A stretch of 64,000 nucleotides of DNA from Arachis hypogaea. Taxonomy: Eukaryota > Streptophyta > Magnoliopsida > Fabales > Fabaceae. The notes under the pieces are model-generated. The model was not told the origin of the DNA and did not search any database. It saw only the letters and a list, made by a program, of their open reading frames with translations. Each line of letters begins with the position of its first letter. Within the stretch, counting starts at the first letter, position 1. The stretch is from NCBI RefSeq assembly GCF_003086295.3, contig NC_092040.1, positions 64,025,559 to 64,089,558 of the forward strand. Direction: 5' to 3'. Shown here one piece after another: positions 1 through 64,000 of this stretch. Position numbers and translations under genes: made by a program.

Positions 1-52
1 CGTCCACCATTGTTAAAGCCTTGTTGAGGCTTTTGTTGATCCTTCCAGGAGA
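1..52 (-). pseudogene. Element B gag, downstream fragment
   Basis: These 52 bases are identical to 57299-57350 in the gag of element D, so they are the continuation of the gag that starts at 1735. They lie beyond the assembly gap, and their frame relative to the upstream part cannot be judged because the gap length is not real. By comparison with D they encode the glutamine- and asparagine-rich segment downstream of the gag core domain. Confidence 0.85.
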
Positions 53-1052
53 NNNNNNNNNNNNNNNNNNNNNNNNNNNNNNNNNNNNNNNNNNNNNNNN
101 NNNNNNNNNNNNNNNNNNNNNNNNNNNNNNNNNNNNNNNNNNNNNNNNNNNNNNNNNNNNNNNNNNNNNNNNNNNNNNNNNNNNNNNNNNNNNNNNNNNN
201 NNNNNNNNNNNNNNNNNNNNNNNNNNNNNNNNNNNNNNNNNNNNNNNNNNNNNNNNNNNNNNNNNNNNNNNNNNNNNNNNNNNNNNNNNNNNNNNNNNNN
301 NNNNNNNNNNNNNNNNNNNNNNNNNNNNNNNNNNNNNNNNNNNNNNNNNNNNNNNNNNNNNNNNNNNNNNNNNNNNNNNNNNNNNNNNNNNNNNNNNNNN
401 NNNNNNNNNNNNNNNNNNNNNNNNNNNNNNNNNNNNNNNNNNNNNNNNNNNNNNNNNNNNNNNNNNNNNNNNNNNNNNNNNNNNNNNNNNNNNNNNNNNN
501 NNNNNNNNNNNNNNNNNNNNNNNNNNNNNNNNNNNNNNNNNNNNNNNNNNNNNNNNNNNNNNNNNNNNNNNNNNNNNNNNNNNNNNNNNNNNNNNNNNNN
601 NNNNNNNNNNNNNNNNNNNNNNNNNNNNNNNNNNNNNNNNNNNNNNNNNNNNNNNNNNNNNNNNNNNNNNNNNNNNNNNNNNNNNNNNNNNNNNNNNNNN
701 NNNNNNNNNNNNNNNNNNNNNNNNNNNNNNNNNNNNNNNNNNNNNNNNNNNNNNNNNNNNNNNNNNNNNNNNNNNNNNNNNNNNNNNNNNNNNNNNNNNN
801 NNNNNNNNNNNNNNNNNNNNNNNNNNNNNNNNNNNNNNNNNNNNNNNNNNNNNNNNNNNNNNNNNNNNNNNNNNNNNNNNNNNNNNNNNNNNNNNNNNNN
901 NNNNNNNNNNNNNNNNNNNNNNNNNNNNNNNNNNNNNNNNNNNNNNNNNNNNNNNNNNNNNNNNNNNNNNNNNNNNNNNNNNNNNNNNNNNNNNNNNNNN
1001 NNNNNNNNNNNNNNNNNNNNNNNNNNNNNNNNNNNNNNNNNNNNNNNNNNNN
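53..1052. other. Assembly gap of exactly 1000 N
   Basis: Bases 53-1052 are all N. Flanking bases 52 and 1053 correspond to 57350 and 57752 in the homologous element D, so the true missing sequence is expected to be near 401 bp. The 1000-N run is a placeholder. Any reading frame drawn through it is meaningless. Confidence 0.99.
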
Positions 1053-1735
1053 CCATAATAGAATATATCTAATAGGGTCCATTCTGAAAACATGTCAGAT
1101 GGACATCTTTTGGTCAACTGCTTGTATCTTTCCCAAGCTTCATAGAGGGATTCACCATCTTTTTGTTTGAAGGTTTGAACATCCACTCTCAGCTTGCTCA
1201 GCTTTTGAGGAGGAAAGAATTTATCCAAGAAGGCAGTGACCAGCTTATCCCAGGAGTCCAGGCTATCCTTAGGTTGTGAATCCAACCATATTCTAGCTCT
1301 GTCTCTTACAGCAAAAGGGAAAAGCATGAGTCTGTAGACTTCAGGATTAACTCCATTCGTCTTTACAGTCTCACAGATCTGCAAAAACTCAGTTAAAAAC
1401 TGATAAGGATCTTCAGATGGAAGTCCATAAAACTTGCAGTTTTGTTGCATTAATGCAACTAGTTGAGGCTTAAGCTCAAAGTTATTGGCTCCAATGGCAG
1501 GAATGGAGATGCTTCTTCCATCAAACTTGGATGTTGGCTTTGTGAAGTCACCAAGCATTCTCCTAGCATTATTATTATTATTATTTTCGGCTGCCATCTC
1601 CTTCTCTTGTTCGAAAATTTCTGAAAGGTTACCTTTAGAATAATTTAATTTAGCTTCTCTTAATTTTCTCTTCAGAGTCCTTTCAGGTTCTGGATCAACT
1701 TCAACAAGAGTGCCTTTTTCCCTGTTCCTGCTCAT
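1053..1735 (-). CDS. gag: Element B gag, N-terminal part (partial)
   Basis: Minus-strand reading from the ATG at 1733-1735 (protein begins MSRNREKG) stays open to the gap, about 227 codons. It covers the Gag N-terminus and the Retrotrans_gag-type core: the segments around LPFAVRDRARIWLDSQ and the tryptophan-bearing WERYKQL are present, as in element D. Where D has a TAG at 58078-58080, B keeps CAG, so this copy is intact over the visible stretch. Gag forms the cytoplasmic virus-like particle of LTR retrotransposons. An asparagine run (AAT repeat near 1570) is one or two codons longer than in D. The 3' part is lost in the gap. Confidence 0.85.
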
Positions 1736-2790
1736 ATGAAAGAGAAGAAAACAAGAAAAGAAAGAAGAATCCTCTATGTCACAGTATAGAGATTCCTTTA
1801 TGTTAGTAGAAGAAGAAAGGGAAGTGTTAGTAAATAAATAAATAAATAGAAGAAGAGGAGAGATAGAAAATTTTCGAAAATGATTTTGAAAAAGTGGTTA
1901 GTGATTTTTGAAAATTAAAGATAAAATATAATTAAAATTAAAATTTAAAACAATTAAAAAGAATTTTTGAAAAAGAGATGAGATATTTTCGAAAATTAGA
2001 GAGGGATAGGTAGTTAGTTGGTTTTGAAAAAGATAAAAAAAACAAACAAAAAGTTAAATAGTTAGTTGATTGAAAAAGATTTGAAATCAAATTTTGAAAA
2101 AGATAAGAAGATAAGAAGTTAGATAAAAGATTTGAAATCAAATTTTGAAAAAGATAAAGTTTTTGAAAAAGATAAGATAAAAAGATAAAAAGATTTTTAA
2201 GAAAAAGATATTTTGAAAAAGATTTAATTTTTAAAATTACTTAACTAACAAGAAACTACAAGATAAGATTCTAGAACTTAAAGATTGAACCTTTCTTAAC
2301 AAGAAAGTAACAAACTTCAAATTTTTGAACCAATCACATTACTTGTTAGTTAATTTTCGAAAATTAGATATAAAAGATAAGAAAAAGATTTTGAAAATAT
2401 TTTGAAAAAGATTTTTGAAAATTTCGAAAAAGTAAAAAAAATGAAAAAGATATAATTTTTGAAAAAGATTTTGAAAAGATAAGATTTTTAAAATTGAAAT
2501 TTTGACTTGACTTGTAAGAAACAACTAATTTTAAAAATTTTTGACCAAGTCAACCCAAAATTTCGAAAATTTTGAGGGAAATAAGGAAAAGATATTTTTG
2601 ATTTTTGAATTTTTAAAGAAAAACACAAAAATGACCCAAAACATGCATGCAAGAATGCTATGAATGTCAAGATGAACACCAAGAGCACTATGAAGATCAC
2701 GATGAACATCAAGAACATTATTTTGAAAAATTTTTGATGCAAAGAAAACATGCAAGACACCAAACTTAGAAATTTTTAATGCATGGAAAT
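1736..2790 (-). other. Element B 5' leader, downstream half (non-coding)
   Basis: A/T-rich leader between gag and the site where A inserted. It consists largely of short repeats of a GAAAAAGAT(AAGAT) type on the plus strand, and aligns to 58432-59650 in D. A CACCAAACTTA motif occurs near 2757-2768. Short ORFs on the minus strand here are low-complexity Phe/Leu/Ile runs and are not credible genes. Confidence 0.8.
2786..2790. repeat. Left target-site duplication of element A (GAAAT)
   Basis: GAAAT directly precedes the TG of the 5' LTR and is repeated at 12273-12277 directly after the CA of the 3' LTR. It marks A's integration into B. Confidence 0.95.
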
Positions 2791-3238
2791 TGTTCATACC
2801 TTGACCGGGCTCCTCCAACTCAGCGAAATCCATGAAAGGTCCGACCTCGTCCCAAGGCCCACGCCTGAGGTCGGACCTCGGACAATAATGCTAAGAAGGC
2901 CCATCAAAAGGAACGCAACCCAAAATCTAAAGGCCGAAAAGGCCTAGGAAAGGCGGTTCCACAAAGATAGAGATAAAACTCCCAAAAGATAAGATAAGAT
3001 AAGAATATCTTATCCAGGGAAGATCACGGCCAACTACTATAAATACACTGGAGCACCCAGGTATGACACACATTCCACATTCTACACATATCTGCTTGAA
3101 CCCATGCTAACTTAAGCATCGGAGTGTCATTGCAGGTACAACCACCAACCACTCCACATATCAAGTTCGGGTCCCTGACCCCCACCTCGGGCCTCTCCAA
3201 GACGACCGAGCTACACGTTTCAGGTAACCCTCGGAACA
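2791..3238 (+). repeat. 5' LTR of element A
   Basis: Starts TGTTCATACC and ends CTCGGAACA, 448 bp, matched by 11825-12272 with two mismatches. It contains a TATA box at 3038-3045 and the repeat AAGATAAGATAAGAT just upstream. Confidence 0.97.
3038..3045 (+). promoter_or_regulatory. TATA box in the 5' LTR of element A
   Basis: TATAAATA in a GC-richer surrounding, about 200 bp before the LTR end. This is the expected position for the U3 promoter driving the genomic RNA. It is identical at 12072-12079 in the other LTR. Confidence 0.75.
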
Positions 3239-3239
3239 T

Positions 3240-3257
3240 TGGCGCCGTTGCCGGGGA
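3240..3257 (+). promoter_or_regulatory. Primer-binding site of element A (tRNA-Asp)
   Basis: TGGCGCCGTTGCCGGGGA, one base after the LTR. It is complementary to the CCA-tailed 3' end of plant tRNA-Asp(GTC) as I know it. It marks where minus-strand DNA synthesis is primed. Confidence 0.9.
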
Positions 3258-3278
3258 CCTGGAAGTCATCCCTCTACT

Positions 3279-6200
3279 ATGGCGGACGACCCCTCCAACA
3301 ATGACCACGCTGCATCAGAACAAGAGGATGAAGTTGACACCGGAGAACGACCGGACAGCCCTCTATCACCACGCACTCCAAGAGGAAACAAACAGAATCG
3401 CCCAAAGACGTCACTCCCAAACAAAGATCCACAAAATCCCGAGAATGAAAAGAGCTCGGAAATTCTAGAAGCAGTCCGAGCACAACAAAATCGACTGAAA
3501 CAACTCGAAGAGGACATAAAGAAGCAGAGAGAAACTGAACAAGATCTGAGAAGGGAGGCTCGCAAGCGCAGAGAATTAGAAGAAAAACTACGAAAAATAG
3601 AGGCCAACCTAAAAAACCGGACAGAACGCGGCACCACCCCCGAAGGCAAACATGATCCCTTCACACAAGAGATCATGAAGGAGAAGGTACCGCGAAACTT
3701 CAAACCACCCGATATGGATCTCTACGACGGCACCACCGATCCGAGTCACCACCTCAGCAACTTCAGAAGCAGAATGTACCTGGTCGACGCCTCCGACGCA
3801 ATTCGATGCAAAGCCTTCCCCACCACTCTCACCAAGTCGGCCATGAAGTGGTTCGACAACCTGCCACCAAGATCAATCACCAGCTTCGAAGACCTAACCA
3901 AAAAATTCCTAACAAGGTTCTCTATTCAAAAGGACAAGACAAAACATGCCCCCAGTCTACTCGGAATCAAACAAGGTAACCAAGAAACTCTCCGAGAGTA
4001 CATGGAGTGATTCAACAGAGCCTGCCTGGACATACAACACTTGCCCACTGAAGCAGCCATCATGGGACTAGCAAACGGCCTAAAGGAGGGACCGTTTAGC
4101 CAATCCCTATCTAAACGATACCCGACCTCCCTATACGAGGTGCAGGAGCGAGCAGAAAAATATATCAACATGGAGGAAACCTCCCAGTTAAGAGACTCTT
4201 CTAGAAAGGAATCAACCTACCCACTCCGAGATCGAGATCGGGAACAGAGAAAGAAAGAAGAAACCAACTCGGACAAGCCACGGAAATACCACAGTTACAC
4301 CCCCCTCCGAGTCTCCTTGGTAGACATCTACAGAGAAGTATGCCACACCGAAAAGATCCCACCACCTCGACCGCTAAAACACAAGAGAGCGGGGAGAGAT
4401 CGGTCCGAATACTGTGAATACCACAAGCTCTACGATCATTCTACTAATGACTGCTACGACCTAAAAAATGTTATAGAAAAGCTAGCCAGAGAAGGAAAAC
4501 TCGACAGATACATAGCAGAGAGAGGAGAAGAGACCAGGAAGAGAAGACGGGGAGATAACGAAAATCGGGCCGAACAAACCCCACGAACCCCTGAAAGGCA
4601 CGTTCACATGATAAATGGAGGTTTTGTAGGCGGAGGAACATCCAGATCCTCGCGAAAAAGACACCTCAAAGAAGTCTATCATGTCCGAGAAGATAGTCCC
4701 CTACCCGAATTACCTCCTATCTCATTTACCCGAGAAGATGCTCAAGGGATAATACCCAGGCACGACGATCCAATGGTAATCACCATCATCCTAGCAAACG
4801 CCAACTTACATCGAACTCTGGTTGACCAGGGAAGCTCAGCAGATATCCTGTTCAAAACGGCCTTCGACAAGCTCGGACTCGAAGAAAAAGAACTAAAAGC
4901 CTATCCCACCGACCTATTTGGGCTAGGGGATACCCCAATCCATCCCTTAGGATACGTCTCGCTGCACACTACCTTTGGAAGAGGCGAGCAATCTAAAACA
5001 TTAAGCATCGACTACATTATAGTCGACGTCACTTCAGCATACAATGCCCTCATTGGGCGACCAACCCTAAACAGACTGGCAGCTATAGTCTCGACCCCAC
5101 ACCTCTGTATGAAGTTCCCTACCGCAAAAGGAATCGCTACCCTAAAAGGCGACCAAAAACTAGCACGGCGATGCTACAACAAAAGCCTGAGCCCAAAAGG
5201 GAAGGAGGTCAACACAATAGAACTCGGACGAGTTCAAGCCCGAGAAGACCTTCGGCCACAACCAGAGGGAGAAACCGACAAAGTCCAGATCGGGAACACA
5301 CCTGAAAAAATAACAAACATAGGAGCAAACCTCGAAGCAGGCCTAAAGGAGGAACTCATAACCCTCTTAAGGGAGAATTCCGACCTCTTCGCCTGGAAAG
5401 CCTCCGACATGCCAGGCATAAGCCCCGACCTAATGTGCCATAAGCTATTAGTATACCCGGGATCCAGACCTGTCCAACAAAGACGCCGGAAGCTCGGACC
5501 TGAGCGCATGCAAGCAATAGAAGAACAAGTACAAGCACTACTAGACGCAGGGTTCATTCGGGAAGTAAAATACCCCCTATGGCTCGCAAACGTGGTCCTG
5601 GTAAAAAAGCCCAACGGAAAATGGAGGATGTGCGTCGATTACACGGATCTCAACAAAGCCTGCCCCAAAGACCCATATCCACTACCAAACATCGACGCCT
5701 TAGTAGACGCAGCCTCAGGTTATAGATATCTCTCCTTCATGGACGCATACTCGGGATACAATCAAATCCCGATGTACAGACCCGACCAAGAAAAGACCTC
5801 GTTCATAACCCCAAGGGCAAACTACTGCTACGTAGTAATGCCCTTCGGGCTGAAGAACGCAGGGGCAACCTACCAGAGGCTAATGAACAAAGTGTTCTCA
5901 AAGCACATCGGACTACAGCTGGAGGTGTACGTCGACGACATGCTGGTAAAGACACAAGAAGACAGAAACTTGCTGACTGACCTCACCAGTGTCTTCGGCA
6001 CCCTCAGAAAACACAACATGAGACTTAACCCGACAAAATGCACCTTCGCCGCAGAAGCCGGAAAGTTCTTAGGCTTCATGCTGACTCAAAGGGGCATTGA
6101 AGCAAACCCGGACAAATGCCAAGCAATACTCAATATGAAGAGCCCGACGTGTGTCAAAGAAGTACAACAACTGAATGGAAGGCTAGCCGCCCTATCAAGA

Positions 6201-8460
6201 TTCTTGGCAGGATCGGCAATAAAATCACTACCTCTCTACTCGCTCCTAAAGAAAGGGAAACCCTTCTCATGGACCCCGGAGTGCGAAAAAGCCTTCCAAG
6301 AATTCAAGGAGTTCCTCGGGCAACCACCAATCCTAACCCGACCTTTAAAAGGAGAAGAACTCGTACTATACCTCTCGGTTGGAAACCGAGCAGTCGCTTC
6401 AGCGTTAATACGAGAAAATGACCAAGGACAACACCCCATATACTTTGTAAGCAAAGCACTACAAGGGGCCGAATTAAACTATCAGAAGATAGAAAAATTC
6501 GCCTACGCCCTAGTGTTCACAGCTCGGAGGCTCCGTCCCTACTTTCAAACCCACACCATCAAAGTCCGGAAAAACCAACCCATGAGACACATCCTGCAAA
6601 AAACAGACCTGGCAGGACGAATACTACAATGGGCAGTGGAACTGTCCGAGTTCGACCTCCACTATGAAGCCCGGACTGCCATAAAATCCCAGTATCTAGC
6701 CGACTTTATCGCAGAATACACGGAGACCCCTGGAACCCCACTCTCATGGAACCTGTATGTCGACGGGTCCTCAAACAAAACAGGAAGCGGAGCCGGGGAT
6801 ATACTTGAAAGCAACCAAGGAACGCGGATAGAACTATCCCTAAAATTCGAGTTCCAGGCTTCGAACAACCAAGCCGAATACGAGGCCCTACTAGCAGGTC
6901 TAAAGCTAGCCGAAGAGGTCGGAGCCCAGAGAATCACAATCTTCAGTGACTCCCAGGTCGTCACATCACAAGTAAAGGGAAGCTACCAGGCCAAAGACCC
7001 AACTATGAAAAAATACCTGGACCAAACACAGGCACAATTACGCCACTTTTCAGAAATACAAATCCAGCACATACCTCGGGAACAAAACGCCCGGGCAGAC
7101 GCCCTCTCAAAGCTCGCCAGCACCAAGCCCGGAGGCAACAACAGAAGTCTCCTCCAAGAAACCTTACAATCTCCCTCCGTGTTAAGAGAGGAAGAAACGC
7201 TAAATATATCCAACCAACAGCAAGGATGGATGACCCCCATACTCAACTACCTGAAGTCGGGAACTCTCCCCGCCGAAAGAAAAGAAGCTAAAAGGCTTGC
7301 AAAGGACGCCCAGAATTATACACTAATCCACGACGTGTTATACAGAAGAGGATTCTCAAACCCCCTCCTTAGGTGCGTTCCGACCTCAGAAACAAAGAGC
7401 GTCCTGGAGGAAGTCCACGGAGGTATGTGTGGGAACCATCTCGGAGCTCGGGCATTATCCAAAAAAATAGTCCGAGCCGGGTTCTACTGGCCGACCTTGC
7501 AAAGAGATGCAACGGAATTTGTGAAAATATGCCCCCTGCCAAAAACACGCCAATTTCCACAAAGCACCACCAGAAGACCTTATCAGCATCACCGCACCAT
7601 GGCCCTTCGCAAAATGGGGACTTGACCTACTCGGCCCGTTCCCCCAAGGACCGGGGCAAGTCAAATACCTCATAGTAGGGGTCGACTACTTCACAAAGTG
7701 GATCGAAGCTGAACCCTTAGCCACCATTACGGCTCAGAAAAGCCGCAAATTCCTATACAAAAACATTGTCACAAGGTTCGGAGTCCCCTACTCCATCACA
7801 ACGGATAATGGAACACAGTTCACGGACACAAGTTTTCAGAACTTAGTAGCCGAACTAAAAATCAAACAGCAATTCACCTCAGTCGAGCACCCACAAGCCA
7901 ATGGACAAGCAGAGGCTGCAAATAAAGTCATCTTGGCAGGGTTAAAACGAAGACTCCAAGAGGCCAAAGGGGCATGGGCCGAGGAGCTCCCCCAGGTACT
8001 ATGGGCATATCGGACAACCCCACACTCTACAACGGGAGAATCACCGTTCCGACTAGCTTACGGGATGGAGGCAATGATTCCTATCGAAATAGATGAAGGG
8101 TCACCCAGAGTCATCTTCTACAACGAAGAAGGCAACCCACAGGCACAAAGGGAAGAACTCGACCTCCTCCCCGAGGTCCGAGAAAGAGCCCGAATCCGAG
8201 AAGAAGCCTTAAAACGACGAACGGCCCTCAGATACAATCAGAAAGTAATAAAGCGAAGCTTCTCCAGTCACGACCTGATTCTAATCCGAAATGACATCGG
8301 AACACAAAAGTCGGGAGAAGGAAAGCTAGCCGCAAATTGGAAAGGGCCCTACAAGGTAACAGAAGTCTTAGGGACAGGCTATTACAAAGTATCCGACCTA
8401 GAAGGCAATGAGCTGCCCAGGGCCTGGCACGCCTGTAATCTAAGACGGTACTACAGCTAG
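3279..8460 (+). pseudogene. gag-pol: Element A gag-pol polyprotein with one nonsense codon and one frameshift
   Basis: The frame opens at ATG 3279 (MADDPSNNDH). Gag has a charged coiled coil at about residues 60-115, a core domain, and a CX2HX4HX4C knuckle from about residue 379. Protease has DQGSSADIL with Asp 516. RT has YVDD at 884-887. A degenerate RNase H is followed by a second RNase H with YVDGSS (Asp 1162), AEYEA and FSDS (Asp 1224). Integrase has an HHCC finger, then Asp (7624), Asp (7804) and Glu (7912) spaced D59D35E. Lesion 1 is TGA at 4008-4010, in frame with both sides, most simply CGA to TGA. Lesion 2 is at 7533-7536, where only four bases separate the two cysteine codons of the CX2C finger instead of six; the frame shifts and runs to TGA at 7625. 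The other frame then carries the integrase core to TAG at 8460. Restoring two bases would give a whole number of codons, about 1727. Confidence 0.95.
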
Positions 8461-8861
8461 AAAAACTTAACCCGAGGTGTACTCTTTTTCCCTACAAGGG
8501 TTTTTTAATGAGACACCCGGTTAAGTAAGACACCCGACCTAGTCAAGGGTAAACACTCTGTAAATATTCTTTCTTTTTTAATACTAATCAAATTTTTCTA
8601 TTTTTTCCTCATGATGAAACAAATCCTAGAAAGTACCCCGCCAAGGCGCATTAATTTATGCTCGGCAAAACGCAAAAAATCATTTGCCAAGAGACCACAC
8701 AAGGTCGGCAAAGATAAAGCGACGAGGTTCAAATTAATGTGAGAAGTTATAAAGTAACTCTGAAAAGGCTCAGAAAAGCCAAATAAAAAGAGATTACAAA
8801 AATAACTTAAAAAGGCCGACCAACAACAAGGTCGGACCCAACAAAAGGAGGTACTCAAAAC

Positions 8862-8918
8862 GCCCGAAGTCCGAGAAAGAGCCCGGATCCAAAGAAAGAA
8901 GCCTTAAAACGGCGAAAA
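8862..8918 (+). repeat. Degenerate duplicate of an integrase-coding segment
   Basis: Matches 8168-8223 of the integrase frame with a few mismatches (shared core AGTCCGAGAAAGAGCC / GGTCCGAGAAAGAGCC, then GAAGCCTTAAAACG). The copy lies about 400 bp after the integrase stop and is not in an open frame. Confidence 0.8.
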
Positions 8919-9039
8919 CAAAGATTTCGAAAACGCTTACTAGAAAGTTGCTATACAACTAAAAAGTACAAGCGAAAAAACGAAAACAAAGATTTCGAAA
9001 ACGCTTACTAAAAAGTTGCTATACAACTAAAAAGTACAA
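8913..9039 (+). repeat. 59-bp direct repeat, period 68 bp
   Basis: Copies at 8913-8971 and 8981-9039 share CGAAAACAAAGATTTCGAAA... through AAAAAGTACAA with one mismatch. A partial third relative, CTAAAAAGTTGTTAT, follows at about 9086. Confidence 0.9.
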
Positions 9040-9282
9040 AAAACGAAATCAAAAGAAAGGGTACAGCAAAAGTTCCAAGCGCTAGCTAAAAAGTTGTTAT
9101 CCAAAAACAACTAAAAAGCATAAAAGCGGAACAAAAAGCCAAAACGCGAACAAAAACACCGCATAAATAAGCTAAAAAGTTACTACAAGTAGCTAAAAAG
9201 CAAAAAGGTGTCCAAAGCGTTCACAGAAACCATCCAAAAACAAAAAAGCCCACAGGTCGGGCAAAACACCAAAAATAAAAGA

Positions 9283-11237
9283 TTACAGAGGATCAAGGTC
9301 CTTTCCAGACTCCACATCAACAGAAGGCTGCGGAGGAAACATAGAAATCGGGACTGCATCGACGGCAACATCATCCCGGTTTGAAACCTCCACACCAGAG
9401 CCATCCCCGGCCAAGGGTAAGGTCGGGTTCACAAACGGAACTTTGGGGTCGGACACCGGAACCTCATCCTCGTTGGGAGCAGGAACAATCTTTCCCTCCA
9501 TAACGACGTTATCCGTACTGAATAAGCTCAGATCTAGGTCGGGAGCCAGAACCCGGACCTGAGCCTTCAGATTTTCAAACATAGCATCCATACCCTTGGC
9601 CACATGACCTTCTAGCTCGTAAAAACCATCCTGAGCAGATTGCAACTTCTCCTTTGTCTCCACAAGCTCGGCATATAACCGAGTATAATTCTCCGTCGCC
9701 GCCTTCGCCATCTCCTCCGATGTCTTCGCTGCCGCCACAGCCGCGGTAGCCTTAGCTTTCTCTTTCTCCAAAGATGCCTCCAGCTCAGTAATCCTGGCAG
9801 CCTTCAGTTGACTAATCCTCTCAAACTCAGACTGAGCCTTCTCAAGTCGGGAGCTGGTCGCACCAATAGGGGACTTCTTGAACTCCCGGGCAATAGCAGC
9901 ATGAAGACTGGCCATCCGGACACAGCTCCGCGCCATATACTGAAAATGGTGCTCCATAGACACATCATCAGTAGAAATGAAAGTCTGAGGGAGAATATGC
10001 TGTTCAATCCAACCAAGAGCATCGAAATCCTTATCATTAAAACCCGCAAGCTCTTGAGAGGTCTTCTGCTTCTTGGGAGGAGGACCCGAAGACGAAGGAG
10101 GAGAAGAAGCAACAGGCCCAGAGGTCGGAGGATCTTGACTTATAGCTCGGAACTGGGGAGTCGGAATAGTCTTCGACCGAGTCTGAACACCCACAGTAGT
10201 CTTCTGCGGAGACGATCGGGCAGAAGCCTCCCCGGCCTCGATATTCCGAGCAGCCACAGACTTCTTCGTCCGACGAAGGAACTTCATGGAATCCGCCTGA
10301 GAAGACATCTCTACAAGAAAATAAAGAAAAGGATTACCACAATAGAAATTCCACCAAAAACAAGCAAAACCAAAATACTAAAAAAGATGAATCTCGGAAG
10401 AGGTCGGGAACTACCTAACTCGGAACGGAGAAGGCTTGGATCTCCCAACATTTTCTTCGTGTCCAAGTGAGGTGCCCGACCCCATAAACTGCTCACCACA
10501 CCCACAAAAGCCTGCTCCACCTCATCTAGACTCTCAAAGGTATACTTAGCAGACACTACATTCTCCTGCCAACAAAGAGGAAAAGAAGGCTCCCCACTCT
10601 CATCTAGAAAGAAAGGTCGGACGTCTCCAGTAGCCCGAACCTTGAAATAAAAGTTCTTAAAATCATGAAAGGACTCATCATAAAGGGTACAAAACTTCCT
10701 TCCCTGGTTAGCCCTAAAAGAGACCCAAGATACCTTCCCTCCACCCGACCCCGGCTTCGTCAACACAAACAAGTAAGAAAAAAGAGAAATAGAGGGAGCA
10801 ACGCCCAAAAACTGACACAAAAGTTGAAACAGCTTTAAAAATGCCCAAGAATTTGGATGGAGCTGCGTAGGGGCAAGGTTACAAGACCATAACACCTCGG
10901 ACTCCAGGTCGGTAAAAGGAAGTCGGACACTCAGCTTAGAGAAAAAACAATCATAAGCGTAAAAGAAGAGCTTCTTGGAACTATCTAAGGGCGGGAAGCA
11001 AACTCTCTCCTCGGAATCCGGGGCTACTAGTTCATAATCCCTCTCAGACTCTCTATCTTCACATATGCTACATTGCCTACGAAACCTAGCTAAATACTCA
11101 GAATCTACCACAGAAGGGACTCTTAGAGGAACAGGATCTACCCAACCAAGACCACTTGGAATCTTGGTCGACATCGCTTGAAGAACCTTTCGAGACATAA
11201 AATTCTTGCCTACAAAGAAGAATACAACAGCAAGCAA
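9283..11237 (-). CDS. Antisense gene of element A: PF04195-like domain plus coiled coil (two exons predicted)
   Basis: Two consecutive minus-strand ORFs join cleanly. Exon 1 is 11237-10415 and exon 2 is 10310-9283, together 1851 nt or 616 codons plus stop. The first ATG is at 11237; a second (MSRKVLQ) 13 codons later may be the real start, because a splice-acceptor-like TTCTTCTTTGTAG precedes it. Exon 1 encodes QLHPNSWAFLKLFQLLCQFL and later KVSWVSFRANQGRKF and FYFKVR. I recognise this as the 'putative gypsy type transposon' domain (Pfam PF04195/Transposase_28, from memory). Exon 2 starts with a basic region, then a Ser/Pro-rich linker with a KKQK cluster, then a long Ala/Lys/Glu coiled coil. 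The function is unknown in the literature I know. Antisense ORFs downstream of pol are reported for Tat-clade elements. Both exons are open, unlike gag-pol. Confidence 0.8.
10311..10414 (-). other. Predicted 104-nt GT-AG intron of the antisense gene
   Basis: On the minus strand the donor is TTAG/GTAGTT at 10414-10413 and the acceptor is TTTTCTTGTAG at 10311. The intron is T-rich. It interrupts a codon after its first base, and removing 104 nt restores the frame of exon 2 exactly. The unspliced frame stops at 10311. Confidence 0.75.
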
Positions 11238-11824
11238 AAATCACATAAAAGCAGACAGCGAGAACCCATTCAGCAAAGCAAGAAACAAAGATCTTTTAGA
11301 AGAAAATACAGCAACCCGGAGCAAAATACCAGAGAACAAAAAAGAGTCCCCCCCATGTACAAACAACTGGCGGCGCCTCTTTTCGGGGCAACCCAGGCAT
11401 AGGGAAAAACAAACAAACAAAGAGCCACACAAAAGAAACAGAAGCATATGTGCACAAGAAAAGAGATGGGAACAAACCTGGAAGAAAGAAACGAGGACGA
11501 CGAGCTCCGAAGCAAGGAGAACGGAACGGCGGCGCAGAGGAAACCCCGGAAAGACACGCGGAAAGATTCAGGGAAAGAAAAACAAAAGAAAAAGGAAGCA
11601 GTGCTCAAAAAAGGAGATGGCGAAAACTCAGAAAACAGGAAAGGAATAGAATAAACGAAGAAAAGGACGAAAGGGGCAAATAAATAATGCCTTCACAAAG
11701 CCCGAACGGAAATCGAGGAGAAACGGTAAAATGCAATAAATACAGGAACGGCCATTTTTGAATTTTGAAAAACTACTATGCCCGAGCTCGACCTCCCAAA
11801 AAGGACGAACTCGGGCAGGGGCAC
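11238..11824 (-). other. Element A region upstream of the antisense gene and before the 3' LTR
   Basis: Purine-rich on the plus strand (many AGAAA, GGAAC and AAAGA runs). Several overlapping short ORFs on both strands are composition artefacts. It should hold the antisense gene's promoter or 5' UTR, and the polypurine tract: the last bases before the LTR, about 11800-11824, read AAAAAGGACG...GGGCAGGGGCAC. Confidence 0.6.
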
Positions 11825-12272
11825 TGTTCATACCTTGACCGGGCTCCTCCAACTCGGCGAAATCCATGAAAGGTCCGACCTCGTCCCAAGGCCCACGCCT
11901 GAGGTCGGACCTCGGACAATAATGCTAAGAAGGCCCATCAAAAGGAACGCAGCCCAAAATCTAAAGGCCGAAAAGGCCTAGGAAAGGCGGTTCCACAAAG
12001 ATAGAGATAAAACTCCCAAAAGATAAGATAAGATAAGAATATCTTATCCAGGGAAGATCACGGCCAACTACTATAAATACACTGGAGCACCCAGGTATGA
12101 CACACATTCCACATTCTACACATATCTGCTTGAACCCATGCTAACTTAAGCATCGGAGTGTCATTGCAGGTACAACCACCAACCACTCCACATATCAAGT
12201 TCGGGTCCCTGACCCCCACCTCGGGCCTCTCCAAGACGACCGAGCTACACGTTTCAGGTAACCCTCGGAACA
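11825..12272 (+). repeat. 3' LTR of element A
   Basis: 448 bp, starts TGTTCATACC and ends CTCGGAACA, followed by the GAAAT TSD. The TATA box is at 12072-12079. Confidence 0.97.
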
Positions 12273-12277
12273 GAAAT
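12273..12277. repeat. Right target-site duplication of element A (GAAAT)
   Basis: Matches 2786-2790. Element B's leader resumes after it. Confidence 0.95.
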
Positions 12278-12660
12278 TATGGATGCAAAGATGCACATGA
12301 AAAACAACAAACAACACAAAACAAGAAATCATCAAGATCAAATAAGAAGTCTTGTCAAGAACAACTTGAAGATCATGAAGAACACTATGAATGCATGAGA
12401 TTTTCGAAAAATGCAAGAAAAATTTTTAAAAGCATGCAATTAACACCAAACTTAAAAATTAACACAAGATTCAAACAAGAAACACAAAATATTTTTGATT
12501 TTTATGATTTTCTAATTTTTTTGTATTTTTATTAATTTTTTGTCGAAAATAAAGTTAGGAAAAACGAAAAACAAAAGAAAAATTTTGAAAAATATTTTTG
12601 AAAAGAAAATTACCTAATCTGAGCAACAAGATGAACCGTCAGTTGTCCATACTCGAACAA
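12278..12660 (-). other. Element B 5' leader, upstream half (non-coding)
   Basis: Aligns with 59660-60041 of D. It contains CACCAAACTTA near 12447 and A-rich low-complexity sequence. The part next to the primer site (GAGCAACAAGATGAACCGTC) is shared with C and D. Confidence 0.8.
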
Positions 12661-12678
12661 TCCCCGGCAACGGCGCCA
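12661..12678 (-). promoter_or_regulatory. Primer-binding site of element B (tRNA-Asp)
   Basis: The plus strand reads TCCCCGGCAACGGCGCCA, a perfect tRNA-Asp primer site on the minus strand. It is separated from the LTR end by the six bases AAAACT, the same spacing as in C, D and E. Confidence 0.93.
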
Positions 12679-13361
12679 AAAACTTGGTGGACGAAATTGT
12701 GATCCATGTTCTAACTATTTTGAGATGAAGGCTTCTATTATGGCACTGGTTGAATCCACAACTCCGTTCAACTAACCAGCAAGTGTAATGGGTCGTCCAA
12801 GTAATAAACCTTACGTGAGTAAGGGTCGATCCCACAGAGATTGTTGGTATGAAGCAAGCTATGGTCACCTTGTAAATCTCAGTTAGGCAGATTAAATTTG
12901 TTTATGGGTTTTCGAAAATAAAAATAATAAAAAGAAATAATAAAAGGGATAGAAGACTTATGCAGATTCATTGGTGGGAATTTCAGATAAGCGAATGGAG
13001 ATGCTACATGGCTCAAGGACGCCTACTCTCCTACTGCTTCTACTCAATCCTTCTTACTCCTTTCCATGGCAAGCTCTGTATAGGGGTTCACCATCAGCTG
13101 TGGCTACTTTCATCCTCTCGGGAAAATGATCCTATGCGGTTGTCAGTCGCACGGCTAATCGTCTGGAGGCATCACCCATGGCTGATGACTACATCCCATC
13201 CTCGCAGTGAAAACTAATGCTCACGCACTCTGTCACAGTACGGCTAATCACTGGTTGGTTCCCGCTCCTACTGGAATAGAATCCCTTGATTCTTTTGCGT
13301 CTGTCACTAACGCCCAGCAGGTTGCAAGTTTGAAGCGCGTCACAGTCATTCATTACCGGAA

Positions 13362-13459
13362 TCCTACTCGGAATACCACAGACAAGGTTAGACTTTCCGG
13401 ATTCCCAGGATCCTACTCGGAATACCACAGACAAGGTGAGACTTTCCGGATCCTCATAA
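13362..13459 (-). repeat. 49-bp tandem duplication in the B/D-type LTR
   Basis: TCCTACTCGGAATACCACAG recurs with a period of 49 bp (13362 and 13411). The same duplication is in D's LTRs (60765/60814 and the 40081-41566 copy). C's LTR has a single copy. Confidence 0.92.
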
Positions 13460-13872
13460 ATGCCGCCATCTATCTAGCTTATACCACGAAGATTCTGTTG
13501 GGGAATCTAAGGGATACACATTCAAGCTCTGTTTCATGTAGAACGGAAGTGGTTGTCAATCACGCGCGTTCATAAGTGAGAATGATAATGAGGGTTACTT
13601 ATCATCACATTCATCATATTCTTGGGTACGAATGAATATCTTGGAATAAGAATAAGAGAGATTTGAATAAAAGAGAATAGAATTGCATTAATACTTGAGG
13701 TACAGCAGAGCTCCACACCCTTAATCTATGGTGTGCAGAAACTCCACCGTTGAAAATACATAAGCAAAGGATTCAGGCATGGCCGAATGGCCAGCCCTCT
13801 CCATGATCAAGTGACCGAATGATAAAAGACTTAAAGTGGTCAAAAGATGTCTAATACAATAGATAAATGTCC

Positions 13873-13880
13873 TATATATA
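13873..13880 (-). promoter_or_regulatory. TATA box of the element B LTR
   Basis: TATATATA, at the place where D's LTR has TATAAATA (61277-61284). Confidence 0.65.
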
Positions 13881-13997
13881 CTAGACTAGCTACTAGGGTT
13901 TACATGAGTAAGTAATTGATGCATAAATTCACTTCTGGGGCCCACTTGGTGTATGCTTGGGCTGAGCTTGATTAATCCACGAGCTGAGGCTTCTCTT

Positions 13998-14104
13998 GGA
14001 GTTGAACTCCGAGTTATGACGTGTTTTGGGCGTTCAACTCCGGATCATGACGTTTTTCTGGCGTTTAACTCCAGACAGCAGCATGTACTTGGCGTTCAAC
14101 GCCA
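13998..14104 (-). repeat. 31-bp-phased palindrome array in the U3 of B's LTR
   Basis: Four units start at 13998, 14029, 14060 and 14091: GGAGTTGAACTCC, GGCGTTCAACTCC, GGCGTTTAACTCC and GGCGTTCAACGCC. Spacing is exactly 31 bp each time. The array lies about 120-230 bp upstream of the TATA box. Confidence 0.9.
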
Positions 14105-14479
14105 AGTTACGTCGTCATTCTTCGAATAAAGTATGGACTATTATATATTGCTGGAAAGCCCTGGATGTCTACTTTCCAACGCCGTTGAGAGCGCGCCAAT
14201 TGGAGTTATGTAGCTCCAGAAAATCCATTTCGAGTGCAGGGAGGTCAGATTCCAACAGCATCAGCAGTCCTTTTGTCAGCCTTCTTCAGAGTTTTGCTCA
14301 AATCCCTCAATTTCAGCCAGAATTTACCTGAAATCACAGAAAAACACACAAACTCATAGTAAAGTCCAGAAATGTGAATTTATCATAAAAACTAGTGAAA
14401 ACATCCCTAAAAGTAGCTTAAACTTACTAAAAACTATATAAAAACAATGCCAAAAAGCGTATAAATTATCCGCTCATCA

Positions 14480-14833
14480 ACAGGAGGCTGGCGTTGGATG
14501 CCAGTTTTGGGCCTTTTAATCGGAAGTAAAATACAGCTTTCCATAGCCGTTGAGAGTGCTCCATTTCAACTTCTGTAGCTCCAAAAAAGCTCTTCCGAAT
14601 GCAAGTAGGTTAGATCCAGACAGCATCTGCAATGCTTTCTCTGTCTCTGAATCAGACTTCTGCTCTAACTCCTCAATTTCAGCCAGAAATTACCTAAAAT
14701 TGCACAAAAATACAAAAACTCATAGTAGAATACAAAAATGTGAATTTAACACTAAAACCTATAAAAACTAAATAAAACATACTAAAACTACATGAAGATG
14801 ATGTCAAAAAGCGTATAAAATATCCGCTCATCA
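14480..14833 (-). mobile_element. LTR fragment M, host of element B
   Basis: On the minus strand it begins TGATGAGCGGATATTTTATA at 14833 and runs through the conserved U3 sequences (GTAGCTCCA..., GTTGAGAG) to a degenerate palindrome TGGCGTTGGATGCCA at about 14489, where B's LTR interrupts it. It is a diverged relative of the B/D LTR. The rest is presumably beyond B, off the window. Confidence 0.75.
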
Positions 14834-15737
14834 CCCTCACAAGCAATATGTGTGGGAGTAGCATAGTAAGTCTGACTGTGGAGGCAAATAACTTTGAATT
14901 AAATCCTTAACTCATCTTTTTAGTGTAATAAAATTGCCAATTTAGTGGAAGCCCTCAGAAAGATCCTAATTTGTTCATCTCTAGCTTCCTACAAATGTCT
15001 GACACCGTCGAATCCAATGGTGTCTCTGCTAAAGCATATTGCCTGATGTTGTTCCGATTCTCTGTATGGGACTGAGCCAAGCAGTGACTTGAAACTCAAC
15101 TTAAGGAGAGCATTGCAACATGGGATGATTTAGTCAACAACGTCTTAACCAAATTCTTTCCACCACAAAGGTTGGCAAAGTTGAGACATGATATCCAAAC
15201 TTTCACTTAGAAAGATGGAGAATCTTTCTATGAAGCTTGGAAAAGGTATAAAAAATGGTGAGAAAATGCCCTAAAAATATCTTTGCTGATTGGGTGCAAC
15301 TCCAAATCTTCTATGATGGACTCTCCTCTGCTTCTAGGACTTTATTAGACTCCTCAACTTGAGGATCCATGCATATGAAGACAACTGAAAAAGCCTTAGA
15401 TTTGGTTGAGATTGTGGCTAACAACCAGTATTTATAAAAAGAATAATGAAAAGAGGTATGATGGAGTTGGATACTCGCGATACTCTTTTGGCATAGAATA
15501 AAGCCATGTCTCAACAAATAAGTGCAATCAACTAGCAACTTGGAAGTTTGCAAGTTTATGCCATAGAAACTCAAGGCCTCGCCTATGAGGGCCCTCAAAG
15601 TGAAAATTTTATGCCTTTCAATTAGGATCAACCCCCTTTCGAGCAAGTTCATTACATGGAAAATTCCTTTAGACCACACAATAACCTTTATTTTAAAACA
15701 TATAACCTGGGGGAGGAACCACCCTAATTTTGGCTGG
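14834..15737 (+). pseudogene. gag: Element N: decayed Athila-type gag
   Basis: The plus-strand reading in the frame near 14990-15450 gives recognisable Gag core segments: MSDTVESNGVSAKAYCLMLF, then WDDLVNNVLTKFFPPQRLAKL, then FADWVQLQIFYDGLSS and MHMKTTEKALDLVEIVANNQ. It is interrupted by several stops (for example in FT*KDGE) and at least one frameshift. Further on, a WRNHPNFGW-type segment near 15700 matches the same region in D's gag. It is cut at about 15738 by LTR J and preceded by LTR fragment M. It is old and non-functional. Confidence 0.8.
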
Positions 15738-16645
15738 GGAAATTTGTGCGGAATACATAAATCACAAACTAACCGGCAAGTACAACGGGTCGTACCAAGT
15801 AATATCCCAGGTGAGTAAGGGTCAATTCCACGATGATTGATGGACTGAGCAACAATAGTCGAATGATTCACTTAGTCAGACAAGCAGAAAATGATGTTTG
15901 AGGTTCAAAAATATTAAACAGTAAAGCAAGGCTTAGAAAGCAAACAGTAGAATGGTGTGAAAAATATATGAGAGAACAGTTAAAGTTTCAGAGATGTTTA
16001 TTTTCTGAATTAAGATTTTTTACCAACTATTTTAATCACGCATGATTTAATTCATGGCAAAAGTGTAATTAACTAGACCCTAATTCCTTAGTTATTTAGT
16101 CTCCTCTAACCTAATCAACTGCTAATTCTTTGGTCACATAATATAGATTTAAGGGTAAGGTTCAATTGTAGTTTATTAGCAAAAAAAAAAAACTCTAATA
16201 TCCAAATACAAGAGGATTATATATCACGTATCCCGTTAACTCCAGAAAATTAGTGATTTAGAAGGAATTTACTTTCAAGCTAGTATTCAAGTGAGTTAAC
16301 TTTTCCAAGAATCAAAAAGAAATCATGTAGAACAAGAGTTATTTTCCGATACACTCAGATTCATAAGATGAAGAACGAAAGTAATCCTTAAATTTAAATA
16401 AAATACGTTAATCAAAATAGAATGACAATAGTTTTTATCCATATAACAAACAGAGCTCCTAAACTTAACCAAGGGGGATTAGCTGCTTATAACTCAAAGA
16501 AAAGCTACGGTTCAAAAGTGTGTAAGTGCGGAATGAGGTAGAGGAGAAGAGTCCCCCGAAGGGCAAAATCTTTTCCCTTTTATATCTAACCTAATTTGAT
16601 TTGAAAATAAAATAAACTAATAATTACTAAACACCAAAATATTGC
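15738..16645 (-). mobile_element. Decayed LTR J
   Basis: The left end carries the conserved R/U5 block in minus orientation (CTAACCGGCAAGT...GGGTCGT...GTGAGTAAGGGTC, 15763-15836). The rest (15840-16645) is A/T-rich with no coding potential. The right boundary is uncertain and I could not find a convincing TSD. Minus-strand ORFs across 15311-15871 are shadows of the decayed gag and this LTR. Confidence 0.55.
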
Positions 16646-16656
16646 ATTTGGGAACA

Positions 16657-18120
16657 TGATGAATCTATATTTGATGATAATTTTTGGTTGAAATGAGTAG
16701 ATTTTATCACATAAGCTTGCACATATTCATTGAAATAGTATGCTTTTGTGAATTCTTTTCTAATTGTGCTTAATTGTGAAAAACACTTTTTATGCTTAAA
16801 ATTGTCAATTTTAATTCACTTTTCTCCTATTCAATGCCTTGATATATTTGTTTGAGTGATTTAAGGATTTGAAGGCAAAAATGACTTGAAAAAGTGGAAG
16901 GAAAGCATGCAGAGTGAAAGAATTCAAGAAATGAAGGATTTGCAAAGCTGTTAATCCTGACCTCTTTGCACTAAATTGATCATAACTTGAACTACAGATG
17001 TCCAAATAAGGCGGTTCTAGTGGCATTAGTAAGCTAACATCCGTGGCTTCAAAATGATATGAATATGTCTATAATGGACATGGAGTTGAGTGTGCGTAAG
17101 CACACATTGTGTGTGTACGCACGCATTTGAGCGTGTGCCTCATTTAATGCAACACCTGATCAGCAATTTTTAGCCCATTTTAGACCCAATCCAACTCATT
17201 TCTAATGGTATTGAACCAATGATTGAAGGGAGATGAACCAAGTAGTCAAAGTTTAGGTATTTTTTATCATGTTTTAGGTGATTCTAGAGAGAGAAGCTCC
17301 AACTTCTCTCTAGAATTCTAGAGTTTTAGATTAGTTTTCTCTCTAGTTTTGGGTTTTAATCTTGTTTTAGTTTATTTTTCTTTATATTTTCTTGTTCTAT
17401 CCTCTTAATTCACTTAATTCTTATCATTAGTTTCTTGTTTTATGCTATTTTAGTTTGATGAACTCTTGTCAATGTTGATTTTCTATTAATGCAATTTTGA
17501 GGTTTTTCATGTTATTAAGGCTTACTTGAGTGATCTTCATTGTTTTCTTGAGTTTGGTAGTTATAGCTTTTATAATTCATACAATTTATGATATTTTTCT
17601 TTTATGCCAACCAAGTGTTTGATAAAATGCTTGGCTTAGTTTTAGTGTAGTTTTTCACACTCTTGGCTTGGAATTCAGGACTTAGGTGACCTTGAGTCAT
17701 TAATGTCCAATTTTGATTGTGACGAGAATTGTTAGTTGGTTTGGCTTCCACTAATTCTAGTCTTTTAGTAAGATAATTAGTGAGTTGGCTAGAACTTGTG
17801 GATTGAGATCAATTATGCCTCTTTACCTTATCCTTTTTGTTAGGGTTGATGAAATGCGACTAATTCTTCATAATTGCCATGTATGTGGTCAATGGCTAGA
17901 ATCGGAACCCTTAAATCTCAACCTTAGCCAAGAGTTCCTTTTTTCCATTTGAATTCTACTTCCACTGCTTTGTTTGCTTTGAGTTTAATTCCTTTCATGC
18001 TTCTTTACTTTCTTGTCTTTTAAATTCTTATTGATTGTGATCCAAAATCCCCATTCCCCAAGGCCAATGATTTGTGCACCTTCACTGCAATTCCTTTGAG
18101 AAGTGACCTGAGGTTTAAAT
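16657..18120 (+). mobile_element. Decayed Athila-type LTR K (truncated)
   Basis: Starts TGATGAATCTATATTTGATG. In the same order as LTRs G and I it has a palindrome-rich GC patch (17090-17150, GTGTGCGTAAGCACAC and similar), a GAGAGAAGCTCCAACTTCTC stretch, the TTAGCCAAGAG segment, and the start of the R/U5 block (about 18055-18110). The U5 end is missing. No ORF is credible. Confidence 0.6.
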
Positions 18121-18463
18121 ATGTGTTTGTGGCATGTATGTATCCGGTGGTAATACTGGAAGACAGAGTGCTTTGGGCCACAGCCAAGACTCATAAAGTA
18201 GCTGTGTTCAAGAATCATCATACTTAACTAGGAGAATCAATAACACTATCTGAATTCTGAGTCCCTATAGATGCCAATCATTCTAAATTGCAAAGGATAA
18301 AGTGAGATGCCAAAACTGTTCAGAGGCAAAAAGTTATTAGTCCCGCTCATCTAATTGGAGCTAAGTTTCATTGATATTTTGGAGTCTATAGTATATTCTC
18401 TTCTTTTTATCTTATTTGATTTTCAGTTGCTTGGGGACAAGCAACAATTTAAGTTTGGTGTTG
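18121..18463 (+). other. 3' untranslated end of a C-type element, with stem-loop and polypurine-tract motif
   Basis: Reverse-complement match to 46663-47000 in element C: GCATGTATGTATCCGGTGGTAATACTGG, GTGAGATGCCAAAACTGTTC, then the stem-loop TTGCTTGGGGACAAGCAA (18427-18444) and TTTAAGTTTGGTGTTG directly before the LTR at 18464. It is a truncated element remnant with no coding sequence left. Confidence 0.8.
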
Positions 18464-18650
18464 TGATGAGCAGATAATTTATACGCTTTTTGGCATTGTT
18501 TTTAGTATATTTTTAGTATGTTTTAGTTAGTTTTTATTATATTTTTATTAGTTTTTAGTTAAAATTCACTTTTCTGGGCTTTACTGTGAGTTTGCGTGTT
18601 TTTCTGTGATTTCAGGTATTTTCTAGCTGAAATTGAGGGACCTGAGCAAA
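18464..18650 (+). mobile_element. LTR fragment, C-type, plus orientation
   Basis: Starts TGATGAGCAGATAATTTATA and follows the C-type LTR 5' end for 187 bp, to CCTGAGCAAAAC. There it joins an inverted LTR fragment. Confidence 0.8.
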
Positions 18651-18738
18651 ACTAATGAAAACATCCCTAAAAGTAGCTATATCCTACTAAAAACTACCTA
18701 AAAACAATGCCAAAAAGCGTATAAATTATCCGCTCATC
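18651..18738 (-). mobile_element. LTR fragment, B/D-type, minus orientation
   Basis: 88 bp, ending GCGTATAAATTATCCGCTCATCA at 18738. It is the 5' end of a B/D-type LTR on the minus strand and lies head-to-head with the preceding fragment. Confidence 0.8.
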
Positions 18739-19305
18739 ACCCGACATGTCCTGGTAGTTAACCATTGGATAGTCCCTCTCTGTGCGCATCCCCAAGCTCA
18801 AAAATAATATCCATGGAGTCAAACTCCAAGCTCAAATATAGTATTCCATAGAGTCAAACTCCAAGCTCAAATATAATATTCTATGGAGTCAAACTCTAAG
18901 CTCAATAGTATTCCATGGAGTCACACTCAAAGCACAATATAGAATATTCAAACTTTATATATGTATGCATGCCCAAGGGGGAACCTGGATAGTTAAAGTT
19001 ACTGGTCAAATCTTGCGATAGAGGATCAAAAGAGTTTCGAGTTTCAACTTGGAGCAAGTGGTGGCAAGCCACTGCGTCTACCCAAGAAAACTCGTGTCTC
19101 AGATAATTCAAATTCATAAGCCATATGAATAATTCAATCATAATTCATCAATATCCACATTATTCTCAATCTCATCTCATTCTTCACCATACCTCAATCA
19201 TACTCAATTATTATCCTCTTCCTTAATACTGAAATCACCATCAAACCAATTGTCATTAATTACATCTTAGATCAAACACAACCTTCAAACTTACTCACTT
19301 GTCCT
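18739..19305. other. Unassigned non-coding stretch
   Basis: About 570 bp that matches no other sequence in the window. No ORF is credible. It contains a tandem repeat (18792-18927), and otherwise A/T-rich sequence with many TCAAT and ATTC words. It may be a fragment of another LTR or original flank. I cannot tell which. Confidence 0.5.
18792..18927. repeat. Tandem repeat, about 35-bp unit, four copies
   Basis: Units start CCAAGCTC at 18792, 18826 and 18861 and CTAAGCTC at 18896. Each contains CATGGAGTCAAACT or a close variant. Spacing is 34, 35 and 35 bp. Confidence 0.9.
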
Positions 19306-19682
19306 AGATGAGTGGATATTTTATACCCTTTTTGGTACTATTTTGTTAGTGTTTTTAGTTATAATTTGTTAAGTTTTATCATGTTTTAGTAGATTTTAGT
19401 GAAAAAATTATATTTTGGATGCTACTTTGAGTTTTTGTATTTTTTTTATGATTTTAGGTGATTTTGGGGTGAATTTAGCAAGTTTTGGCAAAGTCTGATT
19501 CAGAGGCAAAGAAAGGATAGCAGATGCTGTCAAATCCTGACCTCCATGCATTAAAACGAGTATTTCTTGAGCTACAGAGGTCCAATTGACGCGCTCTTAA
19601 TGGCGTTGGAAAGCTAACTTCTAGTTCTTTCCAGAAATATATAATGGTCTATACTTTTCTTTGGAGACAATTGCCCAAAACG

Positions 19683-19784
19683 GGCGTTGAACGCCAGCTA
19701 ACACTCCAAGTTGAACGCCAGCAGTTCAACGCTAGCCAGGGATTAGAAACCAAAGTTGAACGCCCAGAACTTGAGTTGAACGCT
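19683..19784 (+). repeat. Palindrome array in the U3 of H's 5' LTR
   Basis: GGCGTTGAACGCC-type units start near 19683, 19707, 19721, 19752 and 19772. Some intervals are 31 bp (19721 to 19752), others 14-24 bp. The 3' LTR copy (26371-26515) has six units. Confidence 0.8.
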
Positions 19785-19913
19785 AGGCATCAGCCCACAC
19801 ACTCACCAAGTGGCCCCAAAGTGGATTTTAGCACTTCTTAGCTTATTTTATTTACGTTTTCGTAATTTTTAATTAAAAACAATATCTTTTAAGTTTAGTC
19901 TTAGCATTTTCAT

Positions 19914-19921
19914 TATAAATA
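19914..19921 (+). promoter_or_regulatory. TATA box of H's 5' LTR
   Basis: TATAAATA followed by AGGGACTTCC. It is repeated at 26644-26651 in the 3' LTR. Confidence 0.7.
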
Positions 19922-20825
19922 AGGGACTTCCTTCCTCCTGAGGATCATGCCTCCCAGGAGTGGAGAAGCACAAACATATTACATTACACCTTCTTCTTGT
20001 GCTCTTTGAAAAGTAGGAGCAACTAAACCTCCTAAGTTAAGGTTATGAGCTCTGCTGATTTTTATGGATTAATATTATTATTTTTCTACTTTAATACATG
20101 TTTGATTCTATTCTATGATGTATTGTCGTTCTTCATGTATTGAATCTCGAGTGGAACGAGAGTATGACCCCTTATTCTACATGAGCTCTTGCGAGTCCTG
20201 ACTCAGATAGTATTGAGCTAAAGCTTGAGAATACATCACAGGATCCAACAATTTATCTAGTCTAATTGGGATATGTGACATGAAATCTCATTAGTCATGG
20301 GTAATTGAGGTCCCTGTGGAGTTAAGGCTAGAATACTGAGCATCATTCTCCGATGCGAATGATCCGACCTTATCTTTGGCATTTTGAGTAGGATCAACAG
20401 AGAATGAATTGCGTGAGCTTCCACCTCCTCCAGATTGAATGATCAGCATCCTGGTATTTAGTTTGGATCATAGAGATTAATGACCAGACCCATGGCTTAA
20501 TCACTTACAGCCTTGCCATTGAATGAATTACTCATTATTAAAGTAGTTAGTAAAAAATTTCCATTCGGAAGAACAAGCATCTCTGAAACCATAACTGATT
20601 TCTTACCGTTGTTTCTATGTTTTATTGTTATTGCTTTGTTTATGCGCCTACAAAAAACAACAACTTGTTTATATTTGCCTGACAAAGATATTCAGGATAA
20701 CCACAGATTGCTCAATCCGACAATCCTTGTGGGATCGACCTTCACTCACCTAAGGTATTATTTGGACGACGCGGTACACTTGCCAATTCAGCTGTGCGAG
20801 ATTCGAACTCCACACACCAAGTTTT

Positions 20826-20843
20826 TGGCAGCGTTGCCGGGGA
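20826..20843 (+). promoter_or_regulatory. Primer-binding site of element H (tRNA-Asp, two mismatches)
   Basis: TGGCAGCGTTGCCGGGGA, six bases (AGTTTT) after the LTR end, the same spacing as in the other elements. Confidence 0.85.
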
Positions 20844-22465
20844 TTGCTTGAGATTGACAAACTGCTGGTTGTCTTGCTCCTTAGATCAGTTCCTTTTACT
20901 TGTTTTTCTTTTTGTTATGTTTCTTTGTTTCTTTTTGCAAAACCGTTTTCAAAAAACTTTTATCTTTTGTCATCTTTTTCCTCTGTTTGAGTCTGGTGTC
21001 AATTTTTAAGTTTGGTGTCCCTTTGATTTTTGTTTTTTTTCTTGATCTTCGAAAATTGTTCTTTTTTTTGTTCGAATTGCTCTTGCTTATTTTCTTGTTT
21101 GATTTCAAAACTTTTAAGTTTGGTGTCTTTTAGTATTTTTCTTCCAATTTTCGAAAATAGTGTGATTTGATTTCAAAAAAATTTTAAGTTTGGTGTTTCT
21201 CTAGTTTGTTGTCTTTCTCTTTTTGAATTTCAAAAATTTTTAAAATCCTTTCTTTTAAATTTTGAAATTTTAACTTAAATTCTTGAATCTTTATCTTATC
21301 TTTATTCAAATTCAAATTTTAAATTTGGTGCCCTGCTAGTTATCTTTTTGTTTGATTTCATTTATTTGTTTATCTTTTTATCTCTTATCTTTATCCTATC
21401 TTTTTCTTTGATTAAAATTTTGTTATCTTATCTTTATTTTAAAATTCAAAATTTAAAAGTTTAGTATTTTGCTAATTTCTCTTTCTTTCAAATTTAAAAT
21501 TCAAAATCTTTATTTGAGTTTCTCTTTTAAATTTTAAAAATTTTTCAAAATCAAATATCCTATCTTAATTTTCAAATTTTATCTTTTTCCTTGATTTTCA
21601 AATCTTGTTATCTTATCCTTAAATTTAAATTTTAAATTTTAAAAGTTGAGTATTTTGTTAGTTGTTCTTTTCAAATTTGAAATTCAAATCTTAAATTTTC
21701 AAATTTTATCTTATCTTACTTCTTTCTTTTCACTTTTCTTTCTAATTTCTGAATTTCAAAATCTTTATTTGACTTTCTCTCTTCAATTTTTTGAAAATTC
21801 CTTTTTTAAACTCTAATCTTGTTAGTTAATTGGTTGATCTATCTTATTTTGAATTTCAAAAGTTTAATGTCCCTTTAGTGATTTTCTTAGTTAGTTAGTT
21901 TCTTTTTAATTTTTGACTCATATCTTATCTTGATCTCTATCTCACTTATCTTTTTCCTAGACATTCAAATTTTGCTATCTTATCTTATTTTCATTTTAAC
22001 TCAAATTTTAAAGTTTGGTGCTTCCTTAGTATTTTCTCTTTCTTTTTGAATTCAATTTTTTTAAAAAACCCCTTTCTTTCAAATTTTTTAAATTTATTTT
22101 GTAAATTTTTCAAGTATTATTTTTTTAATTTTCAAATTAGTATTCTCTTTTCTTATTTATTTTTGAAAAAAAACTTTAAAAATCCTCTCTTTTGATTCTT
22201 GCATACTTGTTTCTTTGGGATATCTCACTAAGAGCTCTCTAGACTTTGATATAGAGGCTTCCTTTTTCTTTTCTTTGTCTCTTGCTTGCAGAGAAACACA
22301 AAAATCACTAGGGATCAAAATGAGGGTGCCCAACCCAGAAGATTCTTGGGGTTGTATACAGCTCTTAGTCCTGACTTCTATGGAAAGAGCATTTGTGTGC
22401 ACCTTATTAGGGCAGACAATTTTGAGCACAACCCATAGCTCATCACTCTAGTGTAGCAAAATTGC
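20844..22465 (+). other. Element H 5' leader (non-coding)
   Basis: T-rich sequence with at least four copies or near-copies of AAGTTTGGTGT (about 21006, 21114, 21184 and 22012). No credible ORF. It corresponds to the leaders of B, C and D in opposite orientation. Confidence 0.75.
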
Positions 22466-24480
22466 CAATTTCATGGACTTCCATAAGAAGAACCCACAGA
22501 ATTCATTGCTGAATTCTTGCAGATAGCTGACACAGTAAGAACTAGTGGGGTAGACCAGGATGTCTACAGGCTGCTGCTCTTTTCATTTGCTGTAAAAGGC
22601 GAAGCAAAGAGGTGGTTAGATACTCAGTCCAAATCAAGCTTGAAAACATGAAATAAACTGGTGGACAAGTTCTTGAACCAATACTTCCACCGAAAGAAGC
22701 TAACCCAGCTAAGACTGGATATTCAAGGCTTTAGACAAGAAGAGAATGAGTCTCTTCATGATGCTTGGGAGAGGTACAGAATGATGCTATGGAAACACCC
22801 CACAAAAATATTTTCAGAATGGGTAAAGCTGGATATTTTCTATTACGGACTCACAGATATGGCTAAGATGTCCATAGATCATTCTGCGGGTGGTTCAATA
22901 TACATGAGAAAGACAATCGAAGAAGCTCAAGAACTCATTAAGACAATTACCAGCAACCAACATCTGTACTCATCTAGTAAGACTTCAATGAAAGGAGTTG
23001 TCAAAACAGTGTCCACTAAATCAGATCCTCTAGAACAAAGTGAATCATTAACCTAGCAGCTACACTCCCTCACATAACAGTTGCTAAGTTTGCAAGAAGT
23101 ATTGCAAGAAACCCGTGCCTCTAATAAGAATATAGAGGCACGGTTGAACCGGGCTGAACAACATTTGTCTGAGCAGATTAGAGAAGAGTACCAAGTCATC
23201 CAATTTAGGAATAGAAGGACACTGAATACCCAGCCTCAGAAAAATCAAGCACAGGGCGAAGAGGAAACACCAGAGAGTGAAAACACAGTAACCCAGGGAA
23301 CTACCCAGGGCACTACCAAGGGCGCTGAATGCCCAGAGGGGAGTAACACTGATGTTCAATGCCCAGCAGAGGTCAATAAGGGCGTTCAACAGCCAGAAAG
23401 AGGAGAGGACACAAATGGTAATTCAGAGGACATCTTCCCTATACATCCTAACAATCCATTTTCAATTACTCTGGACATTCATCCTGCAATTCCCAAAGCC
23501 TCAGAGTACAAGGCCAAGTTACCATATCCTCAAAGACTTCAGCAGGAAGAAAAGGATAAGCAATTTTCCAAGTTCCTGGAAGATTTCAAGAAGATGGAGA
23601 TCAAAATCCTTTTGTAGAGGCTCTTGAACAAATGTCTTCATATGCTAAGTTCATGAAGGACATACTGAATAACAAGAGGGATTGGAAAAAAGTAGACACA
23701 GTGGTGCTTACTAAGGAGTGCAATGCATTCATTCAGAGGAACCTTCCTGAGGAACCTAAGAGACCTCTCACTCTTCCCAGTAATCTAGTGCCTACCCCAA
23801 GAGAAGAATGCATGGCCATCACAGTGGATGCTGAATCCGTACCAAAGGAGGTAGTGCAAGCTGTTAAAGGGTCAGAGGAGAGAGAAGCTCCAGAAAAGGC
23901 TGAGGTTACCCTGTCACGTGCTCCCTTTACGAAACCCATCAAAGGATGAGCACCACTCACAGTTCTTAGAAGTCTTTAAGAAGCTGCAAACCATGATTCT
24001 CTTTACTGGGGTTTTGAAGTGAAGGACTCTCTCTACGGGAAAAAACTTCATTGATGCTGAGAGAGGCAAGTTGGTGCTACGATTGCATAAGAATTTGTTA
24101 GGTTTCAAGGTATTTAAACCTCCACCACCCCTTGATAGAGGAGGTACTTGCATGTAGAGTGCAATGCGGAAGCCTCCTCCCATGGTGAAAACTTATACAG
24201 TTTTCCCAGACATCAAACCTAAGTTTGGTGTTGGGTGTGCACTACTAACCAAGGAGGAAGGTCCCAAGAGAAGGATGCCTAGGGGATGGAAAAACAACAA
24301 TATCCCTACTGAAGGCTTCTCATTAGGGATGAGGGTACTATTCCTTGCAAGCCCAATCCTTCCTTAGGCAGTGAACAAGATCTTGTCTCTTGAGCATATT
24401 AAGTTGATCTATGAGAGCATAGGAAGGAAGCTCCCAATGAAGAGTGAGGATTTATTCCTCTATGACTATCTTCCTCCATG
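22466..24480 (+). pseudogene. gag: Element H gag and protease remnant
   Basis: The frame from about 22494 reads the Gag core ([35 protein letters not shown]), breaks at a TGA (22649-22651, most simply TGG to TGA), and continues 22661-23056 ([60 protein letters not shown]), homologous to C's gag. A second open stretch (23081-23617) carries a coiled coil and a spacer whose DNA has degenerate palindrome units, and a third (23632-23949) matches C's YAKFMKEIL region. Beyond 24000, FIDAERGKLVLRLHKNLLGF resembles the end of a retroviral-type protease domain. The catalytic DLG or DSG motif is missing, and RT and integrase never follow. It is non-functional. Confidence 0.82.
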
Positions 24481-24519
24481 AAGGAACTGATCATCAAGCT
24501 AGTGACGGTATAGAAGCTC

Positions 24520-24537
24520 TTGTTGGGAGGTAACCCA
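24520..24537 (+). repeat. Conserved motif after the coding region, TTGTTGGGAGGTAACCCA
   Basis: The same motif follows the gag-protease or gag-pol stop in D (44741-44765, minus) and C (49331-49355, minus). It can form a small stem (GTTG/CAAC or GGTT/AACC). Confidence 0.85.
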
Positions 24538-24734
24538 ACCATAAGTATCATATAATATTTTTTTTCTTTTCTATTTTTCTTTCTGTTATTTTAGTTTGAT
24601 TTCACATTATTTTTTTTTTATTATTTTTCATAGTTTTCTTAGTCTTTCTAACATTTGTGATCATGTGTAGCCATTTGAACAGAAACAGCAACGCATAGGA
24701 GAGGAACAGAACACCCTGGAGGGTGTCTTTTACT

Positions 24735-24810
24735 AGCGTTCAACGCCCGAAGGAGGAAAAAGATGGGTGTTCAACGCCCATAAGGGAAGTAGCCCTGGCA
24801 TTAAACGCCA
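24735..24810 (+). repeat. Internal 31-bp-phased palindrome array of element H
   Basis: Three units start at 24735 (AGCGTTCAACGCC), 24766 (GGTGTTCAACGCC) and 24797 (GGCATTAAACGCC), exactly 31 bp apart. They sit in the same place as the eight-unit arrays in C and D. Confidence 0.88.
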
Positions 24811-24898
24811 ATAGGGGACCAAGTTTTCTTTGCTTGGGGACAAGAAAACTTTTTAAGTTTAGTATTGCAGAGTGAGCTCTAGGTGTATACTATCATCA

Positions 24899-25018
24899 AT
24901 GGCACCAAAGGGAGGTGAATCATCTTCACAGAAGAGCACAGCTTGGGCAATCATTAGCATTGAGGTGGTTGAGTTTCATTATCCCTTCCCTTATCTTATT
25001 TCCTTTTTTCTATTCTAG
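24899..25018 (+). pseudogene. Remnant of the second ORF (MAPK start) in element H
   Basis: An ATG at 24899 opens MAPKGGESSSQKST and stops after 39 codons. Its first residues match the start of the second ORFs of D (MAPKAG) and C (MAPKGK). Upstream are the degenerate stem-loop CTTGGGGACAAG (24833-24844) and TTTAAGTTTAGT, as in C and D. The rest of the ORF has been deleted. Confidence 0.7.
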
Positions 25019-25995
25019 CTTTTGTATGATCACTACTAGGATTTCCTTTGCTCTTTAGTCTAGTAGTTCAAATTTTTGATTTATTTTTTGGTATAAGATG
25101 TCTCATGTATTCTACAACAAGCTTAAAAGAAAATTTTTGAGAAAGAAGTAGTAAAATACACAAGGTCTTGAGTATATTGTAAGTTATTCCAATTATTTAA
25201 GATGCAGTGGCCTTGCATTTACTTTCTAAATGTATGAATTAATAGTGCATAGTTGATATTAAAGTTGAGCATATTTGCTCTTGAAGAATAGTGAATTTAG
25301 AGAGGTAAAATTGATTCTCTGAAAAATAAAAAATATTGATTCTTGAAGCAAGAAAAAATAGCATAAAAAAAAGGAGAAAACGCAAAAGAAAATTCAAAAG
25401 AGCAAGGATCCAAGGCTTTGAGCATCAATGGTTAAGAGGGTCAAAATTAGCCTAAAAAGCTCAATGAGTTGCTATCCCTAACTATATGCTTGTGGTGTGA
25501 AGGTGTCAAGTAAAAAGCTTGAGCTGAGTAGTTAAAGTTGTGATCCAAAGCTAAAGAATATGCTTAAAAACTTTGGGCACCACTTTCTGGAAATTTAAGC
25601 AAAGCTAAATTTGAATCTAAAGGGTTCCCCCAGCTAAGTGCCTGTGGCATTTATGTATTCGGTGTTAAAACGGGAAAACAAAACGCTTAGAGTCACGGCT
25701 AGGCTCAAAAAGGTGCAAAGCACCAAAGAAGGTGTGTTTCAATAATCAAGAAAAGCTAAAAGAAGAGAATCAATAATATCATCCAGATTCTAGTTCCAAG
25801 GGATGCCAACACTTCTGAGCTTCAAAAAAAAGTGAGATGCCAAAACTGTTCATATGTAAAGAACTAAGAGCCCCATTCAATTATTTGGAACTGAGCTTCA
25901 TTAAAAACTATAAGACTTATTTTATCTTTCTCTTCTTTTTAGTCCTCCTTGTTTTTGGCTGCTTGAGGATAAGCAACAGTTTAAGTTTGGTGTTC
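25019..25995 (+). other. Element H 3' region (non-coding)
   Basis: Corresponds to the 3' regions of C and D, and includes TGGCATTTATGTATTCGGTG and GTGAGATGCCAAAACTGTTC. It ends in a stem-loop (25960-25975, TGCTTGAGGATAAGCA) and TTTAAGTTTGGTGTT directly before the LTR. No credible ORF. Confidence 0.75.
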
Positions 25996-28529
25996 TGACG
26001 AGTGGATATTTTATACCTTTTTTAGTATTATTTTCTTAGTGTTTTTAGTTATAATTTGTTAAGTTTTATCATATTTTTGTAGGTTTTAGTGCAAAGATAC
26101 ATTTTGGATGCTACTTTGATTTTTGTGTTTTTCTTATGATTTTAGGTGATTTTTTGGTGAATTTGGCAAGTTTTGGCAAAGTCTGATTCAGAGGCAAAGA
26201 AAAGATAGCAGATGTTGTCAAATCCTCACCTCCATACAATCAAACGAGAATTTCTGGAGCTATAGAGGTCCATTTCACACGCTTTTAACGGCATTGAAAA
26301 GCTAACTTTCAGAGCTTTTCAGCAATATATAATGGTCTATACTTTTCTTTGGAGACGGTTTCCAAAAACGGGCGTTGAACGCCAACTTACCCCCTTTCTG
26401 GCATTCAATGCCCAAGAAGGACCAATCCTCCAAGTTCAACGCCCAAACTGGCATTCAACGCCAGCCAGGGAGCAAGAACCAAAGTTGAATGCCCAGAACA
26501 AGAGGTGAACGCCAGACATCAGCCCAAACAATCACCAAGTAGGCCCCAAAGTGGATTTTAGCACTTTTTAGCTTATTTTATTCTCGTTTTTGTAATTTTT
26601 AATGAAAAACAATATCTTTTAGGTTTAATCTTAGAGCTTTTATTATAAATAAGGGACTTCCTTCCTCCTGAGAATCATACATCTGATGAGAGAAAAATTG
26701 ATGGTATAGAATTTCACAATTGAAATCTCGTTGCAAGTATTGTTTCTAAACTAACAATAATTCTTTCATACAAACATTTGTTTGTCATGAGTACAAACCC
26801 CTAAAATTATAACCGGCATTCAAACCTTGGGTCGTTCTCCCTAGGAATTGTAATAAAGTGTCCTTTTATTGGTTATGAGTTATGTTTGGGGTTTTGATTA
26901 AAGATATGAAAGATAAATGACAAGAAAGTAAACTAATAGCTAAAAAGGTATTGGCAAGGTTCGGTGGTCAAGGATCTCTATCCTAATCACTAACCACAAT
27001 ATAGAATTGGCAAGGATCAATCCCATTAAGTCATCCTCTAACTAGTAAATAGTAGAGGAAAGTCAAATGAGCTATATCAATCCAAGTCCATAAGTCCTAA
27101 CTCTCCACTAATTGAATTAATGAGAACTAGAGTCAATGGCTCCCAATCATCAATTACTTGGACATTAGTAACTCAAGAATTCCTAAATTACCTTCCCTAG
27201 CCAAGAGCACAAAATTCTACTCTAATATCCTTCCAAGCATTTCATCAAACACTTGGAAGGCACAAAAGGTAAGCATAGAAAAATTGACAACAAGAGTAGA
27301 ATCTAACAACAATATTGCAAAGAATTAAACAACAACAATCAAAAGGAACACAATTATTATAAATTACCTCAAATTGAATTGAAACAAAAGAGAAGGAACA
27401 AGAGTAGATCTACAACAAAGTATAGGAGCAACATAAAGGAAAATATAACAAAAGAATGGAAGAATGATGAATGTAACAACAAAGAATTGAAAGGTAGAAG
27501 TAGATGAAAGCATGAATTAAAACCTAGATCTAAGATTATTGACCTAAACCTAATCCTAATTCTAGAGAGAAGTGAGAGCTTCTCTCTCTAGAAACTAACT
27601 CTAACTACTTCTAAAACTTAAACTATGACTAATGATGGCTATTATGTTGATTCCCATTCAATGCTTTGCTTAAATAGCATCAGAAATGAGTTGGATTAGC
27701 CTTATAAGGCTTCTAAAATCGCTGGCCACGAGTTGCATTTTAAAAAGTCACGTGTAACATCAGTGTGTACACGTACAGTACATGTACGCATCCCTATACG
27801 TGATGCAACTATAACAAATCTTATATTGTTTTGAAGCCCCGAATGTTGGCTTTCCAACGCAACTAAAACGGTCTCATTTAGACCTTTGTAGCTCAAGTTA
27901 TGATCGAATAAGTGCGAAGAGGTCGGCTTCACAGCCTTTGCGATTCCTTTATTTCTTCATGAGTTCTCCATTTTTACATGCTTTTTCTTCATTCCCTCAA
28001 TCCAATCTTTGCCTCCTAAACCTAAAATCACTTAACAAACATATCAAGGCATCTAATGGAATCAAGGTGAATTAGATTTAGCTATTTTAAGACCTAAAAA
28101 GCATGTTTTCACTCTTGAGCACAATTAAAGGAGAATTTACAAAACCATGCTATTTTGGTGAATAAGTGGGAGAAAAGTTGACAAAACTCTCCAAATGCAA
28201 CACAAGATAAACCCTAAAAATTGGCTTTATCAACCTCATAGGAAGGGAGAAGCACAGACATATTACATTACACTTTCTTAATGTGTTCTTTGAAAAGTAT
28301 GAGCAACTAAACCTCCTAAGTTAAAATTAGGAGCTCTACTGATTCTTATGGATTATTATTATTATTTTTCTAATTTAATAGATGTTTGATTCTATTATAT
28401 GATGTATTGTTGTTCTTTATTTAATAAATCTGGGGTGGAACGGGAGTATGACCCCTTATTCTACATTAGCTCTTGCGAGTCCTGACCCGGATAGTATTGA
28501 GCTAAAGCTTGAGAATACATCACAGGTTC
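25996..28529 (+). repeat. 3' LTR of element H, interrupted
   Basis: The LTR runs 25996-26683, then resumes 28238-28529 after solo LTR I. It stops where element G begins, at the position matching about 20245 of the 5' LTR. The palindrome array is at 26371-26515 and the TATA box at 26644-26651. Confidence 0.85.
26684..28232 (-). mobile_element. Solo LTR I, inserted in H's 3' LTR
   Basis: 1549 bp, starts TGATAAAGCC on the minus strand and ends TCTCATCA. It is flanked by ACATC (26679-26683) and ACCTC (28233-28237), a 5-bp TSD with one mismatch. It aligns in opposite orientation with G's LTR (shared start, the GAGAGAAGCTCTCAC stretch, and the CCTAGGGAGAACGACCC block). No internal region follows, so it is a product of LTR-LTR recombination. 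Confidence 0.82.
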
Positions 28530-30083
28530 TGATAAACCCCATTTTAAGGGATTTATCTTGTATGGATTTTGGGGGTTTTATCAATATTCTTTCACGTTTA
28601 TTCATATAAAATGCATGATTTTGTGTTCCTTCCCCAATTTTGCTTCATGAATGAAAACTTGCTTCTTTTACATTAAATATGTTATATTTTAAACATCTTC
28701 TATTACTATTTGATGCCATGATTTTTTGTTAAGTGATTTCGGAGTTTATAGGGCAAAGAAGGCCTAAAAGAGAGGAAGAAAGCAAGCATAAATAGAAGGA
28801 TAATGGAAAATGGAGCTTTGGAGCTTTAGCAGCGACGCGTATGCGTGCCTTGCACGTACGCGTGGATGTGTTGCTAGGATCGACATGACGAAGGCAGCAC
28901 GAAGAAGCCGGTGCATTTGCATGTCTGTGCAAGAACCTCATGGACGCGTACACATGCCTTGCGCATATGCGTGGATCGTAAAAACTCCAGAGACGCGTAC
29001 GCGTCGATGCTCACACGTGATTTTTGAAGTGAAAACGTGATTGGTGATTTCAGAGGAGTTCCATGCCCAATTTTTAGCAGAGTTCTGGCGGGAAAAGGCA
29101 TAAAAGACTGAGGATTGAAGGGATCCATCATCATTCACACATTATACTCATTTTAGATATTTTTAGTTAGTTTTTGAAGTTACATTCTCGAGAGAGAAAA
29201 TCTCACTTCTCTCTAGGTTTTTGCTTTCTCAATTCTCAATTTCAATTCCTCTTGGGTCCATTTGTGAGATCAATTGTCAACTCAATTTTACTTTGGTTCA
29301 ATTTGTAGATCTAATTCTCCTACTCTCAAATTAGTGTTCTTGTTGCTGAAGTTACTTTGGAACTTAATTTGGATTTGGTTACTTTGATTTCTATTAATGT
29401 ATTGAGGTATTTCATGTTCATTGATGATAATTGTTTGATTGTTATTAATTGCTTGAATTAGATAGCTTGAATTCAAATTCTCTTCTCAACTTCACAATGT
29501 CTTCCACTATTGCTCACCAATTGTTTGAGAAAATATCAACTTCAGCTATGGAGTAAATTCTCCCTTCTTGCCTTGGGGGTTGAGTTATTGGAGACATTTG
29601 AATTGTCAATATCCTTTGTTGATTATCAATTGGAAATTGCTAACTGATTTGTATGTCACTAAATCTAGACTTCCCTAGGGTTTGACTAGGACTTGTGACT
29701 CAAATTGATTATTTTTACTTGACTTTCCTCCATAGTTAGAGGTTAACTAAGTGAAACAATGACTAATTGTCAGAATTGATGGAAATTGTGATGACAGAAC
29801 TTCTAATTCTCACCCCTAGCCAAGGCTTTTATATTGATTGATTGTTATTCACTTTTATTAGCTTGATTTCTTGCACTAAACTCCAAAACAACAAAAGAAC
29901 TCCTAACCAATGATGTGCATCTTAGGGCAACTCCTAGGGAGAACGACTCATGACTAATACTCTCGGTTATTGATTTTGAATTGTAGACACATTTTCTATG
30001 TTTGATGTGGGATTGCTTGTTGGTTTAGACTATACTCACGAATGGAATTATTGATAAATTCTACGCCAACATAAAATCACTCA
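28530..30083 (+). repeat. 5' LTR of element G
   Basis: 1554 bp, starts TGATAAACCCCATTTTAAGG and ends AAAATCACTCA, with the usual six bases before the PBS. It carries GC-rich palindromes (28833-29006) such as GACGCGTACGCGTC at 28992, and the GGGAGAACGACTCATGAC block near 29940. Confidence 0.78.
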
Positions 30084-30089
30084 TTAAAA

Positions 30090-30107
30090 TTGCGCCATTG
30101 CGGGGGA
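30090..30107 (+). promoter_or_regulatory. Degenerate tRNA-Asp primer-binding site of element G
   Basis: TTGCGCCATTGCGGGGGA, three mismatches to the perfect site, six bases after the LTR. Confidence 0.7.
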
Positions 30108-30236
30108 GTTGCATATGTGTGCCATGTTATTGGTTAGTGTGAATATGTTGATATATGAATACTTGCTTTTTTCCTTGATTGTTTGTTTATTTGATTGATA
30201 GTTAGGATTAGTCTTTGTTTAGTTTAATTTGTTGTC

Positions 30237-32037
30237 ATGAGCTCTATATTTCCTTTATTGTATGATGAGTTCACTATTGGATCTGAGCTTAGCCACATTT
30301 CATCTGAAAATTGAAAGAACTTTGTTTCACATTAGACAAGCTCAGAGGCGGTTAGCCTTTAGAGGTGGTGAAAAGGTTTTTACCAATTTACCAACCATAT
30401 CCGAGGTTGATTCCAAATCGTCATCCAAAGAAGGCACTATCTACTCTTCCGTTGATACTACTAATAGTTCTTCCATTGATCTAGGTACCGACACTATGGC
30501 CGCTCCAAGGAGAGTCACTCTTAAGGAAGCGGGTGCTCCGGACTTTGTTCTTCAACCCCTCCACATGCTTCACCCGAACTTGAATGTTAATTTTGAGCTT
30601 AAAACCGCTTTGATCAATCTTCTACCAAAGTTCCACGAACTTTACGCACAAGATCCTATTAGACAACTTAAGGACTTTCAAGGTGTATGTTCAACAACTA
30701 GGCGGAAAGGTTCTGATAAGGTTGCTATTTGGCTGTTTGCCTTCCCATTCTCTCTTGAGGGAAGAGCCAAAGAGGGGTTCTACAGCCTAGTAAGGTTGTT
30801 ACCGATTGGGACTTGCTTAGAAGGGAGTTCTTGGACATATTCTTTCCCGTGGAAGTAACGGATAAGCTAAGGAAAGAGATTTCATGCATTGTCTAAGGTG
30901 AAATGGAAACTCTATACTAGTATTGGGAATGGTTCCGAGAGCTTCTTGACTCATGCCCCAACCACATGATTGACACTCAAGTGTTGCTTAGCTATGTGTG
31001 CCAAGGAATGAGACATCAAGACAAAGCTTTGTTGGATGCTTCAAGCAATGGTTCGTTGTCAAAGTATAGAATGGCGGAGGAGGCATGGCAACTCATAATC
31101 GACTTGGCCAAGTCCACTCAACATGCTAGATAAAGAACCAATCATCCAAAAACCATAAATGAGGTTTCTTCTACTAGTGACACCGCCGTCCTTGCCAAAT
31201 CCTTGGGTGAAATGACAAACATTTTTAAGCAACTCCAACTTGGTCAACAACAACCTCAACCTCCACCTCCTCAACAACAACCAAGTCAACAATTTGTCCC
31301 CCAAAGAGTTTGCGGAATTTACTCTTGTTATTCTCAATACACGGATGAATGCTTAAATCTCTAAGAGGATAACACCCTAGCGGCCACTAAGGTCTATTAT
31401 GGCCGTCCCAACCAAGGGTATCCTTAATAAGGAGGCAACTATAACCAAGGGAGCAATTATAATCATGGTTGGCAAGACAATTCCAGCCAAGGATTGCGGG
31501 AGAATTACAATCAAGGCGGTAGGGAACAACCACCTCAACCCAACCAACCACAAGCCCCTCAAATCACCTATCCTTTTACTTCCTCCAATCAAGATGAAAC
31601 ACTTTGTTCCATTCTTCAAGGACAAAAAGAACTTCAAACTACACTTGCCTCTGGTCTTACGGGTCTTACTTCTACTCTCCAAGTTCTTTTAGCCAGCATG
31701 GAACCACCTTCTACCTCCACTCCTCAAGCCTCAAGTTCTAGTGCGATACCCTCTCAACCTCTACCCAACCCCAAGGGTGGCATCAATGTCATTACCTTAA
31801 GGTCTGGAACTAAATTGCAAGAGAAGAGTCCAAAGGAACCAAGCCCAATAATAGTCACTCAAGATGAGGATGAGGTTGAGATAGAAGAAATTGAAGAGGA
31901 GGATGAGGAACATGAGGTAGTTGAAGATGAAGTCATTCAACCAAGTAGTGAAGTCTCTAAAGATGAGAAGGTGTTGGAGGATGTCGCTCAACCAATTCTA
32001 TTCCCTACATTGGCGAGGAGGCCAAGAAGCGTGTAGA
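30237..32037 (+). pseudogene. gag: Element G gag, frameshifted
   Basis: Pieces of an Athila gag: an N-terminal stretch opening at 30237 and closing at once, then 30262-30858 containing MAAPRRVTLKEAGAPDFVLQ and the core LKDFQGVCSTTRRKGSD...FPFSLEGRAKEGF. After several breaks come a cysteine cluster near 31305 (CGIYSCYSQYTDEC) typical of this gag group, and a Gln/Pro- and Glu-rich tail (31494-32036). Multiple stops and frame changes make it non-functional. Confidence 0.82.
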
Positions 32038-32050
32038 GCTTGACCCCAAA

Positions 32051-34798
32051 ATGGTGGAGATGTTCAAGAAAGTTGCGGTAACTATCCCTCTCTTTGATGC
32101 TATCCATCAAGTACCTAAATATGCCAAGTTTCTTAAAGACTTATGCATGAACAAGGATAGAATTCATGAGTTAGAAACTATTCCATTGGAAAGCTTTATT
32201 TCGGCTTTGATGGGAGCATTACTGAAAAAGTGTAGTGATCTGGGTCCTTGCTTAGTCACTTGTACCATAGATGGTGTTCAATTCATTGATTGTATGTGTG
32301 ATCTTGGTGCATGCGTTAGTATTATGCCTCTTTTCGTTTATCATATATTGAAGCTCCCACCGTTGAAACGGTCAACGGCTAGGTTTGTCTTGGCGGATAA
32401 GAGTATAATAACTGTGACGGGTATTGCAAAAGATGTGTTGGTAAACATAAAGGGGTTGGTATTTCCAATTGATTTTCATATCCTTGAGATGCCGCCTAGT
32501 GAATCCGAAAGGACATCGTCTATCTTGTTTGGGAGGCCAGTTTTGAGGACCTCTAGGTTCAAATTGGATGTCTATTCGGGTACTCATTCTTTTAAGATTG
32601 ACGGAAGAGTTGTTAGCTTTAGTCTTGATGAAGCCATGAGGCACCCACTTGAGGATCACTCCATATTCCGGTGTGACTTGATTGACAATGTTGTGGTCGA
32701 AGTACATAATGCTAATCTTAATGAGAAGAGTATGATTGAAGGTCCAAGTGTGGAGAGCCCCCACGAATGTGAAGAGAACACCTTACCTACTCCGGTCTTA
32801 CCGGAAGTTCAAATGCCAAGTCATGAACCAAGTGTAGAGTTGGAGCCACTACCGTCCCACCTAAAATATGCCTATCTTGATGAAGCTCAAAAGTTCTTGG
32901 TAATTGTTGCAAGGAAGCTCACTCCTCAACAAGAGGAGAAGATTCTTCATATTTTGAGGAAGAACAAAAAGGCTATAGGGTGGAGCTTGGTAGATCTAAT
33001 AGGCATAAACCCTCAAGTATGCGAGCACCGTATTTTCTTAGAAGAAGGAGCTAGGCCCATTTGGCAACCTCAAAGGCATTTGAATCCTACCATTTTAGAG
33101 GTTGTGAAGAAGGAGGTAACCCAGTTATTGGAGGCAGACATCATTTACCCCATTTAGGATAGTGAATGGGTGAGCCCCATACAAGTCGTCCCAAAGAAAT
33201 CTGATGTTACTACAATCAAGAATGAGAGTGGAGAGCTCATAAATACAAGGGTGCAAAACTCATGGAGGGTGTGTATTGACTATCGGCATTTGAACACGGC
33301 CACTAGGAAGGATCACTTTCCATTGCCGTTCATCGATCAAATGCTTGATCGATTATCCGGTAAGTCTCATTACTGTTTCCTATATGGCTATTTGGGTATT
33401 TCCAAATCCACATTGCTTTAGAAGATCAAGAAAAAACTACATTTACATGCCCCTTTGGAACTTATGCCTACAAGAGAATGTCATTTGGCTTGTGCAATGC
33501 ACCAGCTACTTTGCAAAGGTGTATGATGAGTATATTTGCGGATCTTCTAGAGCATTGCATGGAGGTGTTCATGGACGATTTTAGTGTCTATAGGGACACT
33601 TTTGATCATTGCTTGTACAACCTTGTAAAAGTATTAGAAAGGTGTAATAAATCAAATCTTGTTCTAAATTTTGAGAAATATCATTTTATGGTTAGACAAG
33701 GTATTTTTTTAGGACACATTGTCTCTAATAATGGTATTTCTGTGGATCTGTCAAAGATCAATGTTATTTCTAGTGTGCCTTACCCCTCCTCTGTGAGGGA
33801 AGTCCGTTCGTTCCTTGGTCATGTAGGTTTTTACCGGTGATTTATTAAGGACTTTAGTAAGGTGGCACTACCTCTCTCTCGATTGTTACAAAAGGATGTT
33901 GAATTTGATCTAAGTGAAGAATGCATGGAGGACTTTGACCCGCTCAAAGTTGCATTGACCCAAGCTCCCATTGTAAGAGGGCCGAATTGGAGTCGGCGAT
34001 TCGAGATAATGTGTGATGCATCAAACTATGCGGTGGGAGCCGCGCTAGCACAACACGAAGTTAAAAATTCCTTATGTCATTGCCTATGCCTCTAAAACTT
34101 TAGATGGAGCCTAATCCAATTACACTACCACTAAGAAGGAATTGTTGGCTATTGTCTTTGCTTTGGATGAATTCCGAGCTTATCTACTTAGTTCTAAGAT
34201 GGTAGTGTACTCGGATCATGCGGCATTGAAATATTTGTTGGCTAAGAAAGAGTCTAAACCAAGGTTGATTAGATGGGTTTTGCTTTTACAATAATTTGAT
34301 CTAGAAATAAAAGATAGGAGTGGTTTGCAAAATCTAGTGGCGGATAACTTGAGTCGCCTTGAGCACACAAAAGGCGATCCCACTCCCATCAATGATGAAT
34401 TTTCCATTGAGGGCTTGAAAGCAATATCCGAAGTAATCCCTTGGTATGCATCCATTGCCAATTACTTGGTGGCTCGCACCTTTCCTCCCAATTTCTCCAA
34501 GCATCAAAAGGATAAGCTTAAAAGTGAATCCAAATATTATATTTGGGATGACCCATACCTTTGGAGATGTGGTGCGGCTCAAGTAATTCAGAGGTGCATC
34601 CCACAAACTGAATTCCAGTCTATCTTGGAGGCTTGCCACTCCTCTGAGTGAGGTGGTCATTATAGACCTCAAAGAACGGCCCGAAAGATTCTAGACTATA
34701 GATTTTGGTGGCCAACTCTTTTTAAAGATGCTTCTCTCTTTTTTAAATCTTGTTCATAATGCCTTAGGTTTGGTAATATCTCCAAGAAGGATGAGATA
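32051..34798 (+). pseudogene. pol: Element G protease-RT-RNase H-integrase, multiple lesions
   Basis: The protease is readable in 32051-33157 (MCDLGACVSIMP, FGRPVLRTSRF) and the start of RT follows (KKNKKAIGWSLVDLIGI, HRIFLEEGARP). Breaks are a TAG at 33155-33157, a one-base shift near 33395 (between GYLG and the expected FQI segment), a TGA at 33838, a shift near 34065, a TAA near 34112 and others. RT retains FMDDFSVY at about 33571. RNase H and the first integrase residues (EACHSSE, then a stop, then GGHY) are readable to about 34760. LTR F then interrupts. It is clearly Athila-like but dead. Confidence 0.85.
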
Positions 34799-35414
34799 TG
34801 TAACGACCCAATTTTTAATATGTATAGATTATACCGGAAATTGAGCGCTACCAATTTGTCTTCCTAATTATTATCTATTATTTATCATATGAGCCTGATT
34901 CGCTATTAAAAGCGTAGTTGTTTTGTGAGGTACTTTTTTTTTATAACATTTGTCTGACGTTCGTAATCATTCACAAATCAACTCACAAATAATAACAGAT
35001 ACAACAGTTATAACAACCACACTTATACATCTCAAACAATTAGTAACATTCGGTTATCCAGCCTTTATTAGAGTAAAGATCCTTAGTTAAAACACCCCTA
35101 GGTATAGCTAGATAGTAATTATATACATATATATACATACAACATCCCAAACCCTGACTTGTTCAAGAAGTCCCTAAGCTGGCACCCAGGGTAGCCTAGA
35201 CTCTACACTCACTTAATCCCACTAAAGTACTTAAGCGAGAAAAAATACGTTCTAGGTCTCCAAAACTCAAGTTAGGTGTAACATCATCAGCGAACTACGA
35301 AAGGGTACTCATGCTTCCATCTAAAGGGAGAAGGGAGAGAGAAGGGGTAAGAACTGGGGAGTTCTTAGTAGGGTCAGGGTTATTAGTTACTGTCATTAAT
35401 TCTGTGTTGTTTAG
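34799..35414 (+). mobile_element. LTR fragment F, chromovirus-like, host of element E
   Basis: Starts TGTAACGACCCAATTTTTAA. TGTAACGACCC is, from memory, a common start of Tekay/Del-type chromovirus LTRs in plants. It interrupts G's integrase and is itself cut by E's LTR at 35415. No ORF. The remainder is not in the window. Confidence 0.6.
35410..35414. repeat. Presumed left target-site duplication of element E (TTTAG)
   Basis: The five bases before E's 3' LTR. The partner copy would be beyond the window, so this is inferred only. Confidence 0.5.
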
Positions 35415-37504
35415 TGATGGTGTTTTGCGGAAAAAACGAATTTCCAACACACAAATCCAACCGGCAAGTGTACCGGGTCGCATCAAGTAGTAATAACTCA
35501 CAAGAGTGAGGTCGATCCCACAAGAATTGATAGATCAAGCAACTTTAGTGGGTGATTAGTTTAGTCAAGCTAACATTGAAGTGAAATTGGATGAAATGTA
35601 GCCAACAGAAAGTAAAATAGCAGTGAATTTAAAGCTGCAGAATGTAAATGGCAGGAAACTTAAAGAGCAAGAAAAGTAAATTGACAAAATCTTAAATGAC
35701 AAGAAAGGTAAATTGCATAAAAAGTAAAGTGGTTGGGGTGCTGGAAATTAAATAGAGCAATAGATCATAACTCAAAACTCTTGTAGCAAGCTTAAATTGC
35801 AGGAAAGTAAATTGGGAGCAATGTAAACAGAGAAGCAAAATTGCAGTGAATCGAAACTTAGAGCAATTGCAGAGGAATTAAAATTGTGCAGGAAAAGTAA
35901 ATCAGATCATGAACAGAAATGTAAAATAAAAAACAAGTGCAGAGGAATTAAATGGCTTGAAAGTAAATTAAAAGTCAATGGAACAGTAAAAATAGAAGAG
36001 CAGCCAAGAACTCAACTCAATTGCAAAATAAAATTGAAGATCTCAGGAAATCAAAGAGACTAGAGAATAAGTCTAGATCTCAAGCCCTTCCTTGATTCAA
36101 CAGCAAATAGATTGAAGAAGAAATAGAGATGGAAGCAGTAAAGAGAGCTTTGATTCAAATCAAAATTCTTTGAATTATGCAGAAGAACAAAGCAGAGATG
36201 TTGCAGATGGAGAATGAAAACAAAATTCCATTCAATCTCAATCCAAAATTCAAACAGAAAGAAAAATTAAAAGAGAGAGAGCTATCTACTACTACTACTC
36301 CCTAATGGAGCAAGCCCCCCTTTAGTGAGATGGAATTGATGCCTCTATATAGGCTTTACAAAGTGAAAATTAAAACAAATTACAATTAAAATGAAAATCC
36401 TAATCTAATTGATCCATGTGCCTTTGAGTGATGATGTGGGCTTTTCTTGCTTTGGATTTGAGGAGAAATGGGTTTGGTTGGCCTTGATTCAATTTGGAGA
36501 GGAATTGAATTTAAATGGAATTCTGGTTGGATTTTGGCCCATGAGTGTTTGCTCCCAGGAGGCTGCCCTGCCCTTGTGGAGGGCAGAGCAGGGAAGCCTT
36601 GTGTAAGGATCCAACTAGCGTGCCAAATTTTGGGAGGGGCATCAGGATGCTGCCCTGCCCTTGTGGAGGGCAGGGCAATGTTGTCATGGTGCGTCCAAGC
36701 TGTGCGCCCAAGCTCCCTTGCTGTGCATGCTGGCCGTGTCATGCGCTCATGCTTGTGCACCAAGGAGAGTTCCCAAGTTCAAACCCTTGTGAAAGCATTT
36801 GAGGAAACAATTTTCCTTGAATTTTTATGAAGAGAGCACGACATTGCTCTCCAAGAGAGCATTCTGCTCTCCTTGAGAGCAGACTTCCTTAGTTTCCTTG
36901 TGTCTCCCTCTTCGAGCCTTGGTGGAAGCATTTTGGTTTATTTTTGCTTATTTTTTGGCCCTTAAAGATGCCTTTCACTCATGCCTCAATTATATGCCAA
37001 ATATAGATTTCTATATTTCATTGGAAAGCTCTGAATGTCAGCTTTCCAACGCAACTGAAAGCACATCAATTGAATGTCTGTAGCTCAAGTTATAGCCCTT
37101 TGAAATAGGCATGGTCATGCTGTGAGCACCCAGTTTTTACCTTAGCGAAAATTCTTGCTTCTAACCTCACTTTGCATCACAATATTGCTCTGCCCTTGGC
37201 AAGAGCAGGGCAGTGTGTGCTGATTGCCTATTCTCCTTTAATTTGGTCATGGGCCACGCTTTTAAAAGCGTGGCCTAAGGCTCCAAAGTGTGCTCCAACT
37301 TCAAAGTGTGTCCCAAAGCTCTTTTTTTCTCCTTTTTTTGTGCTTCTTTGCTTCTTTTTCTTCTTATTTCCTACAAGATTTATAAAATTAAAATATCAAG
37401 AAAATATATCATTTAAGTACAAAAGCATTCAATATTTAAGCACAAATCATCAATTTCTTGTATGAAAAAGCATAGAAAAATAGGTATATGATGACATGTC
37501 ATCA
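35415..37504 (-). repeat. 3' LTR of element E
   Basis: 2090 bp. The left end is TGATGGTGTTTTGCGG and the right end is the perfect 16-bp palindrome TGATGACATGTCATCA (37489-37504). It holds a TATATAG-type box near 36341, GC-rich inverted repeats at 36563-36680, GAGAGCA/TGCTCTC stems at 36830-36885, and the conserved U3 block near 37020-37095. Confidence 0.88.
36563..36680 (-). repeat. Inverted-repeat pair in the U3 of E's LTR
   Basis: CTGCCCTGCCC at 36563 and 36650, each followed by TTGTGGAGGGCAG; each can fold on itself. A third related stem, TGCTCTGCCC/AGAGCAGGGCA, lies near 37186-37213. The sequence differs from the GGCGTTNAACGCC units of C and D but lies in a comparable U3 region. Confidence 0.8.
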
Positions 37505-39301
37505 CAACACCAAACTTAAACCTTGCTTGTCCCCAAGCAAGAAAAGAATCATGCAATAAAGATTGACAATCCAAGGTAAGAAGAATAGCAACTCAATGTT
37601 CATGGTTAGCTAGTTTTCTATGCATGCTTAAATCACAAAAGAAATGTAAATGATTGATGCTTCTATCTAGCTCATTTTTATGAAATCTTTTTCTTATAAT
37701 TCTTCCTTGAAACAAGCTTTTGATTTTTTTTTTTACTTCTCCTTTTGGGTGCTTTGCCCCATGAGTTAATAACAAAGCTACGACTTCTAAATGCTTTGTT
37801 TTCAAGTATTACCACTTGATACATAAGCACCACAAGCATTTAATTAGAGGACTTCATTAAGCTCATTTTTCTTTTCTTTTCTTGACTCTCTAATCATTGA
37901 TGCTCAGAGCCTTGAGCTTTGAGGGAGTGCTTTTGCACTTGAGCCTAGCCTTGACTTCTAAGTGTTTTGTTTTCAAGCATTTGGCTTGATACATAAACAC
38001 CACAAGCACTTAGCAAATAAATTGCCATTGGTACTCAGAGCCTTCAGCTTTCTCATTCTTTCCCTTTTTCTTTTCTTGCTTTAATTGTATTTGCTTCTTC
38101 AAGGTTTTCATGATTTCAAAAGATTTCACAAAATATACTAGATGAAAAACTTCAATTAAATAAAATCCAATGCAATTGAGCAACAATCAATCACACTAGC
38201 TTTCCAATACTTGTATGCACATGCTAAATTCTTCTTTAATTCCTTGTTTGTTTATAATCATGATGCTTTTTTGGTTTTGAATTCACAAAACTCAAGTTGG
38301 TAGTCATAATGTCACAACAACATATTTCAAATCAAATTCAAGCTATGCTTAGTCATACCACACATGTATACAGAAAATATAAAGACAATCATGCAATTTA
38401 AAGTGCTGGAAATAAATGAAAGGAAAAGGAACTTTACAACCTTGTAGTCCATCTTCTCTATTGTTGTCATTTTCCTCCCATTCTTCTCCTTCCCATACCA
38501 AATCAGAATGCTTGCTCTTCCTCAAGCAACAATTAGAACAATGGTGGTGGGGTCTAAAATGGATCATGAATGTCTCACACAAAAGGATGTCAGTAGCATA
38601 TATGTTTAGGCAAGCAAGATTAAGAGTAACCATCAAGGCGCAGAGAAACAGAAACATTGTGATTGCAAACATAGGATGGTGTGCATGATACATTTCATAA
38701 AAGAAATAAGTGGCACACCAAACTTAGTGTGACACTCTCACTTGGAATTGATGCAAGTATCTAGTAAACATTGAACCAAATTTTGTTGCATAGCAACACC
38801 AAACTTAGAATGCAACCATATGTCAATTTTATTTGAAATAAAACTAAACAAAAGAAACTCTTATTTGAATACAATCACCAAGCCAAAAATCTGTCATGAA
38901 TGAGGATCTCTTGATGCTGTATTAACAAAAACAGTTGATAAAAGAAAACTTAAAAATAAAGAGGTGACTAAAACAAAGAGAATGCAAACAAACTGTCAAA
39001 ACAAAGAAAAATAACAATGTAAAGGCAATATGACTATGCAGACAAGTGATGTTGCTGGATGAGTTGCATAGAAAATAAGTGGCACACCAAACTTAGAATC
39101 TTGGTATGTCACTTTCATTTTTGATTTGATGCAATCATCCAAAAAGATTGAAAATAATTTGTTGCAAGGCAACACCAAACTTAGAATGTAATCATATGCC
39201 AATTTATTGAAATTTAAACAAAGCATGGAGAAGAAATGTACCTACTGTCTACCTGTTCTTTACTTTCTTCCTCTTCTTCCAATTTGTTAAGAGGAATGAC
39301 C
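37505..39301 (-). other. Element E 3' region (non-coding)
   Basis: Next to the LTR are CACCAAACTTA (37508-37518) and the stem-loop CTTGCTTGTCCCCAAGCAAG (37522-37541). Farther upstream in element orientation are four more CACCAAACTTA copies in a duplicated segment (38705-38845 and 39073-39215). A 114-codon minus ORF at 38349-38693 starts with a hydrophobic stretch but has no family resemblance, and I do not call it a gene. Confidence 0.7.
38705..39215 (-). repeat. Direct repeat in the E 3' region, offset 368 bp
   Basis: AAATAAGTGGCACACCAAAC begins at 38705 and 39073. Each copy has a second motif GCAACACCAAACTTAGAATG about 90 bp later, and TTTGTTGCA/TGCAA nearby. The copies have diverged by substitutions and small indels. 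Confidence 0.85.
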
Positions 39302-40075
39302 TCAAAGGGGAGAAGATTCAACTACTGTCCCTTGCCTTGGCCTTTCCTCAGCAAGCTTCCTTTTGCAAATGGCTTGATTGATCTTGCTTGCTGGATTAGG
39401 GACAGAATTGGTGCTCTTGTTAGTTGTCTTCACTTCTTTGAATTCAAGACTTGGTTGCTGTGTGATTATTAGAGTTTTGTATTCATCCAGGGCCTTTTGC
39501 ATTGGTGGTTCCATGAGCTTTTCTTTTATGTACTTCTCTGCTTCACTTGAGTTTGACTTCTCTTGAGTGTCTTCCTCACTTTCTTGCTCTTCCAGTTCCT
39601 CTCTTGCACTCAACATTTGACTTAATAGCTTTTTCATTGAGGAGGTTTGTTGATCTTCCCAACATTTCTTCATCTCCTCTTCATATCTTTTAATCTCAGA
39701 TTCAATTGTTGAGACTTTTTGGTCCAGGGGAGTTTGAGGAGGTTGTGAGTGTTCAGGTTCTCTTGTCATCTCAAGTGCAGTTTCAGGTTCAAATATTTCC
39801 ACCACCTCTTTTTTCATTGAAATTTTACTTGACACAGAGGCTTCCTCATTTTGCCTTTCCTCTTTCCTTGTTGCACTCACCAATTGAGCTAACATTATTT
39901 CCATGTTTTTGAATGAATTTTCTTGCTCGTTCCAGGATATCTGAGCCTCCCTCTCATATTTTTCAAACATGGTCTCGAGCTTTGAGAGGCTTTGGTTCAT
40001 GGAAGTTTGTGTGGGTGGTGAATTTTGATAGAGGCTTTCTGTTGAAGCATGGTCAAGTGATGATATCTTTGGATG
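39302..40075 (-). CDS. Element E gag-like ORF, C-terminal part
   Basis: Minus frame, open from 40075 (resuming after element D) to the stop at 39302, 257 codons. It is continuous in frame with the N-terminal part at 61884-62150 once D and one TSD are ignored, making about 346 residues in all. It is strongly charged and heptad-like (FEKYEREAQ, KNMEIMLAQL, SEIKRYEEEMKKCWEDQQ, EEQESEEDTQEKS) and contains PNPASKINQAICKRKLAEER near the end. There is no Retrotrans_gag core, protease or RT. I take it as the C-terminal part of an Athila gag kept by a non-autonomous element. It is intact apart from D's insertion. Confidence 0.7.
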   Translation of the reverse strand, partial: HPKISSLDHASTESLYQNSPPTQTSMNQSLSKLETMFEKYEREAQISWNEQENSFKNMEIMLAQLVSATRKEERQNEEASVSSKISMKKEVVEIFEPETALEMTREPEHSQPPQTPLDQKVSTIESEIKRYEEEMKKCWEDQQTSSMKKLLSQMLSAREELEEQESEEDTQEKSNSSEAEKYIKEKLMEPPMQKALDEYKTLIITQQPSLEFKEVKTTNKSTNSVPNPASKINQAICKRKLAEERPRQGTVVESSPL

Positions 40076-40080
40076 AATAT
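40076..40080. repeat. Left target-site duplication of element D (AATAT)
   Basis: Matches 61884-61888 directly after D's other LTR. Confidence 0.93.
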
Positions 40081-41566
40081 TGGTGGACGAAATTGTGATT
40101 CACTTGTTATTCCATTTTGCAAAATTCATTGCTTTTCATTCCCTGATAATGGCGCCAAAAACATGATGCCAATACCATAGTTCACAACTCCGTTCAACTA
40201 ACCAGCAAGTGTACTGGGTCGTCCAAGTAATAAACCTTACGCGAGTAAGGGTCGATCCCACAGAGATTGTTGGTATGAAGCAAGCTATGGTCACCTTGTA
40301 AATCTCAGTTAGGCAGATTAAATTGGTTTATGGTTTCGAAAATTAATAATAAAATAGAAAATAAAAAGGGGTAGAAATACTTATGTAAATCAATAGTGAG
40401 AATTTCAGATAGGTATATGGAGATGCTGTGCTCCTCTTGAAACTCTACTTCACTACTCACTCTTCCTTCAATCCTTCTTACTCCTTTCCATGGCAAGCTG
40501 TATGTAGGGCATCACCATCATCGGTGGCTACTTTCAATCCTCTCGGGAAAATGATCCTATGCGCTGTCACTGCACGGCTACTCGTCTGGAGGCATCACCC
40601 ATGGTTGATGGCTACATCCCGTCCTCTCAGTGAAAACGTTCCTATGCTCTGTCACAGCACGGCTAATCATCTGTCGGTTCTCAATCAGGTTGGAATAGAA
40701 TCCATTGATTCTTTTGCGTCTGTCACTAATGCCCAGCCTTCAGGAGTTTGAAGCTCGTCACAGTCATTCAATACCGGAATCCTACTCGGAATACCACAGA
40801 CAAGGTTAGACTTTCCGGATTCCCAGGATCCTACTCGGAATACCACAGACAAGGTTAGACTTTCCAGATCCTCATGAATGCCGCCATCTATCTAGCTTAT
40901 ACCACGAAGATTCTGTTGGGGAATCTAAGAGATATGCGCCCGGCCTAAGGTAGAACGGAAGTGGTTGTCAGTCACGCACGTTCATAGGTGAGAATGATGA
41001 TGAGTGTCACGGATCATCACATTCATCAAAGTTAAGTGTAGCGTATATCTTGGAATAAGAATAAAAGGGAATTGAATAAAAAGTAATAGTGATTGTATTG
41101 GAACTTGAGGTACAGCAGAGCTCCACACCCTTAATCTATGGTGTGCAGAAACTCCACTGTTGAAAAAACATAAGTAAAAGGTTCAACGCCAAGTTACGTC
41201 GTCAATCTCCGAATAAAGTATGGACTATTATATATTGCTGGAAAGCGCTGGATGTCTACTTTCCAACGCCGTTCAGACCGCGCCATTTGGAGTTCTGTAG
41301 CTCCAGAAAATCCATTTCGAGTGTAGGGAGGTCAGATTCCAACAGCATCAGCAGTCCTTTTGTCAGCCTTTTTCAGAGTTTTGCTCAAGTCCCTCAATTT
41401 CAGCCAGAATTTACCTGAAATCACTGAAAAACACACAAACTCATAGTAAAGTCCAGAAATGTGAATTTAACGTAAAAACTAATGAAAACATCCCTAAAAG
41501 TAGCTCAAACTTACTAAAAACTACCTAAAAATAATGCCAAAAAGCGTATAAATTATCCGCTCATCA
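40081..41566 (-). repeat. 3' LTR of element D, with a 332-bp internal deletion
   Basis: 1486 bp against 1818 bp in the 5' LTR. The whole difference is one deletion matching 61171-61502, at a GTTCA direct repeat (after 41186 or so). It removes the TATA region and all but the end of the palindrome array. Confidence 0.93.
40141..40162 (-). repeat. PBS-like sequence inside D's U5
   Basis: CCCTGATAATGGCGCCAAAAAC resembles the PBS plus spacer next to the LTR (CCCCGGCAACGGCGCCAAAAAC). It is present in both D LTRs (also 60126-60147) and absent from B's LTR, about 60 bp inside the LTR end. Confidence 0.8.
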
Positions 41567-42657
41567 CAACACCAAACTTAAATTGTTGCTTGTCCCCAAG
41601 CAACTGAAAATCAAATAGGATAAAAGAAGAGAATATACAATAAATTTCAGAATATCAATGAATATTAATTATAATTAGATGAGCGGGACTTGTAGCTTTT
41701 TGCTTCTGAACAGTTTTGGCATCTCACTTTTTCCTTTGAAGTTCAGAGTGATTGGCGTCTCTGGGAACTTAGAATTTTGGATAGTGTTATTGACTTTCCT
41801 AGTTAAGCATGTTGATTCTTGAACACAGCTACTTATGAGTCTTGGCCGTGGCCCTAAGCACTTTGTTTTCCAGTATTACCACCGGATACATAAATGCCAC
41901 AGACACATAACTGGGTGAACCTTTTCAGATTGTGACTCAGCTTTGCTAGAGTCCCCAGTTAGTGGTGTCCAGAGCTCTTAAGCACACTCTTTTGCTTTGG
42001 ATCACGACTTTAACCACTCAGTCTCAAGCTTTTCACTTGGACCTTCATGACACAAGCACATGGTTAGGGACAACTTGATTTACCCGCTTAGGCCTGGATT
42101 TAATTTCCTTAGGCCCTCCTATCCATTGATGCTCAAAGCCTTGGACCCTTTTTACCCTTGCCTTTTGGTTTTAAGGGCTATTGGCTTTTTCTGCTTGCTT
42201 TTTCTTTTTCTTTGCTATTTTTTTTTCGCACAAGCTTTTGCTTTTCACTGCTTTTTCTTGCTTCAAGAATCAATTTCATGATTTTTTTCAGATCATCAAT
42301 AACATTTCTCTTTGTTAATCATTCTTTCAAGAGCCAACAATTTTAACACTTATAAACAACAATATCAAAAGACATATGCACTGTTCAATGAATCATTCAG
42401 AAAACAAAAAGTATTGTCACCACATCAATATAATTAAATTAAATTCAAGGATAAATTCGAAATTCATGTACTTCTTGTTCTTTTGAATTAAAACATTTTT
42501 CATTTAAGAGAGGTGAAGGATTAATGGATTTTATTCATAGCTTTAAGGCATGGTTACATACTAATGATCATGAAGTAGAGACACAAAACATAGATAAACA
42601 CAACATTTAAAAAAACCGAAAATAGAAAGAAATAAAGAACAAGGAATGAATCCACCA
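41567..42657 (-). other. Element D 3' region (non-coding)
   Basis: Contains CACCAAACTTA (41570-41580) and the stem-loop TTGCTTGTCCCCAAGCAA (41586-41603) next to the LTR, then the conserved 3' segment (CAGTTTTGGCATCTCAC, GTATTACCACCGGATACATA). No credible ORF. Confidence 0.8.
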
Positions 42658-43806
42658 TTAGTGGCGTCTTCTTCTTGAAGGACCAACAATGTCCTTAAGC
42701 TCTTCTATGTCCCTTCCTTGCCTTTGTTGCTCCTCCCTCATTGCTTTTTGGTCTTCTCTTATTTCTTGGAGAATGATGGAGTGCTCATGATGTTCCACCC
42801 TTAATTGTTCCACATTGTGGCTCAAATCTTCTAAGGAGGTGTTGAGTTGCTCCCAATAGTTGTTGGGAGGAAAGTGCATCCCTCGAGGCATCTCAGGAAT
42901 TTGTTGATGATGAGCTTCCTCATGCACTTCTTGAGAACCGTGCATGGTTTCTCTTGCTTGCTCCATCCTCTTCTTGGTGATGGGCTTATCCTCTTCAATG
43001 GAGGTATCTCCTTCTATGATAACTCCAGCTGAGTAACATAGATGGCAAATAAGGTGAGGAAAAGCTAGCCTTGCCATGGTGGAGGACTTATCGGCTATTT
43101 TGTAGAGTTCATTGGAGATGACCTCATGAACTTCTACTTCCTCTCCAATCATGATGTTATGAATCATGATGGCCCGATCCACAGTAACTTCAGATCGGTT
43201 GCTAGTAGGAATGATAGAGCGTTGAATAAACTCCAACCATCCTCTAGCCACAGGCTTGAGATCCAGTCTTCTTAGTTGAACTGGCTTGCCTTTGGAATCT
43301 ATTCTCCACTGAGCTCCTTCCACACATATGTCCATAAGGACTTGGTCCAACCTTTGGTTAAAGTTGACCCTTCTAGTGTAGGGGCGTTCATCTCCTTGCA
43401 TCATGGGCAAGTGAAACGCCAACCTCACATTTTCCGGACTAAAATCTAAGTATTTCCCCCGAACCATTGTGAGATAGTTCCTTGGATTCGGGTTCCTACT
43501 TTGATCATGGTTCCTAGTGATCCATGCATTGGCATAGAACTCTTGAACCATCAATATTCTAACTTGTTGCATGGGGTTGGTTAGGACTTCCCAACCTCTT
43601 TTTTGGATTTCATGTCGGATTTCCGGATACTCATTCTTTTTGAGCTTGAAAGGGACCTCGGGGATCACCTCCTTCTTTGCCATAACATCATAGAAGTTGT
43701 CTTGATGGCTCTTGGAGATGAATCTTTCCATCTCCCATGACTCGGAGGTGGAAGCTTTTGTCTTCCCTTTCCCTTTTCTAGAGGATACTCCGGCCTTAGG
43801 TGCCAT
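42658..43806 (-). CDS. Element D second ORF: plant-transposon-type domain protein, 382 aa
   Basis: Starts MAPKAGVSSRKGKGKTKAST with a basic, NLS-like N-terminus. The core reads ...NEYPEIRHEIQKRGWEVLTN..., MVQEFYANAWITR, MVRGKYLDFSPENVRLAFHL, SIIPTSNRSEVTVDRAIMI. I recognise it as the 'putative plant transposon protein' domain (Pfam PF20167-like, from memory) common in legume Athila-like elements. The C-terminal 90 residues are coiled coil (EQLNTSLEDLSHNVEQLRVE..., EELKDIV) ending RRRRH. The ORF is fully open in the position where other elements have env, but I see no signal peptide or membrane anchor, so env is unlikely. It has its own TATA-like box (43997-44004) and an upstream stem-loop. 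A role as accessory nucleic-acid-binding protein is possible but unproven. Confidence 0.82.
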   Translation of the reverse strand: MAPKAGVSSRKGKGKTKASTSESWEMERFISKSHQDNFYDVMAKKEVIPEVPFKLKKNEYPEIRHEIQKRGWEVLTNPMQQVRILMVQEFYANAWITRNHDQSRNPNPRNYLTMVRGKYLDFSPENVRLAFHLPMMQGDERPYTRRVNFNQRLDQVLMDICVEGAQWRIDSKGKPVQLRRLDLKPVARGWLEFIQRSIIPTSNRSEVTVDRAIMIHNIMIGEEVEVHEVISNELYKIADKSSTMARLAFPHLICHLCYSAGVIIEGDTSIEEDKPITKKRMEQARETMHGSQEVHEEAHHQQIPEMPRGMHFPPNNYWEQLNTSLEDLSHNVEQLRVEHHEHSIILQEIREDQKAMREEQQRQGRDIEELKDIVGPSRRRRH

Positions 43807-43845
43807 TGATGGTAATGGAAAAACAAAAAGCTTATGCTTTTACCA

Positions 43846-43880
43846 CACCAAACTTAAAATCTTGCTCGCTCTCGAGCAAG
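43846..43880 (-). promoter_or_regulatory. Stem-loop and PPT-like motif upstream of D's second ORF
   Basis: CACCAAACTTA (43846-43856) and CTTGCTCGCTCTCGAGCAAG (43861-43880), an 8-bp perfect stem with a CTCT loop, 40-75 nt before the ATG. It is the same pair of motifs as next to the 3' LTR, with a compensatory T-A to C-G change in the stem. Confidence 0.8.
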
Positions 43881-43996
43881 AAAGAAAAGAAGAGAAGAGG
43901 AAGAAGAAGAAATATGGTAGAGAGGGAGAGAGGTAGGTTCGGCTAAGGGGGAGAAGATGGGTTAGTGTTGTGTGAAAATGAAGTAGAATAGAAGGG

Positions 43997-44004
43997 TATT
44001 TATA
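43997..44004 (-). promoter_or_regulatory. TATA-like box upstream of D's second ORF
   Basis: TATAAATA on the minus strand about 190 bp before the ATG, in a purine-rich, otherwise G-heavy stretch. It suggests an internal promoter. Confidence 0.55.
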
Positions 44005-44356
44005 GGGAGAGGGGAGGGTGTATATTCGGCCATTTTGGGTGCGAATGGGTGGGAAATTGATTTTGAATTTTATGAAGGTAGGTGGGGTTTATGGGGAAGA
44101 GTGGATTGATGTGAGTGGTGAAGGGGTAATTGGGAAGAGGAATTGAGGTGATTGGCGAGAAGTGTTGGGAAGTGTGACATGGGGAATTCAAATCACAAAA
44201 ATAGGATTAGGAGGTAAGGTGGGAATATATTAGGTGGGGATCCTGTGGGGTTCACAGATCCTAAGATGATCCTGTGGGGTCCACAGGATCCTGAGGTGTC
44301 AAGGAATTCCATCCCTGCACCAAATAGGCATGTAAAATGCCCTTGCACACCCAACT

Positions 44357-44599
44357 GGCATTTAAACGCCCATTGGTGCACGTTCTGGGCGTTCAACGCC
44401 CATGTAAAGCATGTTTCTGGTGTTGAACGCCAGTTTCATGCTTGTTGCTGGCGTTCAGCGCCAGCTTTTCTTCTCTGGGCACATTCCTGGCGTTCAGCGC
44501 CAGAATGTTGCTTGTTTCTGGCGTTCAGCGCCAGAATGGTGCTCTGTTCTGGCGTTGAACGCCAGCCAGATGCATCTTACTGGCGTTGAACGCCAGCCT
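44357..44599 (-). repeat. Internal palindrome array of element D, eight units, 31-bp phase
   Basis: Units (GGCGTTNAACGCC, GGCGTTCAGCGCC and variants) start at 44357, 44388, 44419, 44450, 44489, 44520, 44551 and 44582. Spacings are 31, 31, 31, 39, 31, 31 and 31 bp. Confidence 0.93.
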
Positions 44600-44740
44600 G
44601 TGCGTCCTCCAGGGTGTGAATTTTTTCTTCTGCTGTTTTTGATTCTATTTTTAATTTTTATGATTTTTTCGTGAATCCTCATGATCATGTACCTAATGAA
44701 ACACAAAATAACAATAAAATAAAAATTAGATAAATAAAAC

Positions 44741-44765
44741 TGGGTTGCCTCCCAACAAGCGCTTC
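44741..44765 (-). repeat. Conserved post-coding motif of element D
   Basis: The plus strand reads TGGGTTGCCTCCCAACAAGC then GCTTC. Also present in C (49331-49355) and H (24520-24537). Confidence 0.85.
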
Positions 44766-44812
44766 TTTAATGTCAATAGCTTGACAGTGGCTCTCATGGA
44801 GCCACAAGGTGA

Positions 44813-45132
44813 TCAGGTCAATGTTAGTGTAGTCCCAACACCAAACTTAGAGTTTGGATATGGGATCTTAACACCAAACTTAGAGTTTGGTTGTGGCCTC
44901 ACAACACCAAACTTAGAGTTTGACTGTGTGGGCTCTTCTTGACTCTGAACTGAGAGAAGCTCTTCATGCTTACTCTCTTTTGTCACAGAGGGATGGCCAT
45001 GTGCCTTAAACACAAGGTAGTCCCCATTCAATTCAAGGACTAATTCACCTCTGTTGACATCTATCATAGCTCCTGCTGTGGCTAGGAAAGGTCTTCCAAG
45101 GATGATGCAATCATCCTCTTCCTTCCTAGTGT
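44813..45132 (-). pseudogene. Element D protease, C-terminal part, with tandem PPT-like coding
   Basis: Continues D's gag-protease frame after C and one TSD copy are skipped: the first base of an Asp codon lies before C and the other two after it. Residues include [20 protein letters not shown], the flap and C-terminal strand of an Athila protease. The last 40 codons contain three NSKFGV repeats, because the DNA carries three copies of CACCAAACTTAGAGTTTG (near 44840, 44872 and 44904). The frame then stops. No RT follows. Confidence 0.8.
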
Positions 45133-45137
45133 CTAAG
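45133..45137. repeat. Left target-site duplication of element C (CTAAG)
   Basis: Matches 56427-56431. Confidence 0.96.
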
Positions 45138-46662
45138 TGGTGCACGAAATTGCAATCACACTTTTGCAACTCCGCACAACTAACCAGCAAGTGTACTGGG
45201 TCGTCCAAGTAATACCTTGCGTGAGCAAGGGTCGATCCCACAGAGATTGTCGGCTTGAAGCAAGCTATGGTTATCTTGTAAATCTTAGTCAGGATATCAG
45301 AAATTATCAGGATTGATTGTGAAAAGCAAAAGAACATGAAATGATTACTTGTTTTGCAGTAATGGAGAATAGGTTGAGGTTTGGAGATGCTCCATCTTCT
45401 GAATCTCTGCTTTCCTACTGTCTTCTTCTTCAAGCACGCAAGTCTCCTTCCATGGCAAGCTGTATGCAGGGTTTCACCGTTGTCAATGGCTACCTCCCAT
45501 CCTCTCAGTGAAAGCGATTGCATATGCTCTGTCACAGCATAGCGGAATTCATCTGTCGGTTCTCAATCAGGCCGGAATAGAATCCAGTGATTCTTTTGCG
45601 TCTGTCACTAACGCCCCGCCTTCAGGAGTTTGAAGCACGTCACAGTCATTCAGTCATTGAATCCTACTCAGAATACCACAGACAAGGTTTAGACCTTCCG
45701 GATTCTCTTGAATGCCGCCATCAGTCTAGCTTATACCACGAAGATTCCGATTAAAGAACCCAAGAGATAACTACTTAATCTAAGGTAGAACGGAGGTGGT
45801 TGTCAAGCACACGTTCATAGTTGAGAATGATGATGATTGTCACGGATCATCACATTCATCCGGATTAAGAACAAGTATTATCTTAGAATGGAAGCAAGCA
45901 TGATTGAATGAGAAACAGTAGTAATTGCATTAATCCATCAAGACACAGCAGAGCTCCTCACCCCCAACCATGGGGTTTAGAGACTCATGCCGTGGAAGAA
46001 AACGTGTAAAAATGTCATGAGGTCATCCAAAGGTTCTGATACAATGTCAAAAGATCCTATTAATAGTAAACTAGTAGCCTAGGGTGTACAGAAATGAGTA
46101 AATGACGTAAAAATCCACTTCTGGGTCCACTTGGTGTGTGCTTGGGCTGAGCAATGAAGCTTTTATGTGTAGAGACGTTTTCTGGAGTTAAACGCCAGTT
46201 CTCATGCCAGTTTGGGCGTTTAACTCCAAATTTTATGCCAGTTCCGGCGTTTAACGCTGGAATTTCTGAGGCTGTTTTGCCACGCCGGTTTGGACCATCA
46301 AATCTTGGGCAAAGTATGGACTATCATATATTGCTGGAAAGCCCAGGATGTCTACTTTCCAATGCCGTTGAGAGCGCGCCAATTGGGCTTCTGTAGCTCC
46401 AGAAAATCCACTTCGAGTGCAGGGAGGTCAGAATCCAACAGCATCTGCAGTCCTTTTTGGTCTCGGAATCAGATTTTTGCTCAGGACCCTCAATTTCAGC
46501 CAGAAAATACCTGAAATCATAGAAAAACACACAAACTCATAGTAAAGTCCAGAAAAGTGAATTTTAGCTAAAAACTAATAAAAATATACTAAAAACTAAC
46601 TAAATTATACTAAAAACACACTAAAAACAATGCCAAAAAGCATACAAATTATCCGCTCATCA
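45138..46662 (-). repeat. 3' LTR of element C
   Basis: 1525 bp. It differs from 54902-56426 at positions near 46290, 46352, 46409 and 46518. It has single copies of the 49-bp segment duplicated in B/D, and a palindrome array of three units at 46184, 46215 and 46246, matching 55948-56022. Confidence 0.96.
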
Positions 46663-47709
46663 CAACACCAAACTTAAATTGTTGCTTGTCCCCAAGCAAC
46701 TGAAAATCAAAATAGGATAAAAAGAAGAGAATATACTATAGACTCCAAAATATCAAGGAAACATAGCTCCAATTAGATGAGCGGGACTAGTAGCTTTTTG
46801 CCTCCGAACAGTTTTGGCACCTCACTCTATCCCTTGAAGTTCAGAATGATTGGCATCTATAAGAACTCAGAACTCAGATAGTGTTATTGATTCTCTTAGT
46901 TAAGCATAATGATTCTTGAACATAGCTAGTGTATGAGTCTTGGCTGTGGCCTAAAGCACTCTGTCTTCCAGTATTACCACCGGATACATACATGCCACAG
47001 ACACATAATTGGGTGAACCTTCTCAGATTGTGACTCAGCTTTGCTAAAGTCCCCAATTAGAGGTGTCCAAGGTTCTTAAGCACACTCTTGTTGCCTTGGA
47101 TCACAACTTTATTTCTTTTCTTTTTCTTTTTCTTTTCTTCTTCTCTTTTCTTTTTTTTCGAATTTTTTTTTTGTATCCACTGCTTTTTCTTGCTTCAAGA
47201 ATCAGTCTAATGATTTTAGATCCTCAATAACAGTTCTCTTTTTCCTCATTCTTTCAAGAGCCAACAATTTTAACATTCTCAAAACAACAAATTCAAGAGA
47301 CATATGCACTGTTCAAGCATTCATTCAGAAAGCAAAAAGTATTGTCACCACATCAAACTAATTTAACTAGTTTCAATGATAAATTTTGAAATCCTGTACT
47401 TCTTGTTCTTTTGTGATTAAAGCATTTTTTTCACTTAAGAGAGGTGATGGATTCATAGGACATTCATATCTTTAAGGCATAAAATTTCAATTTTATTAAT
47501 TATGAACTAAGAATAGGACTCAAAGATATATATAAGATGAGACTAAAAGAAAAAAAAATAAAAATAGAAAACAAAACAAACAAAAAAAAACGCAAAAACA
47601 TAGGCTCCTAATGATAGAGGTTTTCACAGAGTTAGGACTCAACAACCTTGATTTTGAGAAGTGGATGCTCCCTCAGCTTGAGAGGAGAACTTTTGGCGTT
47701 TCTTGGAGT
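46663..47709 (-). other. Element C 3' region (non-coding)
   Basis: CACCAAACTTA (46666-46676) and the stem-loop TTGCTTGTCCCCAAGCAA (46682-46699) flank the LTR. The rest resembles 41567-42657 in D. A 60-codon minus ORF near 46874-47056 is not credible. Confidence 0.82.
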
Positions 47710-48564
47710 TCACGCCCCTTGTCCTTCCATTGACTTCTTGGTGATTGGATGTTCAATAGGTATGAACTCATCTGCTCCCATCTTCACCCCAGCCTCTTTA
47801 CAGAGCAAGGAGATTAGGCTTGGATAAGCCAATTTGGTTACAGTGGAATTCTTATTTGCAATTGTGTAGATCTCACAAGCAATCACATGATGAACCTCCA
47901 CTTCTTTTCCAAGCATAATGCAATGAATCATCACTGCCCTCTTGATGGTGACCTCAGAACGGTTGCTAGTGGGCAATATGGAACGCCCAATAAAGTCTAG
48001 CCACCCTCTTGCAATTGGCTTGAGGTCTCCCCTCTTGAGTTGGTTTGGGACACCCTTTGAATTGGTTATCCACTTAGTCCCAGGGAGGCATATGTCCTTT
48101 AGAACTTGATCCAACCCTTTATCTACTCTCACCATCCTCCTATTGAAGGAATCAGGATCATCTTGCAGTTGAGGTAGTTTGAAGATTTCTCTTATTTTGT
48201 CCAGATGGAAGTACATAACTTTCCCTCTGACCATGGTTCTGTAGGTATGGTAAGCAGTTCCAGTCATTCTCTGCTTATCTGTTAGCCATAGATTAGAGTA
48301 GAATTCCTGAACCATGTTCCTTCCAACCTTTATTTCAGGATTGGTCAGAACTTCCCATCCTCTGTTTCGAATTTGCTCTTGGATCTCCGGATATTCATCT
48401 TCTTTCAGATCAAATTTAACTTTCGGGATCACTGACCTCAGACCCATTATTTTGTGATAATGGTCTTCATGTTCTTTGGTTAAGAACTTCTCTTGATTCC
48501 AAAGATTCTTTGGATTAGTCTCTTTCTTTCCTCTTGAGTTGGTTTGTTTTCCCTTAGGAGCCAT
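47710..48564 (-). CDS. Element C second ORF: plant-transposon-type domain protein, 284 aa
   Basis: I choose the ATG at 48564 (MAPKGKQTNSRGKK), which aligns with D's start; an ATG 15 codons upstream is also in frame. The core matches D: EDEYPEIQEQIRNRGWEVLT, MVQEFYSNLWL, MVRGKVMYFHLDKIREIF, SILPTSNRSEVTIKRAVMIH, PITKKSMEG. It stops at 47710, about 100 residues earlier than D's. Just past the stop another frame reads a basic, Gln/Ser-rich tail (KKRQKF...) up to about 47630, so a one-base change near the end may have truncated it. D's C-terminal coiled coil is not found. A TATA-like box is at 48717-48724. The function is unknown. Confidence 0.8.
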   Translation of the reverse strand: MAPKGKQTNSRGKKETNPKNLWNQEKFLTKEHEDHYHKIMGLRSVIPKVKFDLKEDEYPEIQEQIRNRGWEVLTNPEIKVGRNMVQEFYSNLWLTDKQRMTGTAYHTYRTMVRGKVMYFHLDKIREIFKLPQLQDDPDSFNRRMVRVDKGLDQVLKDICLPGTKWITNSKGVPNQLKRGDLKPIARGWLDFIGRSILPTSNRSEVTIKRAVMIHCIMLGKEVEVHHVIACEIYTIANKNSTVTKLAYPSLISLLCKEAGVKMGADEFIPIEHPITKKSMEGQGA

Positions 48565-48603
48565 GATCTTGATGAATCTTGGCTTAGTGATCACGGAAAA
48601 GCA

Positions 48604-48638
48604 CACCAAACTTAGAGGTATTGCTTGTCCTCAAGCAA
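48604..48638 (-). promoter_or_regulatory. Stem-loop and PPT-like motif upstream of C's second ORF
   Basis: CACCAAACTTA (48604-48614) and TTGCTTGTCCTCAAGCAA (48621-48638, 7-bp stem), 40-75 nt before the ATG at 48564. The spacing and order are as in D. Confidence 0.8.
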
Positions 48639-48716
48639 AACGAGAAGAAAGGAGAGAAGAGAGAGAGAGGAAGAGGAAATTCGAATGGTGTGGTGGAAAG
48701 AGGAAGCCAAACACGA

Positions 48717-48724
48717 ATTTATAA
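48717..48724 (-). promoter_or_regulatory. TATA-like box upstream of C's second ORF
   Basis: TATAAATT on the minus strand, about 155 bp before the ATG. It occupies a similar place to D's TATAAATA. Confidence 0.5.
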
Positions 48725-48987
48725 GGTGAGGGAGAGAGTATTTTCGAAAAAAAAGAGAGATTTGAAAGGAGATTTGAGAAGATATAAAAAAAATTGAGAA
48801 AAGGGTGAGTTTTTGAAGAAGATTTGGGATTAATTTGAAATAGATTTGAAGAATGGTTTTGATTTGTGAAGATTTGAAAGTGAATGATGAAAGGTTGAAG
48901 TGCATTTATGTAGAAGAGTATGGGTGAAAAGAGGAAAGTTTGAAAAAATTTGAGTTGAAAACAAAAATGTGGTCCCCCCACCTTTCT

Positions 48988-49220
48988 GGTGTTAAACGCC
49001 CAGAATGGCACCCATTCTGGCGTTTAACGCCCAATTGCTACCCCTTTTGGGCGTTTAACGCCCAGCCAGGTGCCCTGGCTGGCGTTAAACGCCAGAAAGC
49101 CTTTATCACTGGGCATTTTTCAAAACGCCCAGGATGCTGCACACCTGGCGTTAAACGCCCAGAATGGTGCCCATTCTGGCGTTTAACGCCCAAAATGCCC
49201 CTTACTGGCGTTTTTTCGCC
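48988..49220 (-). repeat. Internal palindrome array of element C, eight units, 31-bp phase
   Basis: Units start at 48988, 49019, 49050, 49081, 49112, 49147, 49178 and 49207. The first five are 31 bp apart. The fifth unit has four extra bases, giving 35, then 31 and 29. Typical unit GGCGTTTAACGCC. Several spacers are inverted repeats themselves, for example AGAATGG...CCATTCT and AGCCAGG...CCTGGCT. Confidence 0.94.
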
Positions 49221-49330
49221 AGTAAGCTCATTTTCTCTGCTTTTTGAGCTGAATCCTTCTGTAACTCTGTGAATTCCTTCATTTTTGATATTTGCCTCTG
49301 TAAGAACTAATTATATAACCTCCTAATGAC

Positions 49331-49355
49331 TGGGTTGCCTCCCAGCAAGCGCTTC
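49331..49355 (-). repeat. Conserved post-coding motif of element C
   Basis: The plus strand reads TGGGTTGCCTCCCAGCAAGC then GCTTC, about 33 bp after the gag-pol stop in element orientation. Homologous to 44741-44765. Confidence 0.85.
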
Positions 49356-49387
49356 TTTACTGTCTTTAGCTGGACTTTCACTGAGAA

Positions 49388-52300
49388 TCACTCAAGCCTC
49401 AGTTTTGAGCATTCCTGCTCAAAGTTTCCTTCAAGATAATGCTTGATTCTCTGTCCATTAACAATGAACTTCTTGTCAGAATCAATATCCTGAAGCTCAA
49501 CATATCCATATGGTGACACTCCTGTAATCACATACGGACCCCTCCAGCGGGATTTGAGTTTTCCTGGAAACAGTCTGAGCCTAGAGTTGAAGAGCAGAAC
49601 TTTTTGTCCTGGCTCAAAGACTCTGGTTGACAACTTCTTGTCATGCCATTTCTTTGCCTTTTCCTTATAAATTTTTGCATTTTCAAAGGCATTGAGTCTG
49701 AACTCCTCTAGCTCATTTAACTGGAGTAATCTTTTTTCACCAGCTAACTGTGCATCCATGTTTAGGAATATGGTTGCCCAGTAGGCTTTATGTTCCAGTT
49801 CCACAGGCAAATGACAGGCCTTCCCATATACCAGTTGGTATGGGGAGGTTCCTATAGGAGTCTTGAATGCTGTTCTGTATGCCCACAGAGCATCATCCAA
49901 GCTCTTTGCCCAATCCTTTCTTCGGACTATCACAGTCCGTTCTAGGATTCTTTTTAGCTCTCTGTTAGAGACCTCAGCTTGCCCATTTGTCTGTGGATGA
50001 TACGGAGTTGCCACTTTGTGGCTAATTCCATACCTAACCATAGCAAGGTGTAGCTGTTTATTGCAGAAATGAGTGCCCCCGTCACTGATTAGCACTCTGG
50101 GCACTCCAAACCTGCTGAAAATGTTTTTCTGGAGGAATTTCAGTACGGTCTTTGTATCATTAGTGGGTGTAGCAATTGCTTCTACCCACTTAGACACATA
50201 GTCCACTGCCACCAGAATGTAAGTGTTTGAGTATGATGGTGGGAATGGCCCCATGAAGTCAATTCCCCATACATCAAATAGTTCTATCTCTAATATCCCT
50301 TGTTGAGGCATGGCATATCCATGAGGCAGGTTACCAGCTCTTTGGCAACTGTCACAGTTACGCACAAACTCTCGGGAATCTTTATAGAGAGTAGGCCAGT
50401 AGAAGCCACATTGGAGGACTTTAGTGGCTGTTCGCTCACTTCCGAAATGTCCTCCATACTGTGATCCATGGCAGTGCCATAGGATCCTTTGTGCTTCTTC
50501 TCTGGGTACACACCTGCGGATCACTCCGTCAGCACATCTCTTGAAGAGATATGGTTCATCCCAGAGGTAGTACTTGGCATCTGAAATTAATTTCTTTCTC
50601 TGCATGTAACTGTACTCTTTGGGTATGAACCTCACAGCTTTAAAATTTGCAATATCTGCAAACCATGGAGCTTCCTGAATGGCAAATAGTTGCTCATCTG
50701 GAAACGTCTCAGAAATCTCAGTAGAAGGGAGGGACGTCCCTACTACTGGTTCTATTCGGGACAGATGATCAGCTACTTGGTTCTCTGTCCCTTTTCTGTC
50801 TCTTATTTCTATATCAAACTCTTGTAGAAGCAACACCCATCTTATGAGCATGGGTTTTGAATCCTGCTTTGTGAGTAGATATTTAAGAGCAGCATGGTTA
50901 GTGTACACAACCACTTTGGATCCCACTAGATAGGATCTAAACTTGTCAATGGCATAGACCACTGCAAGCAACTCTTTTTCTGTGGTTGTGTAGTTCTTAT
51001 GTGCGTCATTTAGAACACGGCTGGCATAGTAAATGACGTGCAGAAGCTTGTTATGCCTCTGTCCCAACACTGCACCAATGGCATGATCACTGGCATCACA
51101 CATTAGTTCAAATGGCAATGTCCAATCTGGTGCAGAGATGACTGGTGCTGTGACCAGCTTAGCTTTCAGGGTCTCAAATGCCTGCAGACACTGTGTGTCA
51201 AACACAAATGGTGTGTCAGCAGCTAACAGGTTACTCAGAGGTTTTGCAATTTTTGAAAAATCCTTTATAAACCTTCTGTAGAACCCTGCATGCCCCAGAA
51301 AGCTTCTGATTGCCTTAACATTGGCAGGTGGTGGTAATTTTTCAATTACCTCTACCTTTGCCTTATCCACCTCTATTCCCTTGTTTGAAATTTTGTGCCC
51401 AAGGACAATTCCTTCAGTCACCATAAAGTGACATTTCTCCCAGTTTAAAACCAGGTTAGTCTCTTGGCATCTTTTCAAGACAAGTGCTAGGTGATTAAGA
51501 CAGGAGTTAAATGAGTCTCTATATACTGAAAAGTCATCCATGAAGACTTCCAGAAATTTCTCTACCATATCTGAGAAGATAGAGAGCATGCACCTCTGAA
51601 AGGTTGCAGGTGCATTGCACAGACCAAAAGGCATCCTCCTGTAGGCAAACACGCCAGAAGGGCAAGTGAATGCTGTTTTCTCTTGGTCCTGAGGATCTAC
51701 TGCAATTTGGTTGTAGCCTGAATAGCCATCCAAAAAGCAGTAATAATCATGGCCAGCTAGTCTTTCTAGCATTTGGTCTATGAATGGTAAAGGAAAATGA
51801 TCCTTTCTGGTGGCTGTATTGAGCCTTCTGTAGTCAATACACATGCGCCACCCTGTGACTGTCCTTGTAGGAACCAGTTCATTTTTTTCATTATGAACCA
51901 CTGTCATGCCTCCCTTTTTGGGAACAACTTGGACAGGGCTCACCCAGGGGCTATCAGAAATAGGATAAATAATCCCAACCTCTAGTAATTTAGTGACCTC
52001 TTTCTGCACCACCTCCTTCATGGCAGGATTTAGCCTCCTCTGTGGTTGGACCACTGGTTTGGCATTATCCTCCAACAGGATCTTGTGCATGCATCTAGCT
52101 GGGCTAATACCCTTAAGATCACTTATGGACCACCCAAGAGCTATCTTGTGTGTCCTTAGCACTTGAATCAGTGCTTCCTCTTCCTGTGAATTTAAAGCAG
52201 AGCTTATAATCACTGGAAAAGTGTCACCCTCTCCCAGAAATGCATATTTCAGGGATGGTGGTAGTGGTTTGAGTTCAGGCTTGGGAGGCTTATCCTCCTC

Positions 52301-54340
52301 CTGAGGAATTTTCGAAAATTCCTTTGCCTCCTCTAGTTCTTCTTGATCAGGCTGAGCATCTTTGAAGATGTTCTCAAGCTCTGATTCTAGGCTCTCAGCC
52401 ATACTGATCTCTTCTACCAGAGAGTCAATAATGTCAGCGCCCATGCAGTCATTTGGTGTGTCTGGATGCTGCATGGCTTTTACAGCATTCAACTTGAACT
52501 CATCCTCATTGACCCTCAAGGTTACTTCCCCTTTTTGTACATAAATGAGAGTTCGTCCAGTTGCTAGGAAGGGTCTTCCTAGAATGAGAGTTGCACTCTT
52601 GTGCTCCTCCATTTCCAGCACCACAAAGTCAGTTGGAAAGGCAAATGGCCCAACCTTGACAATCATGTCCTCAATTATGCCTGATGGGTATTTAATGGAG
52701 CCATCAACAAGTTGGAGGCATATCCGGGTTGGTTTGACTTCTCCAGTCAACCCAAGCTTTCTGATAGTGGATGCAGGTATTAGATTGATGCTTGCTCCAA
52801 GATCACATAGAGCTGTCTTAGTGCAAGCACCTTCTAATGTGCATGGTATCATAAAGCTTCCTGGATCTTGAAGCTTTTCTGGTAAGCTTTTTAATATGAC
52901 TGCACTGCATTCCTCAGTGAGAAACACTTTTTCAGTTTCTCTCCAATCCTTCTTATGACTTAAGATTTCTTTCATGAACTTAGCATAAGAAGGTATTTGC
53001 TCAAGTGCCTCTGCAAACGGAATCTTTATTTCAAGCGTCCTTAGATAGTCTGCAAAGCGGGCAAATTGCTTATCCTGTTCCGCTTGGCGGAGTTTTTGAG
53101 GATAAGGCATCTTGGCTTTATATTCTTCAACCTTAGATGCTGCAGGTTTATTCCTTACAGAAGTGGTTGAAGAAGCCTTGTTAGAGGGATTACTGTCAGC
53201 ACTCTCAGGTGTCTGATCTTCCCTTGGCGTTTGAACGCCAGGAATGGGTGAAGCTTGGGCGTTAAACGCCAACTTTTCCCCCTTTTCTGGCGTTTGAACG
53301 CCAATAACATTCCTCTCTGGGCTCTTACTGTCCTCAGAGGGATTTTGCACAGTGGTTTGGATGTCCTCTGTCAATTGTTCCTTGTTTGGCTTTTTACTCT
53401 TTTGAGCAGTGTTATTCAGGGTCTTCCCACTCCTCAATTGAACTGCTTGACATTCCTCTGTTATCTGTTTAGATAATTGCTGTTTTGCTTGATTCAACTG
53501 CAGTTCTATGCTCTTGTTAGCAACTTTAGTTTCATAGAGCATCTCTTTAAAGTCTGCTAACTGTTCTGTCATCAGGAGCAATTGTTGATTAAGCTCAATT
53601 ATCTGTTCTTGAGGACTAGGGTCAGTGACTACTGTCATGACTTCCTCTTTTGGAGAGAACTCATTGCTAGAATACAAATATTGGTTTCTAGCAACAGTGT
53701 CTATAAGCTCTTGAGCTTCTTCAATTGTCTTCCTCATGTGTATAGATCCACCAGCTGAGTGGTCTAAAGACATCTGAGCTTTTTCTGTAAGCCCATAGTA
53801 GAAAATGTCTAACTGTACCCACTCTGAGAACATTTCAGAGGGACATTTTCTGAGCATACCTCTATACCTCTCCCAGGCATTATAAAGGGATTCATCATCC
53901 TCTTGTTTAAAGCCTTGGATGTCCAGCCTTAACTGTGTCATCCTTTTAGGAGGGTAAAAATAATTCAGGAATTTGTCTGACAACTGTTTCCATGTCTTTA
54001 TGCTTGCTGTAGGTTGGTTATTCAACCACCTTTTTGCCTGATCTTTTACAGCAAATGGAAACAGTAATAGTCTGTAGACATCCTGATCTACCTCTTTATC
54101 ATGTACTGTGTCAGCAATTTGTAAAAACTGTGCCAGAAACTCAGTAGGTTCTTCCTGTGGAAGACCGGAATACTGGCAATTTTGCTGCACTATGATAATG
54201 AGTTGAGGATTTAGTTCAAAGCTGCTTGCTTTGATGGGAGGTGTACAGATGCTACTCCCATATGCAGCTGTAATGGGGTTAGCATATGACCCCAGAGTCC
54301 TCTTGGACTGATTGATCCCACTTAAGTCCATAATGGACAA
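49388..54340 (-). CDS. gag-pol: Element C Gag-Pol polyprotein, 1650 aa, intact
   Basis: A single open frame from ATG 54340 ([12 protein letters not shown]). Gag core at about residues 60-230 ([56 protein letters not shown]); no CCHC knuckle is evident. Protease with [13 protein letters not shown], Asp 513. RT at about 760-960 ([24 protein letters not shown] with Asp 935-936). RNase H follows ([33 protein letters not shown]). Integrase has an HHCC finger ([11 protein letters not shown]...CDSCQ) and catalytic Asp 1361, Asp 1420 and Glu 1456, spaced D58D35E, then a C-terminal domain ([18 protein letters not shown]). Motifs such as FMDDFSVY and the tRNA-Asp PBS place it in the Athila lineage. No lesion is seen. 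Three palindrome units (53226-53301) are translated within the gag-protease linker. Confidence 0.96.
53226..53301 (-). repeat. Palindrome units inside the gag coding sequence of element C
   Basis: GGCGTTTGAACGCC at 53226, GGCGTTAAACGCC at 53258 and GGCGTTTGAACGCC at 53289, spaced 32 and 31 bp. They are in frame and read as GVQTP/AFNAQ-like peptides in a disordered linker. Confidence 0.9.
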
Positions 54341-54877
54341 AAGGGAAATGATAATGATTGCAAAGAGATAAATTTTGTTTGTTTGTTTGTTTTTTTTTGA
54401 ATTTACGAAAACAAGAATAAAACAAAATAAAATTAAAATAAAAATTCGAAAATCAAAAAGAAAATAAGATCAAAGCAAATTGAGAACTGAATCAATTAGT
54501 TAATTAAAAAGATTTTGAAAACAGCAATTAAAAAGATATGATTGAAAAATTTTTATGAAAAAGATTTGATTTTTAAAAAGAGGAAAGAGAAAAACAACAA
54601 AAAGACACCAAACTTAAAATTTTAGAAAATCAAACACAAAATTTTCGAAAATTTTTAAGGGAAAAACACAAAGAGGACACCAAACTTAGAATTTTTATGA
54701 ATCAAAAAGAGACTAAAAACATGCAAAAATCGAAAATCAAAAGAAAAACAAAAGCATGCAACTGACACCAAACTTAGAATACGAAACTAGACTCAACTAA
54801 AAGACTCTAAACCAACAAAAATAAAACAGTCCTAATCTAAGCAACAAGATAAGCCGTCAGTTGTCCAAACTCAACAA
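54341..54877 (-). other. Element C 5' leader (non-coding)
   Basis: A-rich, with three CACCAAACTTA copies (near 54606, 54679 and 54767) and AAAGAT-type low complexity. It is shorter than D's leader. Confidence 0.82.
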
Positions 54878-54895
54878 TCCCCGGCAACGGCGCCA
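54878..54895 (-). promoter_or_regulatory. Primer-binding site of element C (tRNA-Asp, perfect)
   Basis: The plus strand reads TCCCCGGCAACGGCGCCA, six bases (AAAACT) from the LTR. Confidence 0.94.
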
Positions 54896-54901
54896 AAAAC
54901 T

Positions 54902-56426
54902 TGGTGCACGAAATTGCAATCACACTTTTGCAACTCCGCACAACTAACCAGCAAGTGTACTGGGTCGTCCAAGTAATACCTTGCGTGAGCAAGGGTCGAT
55001 CCCACAGAGATTGTCGGCTTGAAGCAAGCTATGGTTATCTTGTAAATCTTAGTCAGGATATCAGAAATTATCAGGATTGATTGTGAAAAGCAAAAGAACA
55101 TGAAATGATTACTTGTTTTGCAGTAATGGAGAATAGGTTGAGGTTTGGAGATGCTCCATCTTCTGAATCTCTGCTTTCCTACTGTCTTCTTCTTCAAGCA
55201 CGCAAGTCTCCTTCCATGGCAAGCTGTATGCAGGGTTTCACCGTTGTCAATGGCTACCTCCCATCCTCTCAGTGAAAGCGATTGCATATGCTCTGTCACA
55301 GCATAGCGGAATTCATCTGTCGGTTCTCAATCAGGCCGGAATAGAATCCAGTGATTCTTTTGCGTCTGTCACTAACGCCCCGCCTTCAGGAGTTTGAAGC
55401 ACGTCACAGTCATTCAGTCATTGAATCCTACTCAGAATACCACAGACAAGGTTTAGACCTTCCGGATTCTCTTGAATGCCGCCATCAGTCTAGCTTATAC
55501 CACGAAGATTCCGATTAAAGAACCCAAGAGATAACTACTTAATCTAAGGTAGAACGGAGGTGGTTGTCAAGCACACGTTCATAGTTGAGAATGATGATGA
55601 TTGTCACGGATCATCACATTCATCCGGATTAAGAACAAGTATTATCTTAGAATGGAAGCAAGCATGATTGAATGAGAAACAGTAGTAATTGCATTAATCC
55701 ATCAAGACACAGCAGAGCTCCTCACCCCCAACCATGGGGTTTAGAGACTCATGCCGTGGAAGAAAACGTGTAAAAATGTCATGAGGTCATCCAAAGGTTC
55801 TGATACAATGTCAAAAGATCCTATTAATAGTAAACTAGTAGCCTAGGGTGTACAGAAATGAGTAAATGACGTAAAAATCCACTTCTGGGTCCACTTGGTG
55901 TGTGCTTGGGCTGAGCAATGAAGCTTTTATGTGTAGAGACGTTTTCTGGAGTTAAACGCCAGTTCTCATGCCAGTTTGGGCGTTTAACTCCAAATTTTAT
56001 GCCAGTTCCGGCGTTTAACGCTGGAATTTCTGAGGCTGTTTTGCCACGCCGGTTTGGGCCATCAAATCTTGGGCAAAGTATGGACTATCATATATTGCTG
56101 GAAAGCCCAGGATGTCGACTTTCCAATGCCGTTGAGAGCGCGCCAATTGGGCTTCTGTAGCTCCAGAAAATCTACTTCGAGTGCAGGGAGGTCAGAATCC
56201 AACAGCATCTGCAGTCCTTTTTGGTCTCGGAATCAGATTTTTGCTCAGGACCCTCAATTTCAGCCAGAAAATACCTGAAATCACAGAAAAACACACAAAC
56301 TCATAGTAAAGTCCAGAAAAGTGAATTTTAGCTAAAAACTAATAAAAATATACTAAAAACTAACTAAATTATACTAAAAACACACTAAAAACAATGCCAA
56401 AAAGCATACAAATTATCCGCTCATCA
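54902..56426 (-). repeat. 5' LTR of element C
   Basis: 1525 bp. On the minus strand it starts TGATGAGCGGATAATTTGTA and ends TTTCGTGCACCA. It contains the palindrome array 55948-56022, a weak TATA-like TATTAATAG near 55820, and the R/U5 block 54932-55013. Confidence 0.96.
55948..56022 (-). repeat. 31-bp-phased palindrome array in the U3 of C's 5' LTR
   Basis: Three units start at 55948 (GGAGTTAAACGCC), 55979 (GGCGTTTAACTCC) and 56010 (GGCGTTTAACGCT), exactly 31 bp apart. Confidence 0.9.
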
Positions 56427-56431
56427 CTAAG
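56427..56431. repeat. Right target-site duplication of element C (CTAAG)
   Basis: Matches 45133-45137. Confidence 0.96.
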
Positions 56432-58431
56432 ATTATGAAATCAGCAGGGATGTAAAGGCCTTCAACCTTTACTAACACGTCCTCTACTATTCCATAAGCT
56501 TGTCTCAATGACTTGTCTGCCAATTGTAATGAGAACAAGGCAGGTTGTACCTCAATGATCCCCAGCTTCTCCATTACAGAGAGTGGCATAAGATTTATCC
56601 CTGACCCCAGATCACATAGAGCTTTTTCAAAGCTCATGGTGCCAATGGTACAAGGTATTAAGAACTTGCCAGGATCTTGTTTCTTTTAAGGTAGAGTTTT
56701 CTGAATCCAAGTGTCTAGTTCACTAATCAGCAAGGGAGGTTCTCTTTCCCAAGTTTCATTACCAAACAGCTTGGCATTCAGCTTCATGATAGCTCCTAAA
56801 TATTGAGCAACTTGCTCTCCAGTCACATCTTCATCCTCTTCAGAGGAAGAATAGTCTTCAGAGCTCATGAATGGCAGAAGAAGATTTAACGGAATCTCTA
56901 TGGTCTCTCTATGAGCCTCAGATTCCTTTGGATCCTTAATAGGAAACTCCTTCTTGCTTGAGGGACGTCCCAGGAGGTCTTCCTCACTAGGATTTTCGTC
57001 CTCCTCCTCCCTTGTGCATTCGGCCATATTGATCACATCAATGGCCTTGCACTCTCCTTTTGGATTCTCTTCTGTATTGCTTGGGAGAATACTGGGAGGA
57101 GTTTCAATGACTTTCTTACTCAGCTGGCCCACTTGTGCCTCCAAATTTCTAATGGAGGATCTTGTTTCATTCATGAAACTGAAAGTGGCCTTTGACAGGT
57201 CAGAGACTATATTGGCTAGATTAGAAGTGTTTTGTTCAGAATTCTCTGTCTGTTGCTGAGAAGATGATAGATATGGCTTGCTATTGCTTAGCCTATTGCG
57301 TCCACCATTGTTAAAGCCTTGTTGAGGCTTTTGTTGATCCTTCCAGGAGAAATTTGGATGATTTCTCCATGATGGGTTATAGGTGTTTCCATAAGGTTCA
57401 CCCATGTAATTAACCTCTGCCATGGCAGGGTTTTCAGGATCATAAGCTTCTTTAGAAGCTGCCTCTCTAGTACTGTTGGATGCATGTTGCCATCCATTCA
57501 GATTTTGAGAGATCATGTTGACCTGTTGAGTCAACACTTTGTTCTGAGCCAATATGGCATTCAGAGCATCTATTTCAAGAACTCCTTTCTTCTGAGGTAT
57601 CCCATTATTCACGGAATTCCTCTCAGAGGTGTACATGAATTGGTTGTTTGCAACCATGTCAATGAGTTCTTGAGCCTCTTCAGGCGTTTTCTTCAGGTGA
57701 ATAGATCCACCTGCAGAATGGTCCAGTGACATTTTCGAAAATTCAGAGAGACCATAATAGAATATATCTAATATGGTCCATTCTGAAAACATGTCAGATG
57801 GACACCTTTTGGTCAGCTGCTTGTATCTTTCCCAAGCTTCATAGAGGGATTCACCATCTTTTTGTTTGAAGGTTTGAACATCCACTCTCAGCTTGCTCAG
57901 CTTTTGAGGAGAAAAGAATTTATCCAAGAAGGCAGTGACCAGCTTATCCCAGGAGTCCAGGCTATCCTTAGGTTGTGAATCCAACCATATTCTAGCTCTG
58001 TCTCTTACAGCAAAAGGGAAAAGCATGAGTCTGTAGACTTCAGGATCAACTCCATTCGTCTTTACAGTCTCACAGATCTACAAGAACTCAGTTAAAAACG
58101 GATAAGGATCTTCAGACGGAAGTCCATAAAACTTGCAGTTTTGTTGCATTAAGGCAACTAGCTGAGGTTTCAGCTCAAAGTTATTGGCTCCAATGGCAGG
58201 AATGGAGATGCTTCTTCCATCAAACTTGGACGTTGGCTTTGTGAAGTCACCAAGCATTCTCCTTGCATTATTATTATTATTTTCGGCTGCCATCTCCTTC
58301 TCTTGTTCGAAAATTTCTGAAAGGTTACCTTTAGAATAATTTAATTTAGCTTCTCTTAATTTCCTTTTCAGAGTTCTTTCAGGTTCTGGATCAATTTCAA
58401 CAAGAGTGCCTTTTTCCCTGTTCCTGCTCAT
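56432..58431 (-). pseudogene. gag: Element D gag and protease N-terminal part, two nonsense codons
   Basis: The frame starts at ATG 58431 (MSRNREKGTLVEID), identical in family to B's gag. Gag core includes LPFAVRDRARIWLDSQPKDS-type and [20 protein letters not shown] segments. A Gln/Asn-rich zone with WRNHPNFSWKDQQ follows, then a coiled coil (LEAQVGQLSKKVIE), an acidic stretch, and protease with KALCDLGSGINLMP. Two in-frame stops break it: TAG at 58078-58080 (CAG in B) and TAA at 56686-56688 (most simply CAA). Both are C-to-T changes on the coding strand. C interrupts the protease just after PADFIIL. Total length with the part at 44813-45132 is about 774 codons. Confidence 0.9.
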
Positions 58432-60041
58432 ATGAAAGAGAAGAAAACAAGAAAAGGAAGAGGTATCCTCTATGTCACAGTATAGAGATTCTTTTATGTT
58501 AGTAGAAGAAGAAGGGGGTAGAAGAATCCAAACACAAGGGATATAATAAGTTCGGATTTTTAGATGAAGAGAGGTGAAGAGAAGTGTTAGTAATTAATTA
58601 ATTAAATAGAAGAAGGAAAGAGAGGGGAAATTTCGAAAGTAATTTGAAAAAGAAAGGGTTAGTAATTTCGAAAGTTAAAGATAAAATATAATTAAAATTA
58701 AAACATGAAACAATTAGTTAATTAAAAAGAATTTTTGAAAAAGAGAGAGGTATTTTCGAAAATTGAAGAGGGAAAGGTAGTTAGGTAGTTTTGAAAAAGA
58801 TAAGAAACAACCAAAAAGTCAAATTTGAAAAAGATAAGAAAATAAGTTAGATAAGATATTTTGAAATCAAATTTTGAAAAAGATAAAATTTTGAAAAAGA
58901 TAAGATAAAAAGATAAGATAATTAGATAAGATAAAAAGATATGATTTTTGAAAAGATAAGATTAAAAAGATATTTTTTTGAAAAGATATGATTTTAAAAG
59001 ATATGGTTTTAAAAAGAGATGATTGAAATTAGTTTTGAAAAAGATTTAATTTTTAAAATTAAAATTAATTACTTAAATAACAAGAAACTAAAAGATAAGA
59101 TTCTAGAATTTAAAGATTGAACCTTTCTTAACAAGAAAGTAACAAACTTCAAATTTTTGAATCAATCACATTTACTTGTTAGCTAATTTTCGAAAATATG
59201 ATGTAAAAGATAAGAAAAAGATTTTGAAAAATATTTTAAAAAAAATTCGAAAATTAATAAAAAAAAAGGAAAAGATTTAATTTTTGAAAAAGTTTTGAAA
59301 AGATAAGATTTTTAAAATTGAAAATTTGACTTGACTTGTAAGAAACAACTAATTTTTATAATTTTTGACTAAGTCAACTCAAATTTTCGAAAATTAGGAG
59401 ATAAAAAAGGAAAAGATATTTTTTTGATTTTTGAATTTTTTTTATGATGAGAGAGAAAAACACAAAAATGACCCAAAACATGAAAATTTTGGATCAAAAC
59501 ACAAGATGCATGCAAGAACACTGTGAATGTCAAGATGAACACCAAGAACACTTTGAAGATCATGATGAACATCAATAACATAATTTTGAAAAAATTTTTA
59601 TGCAAAGAAAACATGTAAGACACCAAACTTAGAAATCTTTAATGCATGGACTCTAACAAACGAAAAATGCATATGAAAAACAACAAACAACACAAAACAA
59701 GAAATCATCAAGATCAAACAAGAGGACTTGTCAAGAACAACCTGAAGATCATGAAGAACACTATGAATGCATGGAATTTCAAAAAATGCAAAAAAAAAAA
59801 TTTTTTTAAAGCATGCAATTGACACCAAACTTAAAAATTGACTCAAGACCCAAACAAGAAACACAAAATATTTTTGATTTTTATGATTTTCTAATTTTTT
59901 TTGGATTTTTATTAATTTTTGTTTTCGAAAATATTTTTGGAAAAACGAAAAAGAAAAGAAAAATTTTGAAAAAGATTTTTGAAAAGAAAATTACCTAATC
60001 TGAGCAACAAGATGAACCGTCAGTTGTCCATACTCGAACAA
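58432..60041 (-). other. Element D 5' leader (non-coding)
   Basis: About 1.6 kb, A-rich with GAAAAAGAT(AAGAT) repeats (58780-59330) and CACCAAACTTA near 59621 and 59823. A run near 59520-59590 has repeated GAACATCAAGA words. No credible ORF. Confidence 0.8.
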
Positions 60042-60059
60042 TTCTCGGCAACGGCACCA
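60042..60059 (-). promoter_or_regulatory. Degenerate primer-binding site of element D (tRNA-Asp)
   Basis: The plus strand reads TTCTCGGCAACGGCACCA, three transitions from the perfect site, consistent with post-insertion decay. Confidence 0.85.
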
Positions 60060-61276
60060 AAAACTTGGTGGACGAAATTGTGATTCACTTGTTATTCCAT
60101 TTTGCAAAATTCATTGCTTTTCATTCCCTGATAATGGCGCCAAAAACATGATGCCAATACCATAGTTCACAACTCCGTTCAACTAACCAGCAAGTGTACT
60201 GGGTCGTCCAAGTAATAAACCTTACGCGAGTAAGGGTCGATCCCACAGAGATTGTTGGTATGAAGCAAGCTATGGTCACCTTGTAAATCTCAGTTAGGCA
60301 GATTAAATTGGTTTATGGTTTCGAAAATTAATAATAAAATAGAAAATAAAAAGGGGTAGAAATACTTATGTAAATCAATAGTGAGAATTTCAGATAGGTA
60401 TATGGAGATGCTGTGCTCCTCTTGAAACTCTACTTCACTACTCACTCTTCCTTCAATCCTTCTTACTCCTTTCCATGGCAAGCTGTATGTAGGGCATCAC
60501 CATCATCGGTGGCTACTTTCAATCCTCTCGGGAAAATGATCCTATGCGCTGTCACTGCACGGCTAATCGTCTGGAGGCATCACCCATGGTTGATGGCTAC
60601 ATCCCGTCCTCTCAGTGAAAACGTTCCTATGCTCTGTCACAGCACGGCTAATCATCTGTCGGTTCTCAATCAGGTTGGAATAGAATCCACTGATTCTTTT
60701 GCGTCTGTCACTAACGCCCAGCCTTCAGGAGTTTGAAGCTCGTCACAGTCATTCAATACCGGAATCCTACTCGGAATACCACAGACAAGGTTAGACTTTC
60801 CGGATTCCCAGGATCCTACTCGGAATACCACAGACAAGGTTAGACTTTCCGGATCCTCATGAATGCCGCCATCTATCTAGCTTATACCACGAAGATTCTG
60901 TTGGGGAATCTAAGAGATATGCGCCCGGCCTAAGGTAGAACGGAAGTGGTTGTCAGTCACGCACGTTCATAGGTGAGAATGATGATGAGTGTCACGGATC
61001 ATCACATTCATCAAAGTTAAGTGTAGCGTATATCTTGGAATAAGAATAAAAGGGAATTGAATAAAAAGTAATAGTGATTGTATTGGAACTTGAGGTACAG
61101 CAGAGCTCCACACCCTTAATCTATGGTGTGCAGAAACTCCACTGTTGAAAATACATAAGTAAAAGGTTCAGGCATGGCCGAATGGCCAGCCCCCTTGAGT
61201 GTGATCAATAGTCTCCTAAGATGAAGAATAATACAAAACTGAGACCAAAGATGTCTAATACAATAGTAACTTATCC

Positions 61277-61284
61277 TATTTATA
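61277..61284 (-). promoter_or_regulatory. TATA box of the D LTR
   Basis: TATAAATA on the minus strand, about 118 bp downstream of the palindrome array. It is absent from the deleted 3' LTR. Confidence 0.7.
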
Positions 61285-61401
61285 CTAGACTAGCTACTAG
61301 GGTTTACATGAGTAAGCATTTGATGCATAAATTCACTTCCAGGGCCCACTTGGTGTATGTTTGGGCTGAGCTTGATCTATCCACGAGCTGAGGCTTTTCT
61401 T

Positions 61402-61507
61402 AGAGTTGAACTCCGAGTTATAACGTGTTTTGGGCGTTCAACTCCGGATCATGACGTTTTTCTGGCGTTTAACTCCAGACAGCAGCATGTACTTGGCGTT
61501 CAACGCC
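61402..61507 (-). repeat. 31-bp-phased palindrome array in the U3 of D's 5' LTR
   Basis: Four units start at 61402, 61433, 61464 and 61495, exactly 31 bp apart (AGAGTTGAACTCC, GGCGTTCAACTCC, GGCGTTTAACTCC, GGCGTTCAACGCC). Confidence 0.92.
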
Positions 61508-61883
61508 AAGTTACGTCGTCAATCTCCGAATAAAATATGGACTATTATATATTGCTGGAAAGCTCTGAATGTCTACTTTCTAACGCCGTTGAGAGCGCGC
61601 CAATTGGAGTTCTGTAGCTCCAGAAAATCCATTTCGAGTGCAGGGAGGTCAGATTCCAACAGCATCAGCAGTCCTTTTGTCAGCCTTTTTCAGAGTTTTG
61701 CTCAAGTCCCTCAATTTCAGCCAGAATTTACCTGAAATCACAGAAAAACACACAAACTCATATTAAAGTCCAGAAATGTGAATTTAACATAAAAACTAAT
61801 GAAAACATCCCTAAAAGTAGCTCAAACTTACTAAAAACTACCTAAAAATAATGCCAAAAAGCGTATAAGTTATCCGCTCATCA

Positions 61884-61888
61884 AATAT
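61884..61888. repeat. Right target-site duplication of element D (AATAT)
   Basis: Matches 40076-40080. Confidence 0.93.
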
Positions 61889-62150
61889 CATATGGAGCAT
61901 TAGAATTTCCTTCCCATCCACCATTAGAATCATGAATAGCATCATTTTGTGGTGGAGGGAAATATCCCATATGATTGTCTCCCTCATCTTGTGTTTCTGA
62001 AGCAATTCTCCATGGATTGGAGTGCTTAGAATTTGTATTTTCTTGGTGATATTCCCAGCCACCATTAGAGTTTGGTGATGGTGGATGATATCCCATAAAA
62101 TTTGTTCGATCATAAGATGAGTTGAACTCCATTTGAATTTTGGAAAACAC
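61884..62150 (-). CDS. Element E gag-like ORF, N-terminal part
   Basis: Minus frame from ATG 62150 (MFSKIQMEFNSSYD; MEFNSSYD six codons on is an alternative start), 89 codons to D's insertion. It contains two related repeats, MGYHPPSPNSNGGWE and MGYFPPPQ...DSNGGWE, about 40 residues apart. It continues in frame at 40075-39302. It lacks the gag core domain, so it may be a deletion derivative of an Athila gag. Confidence 0.68.
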
Positions 62151-62307
62151 AACACCAAGGAAAATCGAAATTACTCATATTAGAGATGAGAAATTCTTAG
62201 TGAGGCAAAAACTCAAACACCTTGGTTTCAATTTAAAACAGGAAACAAAATAAAGAAAATGCTTGATCTACACTTCTCACCCACTTAATCATTGTTGATC
62301 TGATCAA
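62151..62307 (-). other. Element E leader (short, non-coding)
   Basis: About 160 bp between the PBS and the first ATG, far shorter than the leaders of C (537 bp) and D (1610 bp), and lacking CACCAAACTTA copies. Confidence 0.75.
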
Positions 62308-62325
62308 TCCCCGGCAACGGCGCCA
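62308..62325 (-). promoter_or_regulatory. Primer-binding site of element E (tRNA-Asp, perfect)
   Basis: The plus strand reads TCCCCGGCAACGGCGCCA, six bases (AAAACT) from the LTR. Confidence 0.93.
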
Positions 62326-62331
62326 AAAACT

Positions 62332-64000
62332 TGATGGTGTTTTGCGGAAAAAACGAATTTCCAACACACAAATCCAACCGGCAAGTGTACCGGGTCGCAT
62401 CAAGTAGTAATAACTCACAAGAGTGAGGTCGATCCCACAAGAATTGATGGATCAAGCAACTTTAGTGGGTGATTAGTTTAGTCAAGCTAACATTAAAGTG
62501 AAATTGGATGAAATGTAGCCAACAGAAAGTAAAATAGCAGTGAATTTAAAGCTGCAAAATGTAAATGGCAGGAAACTTAAAGAGCAAGAAAAGTAAATTG
62601 ACAAAAGCTTAAATGACAAGAAAGGTAAATTGCATAAAAAGTAAAGGGGTTGGGGTGCTGAAAATTAAATAGAGCAATAGATCATAACTCAAAACTCTTG
62701 TAGCAAGCTTAAATTGCAGGAAAGTAAATTGGGAGCAATGTAAACAGAGAAGCAAAATTGTAGTGAATCGAAACTTAGAGCAATTGCAGAGGAATTAAAA
62801 TTGTGCAGGAAAAGTAAATCAGATCATGAACAGAAATGTAAAATGAAAAACAAGTGCAGAGGAATTAAATGGCTTGAAAGTAAATTAAAAGTCAATGGAA
62901 CAGTAAAAACAGAAGAGCAGCCAAGAACTCAACTCAATTGCAAAATAAAATTGAAGATCTCAGGGAATCAAAGAGACTAGAGAATAAGTCTAGATCTCAA
63001 GCCCTTCCTTGATTCAACAGCAAATAGATTGAAGAAGAAATAGAGATGGAAGCAGTAAAGAGAGCCTTGATTCAAATCAAAATTCCTTGAATTATGCAGA
63101 AGAACAAAGCAGAGATGTTGCAGACGGAGAATGAAAACAGAATTCCTTTCAATCTCAATCCAAAATTCAAACAGAAAGGAAAATTAAAAGAGAGAGAGCT
63201 ATCTACTACTACTACTCCCTAATGGAGCAAGCCCCCCTTTAGTGAGATGGAATTGATGCCTCTATATAGGCTTTACAAAGTGAAAATTAAAACAAATTAC
63301 AATTAAAATGAAAATCCTAATCTAATTGATCCATGTGCCTTTGAGTGATGATGTGGGCTTTTCTTGCTTTGGATTTGAGGAGAAATGGGTTTGGTTGGCC
63401 TTGATTCAATTTGGAGAGGAATTGAATTTAAATGGAATTCTGGTTGGATTTTGGCCCATGAGTGTTTGCTCCCAGGAGGCTGCCCTGCCCTTGTGGAGGG
63501 CAGAGCAGGGAAGCCTTGTGTAAGGATCCAACTAGCGTGCCAAATTTTGGGAGGGGCATCAGGATGCTGCCCTGCCCTTGTGGAGGGCAGGGCAATGTTG
63601 TCATGGTGTGTCCAAGCTGTGCGCCCAAGCTCCCTTGATGTGCGTGCTGACCGTGTCATGCGCTCATGCTTGTGCACCAAGGAGAGTTCCCAAGTTCAAA
63701 CCCTTGTGAAAGCATTTGGGGAAACAATTTTCCTTGAATTTTTATGAAGAGAGCACGACATTGCTCTCCTTGAGAGCAGACTTCCTTGGTTTCCTTGTGT
63801 CTCCCTCTTCGAGCCTTGGTGGAAGCATTTTGGTTTATTTTTGCTTATTTTTTGGCCCTTAAAGATGCATTTCACTCATGCCTCAATTGTATGCCAAATA
63901 TAGATTGCTATATATCGTTGGAAAGCTCTGAATGTCAGATTTCCAACGCAACTGAAAGCACATCCATCAAACGTCTGTAGCTCAAGTTATAGCCCTTTGA
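62332..64000 (-). repeat. 5' LTR of element E (cut by the window end)
   Basis: 1669 bp visible, matching 35415-37104. It lacks a 20-bp GAGAGCA-type hairpin arm present in the 3' LTR (near 36854-36873). Confidence 0.9.

Follow-up and report, generated by a model that had tools for sequence, protein, structure and literature searches.

The stretch of peanut (Arachis hypogaea) DNA analysed here, referred to below as the window, is 64,000 bp long and contains a Ty3/gypsy retrotransposon on the minus strand, designated element C. Its 5' LTR (54902 to 56427, minus strand) and 3' LTR (45138 to 46663, minus strand) are 99.7% identical. Between them lie the gag-pol open reading frame (49388 to 54340, minus strand), in which gag, protease, RT, RNase H and integrase follow each other in Ty3/gypsy order, that is, with RT and RNase H ahead of integrase, and a second frame, ORF2 (47710 to 48609, minus strand), of 299 amino acids, matching PF20167, 'putative plant transposon protein' (E 8.2e-41). 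These two frames flank an array of short palindromes at 48988 to 49220, as a first-pass annotation of the sequence had stated; since element C is on the minus strand, this 'linker array' lies 3' of pol and 5' of ORF2. Element C appears to be inserted within a relative, element B, which is interrupted and carries its own linker array and ORF2 (42658 to 43806, minus strand; 382 amino acids, PF20167, 51% identity with the ORF2 of C).

For ORF2, 84 homologues were found, the named ones coming from Arachis (A. hypogaea and A. stenosperma) and Stylosanthes (Stylosanthes scabra); a PDB search with its predicted structure (pLDDT 66) gave no match. Copies were also scored genome-wide. Among the best 131 of 72,491 candidates, a biased sample, most of the listed copies kept the frame open, with 306 and 392 residues as common lengths, and two had stops. 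The open frames among these best-scoring copies suggest that the elements may have been active recently. Directly 5' of ORF2, seven aligned linkers have a small inverted repeat of the TTGCTTGAGGACAAGCAA type, after which comes AAGTTTGGTGT or a word close to it (in the window, at 48601-48640 and 43844-43880, minus strand). This inverted repeat shows paired differences between types and is degenerate in locus L022; a similar stretch is present in a plus-strand element at 24828-24870. The word AAGTTTGGTGT also occurs in a 33-bp tandem repeat near the pol end of element B (44836-44922).

The first-pass annotation had listed eight 13-bp palindromes in the linker array of element C, starting at 48988, 49019, 49050, 49081, 49112, 49147, 49178 and 49207. 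This description suits six of the eight units: five (49019, 49050, 49081, 49147 and 49178) are perfect palindromes with 6/6 arms, GGCGTTNAACGCC, and unit 48988, GGTGTTAAACGCC, has a single mismatch in the palindrome. The two others are variants. Unit 49112 is split, its half-sites being separated by 6 bp (GGCATT-tttcaa-AACGCC), and unit 49207 (GGCGTT-tt-TTCGCC) is degenerate, the outer stem being kept and the AAC half gone. The intervals were as reported (31, 31, 31, 31, 35, 31 and 29 bp), five of the seven being 31 bp. The extra 4 to 5 bases are recurrent: in C-type linkers the distance spanning the split unit is 66 or 67 bp (window, L009, L014, L028 and L064-L066). At some sites the palindrome is widened outward to arms of 8 to 10 bp, and some of the spacers are themselves palindromic.

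With at most one mismatch allowed, 32 sites were found in the window. Pairs of GTTNAAC at exactly 31 bp occurred 18 times, compared to 0 in each of 30 Markov-1 simulations. Over the 2.557-Gb genome, we counted 229,295 occurrences of the exact-31 pattern TTNAACGCC-N18-GGCGTTNA (control 0), 136,001 forward occurrences of CTGGCGTTNAACGCC (reversed-pattern control 0), 31,470 occurrences of the looser AACGCC-N19..47-GGCGTT, which covers 29 spacings (control 1,269), and 2,509 full site pairs at 32 to 60 bp; the patterns are unequal in strictness, and counts at different spacings come from different patterns. The simulations and the exact-31 count rule out a chance origin of the array. In viral contigs, the motif pair had no exact match, and the RT and ORF2 pieces had no confirmed relative, so that all copies observed belong to this genome.

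Among neighbouring sites in 25 10-kb stretches taken at fixed coordinates, together with the window, 75 of 94 intervals (up to 100 bp) were exactly 31 bp. The same was true of 52 of the 66 consecutive intervals of at most 80 bp in 20 fixed-coordinate 10-kb stretches (sites with up to 2 mismatches), eight of which had clustered sites, two isolated sites only and ten none. Other copies of the family might have shown no excess of 31-bp spacing; the 75 of 94 intervals and the genome-wide count indicate that they do. A wider sample gave 164 intervals of 31 bp and 70 of 32 bp out of 300, counts that are biased against 31 because loci in it (five of L034-L043 and all of L044-L063) were picked for a pair at 32 to 60 bp. 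Among loci picked in this way, spacing alternates between 31 and 32 bp in L039, L041 and L050 and is mainly 32 bp in L042. Long arrays of 9 to 15 sites with mostly G/C centres and a spacing of 32 or alternating 31/32 bp were seen in L039 (41-493), L041 (32-390) and L042 (24-291).

Mean spacing in the 16 arrays of at least six sites ranged from 30.4 to 31.9 bp. The helical repeat of DNA is 10.5 bp per turn, and this range is close to three turns. The units had been expected to face the same side of the DNA, which is approximately the case; a strict alignment does not hold, since the mean spacing varies from 30.4 to 31.9 bp.

If the array were a simple tandem satellite, one would expect the whole unit to be conserved. 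Between elements, however, identity was 0.892 for sites and 0.306 for spacers, with a chance level of 0.258 (17 units; sites were picked by motif, and the limits of 2, 3 or 4 mismatches that define the site sets inflate site identity). Together with the kept LTR spacing described below, this rules out a recent tandem amplification of one unit, an outcome that the first-pass annotation had envisaged; the palindrome is conserved over the spacer. The consensus is GG(C/T)(G/A)TTNAA(C/T)(G/A)CC, with a free centre base. In a profile of 190 sites flanked on both sides by neighbours at 30 to 33 bp, in which up to 4 mismatches were accepted, T6 and A8 were the least variable positions (0.5% and 1.6% deviating), followed by G1, G2, C12 and C13 (2.6 to 5.3%). 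Most deviations fell at the two CpGs, as expected from methylation decay. Of 393 arm deviations, 60 were matched in the neighbour and 50 within the site, figures confounded by relatedness and CpG decay.

Arrays of the same kind are found in U3. Three sites at 31-bp spacing lie in the 3' LTR (46184 to 46258) and the 5' LTR (55948 to 56022) of element C, and four in each of two related LTRs (13998 to 14103, and 61402 to 61507, where one site has 3 mismatches). In the 5' LTR of C, a TATA-like box, TATTAATAGG (55823 to 55829, minus strand), is located 118 bp past the last U3 site; the TATA box of the LTR with the array at 13998 is 117 bp past its last site. Overall, sites and a TATA-like box were present in 14 of 17 U3 matches. 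The distance from the end of the last site (up to 3 mismatches) to the box was 117 to 119 bp in 11 of these 14 LTRs, and 128, 129 and 130 bp in the remaining ones, L031 and two plus-strand LTRs; that this sets the groups roughly one helical turn apart is a post hoc remark. The box patterns TATTAATA, which covers four C-like copies with an altered TATA, and TATTTAAA, which covers L031, were added after inspection of the alignment. Under a stricter site limit (9 LTRs), the plus-strand distances became 218 and 181 bp, and that of one LTR 148 bp. The plus-strand LTR arrays are irregular (intervals 24, 14, 31, 20 and 29, 31, 19, 51), the array is lost in one related LTR, and two further U3 matches are without one. 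A block like CTCAGCCCAAGCACACACCAAGTGGGCCC is recognisable between array and TATA in 14 of the 17 aligned U3 rows, plus-strand ones included.

The spacing could be set against the local indel rate by comparing two LTR types, with 5 copies each. This comparison covers 10 of the 17 U3 rows, the twin LTR of C, L028, the two plus-strand LTRs, one truncated LTR and two without sites having been dropped. Identity between the flanks of the two types is 0.853, and gap events number 0.239 per substitution (25 non-independent comparisons). Orthologous U3 spacers are 0.449 identical, for which the local rate predicts 2.37 indels per spacer. Nevertheless, the spacing was 31 bp, or 62 bp over a degenerate unit, in 10 of the 10 copies compared; the pattern used for the comparison required pair spacing, and a separate spacing list was free of that requirement. 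The test against neutral indel rates called for in the first-pass annotation thus came out in favour of a kept spacing in these 10 copies.

Linker arrays also recur. That of element B (44357 to 44594) has eight sites, the first with a 2-bp centre, at intervals of 31, 31, 31, 39, 31, 31 and 31 bp, and three sites at 31-bp spacing (24735 to 24809) lie in a plus-strand element for which gag was matched and ORF2 was not. Six arrays of at least 7 sites were found in the sampled stretches, and five of them adjoin the pol end, ORF2 or both: those of L009 (5677) and L028 lie between the two; that of L014 follows the pol end, in a stretch that stops short of ORF2; and those of L017 and L022 are ahead of ORF2, no match to the pol end being found there. 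The sixth (L009 513-865) has on one side a stretch resembling the pol-linker junction of C and on the other one resembling the ORF2 leader of B. Linker arrays are therefore kept at the same place in the two diverged ORF2 types. Between the array of C and its ORF2 is a TATAAAT box (48717 to 48723, minus strand; one of 5 minus-strand TATAAAT[AT] matches in the window), which is a candidate for an internal promoter and precedes a pyrimidine-rich leader; the candidate TATA box of element B, TATAAATA, has the corresponding location (43998 to 44004, minus strand). All three B-type linkers have a TATA box after the array. So do five of the seven C-type linkers, among which the three of L064-L066 are close relatives of C and not independent; the linkers of L009, L028 and the plus-strand element lack one.

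We propose that the array is a cis-regulatory cluster, made of putative sites for a dimeric DNA-binding protein, which would act on the LTR promoter and on an internal ORF2 promoter; on the sequence evidence, we lean modestly towards this reading. Each 13-bp palindrome would take one protein dimer, and the spacing of about three turns would set neighbouring dimers on nearly the same helical face. The U3 cluster, upstream of the LTR TATA box, would activate genomic RNA, while the cluster between pol and ORF2 would serve the second promoter and yield a separate ORF2 mRNA. Phased sites for a dimer had already been suggested in the first-pass annotation; the symmetric, near-invariant base profile fits a dimer on both half-sites, although phasing is only approximate. 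We favour activation at the DNA level since base identity, spacing and the distance to the TATA-like box each vary within narrow limits. Several observations count against it: half-site gaps of 2 bp and 6 bp occur at some sites, the distance from linker array to TATA box is variable (about 248 to 353 bp), some linkers have no TATA box, and the arrays of some LTRs are irregular or absent. No plant factor is known to us that recognises exactly this site.

The location of further sites also counts against the cis-regulatory reading. In the gag part of the C gag-pol frame, three sites are present at 53226 to 53302, away from known promoters, with a spacing of 32 and 31 bp: two outer 14-nt variants, 63 nt (21 codons) apart from start to start, and a middle 13-nt site, reading GVQTP, AFNAQ and GVQTP. 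Gag sites were also found in L011 (742-850), L014 (4714-4822) and L028 (1732-1870), and in degenerate form in a plus-strand gag. No sites were found beside four other gag copies (L020, L022 and two in the window); a fifth, next to a run of N, was uninformative.

A similar objection comes from the centre bases, which a dimer would not require to be related. In 37 non-redundant arrays, adjacent centres were complementary in 99 of 139 pairs (permutation mean 66.2, sd 5.1, maximum 83 in 2000 permutations), and in 145 of 215 distinct pairs (expected 0.267), two statistics that rest partly on loci picked for 32- to 60-bp pairs; distinct pairs from the exact-31 genome listing gave 24 of 32 (expected 0.44). 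Moreover, the centres of an orthologous U3 site pair differ between the LTR types, one type having A..T and the other G..C, in 10 of the 10 copies compared. Neighbouring sites thus tend to be reverse complements of each other, which can mean alternating DNA orientation, RNA pairing or template-switch correction.

RNA pairing had been dismissed in the first-pass annotation, on the ground that arms of six bases cannot make a good hairpin. This does not hold, as neighbouring sites can pair over 13 bp, some spacers lengthen the stems, and the centres are complementary; a role in RNA or in template switching is therefore possible. The sites would then form 13-bp stems in the element RNA, longer with palindromic spacers and with the spacer as loop, and these stems would help to package, dimerise, translate or stabilise the genomic RNA, which in this element class includes U3, gag and linker alike. 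The change from A..T to G..C between LTR types fits such stems, as do palindromic spacers that differ in letters and keep pairing (AGAATGG/CCATTCT, AGCCAGG/CCTGGCT and AGTGAGG/CCTCACT). The array of C folds at -144.2 kcal/mol, compared to a shuffle mean of -88.4 (z -11.6), and that of B with z -10.4, but a low fold energy would be expected of any palindrome array. Stems require pairing and not fixed letters, yet T6 and A8 are nearly invariant, and a constant loop length of 18 to 19 is left without a reason. Mean spacer palindromy, at 3.31, is not above the half-swap control (3.33), 12 of 104 spacers being strongly palindromic. A known Rfam RNA was rejected for 47600-49500, where the three matches were all far below the gathering score. 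We consider stems as the sole explanation unlikely; they account better than a dimer for complementary centres and gag copies, and DNA and RNA roles may both hold.

Complementarity is also inflated by residual descent at 62 to 63 bp. Adjacent spacers are 49% identical and same-phase spacers 55%, and the alternating 31/32 arrays resemble a 63-bp unit. Tandem duplication of a 62- to 63-bp dyad unit could produce such arrays without any function, the inverted repeats being kept perfect by template switching at hairpins as the element is reverse-transcribed or replicated, and template-switch correction would yield complementary neighbours. Part of the centre complementarity is accounted for by such descent from a 63-bp dyad unit. 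As a full account this neutral scenario seems quite improbable to us: it leaves unexplained why site letters stay fixed beside spacers at 0.31 identity between elements, why the spacing is constant in the face of the local indel rate, why the TATA-like box falls within a narrow range of distances and why arrays are kept at the same place in two ORF2 types.

The spread of sites across LTR, gag and linker could also reflect binding by a factor that acts in silencing or on chromatin, or by the ORF2 protein in an anti-silencing or transposition role. Anti-silencing proteins that bind tandem repeats exist in other plant transposons. The CpG observed-to-expected ratio is raised in the array (0.78, compared to 0.47 in the window), and of the 131 best-scoring ORF2 copies two are listed with stops. 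However, the ORF2 model is of moderate confidence and has no fold match, and the plus-strand element retains an array in spite of having no ORF2 match. We give this possibility little credence.

The cis-regulatory reading can be extended to a single operator system, in which three-turn palindromes of alternating orientation in U3, gag and linker would drive not only the LTR promoter but also a hidden internal one for ORF2. We put this forward tentatively, as a possibility that falls short of an even chance. If true, more than 200,000 site pairs per genome would be enough to titrate or rewire one host regulator. The linkers suggest a concrete way in which the ORF behind pol might be expressed in plant env-class retroelements, and the abundance and regularity of the motif mean that a binding protein could be found quickly by gel shift or DAP-seq.

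Among the best matches listed from the open-licence literature, searched with motif strings included and with the original FIDEL and Calypso papers outside it, no description of this array was found. The BII boxes of Tnt1, a Ty1/copia element, are tandem activator boxes whose unit of about 31 bp is similar in length to that of the peanut array, and they are confined to U3. In the Retand family, tandem repeats between pol and the 3' LTR are family-specific in the portion of PMC11963269 consulted; in the peanut arrays, by contrast, a short palindrome is kept while the remainder of the unit drifts, and is common to linker and U3. The SIRC cassettes of Arabidopsis, found with a CRISPR finder, are short direct repeats with diverse spacers, some located in ATHILA and some palindromic; unlike here, the sections of PMC10342631 used describe no fixed spacing or promoter position.

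The order of gag-pol, noncoding linker and second ORF resembles that of Athila and Calypso, env-class Ty3/gypsy elements. Splice acceptors are predicted for the Athila env (PMC2829016, in part), and the excerpts of PMC1142308 and PMC2829016 at hand describe no palindrome array or internal promoter for this lineage, whereas an array and a putative internal promoter are seen here. Seven of the eight FIDEL primer sequences printed in PMC3496627 were present within 2 mismatches in the window and the sampled loci (six of eight in the window, none for FIDEL496F), and we therefore call the elements, and the putative operator system, FIDEL-like, by primer sites. In sampled relatives, the FIDEL412F primer shares bases with a U3 site. 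Of the FIDEL transcripts tested, most increase under stress (PMC3496627), a point in favour of the cis-regulatory reading. The text available from PMC3496627 mentions no array, whereas arrays are present in the FIDEL-like elements analysed here.

The closest parallel in layout among these systems is found in the palindromic repeated motifs (RM) of Sireviruses, for which we rely on part of PMC2829016. They number 8 to 32, and most stand in the upper LTR half, ahead of a TATA box; in env-bearing members they recur upstream of the env-like gene. The peanut palindromes likewise cluster upstream of the LTR TATA box (14 of 17 U3 rows), with further copies between pol and ORF2, the putative env counterpart. 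Splicing and stop-codon suppression have been proposed for the ORF behind pol in plant env-class elements, and an internal promoter has been suggested for Sireviruses and not conclusively found (PMC2829016). Sirevirus RMs have a CGG-CCG core, with one exception (Tnd-1), whereas the core here is GG(C)(G)TTNAA(C)(G)CC, with no CGG-CCG. Their clusters form CpG islands (PMC2829016); for the array of C, the observation is the CpG ratio of 0.78 given above. The fixed 31- to 32-bp spacing, complementary centres and gag copies seen here are not described for Sirevirus RMs in that part of PMC2829016. Sireviruses are Ty1/copia elements, in contrast to the Ty3/gypsy order of the peanut elements; palindrome clusters at the same two places in a second superfamily suggest convergence or a shared host factor.
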